64,000 nucleotides of DNA from Xestospongia bergquistia (Eukaryota > Porifera > Demospongiae > Haplosclerida > Petrosiidae), in assembly GCA_963965975.1 (NCBI GenBank), contig OZ014411.1, forward strand, positions 27,266,249 through 27,330,248. The letters run 5' to 3'. Under the pieces are notes generated by a model. The model was not told the DNA's origin and did not search any database. It worked only from the letters and a program-made list of their open reading frames with translations. Positions 1 to 64,000 of this stretch are shown here, piece after piece; position 1 is the first letter of the stretch, and each line of letters begins with the position of its first letter. The translations under genes and the position numbers were made by a program.

Positions 1-556
1 TAGCAATGTAGAGTTCTTCAGTTGGAAAATAAGAGTAACTAGAAATATAATTGTTACCAACACCAACAGCTAAAGGAGGTACACTGCCATTATCACCTTC
101 ACTCCAAAACAAAACTGCTGGATCATCACATACTAGAACTTCATACTCATGTAGTCGATGTTCAATACAACCATATGGTACTGAAGCTATACCAGATGAT
201 GGAATTAAAGCACAAGGAACTTTGCCATGAAACTGTGGACTAGAAACTCGAGCAACATAAGTAGTTTCACCTATAGTAAAAAAAATCTGAGATAGATGTT
301 AAGATTATCCTTGTAATGATGTTTTTAAATTTGTGGAAATAACAGTTTTTAGTTCTTGGTCTTAATTTAATGGACTTTATCACTAATTGCTAATTAAAGT
401 CACTTTTATTCCTATTGCTATTTATATATTTATTAACAACTTAATAATATTGAGTGTCTTTATACCGTTGGTTGTCACGCCTCCAGCCACAGCACCAGGT
501 GGTACGAGGGTTCCTCGACTTGCTTTAACCCAACGAAGAGGACTGGTACTGGACAT
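1..556 (-). CDS. DM9-repeat protein, 5' part (runs off the left edge)
   Basis: Exon 1 is 466-556 (ATG at 556) and exon 2 runs from 270 off the window. Joining them keeps the reading frame and gives an N-terminus with WVKASRGTLVPPGAV, then GETTYVAR, PCALIPSSGIAS and HEYEVLV. These are the repeated signatures of DM9 domains (DUF3421), which in other invertebrates are cytosolic or secreted mannose-binding lectins and pattern-recognition proteins. No signal peptide is visible. The gene is a close paralogue of the one at 1589-2900 and is transcribed away from it, with exon 1 ending at the same codon phase after the GGVTT motif. The 3' end is outside the window. Family identity is clear from the motifs; the lectin role is inferred from the family. 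Confidence 0.8.
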
Positions 557-762
557 TGGCTACTTTTCATAGACCCTCCTACTCAATGATGGGCGTTAAC
601 AATTAGTGTTCGACTTATAAATTATAGAGAGCTCCTAGCAGATGCACTGAGGTACCTATCTAGCACAATAATTCGTGAGTCCACTTCAACTAGCTTTTTA
701 TCTGTTTGAAGTTAGTCTAGCAAGCCTCTATCTATTACATCATTATCATTAAGTTATACATT

Positions 763-1100
763 TAGTCTCGCGTAGCCAGCCCCTCCCTCTCGGGAAGGGT
801 CTGGTCAACTGTTAGTATAGCTCTCGTTCAGAGAACTACCGGAAATCCGGTAGTCAATAAGTGGTGTTAAGAGGTAGGGGGGCAAACACCTACTTTAAAA
901 TTGCTGACTCAACAGAAGTACAATGTACTGAAAAGAACTGCTTGGCATTGTACTTCTGTTGAGTCAGCAATTTAAAAGTAGGTGTTTGCCTCCTACCTCT
1001 TAACACCACTTATTGTCTACCGGATTTCCGGTAGTTCTCTGCTATACTTACAGTTGACCAGACCCTTCCCGAGAGGGAGGGGCTGGCTACGCGAGACTAA
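763..1100. mobile_element. Palindromic MITE / fold-back element
   Basis: Two arms of roughly 150 bp are reverse complements of one another. The left end starts tagtctcgcgtagccagc and the right end closes with gctggctacgcgagacta. The arms share the GGAAATCCGG-type segment and the tgctgactcaacagaagtac segment near the centre. The 8-bp sequence tatacatt lies directly outside both ends (755-762 and 1101-1108), an apparent target-site duplication of the size made by hAT elements. There is no coding capacity. It sits in the roughly 1-kb divergent promoter region between two DM9 genes. Confidence 0.85.
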
Positions 1101-1588
1101 TATACATTAACTTTTAAGAAGCTTGTAGGGAGGTATTTGATTTAGTCTTTAGAGGACATACATAACAGTTAATTATTACCAATATGTGTATCATAAACTT
1201 TGCCCAGGCAAAGTTTTAACATCATATCAAAATTTATAGTACTGTTTAAGTTTTACCAGTAACAAATGGTCACTGTGAAGATGTTCAATTTAACACTGTA
1301 TAGAAACTCCATTACGGCATACTACTGCCATTTCTTCATCTACTTCTAATACACTGAACATTGGACTTTTAATGGTAATTTTATTTTGTACTCATTGATG
1401 CTGTGTCTTGTATCTATCTTTGTCTGTATAAGGCTTTGCACTTAGGTAGTTAGCATTAACTACTAGAGTTATAAACTTGTGATCATAATGGAGTCACTTC
1501 CTGCAAGTAATTGACAGTGAATGCAGCTAAGCTTGGTTTGTATTTAAAGCTATAACTATCAAACAATATATGACTTGATATATTCCAT

Positions 1589-2900
1589 ATGTCAGCTGTT
1601 AAAATGAGTAGTTCTGCTCTTCAGTGGGTCAAGGCAACAAACGGAAATGTGCCACCTCATGCTGTACCTGGAGGTGTGACAACACAAGGTACAAATATTA
1701 AAGTATAAATATAATGTTAATTGTGATAGCTACTTGGTATTCTTATTGGTAGGTGAGACCACGTATGTTGCTCGTACAACTATCCTATTGTTTGAAGGCA
1801 AACTTCCATGTATTGTTATTCCATCCACTGGTATAGCCTCACTAGCATACAATGGCATTGAATATAAAGTAACTGAATATGAAGTACTTGTTTGCCTTGA
1901 TCCAGAAATTCTTTTTTGGGTACAAAGCTTCTGTAGCAGTTTGCCTCCATTAGCTGTTGGAGTTGGTAATGCACATTATTATCGATGTAATGGTGAAGAA
2001 ATGTATGTTGCTAGAACATGTAGTGGGTCCTTTAAAAATATAAAAGGTTCCATGACCAATGCAAGAAAGAAAGTTACCAAGTCAGAGTCTCTCATGTGTT
2101 CTTTGGTTGGAAGGCTCCATTCTCATTATCGTGGTTTGTATGTACCATATGAAGGCAAAGAATATATTTTCAAAACCTATGAGGTACTTTGTGCATATAT
2201 ACCACCTCCAACAGTGCATTCTTGTCCTAATGAATGGACATGGATAAAGGTATTAAATGGAGAGATTCCTGAAGGTGCTTTAGCTGGAGGTACCACAGCT
2301 AGTGGAGAAGTCACCTATGTTGCTAGAGCTCAACATATACGGGACAATTTAAGGTTATGTGGTCAGTTTATACCATCCGAAAGAAAATGTCTGGTTTGTT
2401 TGGGTGGTAAAGCACACATGAAGAATACATTTGAGGTACTTGTAGTAGATGACAAGGATGGATTTGTATGGGAGCTAGCATCAAATGGTGATCTGCCAAA
2501 AGATGCTGTTCTTAGTCAACTAAAACATTTCCATCCACTGGAAGGTGTTGGACGTACTATTACATATTCAGATATCAGCGTAGGATTTACAGCAGACATG
2601 AGAAGACTACCTCTTCCATGCAAAGGGTCAAATGCCAATATACAATTAATTGGCCGAGTATCAGTTGGTAGATGGGTCATGTATGCTCCCTATGAAGGAT
2701 TGGAGTACATATATCGTGAATATGAGGCATTTCGAGCTTTATCTTCTCCTAATACATTGAAGGAGTTATGTCAATATGTTATACTAGCTAGTACAAATGC
2801 TGTTCCTGATCGTATCTCTAGTCTACCTCTACCTGAGGGACTTAAAATGTTCTGTCAATTGAGAGAAGATGAGTGGAATAATTGTACCAAATTGAATTGA
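1589..2900 (+). CDS. DM9-repeat (DUF3421) protein, 415 aa
   Basis: Exon 1 is 1589-1688 and exon 2 is 1753-2900; the 64-nt intron has GT..AG ends and the junction restores GGVTTQGETTYVAR. The protein holds about four tandem DM9 units, each with a W-K-x-x-x-G-x-(L/V/I)-P start, a G-E-x-x-YVAR core and a closing YEVL motif: residues roughly 13-85, 86-175, 195-265 and 270-350. The last unit is degenerate. No signal peptide or membrane segment is seen. Known DM9 proteins bind mannose and coat microbes, so an innate-immune lectin role is plausible but inferred. It is divergent from a paralogue at 1-556. The start was chosen because an identical exon-1 layout occurs in that paralogue. Confidence 0.85.
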
Positions 2901-3746
2901 TTGCAACAATTTGATTAAATTGTAATAGGACTTATAATATTTTCATTATATTTAGTAATAATAATTATTATATATTGTATTATTATTATTTTCTGAGAGT
3001 CCACTTTTATTCAAGATTAACATCATTACAACATAAAGTGATTTATTTATTTCATCTTAAGTGATGACCTTATACCATAGTGTGTAGGTAATAGCCACGA
3101 TGCCTTTTATTATCCAGCGCATCCATTATATATACTGAACATACAATACTTTCTTTACACACCAATAATGATGAGATAGAAAACAAATAATTTCCAGGGA
3201 TTATAAAATATTAAATGACTAAAACTAATATGTATGATTTAGTAAAATACTAATTACATAATTAAATAAAGCACATTCATCTTATATTTTCTTTCTGCTT
3301 CAGATGAACCAAAACAGTACTTGCACTATTAACAAGAATTTAAGGCTATAAGCATGCACTAAATTTACGAGGGCATTGACCTTCTCACAGGAACTACCTT
3401 CAAGCTATTACATTGCACTTGTATTCAAGCAATCATTATGATTAGATCCCATCATTAAGGACATCACTGTACTAATGTTTACAACATAATTATATATATA
3501 TATATATGAGCCTAACTTAACAATGTCGGATACAAAATTGTGGATATAGTAGAAAATTATGTTCATTAAAACAGTCTGTGTAAAAATGTTTGTAAAACAT
3601 AGAGGATTTAATATGCATTGACTTATCTACAATAGTGGAGTCTCCTACTTAAACGTCACTTGAAAGACTACACGAATACACTCAAATATAATGAATAATT
3701 CATTACAGACCCTTAATTCTTGGGGACACACCCCTTATGAAGAGAC
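2901..3746. other. Intergenic, no gene seen
   Basis: AT-rich sequence downstream of the DM9 gene, with a short (TA)n run near 3491-3506. I see no coding exon or repeat structure. Confidence 0.6.
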
Positions 3747-3968
3747 ATGGCTATTCGATGGGGCATATTAGGTGCTGGTCTGATATCCCACGACTTTGTC
3801 CTTGGTTTGAATACACTACCGGAAACAGATCATAAAATTGTTGCAGTAGGTGCAAGATCTTCATCATCAGCTGAGGCATTTGCTACCAAACATGCTATCT
3901 TACGCCACTATGGATCCTATGATGATCTTTTATCAGATAAAGACATTGATATAATACCTATATCCTAG
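3747..3968 (+). pseudogene. Truncated trans-1,2-dihydrodiol dehydrogenase (Gfo/Idh/MocA) fragment
   Basis: The reading frame begins MAIRWGILGAGLISHDF and continues with a Rossmann GxGxxS/A-type nucleotide-binding start, then VAVGAR and YGSYDDLLSDKDIDII. This is the N-terminal 65-70 residues of dimeric dihydrodiol dehydrogenase (DHDH), whose full length is about 330 aa. Where homologues continue with Y-I-G-x-x-x-x-H, this copy runs into PIS and a stop at 3966. No GT splice donor lies at the break and no downstream exons are visible in the window. It is best read as a partial duplicate or a gene broken off here. If expressed, it would lack the catalytic half. Confidence 0.65.
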
Positions 3969-4700
3969 CCCCCAACCCTTAAACATTAGAACCTAAATTA
4001 TTAATTTACTAAATTAGTCAAGCCAGCCCCATAATCACAGCCTCACATTTATTACTGAATACTTTAACTCTTTAAGCTAATACCATTACATAATAATAAT
4101 AATAATATCATTACAAAGAACATGAAATTGTCATATGTGGCAAGACAAAAAGAAAATCATATAACTAATTCAAGAATAAGTACTAACCAATAACCAGTCA
4201 ACAATGTAATTAATTGTCTTTCTATATGCTGACTATAACTGCATTGACTGGTAACAAACTTCTTAGACACACATTCATGCACCCATATCAATAAGTTCAT
4301 TACATCATGTTATATCATTCTACACTATAGCCTTGCATTGATAATGCATTATTTGATCAACCTCACATTCATTCTTGTAACAGACATATGGATGGGGTCA
4401 ATATGTACACCAAATATGTCATGTATTATCATTACAAGACACATTGGCTAGCTGATAATCATTTGTTGATACATTCTATATAGAGATACATAACAGAACA
4501 TTTATAATATATATATTATTTTATCTGTTTATCTTTGTTTATAGTTACAAGACACATTGACTACTAGCTGATACTATATATTTTACTCTTCATTCAATGA
4601 TAGGTTGAGAACAATTCATTTCATTAATAGAGAAATTGTTCCTTTTGTACTCTAAAGAGAAGAGAATAAAGAAAATCCAAAAGTAACTTTACTCTTGTAG
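3969..4700. other. Intergenic, no gene seen
   Basis: AT-rich DNA between the DHDH fragment and the left edge of the profilin segmental duplication. Nothing codes here that I can support. Confidence 0.5.
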
Positions 4701-5372
4701 TGGACAGAAAACATCTGTATTGCCTCTACACGAGTGCACGCACACACACATGTATGTCAACTAATTTAGAAAGCAACATTAACAAGCTAACTATTAACAT
4801 CTGCTCAGGTTGACATGACCTTTGAAATCTGTTAGAGCTTCATCATTTCAATAGAAGACAATAAAAAGTAATCAGACTCTATAATAACTACTTCACTGCA
4901 CTTTTTATACTCACTTCCTATAACTAAATTTACTGGCTTGATTGCGGCACTCACTGTGGTCAGTGTGGTGATAAGTTGACTTAATTCATTGATATAGTCA
5001 CACTCATTTGATAAGAATCATGAAAATGACCAACTCAGCAGGAATACCACTTACCTTATAACACCATTGTATGTATAATATATTATGTAGCTGTTAACTA
5101 ACTTGCACATCCATTCAACCAAACCTATCCTCCAAATAGTAATTATGTGCTAACAAGCTGTGATAGACACTCCCTTACCATCCTTTATAATATCATTGTT
5201 AGGTATGAGCATGACTTCAAAATAATGTAGCAATGAGAATGGAATCATTAGTAATAACATAAGATTACACAGTCTTGTAAATAAATGTAATAGTTTTTAT
5301 TCATTTGCATCAGGTATGATTATAAGTGAATCAAATAATAATACAACATTGTTGAAACTTTAATTTTTATAA

Positions 5373-5839
5373 TTATATATTCAGGGTGGACAAATATTCA
5401 GCTATAGTATCGACAGCTTTATTACAATTGCCAGCCTGTGAACCTTCAGGGCAATGTGCAATAACAATGGCTGTCTTTGATGCCTGAAGCGTGAGAGAAC
5501 CACAGTCTTTACGCTTTGCATAGACTACTTCCTTATCTTCCTCACGTAGAAATTGAAATTTTATCCCTTCTAATACAATTCCACTTGTCATGAAAGAGGC
5601 AAAGTCTTTACTTTTGAAACATTTAGCAATCTCACTTCTTTCTTGATCTGAAGGCTATACAAAATATTATCAATATTTATTTAAGAGTTAGATTTCACCT
5701 TTATTTTATTGCCACCGCTATTAGTAGTCCACTGACCTCCTCCATCAAGTCCTATAATACAAGCTTTATCGACATGTACTGCGCCTTGTGCATCTTTGCT
5801 TTGAGCAATTAAGTTGTCAATATAAGAGTCCCAAGACAT
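5373..5839 (-). CDS. Profilin, 140 aa
   Basis: Exon 1 is 5699-5839 and exon 2 is 5373-5654, separated by a 44-nt GT..AG intron between complete codons. The product starts MSWDSYIDNLIAQ, the conserved N-terminal helix that forms half of the poly-proline groove. It continues with AACIIGLDGGG-like and QWTTN segments, and ends with CNKAVDTIAEYL, the C-terminal helix. Length equals that of typical profilins. Profilin binds G-actin and proline-rich formins/Ena-VASP proteins and controls actin polymerisation in the cytosol. A second copy lies at 15585-16048. It differs mainly by one extra codon here (KRKDCGS versus KGKCGS) and a few conservative changes. A palindromic CCACGCCC element lies about 70 nt upstream of the ATG. 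Confidence 0.93.
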
Positions 5840-5904
5840 ACTTCATAAATCAGCTGCAGTAACTTATAAATGGAGAAACCAAGTAGACTAAGTATTATTT
5901 AGAG

Positions 5905-5932
5905 CCACGCCCAGCTAATATACTGGGCGTGG
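5905..5932 (-). promoter_or_regulatory. Palindromic KLF/Sp1-like element upstream of profilin copy 1
   Basis: The sequence ccacgcccag, eight bases, ctgggcgtgg forms a perfect 10-bp inverted repeat 66-93 nt upstream of the profilin start. Each half contains CCACGCCC, the consensus of KLF/Sp1 factors. It is preserved unchanged in the second profilin copy. A TATATAAAA-like run adjoins it. Promoter role is inferred from position and conservation. Confidence 0.55.
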
Positions 5933-7583
5933 TATATAAAAATATATGAAATTGCTCGTAGGAAAAGAATTACTGACTTTTTTTAAGTTCAGAGTGCCTA
6001 AATTAAAAAAAAAGATCAATAGTTTTAGTCAGTATAGCCACTTCTTTCTTAACAACAATGGAATTTAAGTGACCAATTTGAAATGTCATATTTAGCACTG
6101 TAAAATGCTGCAAAAGGAAATTCCTACTAACTTCTGAATTCACACTTTTAAATGATAGTAAGCACTTTCTATGTAATACCAATGAAACATATGTATAACC
6201 AAAAATCTCCTTACAACAAGGAACTGGTCTGTCCTTATTTTATATAACTATAGTTATAGTTCACTTGAAGTGTATTTATTATTTAGATGATCTACTAGAT
6301 ACCAATAAATTAAAGTAAATATAAAACAGTCAATATCATTGCAGTGTTATAACTAGGAGGCACAGGTAGAACAGAAAAAAATTATATAGTTTCCTGTTCC
6401 ATATCCTCATAGTAGTCAGTATCTCTAGTCAGTATCCCTTGGGCCAAATATTTGCTGCTTCTGCATGTATCCGTTCATTGGATTACTACAGCATGTGCAT
6501 TGTGATTAAATAGCAGGGTAATGAATTTAGCAAACACATATATAGCAATATCAAATACTTGATTGCATTTAGTTGTGAAGTTAACAGTTGTGGTTGATAT
6601 TGTATAGGATTGTACTGTTTGTACAGGTTAATTGTATTTATTGAATTGGTGGTTTAGTTGTTTTAACTATATCAGTTATACTGGTTATGTTAATAGTATT
6701 GGTTGAATGAGAAAACAACCCAAATGTGGCTATTATGCCAATCCCAAAAAGACTTGGTTCATTGTGAAGCTTGTATACTTTTATATAGTTATCAAGATTT
6801 TAAACTTCGGCAGCAATAGGAAGTAAATGCTTCATTGATGAGCACATGAAAAGGAAGTCACACAATAGGTGGATAAATTTCATTCAAACCATCTGAAACA
6901 TATTAATTTGAGGATGCATGCCATCAGAATGCCAGGACAATCAGCTATCACTGAGCTAGTGAGCTAGAAGAGTGCTTTTTCACTCCCTGCACATTTAGAT
7001 AATTTTAACATACTTAATTAACCCAACTACAATCTCCTCTTGAGACTATTCCACCTCCTAAAGATTATAGCACCATTTGTCAACAATTGGACATCTTGAA
7101 TATCATATAGAAATAGAACAGAGGGACCAAATACACTTTTCAAATCAATGTTTGATTCTCCTTACTAATGTTAATGATTCTTTAATTCTATAAGTGCTTA
7201 TGATATGAAAACACATCAGTAAGCAACGAAATTAAACATCTCACTGCAGTCAATAATTTAATAAGATTTGACTTTTTTTCTTATTTATGAAACAACAATA
7301 ATCTTTATAAGACCAATGTTTTTAACAGTCATATTGACATGAGATTGAAATGTCCTATATAAGCATGTCCAGTCATGTCATCAAGGCTGCGCATGAGTAT
7401 ACAAAACTTATTTTTGTAAATAGTTCACTACAAATCTAAAAAAGGTCAAAACTAAACAATCTATTGAATAAAAACTCAAAATAACATCTCAACTAAAAAA
7501 ATTAATCAAAACTAAACTAATACAAATGTCATTTTAAAAGTTAAAGTTATAGCAATGTTTCAATGAACTTCAGTGTTTGCTCT

Positions 7584-8529
7584 TCAGCGAATGTATATTT
7601 CAATAAAATCTATTAGTACTGCTTCATCACCATAGCCTTGATCATCACACAACCTCAGGTCAATGTCATCTTTAATTGTACTACCAAGTCCTCGATAGAA
7701 CCAGGGCTGTTTTGTATTATTACAACAAGGAGCTTCAGAACCCGGACAATCTTTTCCATCCCAGAGAACATCATTACCTGCTTCACAGTAGTAGTCATTG
7801 CCCACAAAGGAAGGAGGTGGAGGGTTACTACTTGTAGAGGGTGTTTCGCAGGGACAACGACCAGGATTGCCAGCATGACCAGCAGCATAAGTCCAGATAT
7901 GGTGACGAGGGCTATTACCATATGTTATAGAAACACCATCAACATAATATGTATCAATACGTTCTAGATTACTGCTATATCTATAAAACCCATCAGGACT
8001 CTTATATTGATATCCTCGAATCCGGCCACAAATTTTGCAATATTTCACTCCTAGAGAAGAGAAAGTGGTTGAGGCACAACCACCACTATATAAAGAAGAA
8101 GTTGATCGAACACACAATGGATGATCAATATTATTATATATGTGTTTTGTCAGTCCAGTAGGACAGGTAGCATTGGACTCAGTCATATCAAGATAACCCA
8201 CTCTAGTCCAACCACCTTCATCATCACAGTTGCAACCCTTCATATCACAGAAGACCTAAATATGTATTGTACTGTAAACATGGGGATATTTATGTACAGT
8301 TCTATCTTACCCAATGTTGAGTTTTTCCATCTGGATATATTGGATAACGACAACTTTTTCTTATACCCAAATCATACCAGTCCTGACAGCTTTTAGGTAC
8401 ATTACAATCTATTAATACAGGATTATTGATAATATATATTGATTTCATACCTTCACACTCTCCATTGACAGTAATGATAATAGTAGCTACTACAGCACAC
8501 AGGAAAAATACTGTGTTATAGTTCATCAT
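7584..8529 (-). CDS. Secreted cysteine-rich fibrinogen-like family, copy A, 282 aa
   Basis: Exons: 8451-8529, 8311-8408 and 7584-8255, with introns of 42 and 55 nt. A hydrophobic signal peptide (about residues 1-23, ending TVNG) leads into a CNVPKSCQDWYDLGIRKSC segment, then YPIYPDGKT..WVFCDM and GGWTRVGYL. That layout resembles the start of a fibrinogen-related domain. The C-terminal part has PRHHIWTYAAG, a Pro-rich NPPPPSF linker, a DVLWDGKDCPGSEAPCC motif and a terminal IDFIEIYIR. About 20 cysteines suggest an extracellular disulfide-rich fold. I recognise this as a family of uncharacterised secreted proteins common in sponges and cnidarians; its function is unknown to me. Three further members (B, C, D) lie on the opposite strand. 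If the 42-nt first intron is retained the frame stays open and adds 14 residues. Confidence 0.8.
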
Positions 8530-8675
8530 AGTGACTGTTTCAATTGAGATATAGGACTAGTATAATTGTTACAGTGATAGGGAGAGGTTTATTGGACAAT
8601 TTCAACGAGAAGATAACGAGCTTATACACAAATTGTAGAGGAAGCCAAAAAATACAAGGTATGTCAGTAAATCTT

Positions 8676-8684
8676 TTTTTAATA
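8676..8684 (-). promoter_or_regulatory. Degenerate TATA box of copy A
   Basis: On the minus strand the TATAAAAA box shared by copies B, C and D reads TATTAAAAA here, about 150 nt upstream of the ATG and within the same ctgctatact..gatttactgacat context. Promoter role is inferred by alignment with the paralogues. Confidence 0.4.
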
Positions 8685-9629
8685 GTATAGCAGGAAGCCC
8701 TTAACATTATTGTGGTCTCAAAAGTGTTTTTGATGTGGAGAAGAGTTGACCTGTAGTTTATACAATAAAGAAATATACAACTCAGCATATCCTGTTTATT
8801 TATAGTAATTTTCATTACATGTAAAAGTTCTAGAATGCCCTTGAAGGGATGTGGTAGTCTTTTGGCTATGGTACTATGTTCTCTCTCCACATCCTAACCA
8901 CAACCCTGACAATATAAACAACATTATTTAACAATGGGTAATTTGCTCACATAGGTTTAACATGCCATAGTAGGTTGTTATGGATATTATAGAATTGATT
9001 TTTATGTAGACTAAGTTGTTATAATGTTATATGTTAAAGGTAGACACTACTGACAGTTCTAAGGTACATACTTCACTTCATATATACCTTCACTGCACAT
9101 CAGTAATGACATCAGTTGTAAGTAGCTACTACAAGGCACAAAGAAAAACAATTAAAGTATTTATAATTCATAGTTTACTTTATTGTTAAATTATCTATAA
9201 AATACTAAAAGTATATTCAAGACAATATTACAGTGTAATTGCCTTTCACACTGATAAGTCTTGCTCCTCTTTAAAACTTTCTGTAGTTCTCATTTTCTGT
9301 TTTGAATGTTGTGCTATCTCTTATACCAAATCAATAACACTATATAATGATCATATAATCTTGTTTCAACTTTGAAATTTGTTTGATATTATACTCTATA
9401 AGTCATAAGTCAGATAATGTGATTATTGAAGATATTGTGTGAGCAAATTGCACAGTTGGTCCATTGCTAACTGATGATATAAGTATGACTAATGATATCA
9501 TTAAATGTGTAAGATGGTGTGTATGGTTTAGTAGTTGTATATACAATGATCATGTGTTAGGTACCTATGACATTACTGGACTGCCTACACTGACTTCATT
9601 ATTCACAGATTTATGAACTGATACATATT

Positions 9630-9703
9630 CTCTCCATTGACAGTAATGATAATAGTAGCTACTATACAGCACACAGGAGGAGTACTATGTTATAGTTCAT
9701 CAT
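9630..9703 (-). pseudogene. Orphan signal-peptide exon, A-D family
   Basis: On the minus strand this fragment has the ATGATGAACTATAAC start and the VATIIITVNGE signal-peptide coding sequence of the A-D family. An extra TA in the middle shifts the frame, and the sequence ends just after the signal peptide. It is preceded by the family's promoter block. A dead partial duplicate. Confidence 0.7.
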
Positions 9704-9916
9704 AGTGACTGTTTCGATTGAGATACAAGTTATATAGTGACAAGTTATATAGACTAGTAGTATAGTGATAGGGACTTTTTATAGTATAGCAGGAAGCCTA
9801 TCAAATTTTTGTTGTCCCAAATGTGTTTTCAATATAGACAAGTGTTGACCTGTAGTTTTTACAATAAAAAACTATACAACTCAACATATTCTATTTATTT
9901 ATAGTGTAGATTAGTA

Positions 9917-10037
9917 GATCAATTAATACAGGATTATTGATAATATATATTAATCTCATACCTTTACACTCTCCATTGACAGTAATGAAAATAGTAGCTA
10001 CTACAGCACACAGGATAAATACTATGTTATAGTTCAT
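9917..10037 (-). pseudogene. Orphan exon 1 plus first intron, A-D family
   Basis: ATG at 10037 opens an undamaged signal-peptide exon (MNYNIVFILCAVVATIFITV, then NGECK), followed by the family's 42-nt first intron. Homology stops just before the second exon. The family promoter block lies upstream. It could still be transcribed but has no cysteine-rich domain to attach to. Confidence 0.7.
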
Positions 10038-10709
10038 GATAGTGACTGTTTCAATTGAGATACAAGTTATATAGGACTAGTATAACTGTTACAGTGATAG
10101 GGAGAGGTTTATTGGACAATTTGAAAGACAAAATAATGAGCTATAAAAAGCTAAATGTATATTCAAGACAATATTATAGTGTAATTGCCTTTCACACTGA
10201 TAAGTCTTGCTCCTCTTTAAAACTTTCTGTAGTTCTCATTTTCTGTTTTGAATGTTGTGCTATTTCATATCAAATCAATAACACTATATAATGATTATAT
10301 AATCAATCTTGTTTAAACTATGATTTTGTTTGAGATTATACTCTACAACTCATAAGTCAGATAATGTGATTATTGAAGATATTGTGTGACCAAATTGCAC
10401 TGTTTGATCTATTGCTAACTGATGATAAAAGTATGACTAATGTTATCATTACACTGTTAAAAATGGGGTGTAAATATCGTATACCAGAGTGTAACTTATT
10501 CTTGGTTTAGGGGTGTAAATCTACCTTAGGGTGTAAAGTACAGCAGTTAGGTGTAAAACACATGCATTCACCATAACAATTGGTCAATGATGATATGATT
10601 TACTCTGCCTTTTACTTTTCTAACTCATAAATCTTAATTATCATAAATTATTATTAATAATTTATTATTAATTCATTTATTAAAATTAATTATTATTAAT
10701 TTATTAAAA

Positions 10710-11565
10710 TCATGATGTGAAATAATGTTTAGGAACTATACAGTGTATGACTGAATGACAAACAGGCATTGTTCTAATATGATGTGGTTGGAATGAAAAA
10801 AGGTCATTGTATTTGACTGTGGATTTAACTGAGGACATTTGAACAACAAAACAATGATAGTGATAATTGAATTCTAATGTGTTTAAAACTTGCACTTCAA
10901 AATAAACTTCATTATAATCAATGACAAATATATTGAGCAGCTTCCCAAACACAGGATAATCTGTGTCCATCTTCACCACCAAGGCACAAGACTTCTTGTA
11001 CAATGTGCCGTCAATGGACACCCATACAACCCTGTAATAAAGAATCACAAAATAACCTTATAAGTACTTGATGCCAAATCAGTGTGTGGTCAATACCAGA
11101 ATTTGACAAGATCGATTTCAATTCATCATGCAGGTCCATGAGTATATTTTGAAAAAAACCAGTTACATCCTTAAGAATTTGTTCCATTGTGGACTGAGGT
11201 AGTTTGTACATCTCTTGGACTTTTAAAATCCATGTAGCAGCAGCCCTTTTCTTTGAATACAGAATGGATGAGGTCATCTCTGGGTCATTGAATGAGTCAG
11301 TTTCACAATTCAACCAATGATCAGGGTCATCCTGATCTTGAAAGGTAGAACATTGAATAACAGGCTCAGAATCCGTATGAAAATCATACACATGATTTCT
11401 GTAAACTTCGAATTTTCTAAATTGTTTTCGACAACCACCGAGACAACAGGTGATACAAAATCCAGGTCTGTGTGCATGGACTTCTCGAACATGTTTAAGC
11501 AAGTACATGAGGCTTGGTACCATAAATGAACATAGTGGGCAAACTTTGATATTTCCGGGATCCAT
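10710..11565 (-). CDS. C2H2 zinc-finger protein of the transposon, probably internally deleted
   Basis: ATG at 11565. Two C2H2 fingers occupy roughly residues 8-65 (CPLCSF...HVREVHAH and CCLGGCRKQF...HVYDFH). A conserved helix follows (AAATWILKVQEMYKLPQSTMEQIL). A separate block at 10710-11040 encodes DGTLYKKSCALVV, YPVFGKL and NYHYHCFVV, which I recall as the C-terminal part of large (about 800-1000 aa) uncharacterised proteins in fish and invertebrates. The several-hundred-residue core expected between them is missing. The two blocks are joined by at most a small intron with a weak donor (GTCAAA, 77 nt) or a frameshift. It may bind the element's ends or be the crippled remains of its transposase. 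This reading rests on memory of the family and is inference. Confidence 0.6.
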
Positions 11566-11704
11566 GAGTTATCTGTTGAGAACGGTTTATGATAACTGCC
11601 ACCTGCCTTCTATTTTTCTAAACAGCATGGTGTTACGCATGCGCAAAACTTCAACCAGTTTTAGCACCTGCCTTAACAGCTGCACTCAGTCTCTCTACTT
11701 TTCA

Positions 11705-13561
11705 ATGGCGAGTTGCGTTGTATTGGAAGATTTGTCTGCTGATGAACTGTCTCTGTTCCTGTCATCCAAAGGAATCCCTCAGAAAGTTTTGGACAACTTT
11801 CAAAGCCATTCCATTGACGGAGAAACGTTTCTTTCTATGAGCGATGGACATCTCAAGGAAGTTGCTGAGAAAATACCCGATAGGGTCAAGTTGAAAAAGA
11901 TTATAGACAGTACAATATCTGCTAAAAAGGTCAGTGATATATTTTGTCACTATGTTATCTAGTGTTGACTGTTGCCCATCTGTGCTTGATATAAAGTTTT
12001 TCTCTAAAGCAAATTATCATAACAATTATCATTGCTAGGAAAACAGAAGTCTTGACGTAAATGGCAGTCATTGTTCCTCAACTTTAAATGTCCCATCTCA
12101 AAATTGGCATCACACATTTGTGATACCCTCTGCTTTCTCTCTCCGGACAGAGGAAGCCTTAGCCACTGGTCAGATCACTAGAAGAGTGAGAACAGAGATC
12201 ATCCAAGCTCTCTCAATGTCAATGATGATACATACAAGAACCCCTTCAAGTGATCAGTACAACACTGTGTGTCGTAAACTGATTGAAACCTATCCAATAC
12301 TTAAAGATGAAATTGGCTCTACTGGCTATGTAAGTGTGTGGTAATTTTTTTATTGTGAACTTGTTATGACTAAGAAATTGTTCATTTCTTAGGGTTCTTG
12401 GAAAAAAAAGCTACGGGACCGATTCAAGTTTCTTCGTCGTCCATCTACTTATAAAACAGATTCTGTTAGTATTGAGCCATCTCCAAAACGTCAGAAGACC
12501 TCAAAACGTCTTGGAAGTGACACAAGTACATGTGTGGATGATCTAGATGATGTTATGCTGACAACAAAATTGGCTGAATTACAGCACGAGTGTTCTAAAC
12601 GAAAAAAGGACCGTTCCCTTGCTACAATACAATCTTTGACCAGCAGCACATTTACTAGTAGACGGAAATGGATAACAAATGTTCAACCTCCAGTTGTAGA
12701 AATCCTCGAGCAATACCCATCATTGAAGATTCGGAAAGTAGTAAGTTATCTCTTAAAACAATTTAACATAGTAATTATTTTACACGTGTAAATTGCCTCT
12801 CTATTCCAGTTTAGGATGGAATTCAAAACTATTATTGGCTTAGATGAAAAGACTAGCATCCATTCACTCATGGAAAGTTGGCCAACATGGGAAAAAAGGA
12901 TAATTGCTTATTCTCGATTGGAATTCAAGCATAGGCCAAAACTGAAACAGCTTCTCACCACTCTTGATGAGCAAAGTGAAGGACTTGTGGATAAAGGTGC
13001 TTCACTATAATTCAAGTGAATACAATAACATGATTTTTTGTAATAGGTTTAGTAGCCTTTCAATTATTATCTGAATTGTTGATTCCTAAAAGCCGCCATG
13101 AGAGGCTGGTACAGTTTGTGAAGGTAATGTTAACTTTAGGTAATTGTTATGTTTTTGGTTGTGATTTAACAATTTGACTCAGAGATTTCCTCAAAATTTT
13201 TTTTAATATTCATAAAAGTTCTTTAATTTCACTTTAGAATTCAGATGACTTGGCAGTCTTTTCTGCAAAAGTTCAGCTCAGTGCTCCATACATGATCGTA
13301 TGCCATTCTGCTGAAGAGACCACTTTCCATATCATGGTAGAAGAAGAAGTCACATGTGAACTCAGTTCTTTTGAGAGTGCCTTGATCCACCTGGTTGGCT
13401 CTTACTTCCTTTATGATATAGCATACCCAAAGCCTGTCCAGTCGCTTTTATTAATGATCCAGCACTATGTATTTGGACTGGAAGACTCACAACAAGATAC
13501 CCCTGCAGTTATTGAGATTGTTACATCTCTAAAGAAGATGGACAGTATACTTTATAATTAG
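11705..13561 (+). CDS. SAM-domain protein (SAMD3-like) of the transposon, 483 aa
   Basis: Six exons join in perfect phase: 11705-11929, 12039-12329, 12393-12740, 12810-12996, 13047-13123 and 13238-13561. Residues about 5-70 form a SAM domain (LEDLSADELSLFLSSKGI ... HLKEVAEKIPDRVKLKKII). Next come a FVIPSAFSL segment and a helical domain ending YPILKDEIGSTGYGSWKKKL. A basic patch KRQKTSKRL is a likely nuclear signal. A TFTSRRKWI..QPPVVEILEQYP motif and a C-terminal MIVCHSAEETTFHIMVEEEV segment follow. I recognise this order from the many proteins labelled sterile alpha motif domain-containing protein 3-like in fish and invertebrates. It is intact and is transcribed divergently from the zinc-finger gene over a gap of 139 bp. 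Role in transposition is unproven. In-frame upstream ATGs exist but 11705 begins the SAM homology. Confidence 0.85.
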
Positions 13562-14733
13562 ATAATGTATAGTTTATTAGTTTATTATAGTTTAGTTTTA
13601 TTATAGTTTATTTATATAATGTATAGTTTATTAGTTTATTACAGTTTATTTATTATAACAGGTATGTATTATATTGAGTGTTTTATATAATAATAAAATA
13701 ATGTTACAGATTTCAATTTTAAAATAATTTTCCAATTTACACTTGAAAGAGTTGCGATATACACCAATATGGTGTAAATATCAGTCTTAGATTTACACCC
13801 TAGGGGTAGAGTTTTTAAAGTGTATGGTGCACACCTATTTTGGTGTAAATGTACACCCTTGTTTTAACAGTGTAGATGTGTAAGACAGTGCATATGGTTT
13901 AGTAGTTGTACATACAATAATCATGTGTTAGGTACCTATAACATCACTGGACATGCCGTAAGATGGACAGAAAACATCTGTATTTTCTCTATAAGAGTGC
14001 ATACACACATGTATGTCAGCTAAATAGAAAGCAACATTAACAAATTAACTATTAACATCTGCTCAGCTTGACTAATGACCTTTGAAATCTGTTAGAGTTT
14101 CATCATTTCAATAGAAGACAATAAAAAGTAATCAGACTCTATGACAACTGCTTCACTGCACTTTTTATACTCACTTCCTATAACTACAAGCCACGTCAAG
14201 TTAGTAATAACATTTATAACAAATATTTATTCAGGTTAGTGTAGAATATGACACTTTGCAAGAATTACTTGTATAATGAGTCAAAAAAAGAACTTTGAAA
14301 TTCTGTGAATGGGTTTAACGTGATTCTGAAGTAAAAATTATACCATAACAGATTTAACATATTATATAAATACATAAAGTCTCATAACAGTCTCAGACTA
14401 CTAAATCTAATAAACTATGGAGTACTTGTATGTATGGTAACTATCAGTAACATAGAAATGACCCATACATTAGAATACAACCATTAATACCACTCTACAA
14501 TATATATGGTCATTAAATTATGCTTAACTTACAGGTTGGAAGATATATCATGAATCAAATGACACTTACAGAAGTGAAATTAAATTAACTGATAAACTTG
14601 ATATACCATATTATATTTTATTATACCATTTAATAAACATAGGCAATTATGATAGAAAGAATAAGCAAAATGAATAATTAATACTTTATTCACAACTTAC
14701 TATAATACAGTATTAATACTAGTACTGATACTA

Positions 14734-15103
14734 TCATTGCACTTGTGTACTTGATTTTTGTACATAGTATAATAACATATTGATATCCTCTTGACCTCGG
14801 TCATCTGTTATTAAGAAAATGAATATACATATAAAACCAATCAAATAGTGTGTCATTAAATTAAAGTGAAGTATAGTGCAGAATAATTAGACATGATTTA
14901 ATAGATATGCTGATGATAGTGTATTACTGTTACTGATCAAATAGTGCGTTAACGTGAAGTATTGATTAAAATGGCAAGGCTAGTCACCGAATCTGTCAGA
15001 AAGTGATACATTCGCTGGAATTTATAAAGATGGGAATGTGATACAATTGCTTACCTTTCGCTTTTTTGCATTTATCTGGCAAATCCTTTGTAGTATCTTC
15101 TCC
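14734..15103 (-). pseudogene. Two orphan terminal exons inside the extra block of copy 2
   Basis: On the minus strand, 15055-15103 is bounded by cacatag and a GTAAGC donor, and 14734-14804 by a taacag acceptor and a TGA stop. They join in phase to give GEDTTKDLPDKCKKAKDDRG and then QEDINMLLYYVQKSS plus six residues. No upstream exon or start codon is present in the block, and I do not recognise the protein. It looks like the tail of a gene carried in with, or lost from, the neighbouring duplication. Confidence 0.35.
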
Positions 15104-15584
15104 CTATGTGTATTCGAGTACAACTCAGAGGGTTAAATTTACTGGCTTGCACTCACTATGGTCAGTGTGGTGATAAGTTGACTTAATTCATTGATATAGT
15201 CACACTCATTTGATAAGAATCATGAAAATGACCATGCAACTCAGCAGGAATACCACTTATCTTATAACACCATTGTATACATATAATATATTATGTAGCT
15301 GTTAACTAACTTGCACATCCATTCAACCAAACCTATCCTCCAAATAGTAATTATGTGCTAACAAGCTGTGATAGACACTCCCTTACCATCCTTTATAATA
15401 TCATTGTTAGGTATGAGCATGACTTCAAAATAATGTAGCAATGAGAATGGAATCATTAGTAATAACATAAGATTACACAGTCTTGTAAATAAATGTATAG
15501 AATAGTTTTTATTCATTTGCATCAGGTATGATTATAAGTAAATCAAATAATAATACAACATTGTTGAAACTTTAATTTCTATAA

Positions 15585-16048
15585 TTATATATTCAGGTTG
15601 GACAAATATTCAGCTATAGTATCGACAGCTTTATTACAACTGCCAACCTGTGAACCTTCAGGGCAATGTGCAATAACAATAGCTGTCTTTGATGCCTGAA
15701 GCGTGACAGAACCACATTTACCCTTTGCATAGACTATTTTCTTATCTTCCTCGCGTAGAAATTGAAATTTTATTCCTTCTAATACAATTCCACTTGTCAT
15801 GAAAGAGGCAAAGTCTTTACTTTTGAAACATTTAGCAATCTCACTTCTTTCTTGATCTGAAGGCTATACAAAATATTGTCAATATTTATTTAAGAGTTAG
15901 ATTTCACCTTTATTTTATTGCTACCGTTATTAGAAGTCCACTGACCTCCTCCATCAAGTCCTATAATACAAGCTTTATCGACATGTACTGCGCCTTGTGC
16001 ATCTTTGCTTTGAGCAATTAAGTTGTCAATATAAGAGTCCCAAGACAT
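15585..16048 (-). CDS. Profilin, second copy, 139 aa
   Basis: Exon 1 is 15908-16048 and exon 2 is 15585-15863, again with a 44-nt intron at the same place. The product matches the 5373-5839 profilin except for loss of one residue in the KGKCGS region and substitutions such as KIVY for EVVY, QVGS for QAGN, and SNLNI for STLNI. Exon 1 encodes the same protein as in copy 1. Both helices that form the poly-proline site are intact, so it should be functional. The frame is fully open and the changes are mild, which argues for a recent duplicate under constraint. Confidence 0.92.
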
Positions 16049-16115
16049 ACTTCATAGATCAGCTGCAGTAACTTATAAACGGAGAAATCAAGTAGACTCT
16101 AAGTATTATTTAGAG

Positions 16116-16143
16116 CCACGCCCAGCTAATATACTGGGCGTGG
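16116..16143 (-). promoter_or_regulatory. Palindromic KLF/Sp1-like element upstream of profilin copy 2
   Basis: Identical ccacgcccag / ctgggcgtgg inverted repeat at the same distance from the ATG as in profilin copy 1, in a flank that otherwise carries substitutions and indels. Confidence 0.55.
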
Positions 16144-17514
16144 TATATAAAAATATACTGTAAATGAAATTGCTCGTAGGAAAAGAATTACTGACTTTTT
16201 CTAAGTTCAGAGTACCTAAATTAAAAAAAAAAGATCAATAGTTTTAGTCAGTATAGCCACTTCTTTCTTAACAGCAATGGAATTTAAGTGACCAATTTGA
16301 AATGTCATATTTAGCACTGTAAAATGCTGCAAAAGGAAATTCCTACTAACTTCTGGATTCACACTTTTTAATGATAGTTAACACTTTCTATGTAATACCA
16401 ATGAAACATATGTATAACCAAAAGGAACTGGTCTGTCCTTATTTTATATATAACTATAGTTATAGTTCACTTGAAGTGTATTTATTATTAGATGATCTAC
16501 TAGATACCAATAAATTAAAGTAAATATAAAACAGTCAATATCATTGCAGTGTTATAACTAGGAGGCACAGGTAGGACAGAAAAAAATTAAATAGTTTCCT
16601 GTTCCATATCCTCATAGTAGTGTCAGTATCTCTAGTCAGTATCCCTCAGGCCAAATATTTGCTGCTTCTGCATGTATCCGTTCATTGGATTACTACAGTA
16701 TGTGCATTGTGATTAAATAGCAGGGTAATGAATTTAGCAAACACATATATAGCAATATCAAATACATGATTGCATTTAGTTGTGAAGTTAACAGTTGTGG
16801 TTGATTGTATAAGATTTGTACTGATTGTACAGGTTAATTGTATTTGTTGAACTAGTACTGGTGGTTTAGTTGTATTAACTATACTAGTTGTACCAGTTAT
16901 ACTAGTTGTGCTAGTTGTGTCAATAGTATTGGTTGAATGAGAAAACAGTGTGGCTATTATGCCAATCCCAAAAGACTTGGTTCATTGTGAAGCTTGCATA
17001 CTTTTCTATAGTTATCAAGATTTTAAACATCATGTCTGAAGGAAAGAGACACTTTGGGAGCAATAGGCAGTAAATGCTTCATTGATAAGCATATGAAAAG
17101 GAAGTCACACAATAGGTGGATAAAGGAAACCAAGTAGCTATCAGACTTATCATTAAGTGGACTATTTTCATTCAAACCACCTGAAACACAAAAATATCAC
17201 ATGGCCATGTGAGGATGCCATCAGAATGCCAGCTATTATAGGACAATCAGCTATTACTGAGCTAGTGAGCTAGAAGAGAGCTTTTTCACTCCATCCACAT
17301 TTAGATAATTTTAACATATTTAACTCAACTACAATCTCTTGAGACTATTCCACCTTCTAAAGATTATAGTAGACTACCACTTGTCAACAATACCTGTCAA
17401 CAATTGGAGATCTTGATTATCATATAGAAATAGAACAGAGAGGGACCAAATCATACGTTAAGAAAGAGAAGAGAGCAGCATTGTTAGCAGCTGATGAACA
17501 CATTTATTCCCATC

Positions 17515-17825
17515 CAGTGGCGGAGGAACCTATGAGGCACCAGGGGCACATGCCCCCCAAAAAATTGCAACATGATCATTTTTCCCCCAAAAATTTTACA
17601 CTGAAGTATGCAATATGTAGAGAGCAATGAAAAACACTCATTGTAATTATAATATAATTGTGGCAATGGGATATTTACTACATTCATTGTATATGTATTT
17701 ACATATACAATGAATTATAAGCGAAAAACAAAAACACTCCTCAGCTCCTTGGGGACTGTGCCCCCAGACCCCCTCCTTTGGTGCCCCCCCCCCCCCCCAA
17801 ATTCAAATATGTTCCTCCACCTCTG
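17515..17825. mobile_element. MITE with CAGTGGCGGAGGAAC-type ends
   Basis: The left end cagtggcggaggaacctatg and the right end, read inward, cagaggtggaggaacatatt form imperfect 15-bp terminal repeats. The interior has matching halves (ggggcacatgccccccaaaa on the left and a C-rich mirror on the right). No coding sequence. It carries a poly-C run of about 17 nt near 17784. I see no clear target duplication. Confidence 0.6.
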
Positions 17826-17879
17826 TTCCGGCTATCACCAACATTTCAAAAATTAATTGATGTTTATGACAAATGAGAA

Positions 17880-18500
17880 GGCAACTTACTGATTGCACTA
17901 TTTGCCTATGGCATCTCACTTAACAGGGCGCTTTTTGAGATGCCATTTCATTGAGGTACACATATGGATGGCAAATGTCTCTCTTGCCCTGTGTAAGAAT
18001 GTTGACAATCTCCTTAACTGTCCAGCTAGTGGCTTCCTAACCATACACCACAATGAGACTTTACTATAGGACATACTGTCTTTAACACTTCTTTAAAGTT
18101 GCCGGAATCTAATGATGGTCAGGTCTTCATTGTACCACACTTCAACCTCTCTCATGAACACCTGTCCTATAGTGCAACTAACAGAAAAGACTCTACATTT
18201 CTAGACATCAAGGTATATGGATTCAGGGAACATTACAAGCCTTCTATGTAAGGATTTTTTACTCTACATTACTCTCTTGCCAAGATATTCAGATGCATGG
18301 CTGTGTGTAATAGGCATCATGAGAGAGAGAAATGCCATGTCATAAGTAACAGGTCCATGAGGTGGAGCACAATAAATTTATTCAAGTGGTATTTTAGCAC
18401 TGCAGGAGGAATGGGAAGATCTGTCACTGTGCCCAAGACTAACAGTTAAATTGTAGCTAAACATGAGTACTCATATTGTGTTGTAATGGATTGATTGCAA
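17880..18500 (+). mobile_element. Degenerate retrotransposon fragment
   Basis: With frame breaks, 17930-18055 encodes a segment like the conserved LRY-x-W-x-x-LP ... VD-x-LLNCP-x-GGF-x-x-HHNE motif seen near the C-terminus of some reverse-transcribing elements. A better preserved relative lies at 31345-31600. The part from about 18180 to 18480 is repeated, inverted, at 32060-32430. Too decayed to name the clade. Confidence 0.45.
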
Positions 18501-18611
18501 ATGACACCTATCCTTCTCACTGCTTTGTTTCATGCCAGAGGATTCCAATTGAGACATGGATGTCCCATACATCCTTACCTCATTTCTTTCTTTCTTGGCC
18601 ATGACAATTCT

Positions 18612-18870
18612 ATATTAATAGTAGCTATATGCTCTCAAAGTGCTACCAATGTTAACAGCAATCATATGATATCAAAGTACCTTCGATGTTAATAGTAGCT
18701 ATATTCTATCAAAGTGCTACCAATGTTAACAGCAATCATATGATATCAAAGTACCTTTGATGTTAACAGTAACTATATGCTATCAAAGTGCTACCAATGT
18801 TAACAGCAATCATATGATATCAAAGTACCTTCGATGTTAATAGTAGCTATATGCTATCAAAGTAGTTGTA
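18612..18870. repeat. Tandem repeat, period about 75 bp, about 3.4 copies
   Basis: The landmark gctaccaatgttaacagcaa recurs near 18642, 18716 and 18790, each followed by tcatatgatatcaaagtacc. Copies are about 95 percent alike. No coding meaning is seen. Confidence 0.8.
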
Positions 18871-18899
18871 TATAATAGCCAGGTTACTCTTAGATTAAT

Positions 18900-20295
18900 T
18901 TTAATGATCTACAAGTATATGTGAATTAGAACATATATCACATTCTGTGAATAATGAGTCAATGTAGGCATGTCCAATAATGTCATAGGTACCTAACACA
19001 TGATTATTGTTTGTACAACTACTAAACCATACACACCATCTTACACATCTAATGATAACATTACTGATGCTTTTATCATCAGTTAGCAATAGATCAACTG
19101 TGCATTGCAATTGCTCACACAATATCTTTAATAATCACATTATCTGATTTATGAGTTGTAGAGTATAATCTCAAACAAAATAATAGTTTAAACAAGATTA
19201 TATGATCACTTTATAGTGTTAATGATTTGATATGAGATGGCACAACATTCAAAACAGAAAACAAGGACTACAGAAAGTTTTAAAGAGGAGCAAGACTTAT
19301 CACTGTGAAAGGCAATTACACCACAGTATTGTCTTGAATATACTTTTAGTATTTTATAGCTAATTCAACAATAAAATAGCTATAAATTATATAATACTGT
19401 ATTTCTTCTTGTATTTTGTAATAGCTACTTACTATTGTTATCATTGTTACTATTATTGTTACTATTGTTATATATGTTACTGTTATTATTGTAACTGTTA
19501 CTGTTACTGTTACTATTGTTAATGATGTGTAGTGAAGGTACATAAGAAGTCCTATCTTGCTTGGAGTGTGCACCTCAGGGTTGTCAGTAGTGGTATGATT
19601 TACTTAAAACCTTTCAACATGTAACATTATAACTTACTCTGCATGAAAGTCAATTCCATAGTGTCTGTAAAAACCTACAATGGCATGTTAAGCCAAAATA
19701 CTCTGTATTAAATATAATGTTATTTTTAATTGTCAAGCTAGGGCTGTGTTTAGAGATAGGAGAGAGTACAAACTTCCAAAGCCACAAGACCTCCCTTGAA
19801 GGCCATTCTAGAGCCTCTACTTGTAATGTAAAATTACTATACCTTCATCCAAAGTAAATCACTGATCTCATGATTACTTTCTATAATGTTATATATACTC
19901 AATCCATAAACAGTGATCATGTAACGATCACAAATTGACAATGTAATACAATATTGCTAATTTGCTAATAAAACACTTAGTACAAAACAATAGCTACTAT
20001 AGAAATTGAAACAATTACAGGAAATGTTGAGTTGCATAGTTCATTATTGTACAAACTACAGGTCGACTCTTCTCTACGTTAAAAATACATTTGAGACAAC
20101 AAAGATATGATAGGCTTCCTGCTACACTATAAAAAGCCCTGTGTTACTGACATACCTTGTATTATATTGCTTTCTCTCAATTTGTGTATAAGTTCGTTGT
20201 TTTCTCTTTCAAATTGTCCAATAAACCTCTCCCTATCACTGTAACAGTTATACTAGTCCTATATAACTTGTATCTCAATTGAAACAGTCACTATC
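18900..20295. repeat. Upstream flank repeat of copy B
   Basis: This matches, inverted, the DNA upstream of copy A and, directly, the DNA upstream of copies C and D. It holds a decayed first-exon remnant near 19400-19525 whose signal-peptide codons have expanded into GTTACT/GTTATT repeats and which still ends in a gtgaaggtacat-type splice donor context. The region 18950-19140 includes an unoccupied target site for the 10452-13872 transposon. Confidence 0.7.
20128..20136 (+). promoter_or_regulatory. TATA box of copy B
   Basis: TATAAAAAG lies 160 nt upstream of the ATG in a block conserved in copies C and D. A start site about 30 nt downstream would give a 5' leader of roughly 130 nt. Confidence 0.55.
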
Positions 20296-21244
20296 ATGAA
20301 CTATAACATAGTATTTCTCCTGTGTGCTGTAGTAGCTACTATTATCATTACTGTCAATGGAGAGTGTAAAGGTATGAGATTAATATATATTATCATGAAT
20401 CCTGTATTAATAGATTGTAATGTACCTAAAAGCTGTCAGGACTGGTATGATTTGGGTATAAGAAAAAGTTGTTACTATCCAATATATCCAGATGGAAAAA
20501 CTCAACAATGGGTAAGATAGAACTGTACATAAATATCCTCATGTTTACAGTGCAATACATATTTAGGTCTTCTGTGATATGAAGGGTACTAACTGTGATG
20601 ATAAAGGAGGTTGGACTAGAGTGGGTTATCTTAATATGACTGAGTCCAATGCTACCTGTCCTACTGGACTGACAAAGCGCATATATCATCAATATGAAAA
20701 CGTTCATTATCCATTATGTGTTCGATCAACTTCTTCATATAGTGTTGGTTGTGCCTCAATCACTTTTTCTTCTCTAGGAGTGAAATATAGCAAAATTTGT
20801 GGCCAGATTCGAGGATATGCATATTTGACTCCTGATGCTTTTTATAGATATGGCAGTAATCTAGAACATATTGATACATATTATGTTGATGGTGTTTCTA
20901 TAACATATGGTAAAAGCCCTCGTCACCATATCTGGACTTATGCTGCTGGTCATGCTGGTATTCCTGATCGTTGTCCCTGCGCAACCCCCTCTACAAGTAA
21001 TAACCCTCCACCTCCTTCCTTTGTGGGCAATGACTACTACTGTGAAGCAGGTAATGATGTTCTCTGGGATGGAAAAGATTGTCCGGGTTCTGAAGCTCCT
21101 TGTTGTAATAATACAAAACAGCCTTGGTTCTATCGAGGACTTGGTAGTACAATTAAAAATGACATTGACCTGAGGTTGTGTGATGATCAAAGCTATGGTG
21201 ATGAAGCAGTATTAATAGATTTTATTGAAATATACATTCGCTGA
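20296..21244 (+). CDS. Secreted cysteine-rich fibrinogen-like family, copy B, 283 aa
   Basis: Exons: 20296-20371, 20414-20511 and 20567-21244. The signal peptide (about residues 1-22) is followed by CNVPKSCQDWYDLGIRKSC, then the WVFCDM / GGWTRVGYLNM block that resembles the opening of a fibrinogen-related domain. HHIWTYAAG, a Pro-rich spacer, DVLWDGKDCPG, CCNNTKQPWFY and a closing IEIYIR follow. An AATAAA lies at about 21289. All cysteines of copy A are retained apart from one in the KYCKIC segment, which reads KYSKIC here. The 42-nt first intron is stop-free and in frame, so unspliced mRNA would encode 14 extra hydrophobic residues. Function unknown; an extracellular recognition or matrix role is only a guess from the fold type. 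Confidence 0.8.
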
Positions 21245-21474
21245 AGAGCCAACATCATTCAAACATTGCTATAACTTTAACTTTGAAAATAAACTTTATA
21301 TATTAGTTTAGTTTTAGGTGAGATGTTATTTTGAGATTTTGTTTAATACTTTATTTAGTTTTAACCTCTTTTATATTTGTAGTGAACTATTTACAGAAAT
21401 AAATTTTGTATACTCATGAAATTTAAGTACAGCCTTGATGACATGACTGGACATGCTTATATAGGATATTGTTA

Positions 21475-21945
21475 TAACTCAAGTCAATTTGACAAGCAAG
21501 TAATCATAAGTGGTTCTCTATTTTCTGAATCTCAAGTCACCTCTGATGTGTCTCAAGGTTCTATTTTTAGGCCTCTCTTATTCATCATTCATATAAATGA
21601 CATTGCTAAACTACCCCTCCTCTCTTCACCCACTTTATGCTGACGACATTCTTCTATCTCAATAAATCTCTTCTCCAACTTCAAAGTCCACAGTTCAATC
21701 CAAATTACATCATGGATGTAATTTGGATTGAACTGTGGACTTTGAAGATTGTGCCCTTTAAACTAGCAGTAGCTATCAGCTAAGAGAAACTGCTTATTCC
21801 ATTTAATCACCACTTACTTCTATCTTTAGTCTGTCGATTAAGTCTGGTATCTTTCCTGACGACTGGAAAAATTCTCATATTATCCCTATATCAAAGTACT
21901 CTTCAGCTCCATCTTCTCCTACAGGTTATTGTCCAATATCTCTAT
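21475..21945 (+). mobile_element. Shuffled non-LTR reverse-transcriptase fragments
   Basis: 21500-21680 encodes a decayed QVTSDVSQGSIFRPLLFIIH motif, the RT block normally reading SGVPQGSVLGPLLF. 21815-21950 encodes GIFPDDWKNSHIIPISK and YCPISLY, which in intact elements precede the first block. The order is therefore reversed. A perfect palindrome (21679-21747) lies between them. This debris separates the B and C duplication units. Confidence 0.6.
21679..21747. repeat. Perfect 33-bp inverted repeat with 3-nt loop
   Basis: The arm cttcaaagtccacagttcaa... (21679-21711) is followed by atg and its exact reverse complement (21715-21747). A DNA or RNA hairpin of 33 base pairs would form. Confidence 0.9.
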
Positions 21946-23199
21946 ATCATCAGTTAGCAATAGAACAAACTGTGCAATTTGCTCACACAATATCTTCAAT
22001 AATCACATTATCTGACTTAAGAGTTGTAGAGTATAATATTAAACAAAATGATAGTTTAAACATCATTATATAATCATTTTATAGAGTTATTTATTTGATA
22101 TAAAAGATAGCACAACATTCAAACAGAAAACAAGGACTACAGAAAGTTTTAAAGAGGAGCAAGACTTATCAGTGTAAAAGGAAATTACACTTCAATATTG
22201 TCTTGAATATACTTTTAGTATTTTATAGCTAATTCAACAGTAAAATAAGTTATATAATCTCCTTGTGCCTTGTAATAGCTACTTACTATTGTTATCATTG
22301 TTACTGTTATTGTTACTATTGTTATGTTACTGTTACTGTTACTGTTACTATTAATGTTACTGTTATTATTGTTGTTACTGTTACTATTGATGTTACTGTT
22401 ACTATTGATGTTACTTCTGTTAATGATGTCTAGTGAAGGTACATAAGAAGTCCTAGCTTGCTTGGAGTGTGCACCTCAGGGTTGTCAGTAGTGGTATGAT
22501 TTACTTTCAACATGTATAAATTATAACTTACTCTACATGAAAGTCAATTCCCTAGTATCTGTAAAAAACTATTATGCCATGATAAGCCTATGTGAGCAAA
22601 TTACTCAGTGTTAAATATAATGTTATTTTTAATTGTCAGGCTAGGGCTGTGGTTAGATATAGGAGAGAGTAGAAACTACCAGAGCCACAAACTCCCACAT
22701 CCCTTCAAGGCCATTTCAGAGCTTCTACTTGTAATGGAAAATTACTATAGCTTCCATAAAGCACTGATCTTATAAAATCATGATTACTTTCTATAATGTT
22801 ATATATACTCAATCTATAAACATTGATTATGTAATGATTACAAACATCATGTTAACAATGTAATGCAATATTGGTAATTTTACTAATAAAACACTTAGTA
22901 CAAAACAATAGCTACCATAGACATTGAAACAATTACAGGAAATGTTGAGTTGCATAGTTCGTTATTGTACAAACTACAGGTCAACTCATTAAAAACACAT
23001 TTGGGACCACATAAAATGTGATATGCTTCCTGCTATGCTATAAAAAGCCCTGTGTTACTGAGATTTTATATGCTTTCTCTACAATTTGTGTATAAGCTTA
23101 TTGTTTTCTCTTTCAAATTGTCCAATAAACCTCTCCCTATCACTATAACAGTTATACTAGTCCTATATAACTTGTATTTCAATTGAAACAGTCACTATC
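21946..23199. repeat. Upstream flank repeat of copy C
   Basis: Direct repeat of the flank upstream of copy B. It includes a decayed exon-1 remnant at about 22258-22440 that is now mostly GTTACT/ATGTTACT microsatellite and ends in the same tagtgaaggtacataagaag sequence as at 19530. Confidence 0.7.
23039..23047 (+). promoter_or_regulatory. TATA box of copy C
   Basis: TATAAAAAG at the same spacing from the ATG (about 160 nt) as in copy B. Confidence 0.5.
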
Positions 23200-24151
23200 A
23201 TGAACTATAACATAGTATTTCTCCTGTGTGCTGTAGTAGCTACTATTATCATTACTGTCAATGGAGAGTGTAAAGGTATGAGATTAATATATATTATCAT
23301 GAATCCTGTATTAATAGATTGTAATGTACCTAAAAGCTGTCAGGACTGGTATGATTTGGGTATAAGAAAAAGTTGTTACTATCCAATATATCCAGATGGA
23401 AAAACTCAACAATGGGTAAGATAGAACTGTACATAAATATCCTCATGTTTACAGTGCAATACATATTTAGGTCTTCTGTGATATGAAGGGTACTAACTGT
23501 GATGATGAAGGTGGTTGGACTAGAGTGGGTTATCTTAATATGACTAAGTCCAATGCTACCTGTCCTACTGGACTGACAAAACATGTATATCATCAATATA
23601 ATAATATTCATCATCCATTGTGTGTTTGATCAACTTCTTCTTTATATAGTGGTGGTTGTGCCTCAACCACTTTCTCTTCTCTAGGAGTGAAATATAGCAA
23701 AATTTGTGGACAGATTCAAGGATATGCATATTTGAGTCCTGATGCTTTTTATAGATATGGCAGTAATCTAGAACATATTGATACATATTATGTTGATGGT
23801 GTTTCTATAACATATGGTAAAACACCTCGTCACCATATCTGGACTTATGCTGCTGCTACTCCTGGTACTCCTGATCGTTGTCCCTGTGAAACCCCCTCTA
23901 CAAGTAATAACCCTCCACCTCCTTCCTTTGTTGACAACGATTACTACTGTGAAGCAGGTAATGATGTTCTCTGGGATGGAAAAGGTTGTCAGGGTTCTGA
24001 AGTTCCCTGTTGTAAGAATACAAAACAGCCCTGGTTCTATCGAGGACTTGGTAGTACAATTGAAGATGACATTGACCTGAGGTTGTGTGATGATCAAGGT
24101 TATGGTGATGAAGCAGTACTAATAGATTTTATTGAAATATATATTCGCTGA
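23200..24151 (+). pseudogene. Secreted cysteine-rich family, copy C, with nonsense codon
   Basis: Exons by alignment with copy B: 23200-23275, 23318-23415 and 23471-24151. The first two exons are identical in protein to copy B. In exon 3 the codon CGA (Arg, in PLCVRSTSS) is TGA at 23627-23629, which would cut the protein to about 110 residues. Downstream the frame stays open to the normal stop with only missense changes, so the mutation is recent or is a segregating null allele. Splice sites and TATA box are intact. Readthrough or sequencing error are the alternatives. Confidence 0.75.
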
Positions 24152-24393
24152 AGAGCAAACATTGAAGTTCATTCAAACATTACTATAACTTTAACTTTCA
24201 AAATGACATCTGTATTAGTTTAGTTTTAATAGATGAGATGTTATTTTGAGTTTTTATTCAATAGATTGTTTAGTTTTGACCTCTTTTAAATTTGTAGTGA
24301 ACAATTTATAGAAATAAAGTTTGTATACACTCACTCAACACCTAAAGTCTGTGTAATGTACATTTATAGAGATAAGGATATTCAGTGACCTAC

Positions 24394-24460
24394 CAATGTT
24401 TGAGTCTTGCCATCAGGATAAATTGCACTACAACTAATTTACAAACTAGTCCTTGCATTG
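24394..24460 (-). pseudogene. Divergent A-D family exon 2 remnant
   Basis: On the minus strand a SAIYPDGKTQTL-coding segment ends at a GTAGG donor, matching the YPIYPDGKTQQW end of the family's second exon. Upstream codons contain stops. It is an older, diverged relative just downstream of copy C. Confidence 0.45.
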
Positions 24461-24469
24461 TTTTAATAG

Positions 24470-25559
24470 TCTCATGTCTGTGAAGGAAACCATATATGAC
24501 TGTAAAAATTAATAAGTTAATTAACCAACATATTTGTAGCTCACATTAGTGGATTACTATGGACACATGTGAAGTACAAATTGTTTATATGTAATACTAC
24601 AACATACCAACAATCTATATAATGACTAATTCACATGACTTCTAGAATCCACCCACATAATCTATGAAATATTTTGTGAAATAACTAATTATGTATTAAT
24701 TAACTAGTGATGTGATCACTTACTAACATTTAACTGAGAAATTTATTTGATGTTTCTGGACATTTCTCTAATGAGCCTATGACTCAACAATGGATCTCTC
24801 ATCTTGTTTCCTTTTCCAGTACTTGTCTTATACTAAGATATTCACATTACATATGTAAGTATTTGATTGATAGTATGTGCAATGTAATGACAGTTTTGTA
24901 ATTAACTAAATAAAATTTATTAAACATAACTGAGATAGTAATGACAATATTAGAAATCCACTCAAATATTTTTATCAAATACACAACAACAGGAGATGAT
25001 CCAAATTATTGTTTGTGTTTGCTACTATGTAATAATTTGTCACATCTTATGAATAATTAATTAACAAAACTTTTTGACACATAAACCTAGTTATACATCT
25101 GCACTATAATAACAATCTCACATTCATTCTTGTAAGAAGTAGATGGGTGGGGTTAATTACATCATCATGTACTATTATTATACACTATGGCCTCACGTTG
25201 ATGATGCACTATTTTATTGACAGCTTTGCATTCATTATTGTAATGGACAGATTGGGGGCCAACATGCATACTGTTCATCTTAGAAGTTATTCCAAAAATT
25301 TAATTTAATTTAATAATAATTATGTAGTGCTCTACATAATATCCTTTAATTAAGGATATAAATTTAGGGTACAATTACATATTGGATTGCTAAAGTCAAA
25401 TATACAAGATGAGTGAAGGTATGGATAGTATTACAATATATAATAAGTTGTGAAAAATGTATTAATTACTTTGTTCATTCTTATCATAATTACCTACATG
25501 TATGTTAAATGTTGTAATAAAATATAATATGGTATGCCAAGTTTGCCAAATAACTGAAG
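24470..25559. other. Intergenic, no gene seen
   Basis: AT-rich DNA with no coding exon or clear repeat that I can support. Confidence 0.5.
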
Positions 25560-25790
25560 GAACATTATATTTCTTGTCAAACAATTGTGATGTGATTTAT
25601 GAAAAAGGATCACTGTTAAAGCACCTCAAGACTGTTTTGTATATACATAGATTTAGTTCCATGAATAGTTGTACATATATAGCAGTTATATGTATATAAA
25701 ACTGTTATTGTGATGTTTTAACAGTTGTTCTTTTTCATAAATCAGGTCACAAATGAGTATGACAATTGGATTAAGTTCACTTTTGCAACT
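25560..25790. mobile_element. Palindromic MITE-like element
   Basis: A left block with gatttatgaaaaaggatcac and ctgttaaagcac is mirrored, imperfectly, by the right block gttttaacagttgttctttt and tcataaatcaggtcac. The inner portions gactgttttgtatatacat and atgtatataaaactgtt also pair. The frame open across it is an accident of the palindrome. Confidence 0.55.
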
Positions 25791-26039
25791 GTCCTTTGAT
25801 TTATGATATACCTTCACGCCTGTAAGTCATGTACAACAAAATGAACAAAAACAAATGCAGAGTAGTTATTAAAAGTTATGTTCTATTTTATATGTGCTAT
25901 ATAAAAATATATTATATATTGTTTATTAAAATTAGTGTGGTTTTTAATAACCAGTGGTACATTTTTGATTATACAGGTTGGAAGTGTTAGCTGACTGAAA
26001 AAGTGGCCAATAACCCTAATACTGACCTATCAGACTTTA

Positions 26040-27910
26040 TGACAAAGCTAAACCTACTGTAACTCTATATATATACAAAGCAAACTAGAAGCCAAAAATA
26101 ATCTTTGTAGTTTATTGCCCAACAGTTGAAGCCATGAGTGGATACTATGTCAGTTGAAGTAACTAGGTCAGTTAGTTATTATATTTCAGTTTTCAAAGTA
26201 AGTAATTTTTGTTTTGTTAGATTTACAAAATAAAATTCATCATTTTAGACTAAGTGTAAATGGAGTAGTTAATTCTTTTTGATTTAGTGTGGGCCAAATA
26301 AATATTTTACAAGCAGTTATGACCTTAATTGTAGTACCATGCCTATTTTAAATAACGTATGTTCAATTATTGTTTCAACTCAATTTTGTAATTTCCTAAT
26401 AGCTAGCAAGAGTTTTGAACTAAAAGTGTTTTTTAATTAACTATAATAGTTGAGGCACATATATAACATAAAATAAACATGCAATTCAATTAAACTATCC
26501 TATTCCACAATAAGCCAATAATCTGATTCTCTTACTATACAATTATTAGTTTCTTATAATAAAGTTTCTGCTCACTTGACTATAATTTTTTCTTGTTTAT
26601 CTGCTTTGTTGTCCTTTATCATTTTGTTATAGGTCAAATAATGGTGCTGAAGATAGTATTGTTTGTAAAGTGTCTCCTTTGGTGTGTTACTTTGGAGAGG
26701 TAAATCAAGTCTAGTACTAACATAGCCTTGTTGATAATAAGGAATCTAGTGAGAGTGGTCAGTGTAAAGTGGTTCAAATGACTAGAATAAGACAGCTTTG
26801 GTGAAACAGGTGGCATTTTGTCATTGCTGTTAGATCAGTATACTTCAAAGTAGATCACTAAAAAGGTATTAGTGACCCTATTGAGCTTATACTTGTAGGC
26901 TAAGGCCACTGATTGAGAGCTATTAATGGTACATCATTTTTCACTTTGCTACATATACAACTATATTACATGATGAGCTTCTCTAAACAAGTAACAGCCA
27001 GTACATAGCCACACCTACAAAACAGTCTCTGTTGTTATGGGTTTTGGTCAAGCATTCCACGTGTCATAAAGTCGTGGTTAGAGAGATAATTTCCCTTTGT
27101 AAGAATTATTGTAATAAAGAAGTTCTTATATGATCATTGCATTTAAGCAAGGTACTTTGATCATAACCTTTGTACTTGTTGGTTATTAGCCCTTGTCATC
27201 AGGCTCTCAGGAAATAATTTTTTATTAACTGACTGAACTAGGACTGAACCATTTGCTAATTGCAAACTTTTCAACAAGATGGACTAGTCCTTGCTCTTTA
27301 TGTCGGCAAATAAGAGACAACACCTTTGAACAATTTTTTGCTTCTATTTTATGATCCTACCCAGACAGACTTAGTATATCAAGTATCTGAACACAAAGTT
27401 TGTGTGCATAGGAAGTTTTGTTCCTGCGTGTCCAATGTTCTTTAGGTTCTTCTTTTGCCTCTCTTTCACATAATTTCCTGAGAGCCTGGGGAGAGGGTAT
27501 GTGATAATATGTAATTTTGTATCATTTGGGAACTATAATAAATAATATCCTTTGACTTTTAACACCTTATAATAATTTACTCTAAGCTTTTCAAGGAAAA
27601 GTTTATCACAAGTTAATTATAGTAATATCACTAAACCAAGAAGAACCTACCACAGCATGTTATTTTATTATATAATCTAATTTGTGTGGACTGGGATGAG
27701 AGGGACAAAACAAACTGGCAGGGTTCTAAGACTACTTATAATAACTCTCTAGAACTTTTACATGTAATACCAATTCATAATGTCTTATCACAGATTAACC
27801 TGCTATAGCTGATGTATGATAAGTCCATAGTAAATTGCTTTACATGTGTAAGCATCACCTTACTTTTGCTGATTGTTTTTATCTTGAGACATTAACAAAT
27901 GTTTAATTTT
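26040..27910. repeat. Left arm of a large imperfect inverted duplication
   Basis: Read forwards, this matches the reverse complement of 34790 down to 31090 in collinear blocks: 26110-26300 with 34420-34750, 26460-26540 with about 33490, 26630-26830 with 33130-33350, 27400-27500 with 32900-32970, and 27790-27910 with 31090-31230. It includes UAP1 intron DNA and a scrap of UAP1 exon 8 (ttcagttttcaaagtaagta), but UAP1 exon 9 is deleted. No functional coding sequence remains. Confidence 0.75.
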
Positions 27911-28545
27911 CTTTACATCGAGTAAATCAAACCAATCTTAACTGCCTCAAATGATATTGACTTGTGCTTAATAGTTATTGTAACATCAACATTATTAGTA
28001 CTAAGTGTGACTAAATGCACACAATTGACTGATAAAAAGCACTTCAATGATAAACCTTACAAGGTAATCATTTCCTGTCCTCTTAAATTGATATTTTCAT
28101 TTCCTTAAAACAAGGAAATATAAAATTAATCACTTTTGGCCCACAAACCACAAAATGATTTTCATATTTCCTTAAAACAATGAAAGCTTACTACTTACAC
28201 TAAATTATTGTAACTTCAATTTGAAATGTAATTCTCAAAATATTTCATAACAAATCACACCATTAACATTATAATTATTTATTAACAAAATTATAATTAT
28301 TTATTAACATTAATAACAATTTATACTATAAGGAACCCACACCTATCTATTGATGATACAATTAAAGATATGATGTTGAGCTGATCATGAGATATTGCAC
28401 TGATCAAGATTTAACAGAAAATTTGAGTGCTAGAATTTTTAACCTTTCAAATTTTTATCCTAATCTTTAGTTGATATGTTTTTTTGACTACTGTTTAATT
28501 TCTTTAACTTTTAAACTGCTTTAATTCAAAGTAAAAAATACAAAT

Positions 28546-28842
28546 TCATAATACATCAATAACGTTGCATGTATGTAGTAAATTATTTGATGCAATAAAG
28601 TAAAGATCATATACAGTTTTCATTACTAATGTAATAAATGTACTATATTCAGGTAGGAAATTGTTATAACTAGATGCTGGGTCATTTTCATTACTATAGA
28701 ATTTACACATACACTTAATTGTATTGTATAACAATGCCAGAAGCCAAAATATACATGAATTAGTTAAAACAACTAATATAACAGCAAGAAGCCTTGGAGA
28801 CCTGGGAGTTTGTTCTGTTCCACTCCCCCACTTACCATAGTT
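28546..28842 (-). CDS. Possible terminal exon of an unknown membrane protein
   Basis: A 98-codon frame runs from a ttcttggcag acceptor to a TGA. It starts NYGKWGSGTEQTPRSPR, then has a hydrophobic segment LLAVILVVLTNSCIFWLLAL typical of a membrane helix, and a tail with few charges. No upstream exon, start or recognised domain is visible. It lies between the arms of the inverted duplication. It may be a relict or chance frame. Confidence 0.25.
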   Translation of the reverse strand, partial: NYGKWGSGTEQTPRSPRLLAVILVVLTNSCIFWLLALLYNTIKCMCKFYSNENDPASSYNNFLPEYSTFITLVMKTVYDLYFIASNNLLHTCNVIDVL

Positions 28843-28904
28843 CTGCCAAGAATACAAATATATAATTGACTTAGTAAGGTTTCTTATGTTTTTAATGTTG
28901 AAAC

Positions 28905-29702
28905 ATAGCAAAACAGAAAACAAGGGCTACAGAAAGCTTTAAAGAGGAGCAAGACCTATCACTGTGATAGGCAATTATACCACAGCATTGTCTTGAATGT
29001 ACTTTTAGTATTTTATAGCCAATTCAATAATAAAATACCTATGATTTATATAATACTATATGTCTCCTTGTGCTTTGTAGTAGCTACCTACTACTGTCAT
29101 CATTGCTGTCAATGGAATGTGCAATGAAGGTACATATGAAGTCCTATCTTGTGCAGTATGTATCTCAGAGCTGTAGTGTCTACTTTCAACATATAAGATT
29201 ATAATAACTTAGTTTACATAAAAGTCAATCCCATAGTATCCTAAAAAACTACTATGGCATGCTAAGTCTATGTAAGCAAATTAATTTTTTAATATAATAT
29301 TAATTATATTGTCAGGGCTGTGGTTAGGGAGAGAGTACATGGTACCATAGCCACAAGACTACCACCTGCTTTCAAGGGCATTCTAGAGCTTCTACATGTA
29401 ACGTAAAGTCACTATAAATAAATATGATATGTTGAGTTGTATAGCTTTTTATTGTACAAACTACAGGTCAACTTATTTCCACATTATTAAAAATACTTTT
29501 GGGACTTCAAAAATTTGATAGGCTTCCTGCTATACTATAAAAACCCTGCTTTACTGACATACCTTGTATTTTAATTGCTTTCTCTACAATTTGTGAATAA
29601 TCTCATTGTTTTCTCTTTAAAAATTGTCCAATAAAACTCTCCCTATCACTGTAACAGTTATACTAGTCCTATATAACTGGCATTTCAATTGAAACATTCA
29701 CT
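28905..29702. repeat. Upstream flank repeat of copy D with exon-1 remnant
   Basis: Matches the flanks upstream of B and C. An exon-1 remnant at 29064-29130 still codes for the end of the signal peptide (VNGMCNE-like) and a GTACAT donor. Confidence 0.65.
29536..29543 (+). promoter_or_regulatory. TATA box of copy D
   Basis: TATAAAAA about 165 nt upstream of the ATG, in the block shared with copies B and C. Confidence 0.5.
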
Positions 29703-30665
29703 ATGATGAACTGTAACATAATATTTCTCCTGTGTGCTGTAGTAGCTACTACTATCATTACTGTCAATGGATCTGGAAAATGTGATGAAGGTATGAAATC
29801 AATATATATTATCAATAATCCTGTATTAATTGATTTACAGATTGTAATGTACCTAAAAGCTGTCAGGACTGGTATGATTTGGGTATAAGAAAAAGTTGTC
29901 GTTATCCAATATATCCAGATGGAAAAACTCAACAATGGGTAAGCTACAACTGTACATAAATTTCCTCGTGTTTACAGTACAATACATATTTAGGTCTTCT
30001 GTGATATGAAGGGTACTAACTGTGATTATAAAGGAGGTTGGACTAGAGTGGGTTATCTTGATATGAGTGAGACCAATGCTAAATGTCCTACTGGACTAAC
30101 AAAACACATATTTCAGCAAAATAACGTTCGTCGTCCATTATGTGTTCGATCAACTTCTAGTGGTGGTGGTTGTGCTTCAACCACTTTTTCTTCTCTAGGA
30201 GTGAAATATAGCAAAATTTGTGGCCGGATTCGAGGATATCAATATAGTAGTCCTGATGGGTTTTATAGATATGGCAGTAATTTAAACCGTATTGATACAT
30301 ATTATGTTGATGGTGTTTCTATAACATATGGTAAAAGCCCTCGTCACCATATCTGGACTTATGCTGCTGGTCATCCTGGTAATCCTGGTCGTTGTCCCTG
30401 TGAAACACCCTCTACAAGTAGTAACCCTCCACCTCCTTCTTTTGTGGGCAACAATTACTACTGTGAAGCAGGTAATGATGTTCTCTGGGATGGAAAAGGC
30501 TGTCCAGGTTCCGAAGCTCCCTGTTGTAAGAATACAAAACAGCCCTGGTTCTATCGAGGACTTGGCAGTACAATTAAAGATGATATTGAACTGAGGTTGT
30601 GTGATGATCAAGGTTATCCTGATGAAGCAGTACCAATAGATTTTATTGAATTATATATTCGCTGA
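29703..30665 (+). CDS. Secreted cysteine-rich fibrinogen-like family, copy D, 285 aa
   Basis: Exons: 29703-29790, 29841-29938 and 29994-30665. Signal peptide, then SGKCDEDCNVPKSCQDWYDL, the fibrinogen-like opening, and the same C-terminal cysteine and tryptophan pattern as copies A and B. The first intron is 50 nt with a clear ttgatttacag acceptor. Reading through it shifts the frame, so splicing is obligatory here, which also validates the 42-nt intron in the other copies. AATAAA lies near 30836. The downstream flank (30850-31080) matches the downstream flank of copy A. Confidence 0.82.
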
Positions 30666-31344
30666 AGAGCAAACACTGAAATTCATTCGAACATTGCTAT
30701 AACTTTGACTTTGAAAGTGACATTTGCATTAGTTTAGTTTTGATTAATTTTTTAGTTGAGATGTTATGTTGAGTTTTTGTTCAATAGATTGTTTAGTTTT
30801 GACTTCTTTTAGATTTGTAGTGAACTATTTACAGAAATAAATTTTGTACTCATGAAATTTAGGTACAGCCTTGATGATATGACTGGACATGCTTATATAG
30901 GACATTTCAATCTCATATCAGTTTTGACTATTAAAAACACTGGTCTTATAAAGACCATTATTATTTGATCAGTCAGAAAATAAGTCAAAATCTAATCGAA
31001 TTATTGAGTAGAGTGACATGTTCCATTGTATAATGATGTGTTTTCATATCATAAGTACTTATAGAATTAAAGCATTATAAAAATTAGTAAAGAGGATCAA
31101 ACATTTGTTAGTGCTTCAAGATAAAAACAATCAGCAAAAGTAAGGTAATGCTTACACATGTAAAGCAATTTATTATGGACTTATTATACATAAGCTATAG
31201 CAGGTTAACAGGTCAAATAAAGTATCTTAGAGAATTGAATCCTTAGCAACGACACTAGATTACACAATAAATAAAAGTTACAATATACCAGTTATAGACC
31301 TGGAAATAACTTACACTTAAAAAATAATTGATAGATTTGGCAAA

Positions 31345-31600
31345 TGAGAAGGAAGTCTCTAGCTGGCTGATTCCACTACTGATCAAGAGTTATGATTTCT
31401 CACTTTGTATGGATGCCATTTCTCTGAGATATATGTATGGTTGCCAACCATCTCTCTTACCCACAACCAATAAATGTGGTCAATTATTTACAGTTGACCA
31501 TATCCTTAACTGTCCAACTGGTGGCTTCCCAATGCACCACAATGACATCCAAAATAATGGGAAACTTATTTATTATATAGTCCATAAAGGACACTAAAGA
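31345..31600 (+). mobile_element. Retroelement C-terminal fragment
   Basis: The frame reads FSLCMDAISLRYMYGCQPSL, then CGQLFTVDHILNCPTGGFPM and HHNDIQ. This matches the LRYGW-x-P ... C-x-CG-x-x-FTVDHAL-x-CP-x-GGF-x-x-x-HNE module found at the end of several invertebrate retroelement polyproteins. It is isolated and truncated. Confidence 0.55.
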
Positions 31601-31679
31601 CTATTTATCTAGTACTTTGATAGATATGGTCACTGTAAATCTTGGTAGTAATTTGATATTATATAGCCACTGTTCATGG

Positions 31680-31900
31680 TAACTTTGATAATATATAACA
31701 ATCTCCTTTATTTTCCTTCTAATATTTTCATTCACAAATCTCCTCCAAGTCATGCTTTTCATCACTTTGATCCTCTTACCTTTACCATCCCTTTTCTCAC
31801 TCATCTGCTTCACAAAACTCATTTGTCCCTTCCGTTCTCTCTCTATGGAATTCACTTCCTTATCAAGTGAAATCTAGTTCATCTCTAATCACTTTTATAT
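31680..31900 (+). mobile_element. 3' end of a non-LTR retrotransposon RT
   Basis: The frame has FIHKSPPSHAFHHFDPLTF, then LHKTHLSLPFSLYGIHFL, nearly the same as the terminus of the retroposon at 57412-57600 (minus strand). Confidence 0.6.
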
Positions 31901-32059
31901 CTAAAGTAAAAATGATTATTTACTAATCATTCACTTATCATCACTTATCACACTAAAACTTACCAGATACCATCAATCATTTATTTTATTTTTGCCTTAT
32001 TAATTATACTATATCCAGTACTTTAATACTGTTTTATTTATTATTGTTCTATACTGTTT

Positions 32060-32430
32060 ATGCCCTTTAAACTAGCAGTAGCTATTGGCCATTCATTTTA
32101 TCAATAAAAAAACATGCAATGGCTACTCATGTTTAGCTGCAATCTACCTGTTAGTCTTTTAGTACAGTGGCAGACCTTCCCATTCCTTCTAAAGTGCTGA
32201 ATACAAGTGAAGTAAATTTGCTGTCTTCCACTTCATGGACCTGCTGCTTACACTCATGTTATTTCTCCCCTCATGATGTCTATAACACACAACAACCTCA
32301 GCAAGTGGTTGGAAATAGGGTTAAAAACATATCTAAATGTTGTCATGTTCCCTAGAATCCATATGCCTTGATGTCCAGACATGCAGAGTCTTCTCTGTTA
32401 CTTGTACAGGTGTTCACATGTTGGCACCTT
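32060..32430. repeat. Dispersed repeat shared with 18180-18480 and 21745-21790
   Basis: The gccctttaaactagcagtag segment also follows the palindrome at 21747. The remainder is the inverted match of 18180-18480 (for example cttgatgtccagacatgcag against ctagacatcaaggtatatgg). No intact coding frame. Confidence 0.5.
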
Positions 32431-33760
32431 TTAAACACGAGTCTAGTGGTAAAGTATTAACAAAACATATTTAATCTCTTTTTATTAGTAGGTGATAGTT
32501 AGACCACTCAAGCAAAAGGTATCTTTTAATGATAAAGAAAAGCAATAAACTTAATAATTACAATAGAAGTCCATTTCAAACCAAAAAAAACTAAAATTAA
32601 TAAAATAAACAATAATATTATATTAAACAAGACAATGCCAGCAATTGTAATAATCAATAATTAAAATAATAAAAGTCATAATAATCTACATTGTTATCAG
32701 CAGACTATGACATTGTTTTTTACAAATCATTTTGGTTTATATATCAGGAAGGGCCATTCACTTCAATTAGAACAGGTTCTTTGAATTTTTTATTCCGAAC
32801 ATATTTATCTAAGCCCTACAGTGATAATAATAGATATTTATTTTTTATTATAATTTATAACAATAATAAAAAATATGCATTACCACATATTTCTTCTCCA
32901 GGCTCTCAGGAAATTATGTAGGGAAAGAGGCAAAAGGAGAACCTGGAGAACATTGTACACACGGGTACAAAATCACCTATGTATAGTATACACAGTTTAC
33001 TGTATGACCAGATATCTTTAAATATTGGTATACTAACTATGTCTGAGTGGGATTATAAAATATAAGCAAGAGACTTGTTCAAAGATGCTGTCTCTTATTT
33101 GCCAATGGAAAGAGCAGGAATATAAACCTTCTTGTTGAAAAAGTTAGCAGTAACCAAATATAATAAAGAAATGCTGCCTCCTTCAAGGTAACTATCCTAG
33201 TCTAGTCATTTAATCACTTTACACTAGCCCCTCTCACTAAATTCTTTATTATCAACAAGGATTTGTTAGTACTTGACTTGATTTACCTCTCCAAAGTAGG
33301 ACACCAAAGGAGACACTTCACAAACAACACTATCTTTAGCACCATTAGTTGGCCTAAAACAAAATGATAGGAGATGCAGTTAATGGATAATAAACAAGGA
33401 AAAATTATAGTGAAGTGAGCAAAATGTTATAATAAAAAAACTAATGGTACAGCAAGAGAATCAGATTATTGCCGGTCCATTATGGAATAGGATAGTTCAA
33501 TTAAATAGATATTTATATTAAGTAATAACATATTACATATATGCCTTAAAAAGAAAAAAATACTCTAACTTATTAGATAATATCATTCTTATATATTGAG
33601 TGATGTGTCATGTAATATGATATAATACTTTTAATGTTATATTATACTCCTACACTAAGGGTTTAAGGGGAGGAGTTTCTTCATAGCATATAGTTATGTA
33701 AAAAGGTTACAGAGCTTATCACTCTCTCTCTCTCTCGGTATTGCAAGTTCACAAGTTCAC
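32431..33760. other. Non-coding part of the right inverted arm
   Basis: No gene seen. 32880-33360 pairs with the left arm. A short (TC)n run lies at 33721-33736, just after the UAP1 stop codon on its transcribed strand. Confidence 0.5.
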
Positions 33761-36700
33761 TTAGTAAAGTAATTTAACTTCTAACCGAGGCATTAATGGA
33801 AGTTGTTGCCCACTATCATCAATAATCATACCACCTGATGTCAAAAATTGACGATAATGAAGATTCATAAGTGCAGCACGACATGTACCAGGAGAGTCAC
33901 TACCAGAACCTGGTCCATTCTTGAGTGGAGCAAACTCATCTTCACGTAAAACTTCTAATACAGCAAAACTTCTAATGAGAATGTAAAAGTCAATATAAAA
34001 AAAATTAAAGTAGTAATAACAATGTAATTATGTTGAGTTGTGAATGAATAACTCAATGACAACTATTATAGTTAATTAAAAACCACTTTTAATTCAAAAC
34101 TCTTGCTAGCTATTAGGAAGATACAAAATGGAGTTGAAACAATTTTAATGCTAATTCTTGCATTTTTTTCATTCTATCTTATATTTTATCTAATAGCATG
34201 TTTAAATTCTGGTCTAAGACTTACTATTTCGACTGCAATGTCATGATAAAATTTCTCTTAACATGTACATATCACTAGAGCACAACTTTGCTATCTGTAT
34301 ACAAACTTTAATTGCTGTAGAATAAACATTTCAATTCAAAATTTTAAAATTTTAATTTCAAGTTTAAATTGCTTTGCCAAGAGTAACAGACATAACAGAT
34401 GTATTCCTGACCCACACTAAATCAACAAGAATTAACTACTCCATTTAAACTTAGTCTCAAACGTTGAATTTGATTTTGTAAAACTAACAAAACAATTACT
34501 TACTTTGAAAACTGAAATACATCAAAGACAAATTTCTCCATTTTTATACCATTAGGAGATGATGGTTGAACCCTATCATTAGAAATGATAATTCACAAGA
34601 CAATATAACTGAACAATAGGTAACATGTACAACAATATAATAATACAAATATTATTTCAATTGAACTAACCTAGTTAAATCAACTGACATAGTATCCACT
34701 TATGGCTTCAATTATTGGACAATAAACTACTAACACTACTTTTAGGCTTCTGGTTGGTTTTGTATAAACTGTATATAATATGTCACAGTAGGTATAGCTT
34801 TGTGGTAGAGTCTGGTAGTTCAGTATTGGGTTCAAATCAACTATGCTAACCAAGGTCTTACTTAGTTAAATGATACAATAATTTTTTAGCGTACATGTAC
34901 CTTTCTCCAGTTTCATTAACAAAAGGTATCTTTTTGTTTGCAATATGATGACTTAATTCATCAATATACTGACCACAAACTCTCTCTAAAAATGGCAATG
35001 TGAAGTAATGATTGCATATATTGCCTGCACTATATGTCAATGTGCCATCAGAGTTACGTTTTTCTGCTGTCTCAATAGATATTTCACTATATTCCACTAC
35101 CTAAGAACAGGAAGAGAGAGAGGGAGGGATAGATGTAACAATACTCACTACACATTATAGTATATACCTGATATTTGCCATCTAGCAGACAGACCACACC
35201 CACTTTTTCAGTTGGCTGAAACTTCCTAACTACCTGTATAATAAGACATGGACCACTAGTTATTAAAACTTCACTAATTTCAACGAACAATATATAATGT
35301 AATATAATATAACACAGCTTACCTTAGCACCACAATCAGCTCCTTTTTCAGTACAGAACCCTACAAACACTGGATCAGCCATTTTTACTAATATATTGTC
35401 TACTCCATATACATGTACACATTGTAACCCTCTAGATTTCATGTCCTAAAACAAGAGAAAAAGATACAGTCATTTGTTAACAAGTTTAGTCATACTCCTA
35501 GATCATGTGATAAATTAGTCATTGTACTATATTTGTTTACAAACATATTGATTACCACAAAGGTTAACAATTATATAACACAATAACAAAATGATCAAAT
35601 TGTTATATTAATACAATAGATGTAATCAAGAAACAGTTAAAGGTTTCCCAATAAATTTAGACAATTAAGTCCATTAGAGTCATCACAGTTACAAAGAGCA
35701 ACATTTCATATTTGTGAGATATTATTCAGTTTCTTTCAGTATACTAACCTTAAAACCTTACATTTTAAAAAGATTTAAAGATGAAGCAAAGAAACAATGT
35801 ATTGTATAAGCATGGCTGAGTGTTGTCCAGATTTGCCATCAGAATTCCCTATGAATCCCAACAATACCATCTCAATATCATATGGGACTGTGGGATTATG
35901 GACGATATATATGTATTCTGATGGCAAACCTGGACATATATGGAATGTATTGAAAGCAAATGAATGTTTTTGTTGGTGGATTCCATAGACTTGAAGCCAC
36001 TGCACTAAACTTAACTTTGACCTTTTAAATCACTCTAATGGCTTCATCATGTGGTATTTAATACATAAAATTTATATTTGTCCTTATACCAGTACTATAT
36101 TAATAGGTAATTTAGTGACAAATCAAATGTATAGATTGTAGACTTGAACTAAACAAACAAAAAGGCACTATTGCAGCAACAAAAACATTTAGGTAAAAAA
36201 GGTCAAGGTTAAAATAAACAGATACTAGTAAAGACAAACCAGCTAATGGTACATATAATGTCACATTGTATAATAAATGTCTTATAAATACTAACTCTAA
36301 AAACATACCTCTAGCATGTTAGTTTTGGTATTGCTAAGTGCTGCATAAAGTCCTCCATTACCATCAGGAGCTTTAGCAATGCGATGTTTTTGATCTAATA
36401 GTATTCTGCCTTGATAATCAAGACATGGTAAAGTGTTCTGCTCAAATACAATGACATTGTTAGGGTCAAGACCAAAATAGCTATGATTCTTAAAGAATTC
36501 TTCAGTAGTATCACGAGTATATTCACTAGTCATAATATACCTTGAGTAAAGATAAGAATTAGTCACATTACCAGAGTTATATAAACTATAATAACATATT
36601 ATATACACTGTATATAAAACTATTGATAAGAGCTTGTAATTTAGAAGATGTTGAGAAATTTGGTATTTTTTGCCCCACCTATAGTAGTAATTTCTCTCAA

Positions 36701-39511
36701 TTAGGAAATCATTAATTTGTCAAATGTCATATTTTATACCATTTTTTCTAACTAATATAATTCCTACTCTATAGTATACCTAATGAAATAGTAAATAAAC
36801 AATAAGTTACTAGGCAATACCCAACTATCACACCTCTACCTACTACATACACATGATACAAAATAAAAAGACACTTTCAGATACAGTATGATATGTTATG
36901 GACCAGCACATCAATACTCAGGGTCCACTATTAGAAAGGGTTTCAAGATATACATAAAATTCACTTAACATACCAAGGTATTACTGTGACCTTTCCATAA
37001 GATTCTTTAGCTAACTGTTGCAATCTTAAAATACGTTCAGCTTGTAATTGATAGAGCGTCTTCTTTGAGGGTAGGTCAACATCATACATACCTTTAGGAT
37101 ATGGTACACCTAGACGTGTACCTTGTCCACCTATGAAGTTGAGGAAATAAACTATATTAAGTGAGGTGTTAACAGAATTAAAAGTACCTAATTAAATACA
37201 GTTTGTTAAGGAAGTAAGTATGGTCATATAATACTGTTATAAAGATAATAATAACATTCATATCATTTTGATGCTAAAATTTCTATAGGACTGTTCTACA
37301 GGTATACTGTATATATAAAGTCTGTAATAAGGATATGCTACATAGTATATATGTATGTGTGTGCTAGGAGTGTACTATATGTACATCATTTCTAGTACAT
37401 GTCACCAGTGTATATGAACCACTAGTAATCTGCTATGATAAGGTGTTTGCATGCTTCATATTGAAAAAGAACCTTATCTTTTGCAAGATATTAGAAAGTA
37501 ATCCACCTAGCAACAGTTGTTATTAATTGCCACCTATGTATTTTCAGCTGAACAACAATATTGTATACAATTGCCAGTTCTCTGTTATTCTCCTTCAATA
37601 GGTTCTTCAACTTATTTCCAAGAACTCAAGATTAAGACCAATAATTATTATTGATATATTATTGATTAATTAATTGGTTATATCTATTATCAAAATATGT
37701 GGTCATTCTACTAACACTAAACATGTCATCATAAATATAACTGAAAAATGCTAGTCTATTAATATTAATATTCCCATGTTATTTCTATCAAATCAATAAG
37801 ATTATTATTACAAATAAAAATTCATTTATATAGTCATAATATTGATGAGTGATTCCTCTTACCACCTCTATATTTGTTTTGTATATGTTATGTATAATAA
37901 TGTCAAAAAGGAAGGAAACAAGGTAGGGGAGATAAGTACACAAATCTATAGTAAAATCCCTTACATAAGTAGTAACCTATCAACAAACAATCTTTTAAGT
38001 ATTCAGTCATTCAATCCTGCAGGGGTACCAGTATCAATTCTAAATGTTTTTATTCATTCCTAGATACATGCTATAGCTATCACATATATAATATTGTTGT
38101 ATATAATATTTAATTAGTAGTTAACAGTCATTCCTTATCAAGACTAATTATTTGGCTAGCTACTTATATAAGGGATTTTATGTGTATTTATCCTCGCCTT
38201 GTTTCTTTCCCTTCCAGCATAATCATACCAACATCTTTCATTTTTTAAATGCATTATTTACTTACATGTATTATACCAATAGTATACTATAAAATATTAT
38301 GTATTATACTAAAACTGTACTATACAATAAATAACTTAATGTAAATGTATTTAGTAAGTGGTATTCTTACCAGCTAATAACAGTACACCCACTTCTCCTC
38401 GACTTATTCTCTCTAGTCCTAATTTAAACCATTTCTCATTGGTTACTTTGTCTTTAGCTACACTACCATATATGCTCTCATCAAGTGGTAAAATGTGGTC
38501 ATCTTTTTTCTCAACAGTGTTGGATTTTTGAGCTTCTTTATAATATCTGTAATTGTTAGTAAGACTTGATAAAACATTTCTATTACAACAACAATGTATC
38601 TATAAGCACTAAAGATAACTTTCATAATGAAGTAGGAATTTTGTTTATCACGTTATTCATATTTTAAATATAGAAATTAATTGAGCTATATGAACGTGAT
38701 AGAATTCTGAAAAAAGGTTAACAGAACATAAAAAAGCTGTCATGAACAGAGATACCAATAATGCTCTTGCATGCTAATACATTGACACAGGACACAGGAT
38801 TTTATGTGTTGAAAGCAAATGTTAGAACAAGAAATCAACTGGTGGAAGAGGAGAACTAAAGAAGCCATCTATATCAAAACCACCAGCAACATCATCAACT
38901 CTGATCCGAGCTAACTTATAGCCACTCCCCCTACAATTAATTAACCAGTTCGTGTTCATTTCATGCTTCGTGGTACAACTCTGTACTCGTGATCTCTAAC
39001 ATGGTACAACTTAGCGTCCTTTTCTATCTTCCTAGGACAATTTCTGGCCTATATAATAACTGTAAACATCATGCATTTGCTATATAAGTGACTGTTTTCT
39101 TGCCACTGTTTCTTAACAGCTGATGAAGGCCTTTGGCTGAAATGTTCTGTTAACCTTTTTTCAGAATTCTATCATGTTCATATAGCTCAATTAATTTCTA
39201 TATTTAAAATATAACTTTTATAATAAGTACTTTTAATTTATGTTTTGTAGAACACTTGATATAAAACACTCATTTATAACAAAATGTTGGTACTATTTCA
39301 AACCCTAACTAACAGTTATCTTCATCATTACAAGAAGCAAATATTTCACATTTCAAACTGACCTTTGCAGTTTGTCAAAGTCAATGGCAGAGATATCAGC
39401 ATAGAGACTTTGTTGTTCTAGCTCAGTGAGCTCATCTACCCACTTCAGAAGATGGTCCTGATCATATAAAGTCAATTTTTGTTTAACATCACTCCAGTTG
39501 ATCTGAGCCAT
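33761..39511 (-). CDS. UAP1: UDP-N-acetylhexosamine pyrophosphorylase, 460 aa
   Basis: Nine exons join in phase: 39363-39511, 38371-38546, 36974-37130, 36309-36540, 35323-35445, 35168-35233, 34901-35100, 34504-34572 and 33761-33971. UAP1 makes UDP-GlcNAc (and UDP-GalNAc) from UTP and the sugar-1-phosphate in the cytosol, feeding glycosylation and GPI anchors. The nucleotide-binding signature [20 protein letters not shown] is at about residues 103-122. Family motifs include [57 protein letters not shown] and [15 protein letters not shown]. The protein stops at [13 protein letters not shown], about 40-50 residues short of the usual end with its C-terminal insertion/tail region. Intron 1 holds a Penelope-like remnant and intron 4 a small MITE. 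Confidence 0.95.
35820..35940. mobile_element. Small MITE in UAP1 intron 4
   Basis: tgtccagatttgccatcaga at the left is mirrored by tctgatggcaaacctggaca at the right with two or three mismatches. The inner halves (atgaatcccaacaat / atgggactgtgggatt) also pair weakly. About 115 bp, no coding. Confidence 0.5.
38659..39212. mobile_element. Penelope-like element remnant with 70-bp inverted arms
   Basis: 38659-38728 and 39143-39212 are reverse complements with one mismatch in 70. Between them, a decayed frame has a [23 protein letters not shown] stretch that resembles the C-terminus of GIY-YIG-bearing Penelope-like proteins. CTGATGA (39120-39126), a short GC stem and GAAA (39139-39142) follow, the order of a hammerhead-ribozyme core as found in Penelope pseudo-LTRs. 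It sits in UAP1 intron 1. Assignment is by motif and memory. Confidence 0.5.
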
Positions 39512-42337
39512 TCCTTAAGTCAATAAATGACACAATCAAATAATTCACTGCTATCTCTCTATTTAATGAAGATAGAGGTGTGTCTAAAATATTATTACTG
39601 TAAGACTTTACAGGTTGTGAATGCTTGTTTAAGAGTGATCTTATTTGGTTAATGTACTTAACACATTAGGCCCAGTACAAATAAATGTAGGTCAAGGTGA
39701 TAATCACATCATAGAACTTAATATATGAATATTGAGTGTTAGGATGCTATAGGGCGTCTACCTGTATCTACAAACAAAAGTCCACATTAGTTAAGCTTTA
39801 ATTCAATATCAATTATTAATAATGAGAGCATCTAACTCATCGCAGAATAATACAAAATGGACTAAATATGATGCTATGTCACAGTTACAGGACTTACCTC
39901 AATGAAAGAAGCTTCCAATCGCCAACTCAATAATTTACTCAGTAGCACGTGTGATCATTTGGTCAACGCCCATTTATTAAATCCGTGACAAAATTAATAG
40001 AAATGTTAGGGAATTACGGTGTGAGGATGAATAAGGTTCCCTGTGAATAATGTCCCGGGGGACAAATTTCACTAGTGAAGCTGTTTTGGCCTCATCAATT
40101 CCTAGATACCTAACATACTTATATAGACTGGAGCATGAAAATTATTTCAAAATGCGTTAAGATACTTTCTAGCTCATTTCAATTCTAACACACATGTACT
40201 TTCAACAGCTTCAAGTTCTCTATCCCTCTGTTGCTGGTACTCTTATATATTCCAATCACCTCAAGCTCAAACTTCTTTAATTATCCTCTCTGTTTAGTCA
40301 AGTCAGTAATTTTCATTCTCACTAATCAATCATTATTATAGCCACTTACACTTTATTTCCTTCAAATGCTGCTAATCTCAGTGCTACCAAACCTCGGGAC
40401 TATAAGCACATTCAATTTCTGTGTCACTCACTTATCATGACATTTATCTCCTCTATACACATAATGTAAAGCCTTACTGCCCCAGCATTCAGTCCAGATT
40501 TTTATTACTGTGTGTATCATATCATGTTAAGTGTATGTGCCTTGAAATGAAATTTCCTGATCTTATTTCATCTTCTAAAACTATCTTTATAACATTTACG
40601 TAAATATTTTTGTTTCTGTTCAAATTAAAATAAAAAAATGTACATAGATATAAACGAAAGTGCTTATCAGTTTTAAAAGGGAACTATTAATTTACAAGTT
40701 CAACAAAAAATAGACCAATGTAGATTATCACTGAGTTCAAAATTTTTTTACAAAATTATCTTCACAACTTTTCTCATAAATACGTCTTAGTTAACTTCTC
40801 TTAGTGGTTTGTACCACTACACAATAAGATATATAATGAACCCATTGCTCTTATCACTACTTCAGGAGAAAGACTCCAAATCTACACATAACTATTAGAC
40901 TAGTTAGATAAACAAAGCAATTACTACTACTTGTACTACCAAAAAACAGCAAATACCATAATAAGGCTATAATGCTAAAAAATTATAAGAGTGCCATTTA
41001 GGTTATACCATGCATTTAGATATACCATTCAACAAGTTATTATCTAAAAGCTATTTCTAATACAGTAGTGAATGCTGTCATTTTCTGTGTTGACATTTTG
41101 AGAAGATGACATTTGGGATAAGGTAGTTTAAGAGTTGACGAAGTACATTTATAGGGAGTTGGCATGGTGAGAAATAACTGCATGAAAAGACAATGGATGC
41201 AATCAATCCTTTTCTTCAAAGCAATTGAGATATTGTTAAATAGTAGTTTCCATCCTTGGCTTTCACTTCTTGACATTTAATGAATATAAGCAACTAACCC
41301 CTTCAGAACTTTTGTCTAGAGTTTCTAGTGGAACACAAGAAAAATTATTTACTTGACGTTTTGAAACTGCTACCTAAACTGATTATAAACACCACATGGT
41401 CAATGGAAGAACATTGATCTTTTTTAAAATACATTGATTCCTAATGATCAGCGAGTTCCTGATATTTTAAAACTAACATATGATAACAAATAAAATGTTG
41501 AGGTCCTAAAAAACTTTGTCAAAATATCATCTACAATTCTACATTGTGGTTGAAGGAGTATCTTGATCAACAATGTTATAATTCTGACAAAAGAAATGTA
41601 CTAAACTATGCACTAATTAAATGCATCATATCATGGCAGGATTGGTTATCAGTCTATTATACTCAATAGTTGTTGGTTGTGGCAACCTTACAGAATCAAA
41701 GTTTGTATTCCAGAGCATTTAGCTAAATGCTCTAAAATAGTTCTCAAAGTCTTCTATAGAAGACTTTGAGAACTACACAGGTGTCAGCAATACAAGTGAT
41801 ATTGAACATATATTACAGTCTGAATTCTATTAAACCTTTTTGTATTATTAAGTAATATTTGTATTATAAGAGGAGACTTTGTAAACAATCTCGACATGAT
41901 AATGAATATGACCAATTATAATAATTGTGTTCTTAATTTGAGTTTGTCATTAACAGTCAGCGTGTTGGTTTGCAATTTGTTATTGTAGCATAATCTCTTA
42001 ATGAAAATTGAAACCATCTAGGCCTAACAGCTGACATTTATAAATTCATTATACATTTTTGACGACGAACGCCCACACGGATTAAAAATTAATTTAAGGC
42101 ACAAAAATATGCACGAAAGGCGTTAAACATTTTGTTATTAGTGGCCGCGCCCTTTTCCTTTCTATTTCACTTGAAAATTAGTACTCTTTAGTTATAGTTA
42201 ACTATTACAGGTGAGCAGAGAATTTCACTTAGGCCTATAATTATCTCCATCAATAACTATCTCTAAGTAAGGAGAGACCTGACCTATGTGGGCGTGGCTC
42301 TTTCTATTGTGTAGGTACTTGGCGCTTGTCTTATAAA
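39512..42337. other. UAP1-USP44/49 divergent intergenic region
   Basis: 2.8 kb between two divergent genes. I see no coding exon. Two perfect palindromes lie at 41712-41733 and 41738-41775. Higher GC patches just upstream of the two start codons (39900-40100 and 42060-42330) probably hold the promoters. Confidence 0.5.
41712..41775. repeat. Two adjacent perfect palindromes
   Basis: 41712-41733 (agagcatttag plus mirror, 11-bp arms) and 41738-41775 (tagttctcaaagtcttcta plus mirror, 19-bp arms) have no loop and are 4 bp apart. Confidence 0.9.
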
Positions 42338-50510
<8,173 letters not shown>

Positions 50511-51217
50511 ATGTACTGTGACTGGATGTCACATTAATTATTATTTATTATGAATATCCAATAATATATGAATGTAATATTATTCATACAGATCTTTAAA
50601 AGTTATGTGCCTTGCTAATGTTTGCATCTATATAAGGTATACTGCTGTAATGATAACATGTGTTTCAGCAAGTAACACAAATCCTGACTCAAAAGACAGC
50701 TCATTATATCTGGAAGAGCCTATTGTGTATTATTTATTGTACATGTCATTCTCTAGGATATAAAGATATTGTTTTTACTCCCATTCAATTTACTGAATAA
50801 TTACTTCCATGTTGAAAGTACCAGGAATGTGAAATTGAATTATTTAAAATACTTTGTGCATTTCACTTTGTCCAGCACATACCAACAAATGACAACATAC
50901 AGCTGTAATGATTGTTTTGATAAGTTTTCTCTTGAAACAAAATATTTTATTTGCATGAATTTAACAATTAAGTTTAAATTGAAAATTAATCTTACAAAAC
51001 AAAACATTATTATAGTAATAAACATTTAAGATAGTCATAAGACACATTACAAAACTACATCATACAACATGATTAATCATCAGAAAACACTGTACATCCA
51101 AATCACTGGATTTTACTTTTAAATGAAAAAATAGATAGATAGATATGAATGAATACAACAATCCTACTGATATAATACCCAAGAAGGTACCACACCTACA
51201 ACTAAGAAACAAAAGTA
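50511..51217. other. Convergent 3' intergenic region between USP44/49 and Smad
   Basis: No gene seen. An open frame at 50769-51029 has no supporting features and low-complexity composition. A short (GATA)n run lies near 51132-51144. Confidence 0.5.
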
Positions 51218-57239
<6,022 letters not shown>

Positions 57240-58760
57240 AGGGCACAGACAGGATAGAATGATAATAAAACAATATAGTATTAAAAGTACTAGATAAAGT
57301 ATGATTAATAGGACAAAGATAAAATTTGATGACTAATGATATCTAAGAAGTTTTAGAGTGATAAGTGCATATTTACTTTAGATTTAAAAGTGATTAGAGA
57401 TGAGCTAGATTTCACATGATAAGGAAGTGAATTCCACAGAGAGATAATGGAAGGGACAAATGAGTTTTGTGTAGCAGATAAGTGAGAAAAAGGATGGAAA
57501 AGGTGAGATGATCAAAGTGATGAGTGTGACTCGGAGGAGATTTGTGGATGAAAATATCAGAAGAAAAATAAAGAAGGTTGTTAGTAATTTTATAAAGAAG
57601 ACAAAATTTAGAAATAAAGCGATTAGTTGAAAGGGACAAAAGGTTAAAGGTTGAAAGAAGAGATGAATAATTACTGTACCATTTATGAGACCACATTTTT
57701 AAAGCAGTGTTGAGTTTTTCAAGAATTTCAGAATTGGTAGAAGATACTAGTGGGTCCCAGACAGAAGAGCAATACATGAAACAGGGAATAACAAGAGAGC
57801 AATACAATACAATGTGAAAAGAGTTTGAGGAAAAGCATGCTGATAAAAGTTATGGTACATGACCTCAATAACTTGACGAGTTTTAGAGTGAACAGATTGG
57901 ATGTGGGAAGACCATTATAAATTGGAAGAGATAATAGCACAGAGATATTTAAATGACTTCACATGTTCAAGTTGAAACCATCTAAGAAAAAAGGAGAGAG
58001 GGTTGCTAAATGATCATATATTTGCCTTTTTGGAGTTAACGGTGAGATGATGAGACCTTGGGGCACACCAGAGGTGACTTTCTATTTTAATGCTCACAGC
58101 ATTCTTCCTAAACTAGATGAACTCTCTTCTCTGTTCTCAATCCTGATCTTGTCTGTATTGTGGAATCCTGGCTATCTGTTGACATTCATAATCTTGATAT
58201 TGGTCTACCTAATTACTTATTATTCTGACGTGATCATAACTGCCATGGTCGTGTCTATGCAAAATCTCACTTAATTACTTTTGCAGTACATGCTTCTCCT
58301 AAAATTTAATTTCTTCCCCTATCTACTAAGTTTAATCATTGTTCGTTTTCAATTGGCACTTACTACCAGCTCCATCTTCATGTGACAACCTGGATCATTT
58401 ATTTGATGAGCTCACATCTCTCAATCCATCCATTCATTCTAATCTTATTATTCTTTTAGGTGATTTTAACATTAGTTTTTACTCTACTTCATTCTCTAAA
58501 CTAAATTGGATGTTATATTTGACACTTTTGACCTTAAGCAAATTGTTAATGCTCCCACTCTTTTTTCTCACTCTGATACACCATCCACTATTAATATTGT
58601 TTTTTCCCATCTAACGTTGATGCTCCTTCTTGCAGTATTCTTCCTCCTTTCTCTTCTTCTTACCATTTTTCTATTCTATTCCACCAAATATGTTAACAGT
58701 CCTTCCTTTTCCCAAAATTGTAAGGTCTGGCTTTATCTACAAAGCTAAAAGAATTTTAAT
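57240..58760. mobile_element. 5'-inverted non-LTR retroposon (RT on -, endonuclease on +)
   Basis: On the minus strand 58076 to about 57300 encodes a decayed VTSGVPQGLIISP RT motif, then FKYLCAIISSNLQW, PCFMYCSSVWDPLVSS and the terminal TNRFISKFCLLYKITNNLL segment: the C-terminal half of a jockey/CR1-like RT. On the plus strand 58070-58750 encodes, with frame breaks, YFNAHSILPKLDELSSLFSI, then DHLFDELTSLNPSIHSNLII with LLGDFNI, which is the apurinic-type endonuclease domain from the 5' half. The two halves meet head to head at about 58070. That is the outcome of twin priming, which inverts the 5' part of an insertion. Internal RT sequence is missing. Dead copy. Confidence 0.75.
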
Positions 58761-59658
58761 GATTATTTATATAAATAAAGTCAATATTCTTTTACATGAG
58801 GTATCTGTTTTAGATGTCTAATTTCAAGTCCTTTAATAATGGAAGTAGTTATTATAATTACAGAGCTTAGAATTTGGAAATAGTCTCCATGAGAAGCACC
58901 ATTTTAATTTATTTACAACTATATTTTTTTATTAATTAATATCTGAATTACATACTATAGTGCACATTATGAAGAATGGCAGTCACATGTAATTGTATAA
59001 CCCTTTTGATTGCACTTCTCAATCAGGAGGTAATTAATAAACAGCTACAATCAGTGCAATTGCCACCTAAATATGTGTTAACCAACATATGACCACCTAG
59101 GCATGACAAACTATGACAGCCATAAAGAGGTGTTATCTTGCACTAGCTATAGAGACAGTGCAATTCCAAGTACCCAACATATATACCTTTCACACACATA
59201 TATACATTCAAATGATAGAAATATTACTAACAAATATACTTATTTTGTTTTTTTCAAAAAAATTCAATGCAACAAGTACATTTCTACATGAAATGCATGT
59301 AAAAGATGGTTGTATAAACAAGGGTAAAAATATCCTTACATACTGAATAGCCATACAGTACAGTCATCACTGAATGTAGGGCGGGCAACCTCAGCCAAGT
59401 TGTGCTTGGATATTATGTAAGGATTCATTAATACTGCCATTTCTAGCTACTGTGGTTTTGTTTCAGACGTTTGCACTCCCATCCCTCATTTTTATATTTT
59501 TTCATTACTTTTTTCTTTTGTACGCTGTAGCACTTGCTCTGCATGTCAAACTGGGGCTGGGGATCTAGCATAACATAGATATATAAGGTTAACTTTACTT
59601 TGTCTCTAAATACAGGGTTAAATTTTCTTAATAGTAAGAGTAGTTATAATAATTACGA
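58761..59658. other. Intergenic, no gene seen
   Basis: AT-rich DNA; the small open frames at 59103-59346 have no coding features. Confidence 0.45.
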
Positions 59659-60015
59659 GTGCTTTACGGAGGCCCCAGACGGACATTCCAATTTCTATTT
59701 CTATCGCGCACCTCGCATATTTTGAAAATTCCAATTAATGACTCAGTTGATCCATATTCCTTATTCCATTCTTGGCACATGCTCCATTTCTAGGCTCTTT
59801 TGCTACTTAATAAAACACGGAACGTGAGTACCACGAGTCATCTCTTAGAATCGAGCGTCAGCGAGACGTTTCCAGTTGGGTTAGGTTAGTTTAGGTCTGT
59901 CGTATACGGTAACTGAGGACGGATATTCCAATTCAATTATGAAGCCGAAGACGGATACCACAACTCCCGTTTGATTGAAAACAGGAATTTCTGTCTGCGC
60001 CCTCCGTAGTGCTTC
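59659..60015. mobile_element. MITE with TACGGAGG ends
   Basis: gctttacggaggccccagac at the left and, read inward from the right, agcactacggagggcgcaga share TACGGAGG and CAGAC at equal spacing, then ATTCC. The interior has higher GC than the flanks and two further gacggata copies (59929, 59953). About 355 bp and non-coding. It ends 51 bp upstream of the small gene at 60067. Confidence 0.6.
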
Positions 60016-60066
60016 GCTAGCAAGTCGAGTTTACTGAGCAGTTACAATTTTATTAGTGAATAAGAG

Positions 60067-60675
60067 ATGAATTTTCAAGTTGTAGTCATTTTGATTTATC
60101 TTCTAAGTAAGAATTGCAATAGTTACTGAATCTCAAGAACAAATTTAAGTTCTAGGGAACAGCCAAGATATTGAAGTGGCCAAGAGCCAGAACAAAACAA
60201 CAACGACTTCAAGAGAAAGTTATTCATTTTTTCAGCAGGTACTTTTATCACGGATGGAAGTTAACTATAAACTCACATTTATTGTATGTAAATTTTAGAT
60301 ATGGTCAAAACATAGTGGACTCTTAACAATATTAATTCTATTAACAACTTGTTTCATATCAACAGCTTTATGCTTGATAAGGTCAGTCATATATACTTAT
60401 ACATGTGTTATCAGCATTAATTTCATATGTACAATCATAGTATCATTGTTGTGTGTAAGTACCACTATGAAAAGAGTCTAATCATGGAAGGAACTACTAA
60501 TGTTACCAAAAAAATACTTGAAGATCCTCTAACCGATGTTATTGGTATTGATGATAAGGAATTTCCAATAAAAGAGATGTCTTCTGCTCTATATTTTGAA
60601 CCACCAACTGAAATATCGATAACTGACCATGAAAAGCAGCTAAAATATAATACATTTGAATCAAGATTATTGTAA
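60067..60675 (+). CDS. Small membrane protein of unknown family, 146 aa
   Basis: Four exons, 60067-60106, 60156-60238, 60299-60381 and 60441-60675, join in phase through introns of 49, 60 and 59 nt with GT..AG ends. The product begins MNFQVVVILIYLLRNSQDIE, has a Thr/Ser-rich stretch, then one long hydrophobic segment GLLTILILLTTCFISTALCL continuing into IRSIIVVCKYHY (about residues 46-77), and ends with an acidic, cytosolic-looking tail of about 65 residues (ILEDPLTDVIGIDDKEFPIK). The hydrophobic N-terminus could be a short signal sequence, giving a type I single-pass protein. I recognise no domain. Consistent phase across three tiny introns is the main support. Confidence 0.55.
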
Positions 60676-62322
60676 TAATTAATATATACAGAACTTGTTC
60701 ATTATTATCACTTTTTTTGTTTACAAGTTTTAGTTTACAAGTTTTACTATAACTAACATTTTCACTTTCAAGTTTATGAACCTGTTTAGTTCAAAACAGA
60801 AACCACAAAGTTACATTATTATATGGTCTCAGTCACAACATGTACAGATACCAAGTAAAGTGTCTTGGGTTGCAATATTATAAAATTGATTGGTCAATTT
60901 AATGAACATATCATTATACACTATTAAAATTAATTGCTTGATAAAACTAATACATTGTTATACAGGTTGGATATACATAGAACAATGTTTGTTTACTATT
61001 GTTTGCAATACATCAACCAATCAGATTTTACAATATACAAGTTGAATAGAGCAAACAACATAAATAGTCAATTTCATAATGCGTTTATATATAATTAGAT
61101 CTAGAACAGTGTTATATTTTCTGTTTGCATATGCAACCTGTATTACCCTGTATTACCATGTATTAATTAATTACATCAACCAATCAATTTTTACCATATG
61201 CAGTGTAACAAGATGTATGTATGTGAAGAAAACTGCTGTATTTACAGTTGTACACTTTCTTCTGATGAGTCTCTCTATAATTATAGTGTTAATTTAATAA
61301 TAATAATAACTGTTTGATGTTTTGAATGATCCTTAATTACTATAAGTATACATTGCCTAGAACAATTCAGTACATGCATACTGGCATGAAAATGTTGTAC
61401 TTGGTTAAGGGTCAGCCAAGACTACATTTCCTCTTAATTTATATCACACCAATAAGTTGACAAAGTTTGGAACAATTGGAATGGATGTTGTAGAGAGACT
61501 GAGAGATATGATAATGACTACTATATAAATACTTAAATGAACTAATGCACTTTCAGAAACTCCAGGGGAAAACCAAATTAATGAGTGGAGAGTAAATTGT
61601 GAGTGGAGCAGAAGTTAATAATTAAAAAATGAGATCTTCAAGAACTTTACTTGTGAGAGAGAAGAGAGAGATTGGGTAGTAATCAAAAGGGAATGAAGAA
61701 GGAGATTTAAATTTACAACGACCATCACTGCAATTAGTTTCACAAGCCAGATCCAACTCAAACTTGAATCATTTAATTGCAAATTATTGATCAACAAAAT
61801 AATATATGATAAGATAGATTCAAATTGGTATGAAATTATTAAAATGCAAGGTCTGTTACAGGTTTTAGAACAGATCATAGTTCATGTCAGTTCTGCAGGG
61901 AGTCAATCATACCTAATAAAATAACGGACTTCTACAAGTAATTTTGTCAAATGCCATCGCTAATAATCTACAAGTAATGGAATGCATACTTTAATAATCA
62001 TTATACCCCTAAATCCTAAATCTTAGAACCCATACATGCTAATTATACTATCTTTTACCACTGGATGTGTCGAAATTGTAATAAAAAAGCAAATTAAAGT
62101 AATAGTCAAGTCACAAATCAAAAGTTGTATAGAAGTAAATCAGAAATATCATTCTCCTCTATCATTGTGTCTGGTGGATGGAATGTAGCCAAGTTGAATG
62201 AATATTATTATTATTAAAATATAAATAAGTAAATGACAAATATAATGACACCATAATTATTATTATAAATATGTGTGTTTTTCAGTTAATAAATTAAAAT
62301 ATTATGATTGTTGCATTGTTCT
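60676..62322. other. Intergenic, no gene seen
   Basis: AT-rich DNA between two convergent genes. Frames at 61079-61297 and 61615-61878 are hydrophobic low-complexity translations without start context or splice support. Confidence 0.5.
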
Positions 62323-63728
62323 TCACACAACATACTTTAATACAAAATGTTTTAATCGTTCTCTGCTGTTACTATATCTGCTAGTGATTAGTGGTTGAAT
62401 TTCATCATCATCATCATTACTGGGAAGAGAGCCGTTATTAACATTGGCAAAATTTGATGAATTAATGGAATATTCAAAGCTCTCTGAGGATGACACACTT
62501 GCCTAAGACATAAAGAACACTTCGTTAATCATAAACATTGTTACTATTATATCATAAACATTTATCACAGTATATAACAAGAACAGAAGAAACCATGTCT
62601 TCTATTGTTGTATGTAGCTAGGCAACAATACAAGGTTAGTATCCATTCTATACACACTATAATTTCGTATGTACAACACCCACATTACAACTGTTTAGTA
62701 ATATTTGATGGTGGTTTTGAGATATTTCAATAAAATGTAACAATCAATAACCTCATAGACACAGCATGAATATACAAGGCTTGATAACTTAAATGTTCTT
62801 TGCTAGTTTCATTGAAGTTCTTACTTTTGTATTAAAACACTTTCTATAGCTTCTGAACATTTTAGTTAGGAAGTGATTGTGTGAGAATTATATGGTTAAT
62901 AATATGTAAATAGTGAATGACAATTCATCATGGCAAAATGCAAAGAACACCAATTACTTCATGTATTTCTAGATTATTACTTTCTAACATTATAGTTTTA
63001 ATATGGATTTGCAGAATTGAAATATCTATTGAATGACACAACAATTCTCTATAGCTTATTCCTAGCATAAGTTTTACTTACAATGTATTAGTGTTACACT
63101 CAAATGAACAGCATATATAACTGACCTTTTCAAGACTTTCTTTCTCCTTTGACTTCCTTTTGATTTCAATAAATTCAGAGAAACAAAATCCTAAAAATGC
63201 AATTCCAATCAACGCCATTCCAACGTAGACAACAAATTTAGCACTAGTATGATGAATCAGAAAATCCACTAATATTGACACAGGTATTGCCATAACTGTC
63301 CCCACACTAGAAGAATAATAACATACTAACTAATAAATATAAACTATAGATAATAGAAAATTGTGATGTAAATTTTATGAAAAAATTGATAAAAAATTAC
63401 TGCAATAAGTACAAGAGATTGTTCACTTTCATAAATTGCCAAGTTATTAAAATAATATACTCTTCATCAATAAATCACACATTCATGATACCAAAGAGAT
63501 TATTATAGTCACAAACCTTGCAAATAATGGAGATGATAGAGCTATACATACAAAAATAGCTGCATTAAATATCACATCTAATATTGCATTATAATACATC
63601 AGTTCTAATACATCTAAACAATAAGAGACATATAGGATAATATAGTTTAATATTATGATGAAATAGTCTTACCTACAGTAGGCCATACAAAAGGTTCAAA
63701 TGTGAAATGAAGAATAAAAAGAGGTGGC
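62323..63728 (-). CDS. SLC35F-like transporter, C-terminal exons (5' end outside window)
   Basis: Four exons join in phase: 63673-63728, 63517-63613, 63126-63306 and 62323-62502. They encode about 170 residues with three hydrophobic helices: AILDVIFNAAIFVCIALSSP, the VGTVMAIPVSILVDFLIHH segment, and FVVYVGMALIGIAFLGFCF. A hydrophilic cytosolic tail follows, with KRKSKEKESLEK and an acidic NDDDDEIQPLI motif. The pattern of a small-residue helix, S-x-G-x-x-x-x-x-PV-x-x-x-x-D and a final G-rich helix fits the end of drug/metabolite-superfamily carriers, closest in my memory to SLC35F3/F4 (thiamine) or F5. The substrate cannot be told from this part. The QPLI tail resembles a dileucine-type sorting signal. 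Confidence 0.6.
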
Positions 63729-64000
63729 CTGTGATAATAAGAAAGAATGTTAATTTAATTAATACTCTTAAGTTAGAAGTTATAAAGAAGATAAAAGCAA
63801 ATAGCATTCTTTAGTTCAACAATGCTAATAATTATATTCAAAAAGACATCATTCCTTTCACAGCAATATTATTTAAGTAAACACATTATAATATCATGTG
63901 ATCCATTTCTAATCCATGTTGCGTTAACTTCATTAAGTCACTAAGTACTCTACTATAGCACCTAACTAGACTAGACTAGATAGTTACTAGTTTAAATGCT
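63729..64000. other. Probable intron of the transporter gene
   Basis: No exon recognised before the window ends. A short TAGAC repeat (actagactagactagatagt) lies at 63965-63984. Confidence 0.4.

Follow-up and report, generated by a model that had tools for sequence, protein, structure and literature searches.

An Internally Deleted Copy of a Young Two-Gene DNA Transposon, Very Probably of the EnSpm/CACTA-Mirage-Chapaev-Transib Clade, in the Sponge Xestospongia bergquistia

Introduction

The RAG1-like core of transposases of the EnSpm/CACTA-Mirage-Chapaev-Transib (CMCT) clade cuts at CA..TG ends using D, D and E. The target duplication of Transib is 5 bp long, and CACTA elements carry subterminal repeats. 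According to passages of PMC12730594, the signature D, D, C(2)C, H(3-4)H, E is common to EnSpm/CACTA, Mirage, Chapaev, Transib and RAG1, and the target duplications of the CMCT clade measure 2 to 5 bp. The same passages describe ESTA as fungal EnSpm-like transposons with TA duplications, give an 8-bp duplication for Zisupton of the KDZ group, and report a TET/JBP dioxygenase as non-transposase cargo of fungal EnSpm, Plavaka and ESTA elements. EnSpm/CACTA elements proper end in CACTA..TAGTG, and their full-length members hold a second ORF that aids excision and transposition in specific families, as stated in passages of PMC4158355.

In the 64-kb stretch of X. bergquistia DNA analysed here (the window), a DNA transposon occupies positions 10452-13872 (Table 1). 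It is 3421 bp long, is bounded by 11-bp inverted ends and a 2-bp target duplication, and contains two genes in head-to-head orientation. The initial annotation of this sequence had described the element as having no recognisable transposase. This view is not supported: the C2H2 protein is itself an EnSpm/CACTA-like (CMCT) transposase with a predicted RAG1/Transib fold. The family is a young, recently active cut-and-paste DNA transposon, of which the window copy is an internally deleted, non-autonomous member.

Table 1. Features of the element and its empty target sites (positions in the window).
Feature	Position	Strand	Remarks
Paralogous empty target site	9405-9585	+	91% identity to joined flanks, one TA
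Target duplication, left copy (TA)	10450-10451		Single TA in two empty sites
Left terminal inverted repeat CACTGTTAAAA	10452-10462	+	
Subterminal GGTGTAAA repeats, four	10467-10557	+	At 10467, 10512, 10530 and 10550
Transposase exon 10 (last)	10710-11031	-	Predicted C-terminal BAH-like domain (exon model; fold from modelled relative); parted from exon 1 by deletion
Internal deletion junction	11079-11082		2332 bp missing; 2-bp CA common to both break points
Transposase exon 1, remaining part	11080-11565	-	Start codon and two C2H2 fingers
Spacer separating the two start codons	11566-11704		139 bp
SAM gene exon 1	11705-11929	+	Probable SAM-like domain
SAM gene exon 2	12039-12329	+	Conserved helical middle domain (first part)
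SAM gene exon 3	12393-12740	+	Middle domain end and basic linker
SAM gene exon 4	12810-12996	+	
SAM gene exon 5	13047-13123	+	
SAM gene exon 6	13238-13561	+	Conserved C-terminal domain, stop codon
Subterminal GGTGTAAA repeats, three	13771-13849		At 13771 (+), 13792 (-) and 13842 (+)
Right terminal inverted repeat CACTGTTAAAA	13862-13872	-	
Target duplication, right copy (TA)	13873-13874		
Second paralogous empty target site	18967-19152	-	89% identity, one TA

Results

Element Boundaries and Target Site

The flanks of the element are part of a local repeat present elsewhere in the window, and positions 8000-22500 form a cluster of repeats (80-420 bp, in direct and inverted orientation), many with 85-96% identity. 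As the element is inserted in one repeat of this cluster, empty sites were available for comparison. The 100-bp flanks, joined without the element, aligned across the junction at two paralogous places in the window and at a third place on another contig (80%). The single TA in the paralogous sites fixes both boundaries of the element and the 2-bp duplication.

By itself, the 11-mer CACTGTTAAAA is not decisive as proof of the ends: with one mismatch allowed, it matched the window eight times, and 4 of 100 shuffles reached this count. A third exact copy, at 48401-48411 on the minus strand, lacks subterminal GGTGTAAA repeats. Decisive evidence for the ends was provided by the extended pattern CACTGTTAAAANNNGGGTGTA, which had 44 matches in the 146-Mb genome versus none for the reversed control, the matches falling at places listed as copy ends in the end-sequence searches. 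The word GGTGTAAA occurs seven times in the 64-kb window, a count only mildly high against the shuffles (mean 3.45, with seven reached by 4 of 100), and all seven words lie within 106 bp of the two ends, where the initial annotation had placed its subterminal repeats. Elsewhere in the window, a 13-bp unit, GTATATTGTACAT, is repeated in tandem about 92 times at 48495-49686, and a 56-bp unit occurs six times with 99% match at 44103-44451.

Copies of the Family in the Genome

A search of the host genome with the element ends, proposed together with the initial annotation, was productive. The first 301 bp gave 22 whole-length matches of at least 95% identity and the last 305 bp gave 24 nearly whole matches of at least 97% in the 146-Mb genome, the window copy being counted in both. 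Twenty copies were fetched, and together with the window copy they make up the set of 21. The 11-bp terminal repeats noticed earlier at both ends are identical in all 21 copies. Matching 2-bp target duplications were likewise present in every copy (TA in 14, CA in five and TG in two), each being a pyrimidine-purine (YR) step, so the TA duplication first described is correct in its length, while TA is one of three dinucleotides used. A third shared base was found in none of the 20 fetched copies, and their 400-bp flanks showed no mutual similarity at E 1e-8.

The youngest group consists of 13 copies, including the window copy, that differ pairwise by 0-5 substitutions; six of these have no long deletions and measure 5749-5753 bp. 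The remaining eight copies are 34-85 substitutions away from the majority. The window copy shows no substitutions relative to L050 and lacks 2332 bp (3421 bp vs. 5753 bp for full copies), in agreement with the claim that the core of its C2H2 protein is missing.

The C2H2 Transposase

In full copies, the transposase gene on the minus strand has ten exons and, by the exon model, encodes a product of 818 amino acids. The two C2H2 fingers, correctly recognized from the window copy, in which exon 1 runs into the deletion junction, correspond to the first 65 residues. The exon 5/6 junction of the model is uncertain; a GT-AG reading loses a nearly invariant Gly, and a GC-AG reading gives LEGTKYETKELL, near to relatives such as P0002. 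The spacer between the two start codons would presumably function as a shared bidirectional promoter.

The protein collection contained 65 relatives of the transposase at E ≤ 0.001, most of them without a name, and the named ones were from corals, sponges, ticks, one spider, one sea urchin and fish. When the query was aligned with 12 relatives picked by length, the core residues D291, D384, C404, C407, H616, H620 and E640 were invariant in the 13 sequences, as were the finger residues C9, C12, H25, H30, C40, H58 and H63. In a wider set of 54 of the 65 relatives, many of them partial, the first D never varied and conservation was at least 90% at the remaining catalytic and zinc-binding core positions, and the finger residues were absent from the list of positions at that level. 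The C(2)C and H(3-4)H motifs are located between the second D and the E of the DDE transposase. A RAG1/Transib-like catalytic fold was predicted for the relative P0001, which is 35% identical to the element's protein, and it is to this model, not to the element's own protein, that the fold assignment applies. Structural alignments with RAG1, ProtoRAG and Transib were at about 11% identity. The C-terminal domain appears BAH-like in a modelled relative. The RNase-H-like DDE core for which the initial annotation had proposed to search among full-length C2H2 relatives was thus found, both as invariant residues and in the model of P0001.

Pfam matches among the 54 relatives were Transposase_21 (six), DUF4218 (two) and Plavaka (one). 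The only match of the element's own transposase was DUF4218 at E 0.1, so that it is easily overlooked. The Transposase_21 profile had 39 matches in the own genome, none of which was inside any of the copies studied here. Some of these other (CACTA) matches are in long open frames, e.g., C8:1281067 (1021 aa) and C4:7501877 (701 aa), and one is near a SAM match on the same strand (C1:16786107 and 16790187).

The SAM Gene and Its Linkage to the Transposase

The head-to-head arrangement and the six-exon, 483-amino-acid frame of the second gene stand as first reported; its introns are of the GT-AG type and no stop interrupts the frame. The gene probably carries a SAM domain. The SAM domain reported initially is matched by Pfam SAM_2, in a weaker form than had been assumed (E 0.038 and 14.6 bits against a curated cut-off of 20.5), and PDB SAM chains gave weak matches (E 0.41 and 0.77). 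Among 7997 candidates scored, three relatives of the SAM protein were found. One of them, P0067 of the sponge Dysidea avara, is named "sterile alpha motif domain-containing protein 3-like" and has 31% identity over 62% of the query. P0067 and the transposase relative P0003 are on contigs of equal length (14,207,406), which hints at a common chromosome. The best-conserved part of the SAM protein is the helical middle domain, where P.LKD.IG followed by GYGSWK..LR is identical in the three compared sequences; comparison of its fold with known structures gave no convincing match.

The SAM gene belongs to the element. Both genes are kept, at least largely, in 18 of the 20 fetched copies, head to head as in the window copy, and the other two copies are gross deletions. 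At least 18 diverged SAM loci were present among the genomic matches listed, and in the two that were read (L069 and L070) the pair is again head to head, as expected from the original proposal that the genes travel as one set. L070, with fingers, core and second gene across 1196-6641, is an old copy that carries stops; per piece, the transposase shows 25-51% identity and the SAM protein 24-34%. It ends in CAATGTTAAAACAGGGGTGT and CACTGTAAAAACAAAGGTGT, and its flanking dinucleotides today are CA and TA. In L069 the identities per piece are 29-69% for the SAM gene and 49-52% for the C2H2 start of the transposase, and within the 7.5 kb read no transposase core and no recognised ends were found.

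At the ends of L070 (1196-1230 and 6607-6641), GGTGT is followed by ACACC, forming a small palindrome that recurs in the young family at its right end (GGTGTACATTTACACC) and is possibly a core binding unit. Among the matches listed, eight diverged SAM-gene loci, L069 included, fall within 1.5 Mb at C1:9.6-11.1 Mb, three on the plus strand at 9.6-9.8 Mb and five on the minus strand at 10.9-11.1 Mb, whereas the young copies are scattered. This cluster is possibly a region that keeps old copies, or a local or inverted duplication.

Mobilisation in Trans

Application of the canonical exon model to the 21 copies revealed an intact transposase frame in six, an intact SAM frame in 14 and both in five. 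L059 and L061 are identical in sequence, including three exon deletions in the transposase gene, and reside at unrelated sites; L062 has these three deletions as well. The pairs L063/L064 (one substitution) and L065/L066 (none) likewise have common lesions in both genes at unrelated sites. Identical defects in near-identical copies at unrelated sites mean that defective copies were moved by proteins supplied by others; gene-defective copies of this family have spread in trans. The window copy, keeping its ends and an intact SAM gene, would be movable only with the transposase of an intact sister copy, consistent with the earlier view that it needs help. It may itself have been moved in trans, or it may have lost the 2332 bp only once inserted.

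Discussion

The structure of the element, its 2-bp YR duplication, its recent spread and the spread of its gene-defective copies were read directly from the copies. We consider it very probable that, taken as a whole, the locus is a deleted copy of a young two-gene cut-and-paste transposon of the CMCT clade, clade membership being judged jointly with the rest of this explanation. The 5'-CA..TG-3' ends and a target duplication inside the range of 2 to 5 bp are in line with this placement.

Within the clade, the closest comparison is with EnSpm/CACTA, with which the element shares CACT.. ends, two genes, a DDE transposase with C(2)C and H(3-4)H, subterminal repeats and, in some relatives of its transposase, matches to Transposase_21 and DUF4218. 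On the other hand, its ends are CACTG..CAGTG instead of CACTA..TAGTG, and its duplication is a 2-bp YR step in 21 of 21 copies instead of 3 bp. Its second protein has a probable SAM-like domain and its transposase has N-terminal C2H2 fingers and a predicted C-terminal BAH-like domain. The divergent orientation of its two genes may be a further difference. The chance is close to even that the lineage is outside EnSpm/CACTA proper, in an ESTA-like, Mirage-like or unnamed animal CMCT branch with 2-bp duplications. The length of the duplication, which is within the clade's 2 to 5 bp according to passages of PMC12730594, the CACTG ends and the scarcity of Transposase_21 matches (6 of 54 relatives, and 0 of the 39 own-genome matches in copies) point in this direction; no counter-evidence separates the branches in this comparison of ends, duplications and Pfam matches.

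As for the mechanism, the transposase, with its two fingers and its predicted RAG1/Transib-fold DDE core and BAH-like domain, would cut at the CACTG ends, while the GGTGTAAA repeats would be read by the C2H2 fingers, the SAM protein or both. The SAM protein may act as an accessory factor of the TnpA type, binding the subterminal GGTGTAAA repeats or bridging them, pairing the transposon ends via SAM-SAM contacts and filling the role that passages of PMC4158355 assign to the second protein in CACTA elements of specific families. By this analogy we are inclined, with some reserve, to regard it as a partner in transposition. Alternatively, the SAM gene could be a passenger or a self-regulator (a repressor or silencing antagonist), the C2H2 transposase alone cutting and joining with its fingers reading GGTGTAAA. 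Copies with a broken SAM gene have spread too (L063/L064 and L065/L066), the transposase has its own fingers and RAG1-like core, and transposons can carry non-transposase genes such as the TET/JBP dioxygenase (passages of PMC12730594). Nevertheless, we find this rather doubtful, given that the head-to-head pair persists in two loci whose pieces have diverged to 25-52% (transposase) and 24-69% (SAM) identity, and that a second ORF supports excision in some CACTA families (passages of PMC4158355). The SAM frame is also intact more often than that of the transposase (14 vs. 6 of 21), a weak contrast because the transposase gene is longer. Capture of a host head-to-head gene pair by an unrelated non-autonomous element, which the deleted window copy with no visible transposase core and the host-style SAMD3-like name of P0067 might suggest, is ruled out by the full-length copies, whose C2H2 gene itself codes for a whole DDE transposase, and is given practically no weight, as L070, of a diverged family, has the same pair inside similar ends and about 20 near-identical copies of each gene occur in the genome.

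What looked like a transposon without a transposase is therefore one deleted member of a family that was active recently and has intact copies in the same genome. Natural defective copies of this family already show mobilisation in trans. The family offers a concrete system to study the role of the second protein in CACTA-like elements, and whether a transposase of the RAG1-fold family comprises a chromatin-reader domain of its own. Moreover, some animal genes annotated as "SAMD3-like" or as uncharacterized C2H2 proteins may be transposon genes. Building on the role of the SAM protein as a partner, one may speculate, although we think it unlikely, that this is an animal two-gene lineage in which a RAG1-fold transposase with its own chromatin-reading BAH module is combined with a dedicated end-assembling SAM partner. 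If true, this lineage would be a second, independent answer to the problem for which RAG1/RAG2 use a reader on a separate protein, and animal SAMD3-like genes would in some cases be transposon partners, either domesticated or still live.

Compared with the other known systems, the 2-bp duplication sets the element apart from Transib/RAG (5 bp) and from Zisupton (8 bp). A further difference from RAG1/ProtoRAG/Transib may be the second protein, probably SAM-like here in place of RAG2. ESTA, likened here by description, shares the EnSpm-like transposase and the 2-bp TA duplications, whereas the duplication of the present element may also be CA or TG. The likeness to animal SAMD3-like proteins is a likeness to P0067, which bears the name. 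A relative may already be listed in Repbase. The element is of an already known kind, of which the SAM partner, the YR-only 2-bp targets and the predicted BAH-like tail make it an unusual variant.
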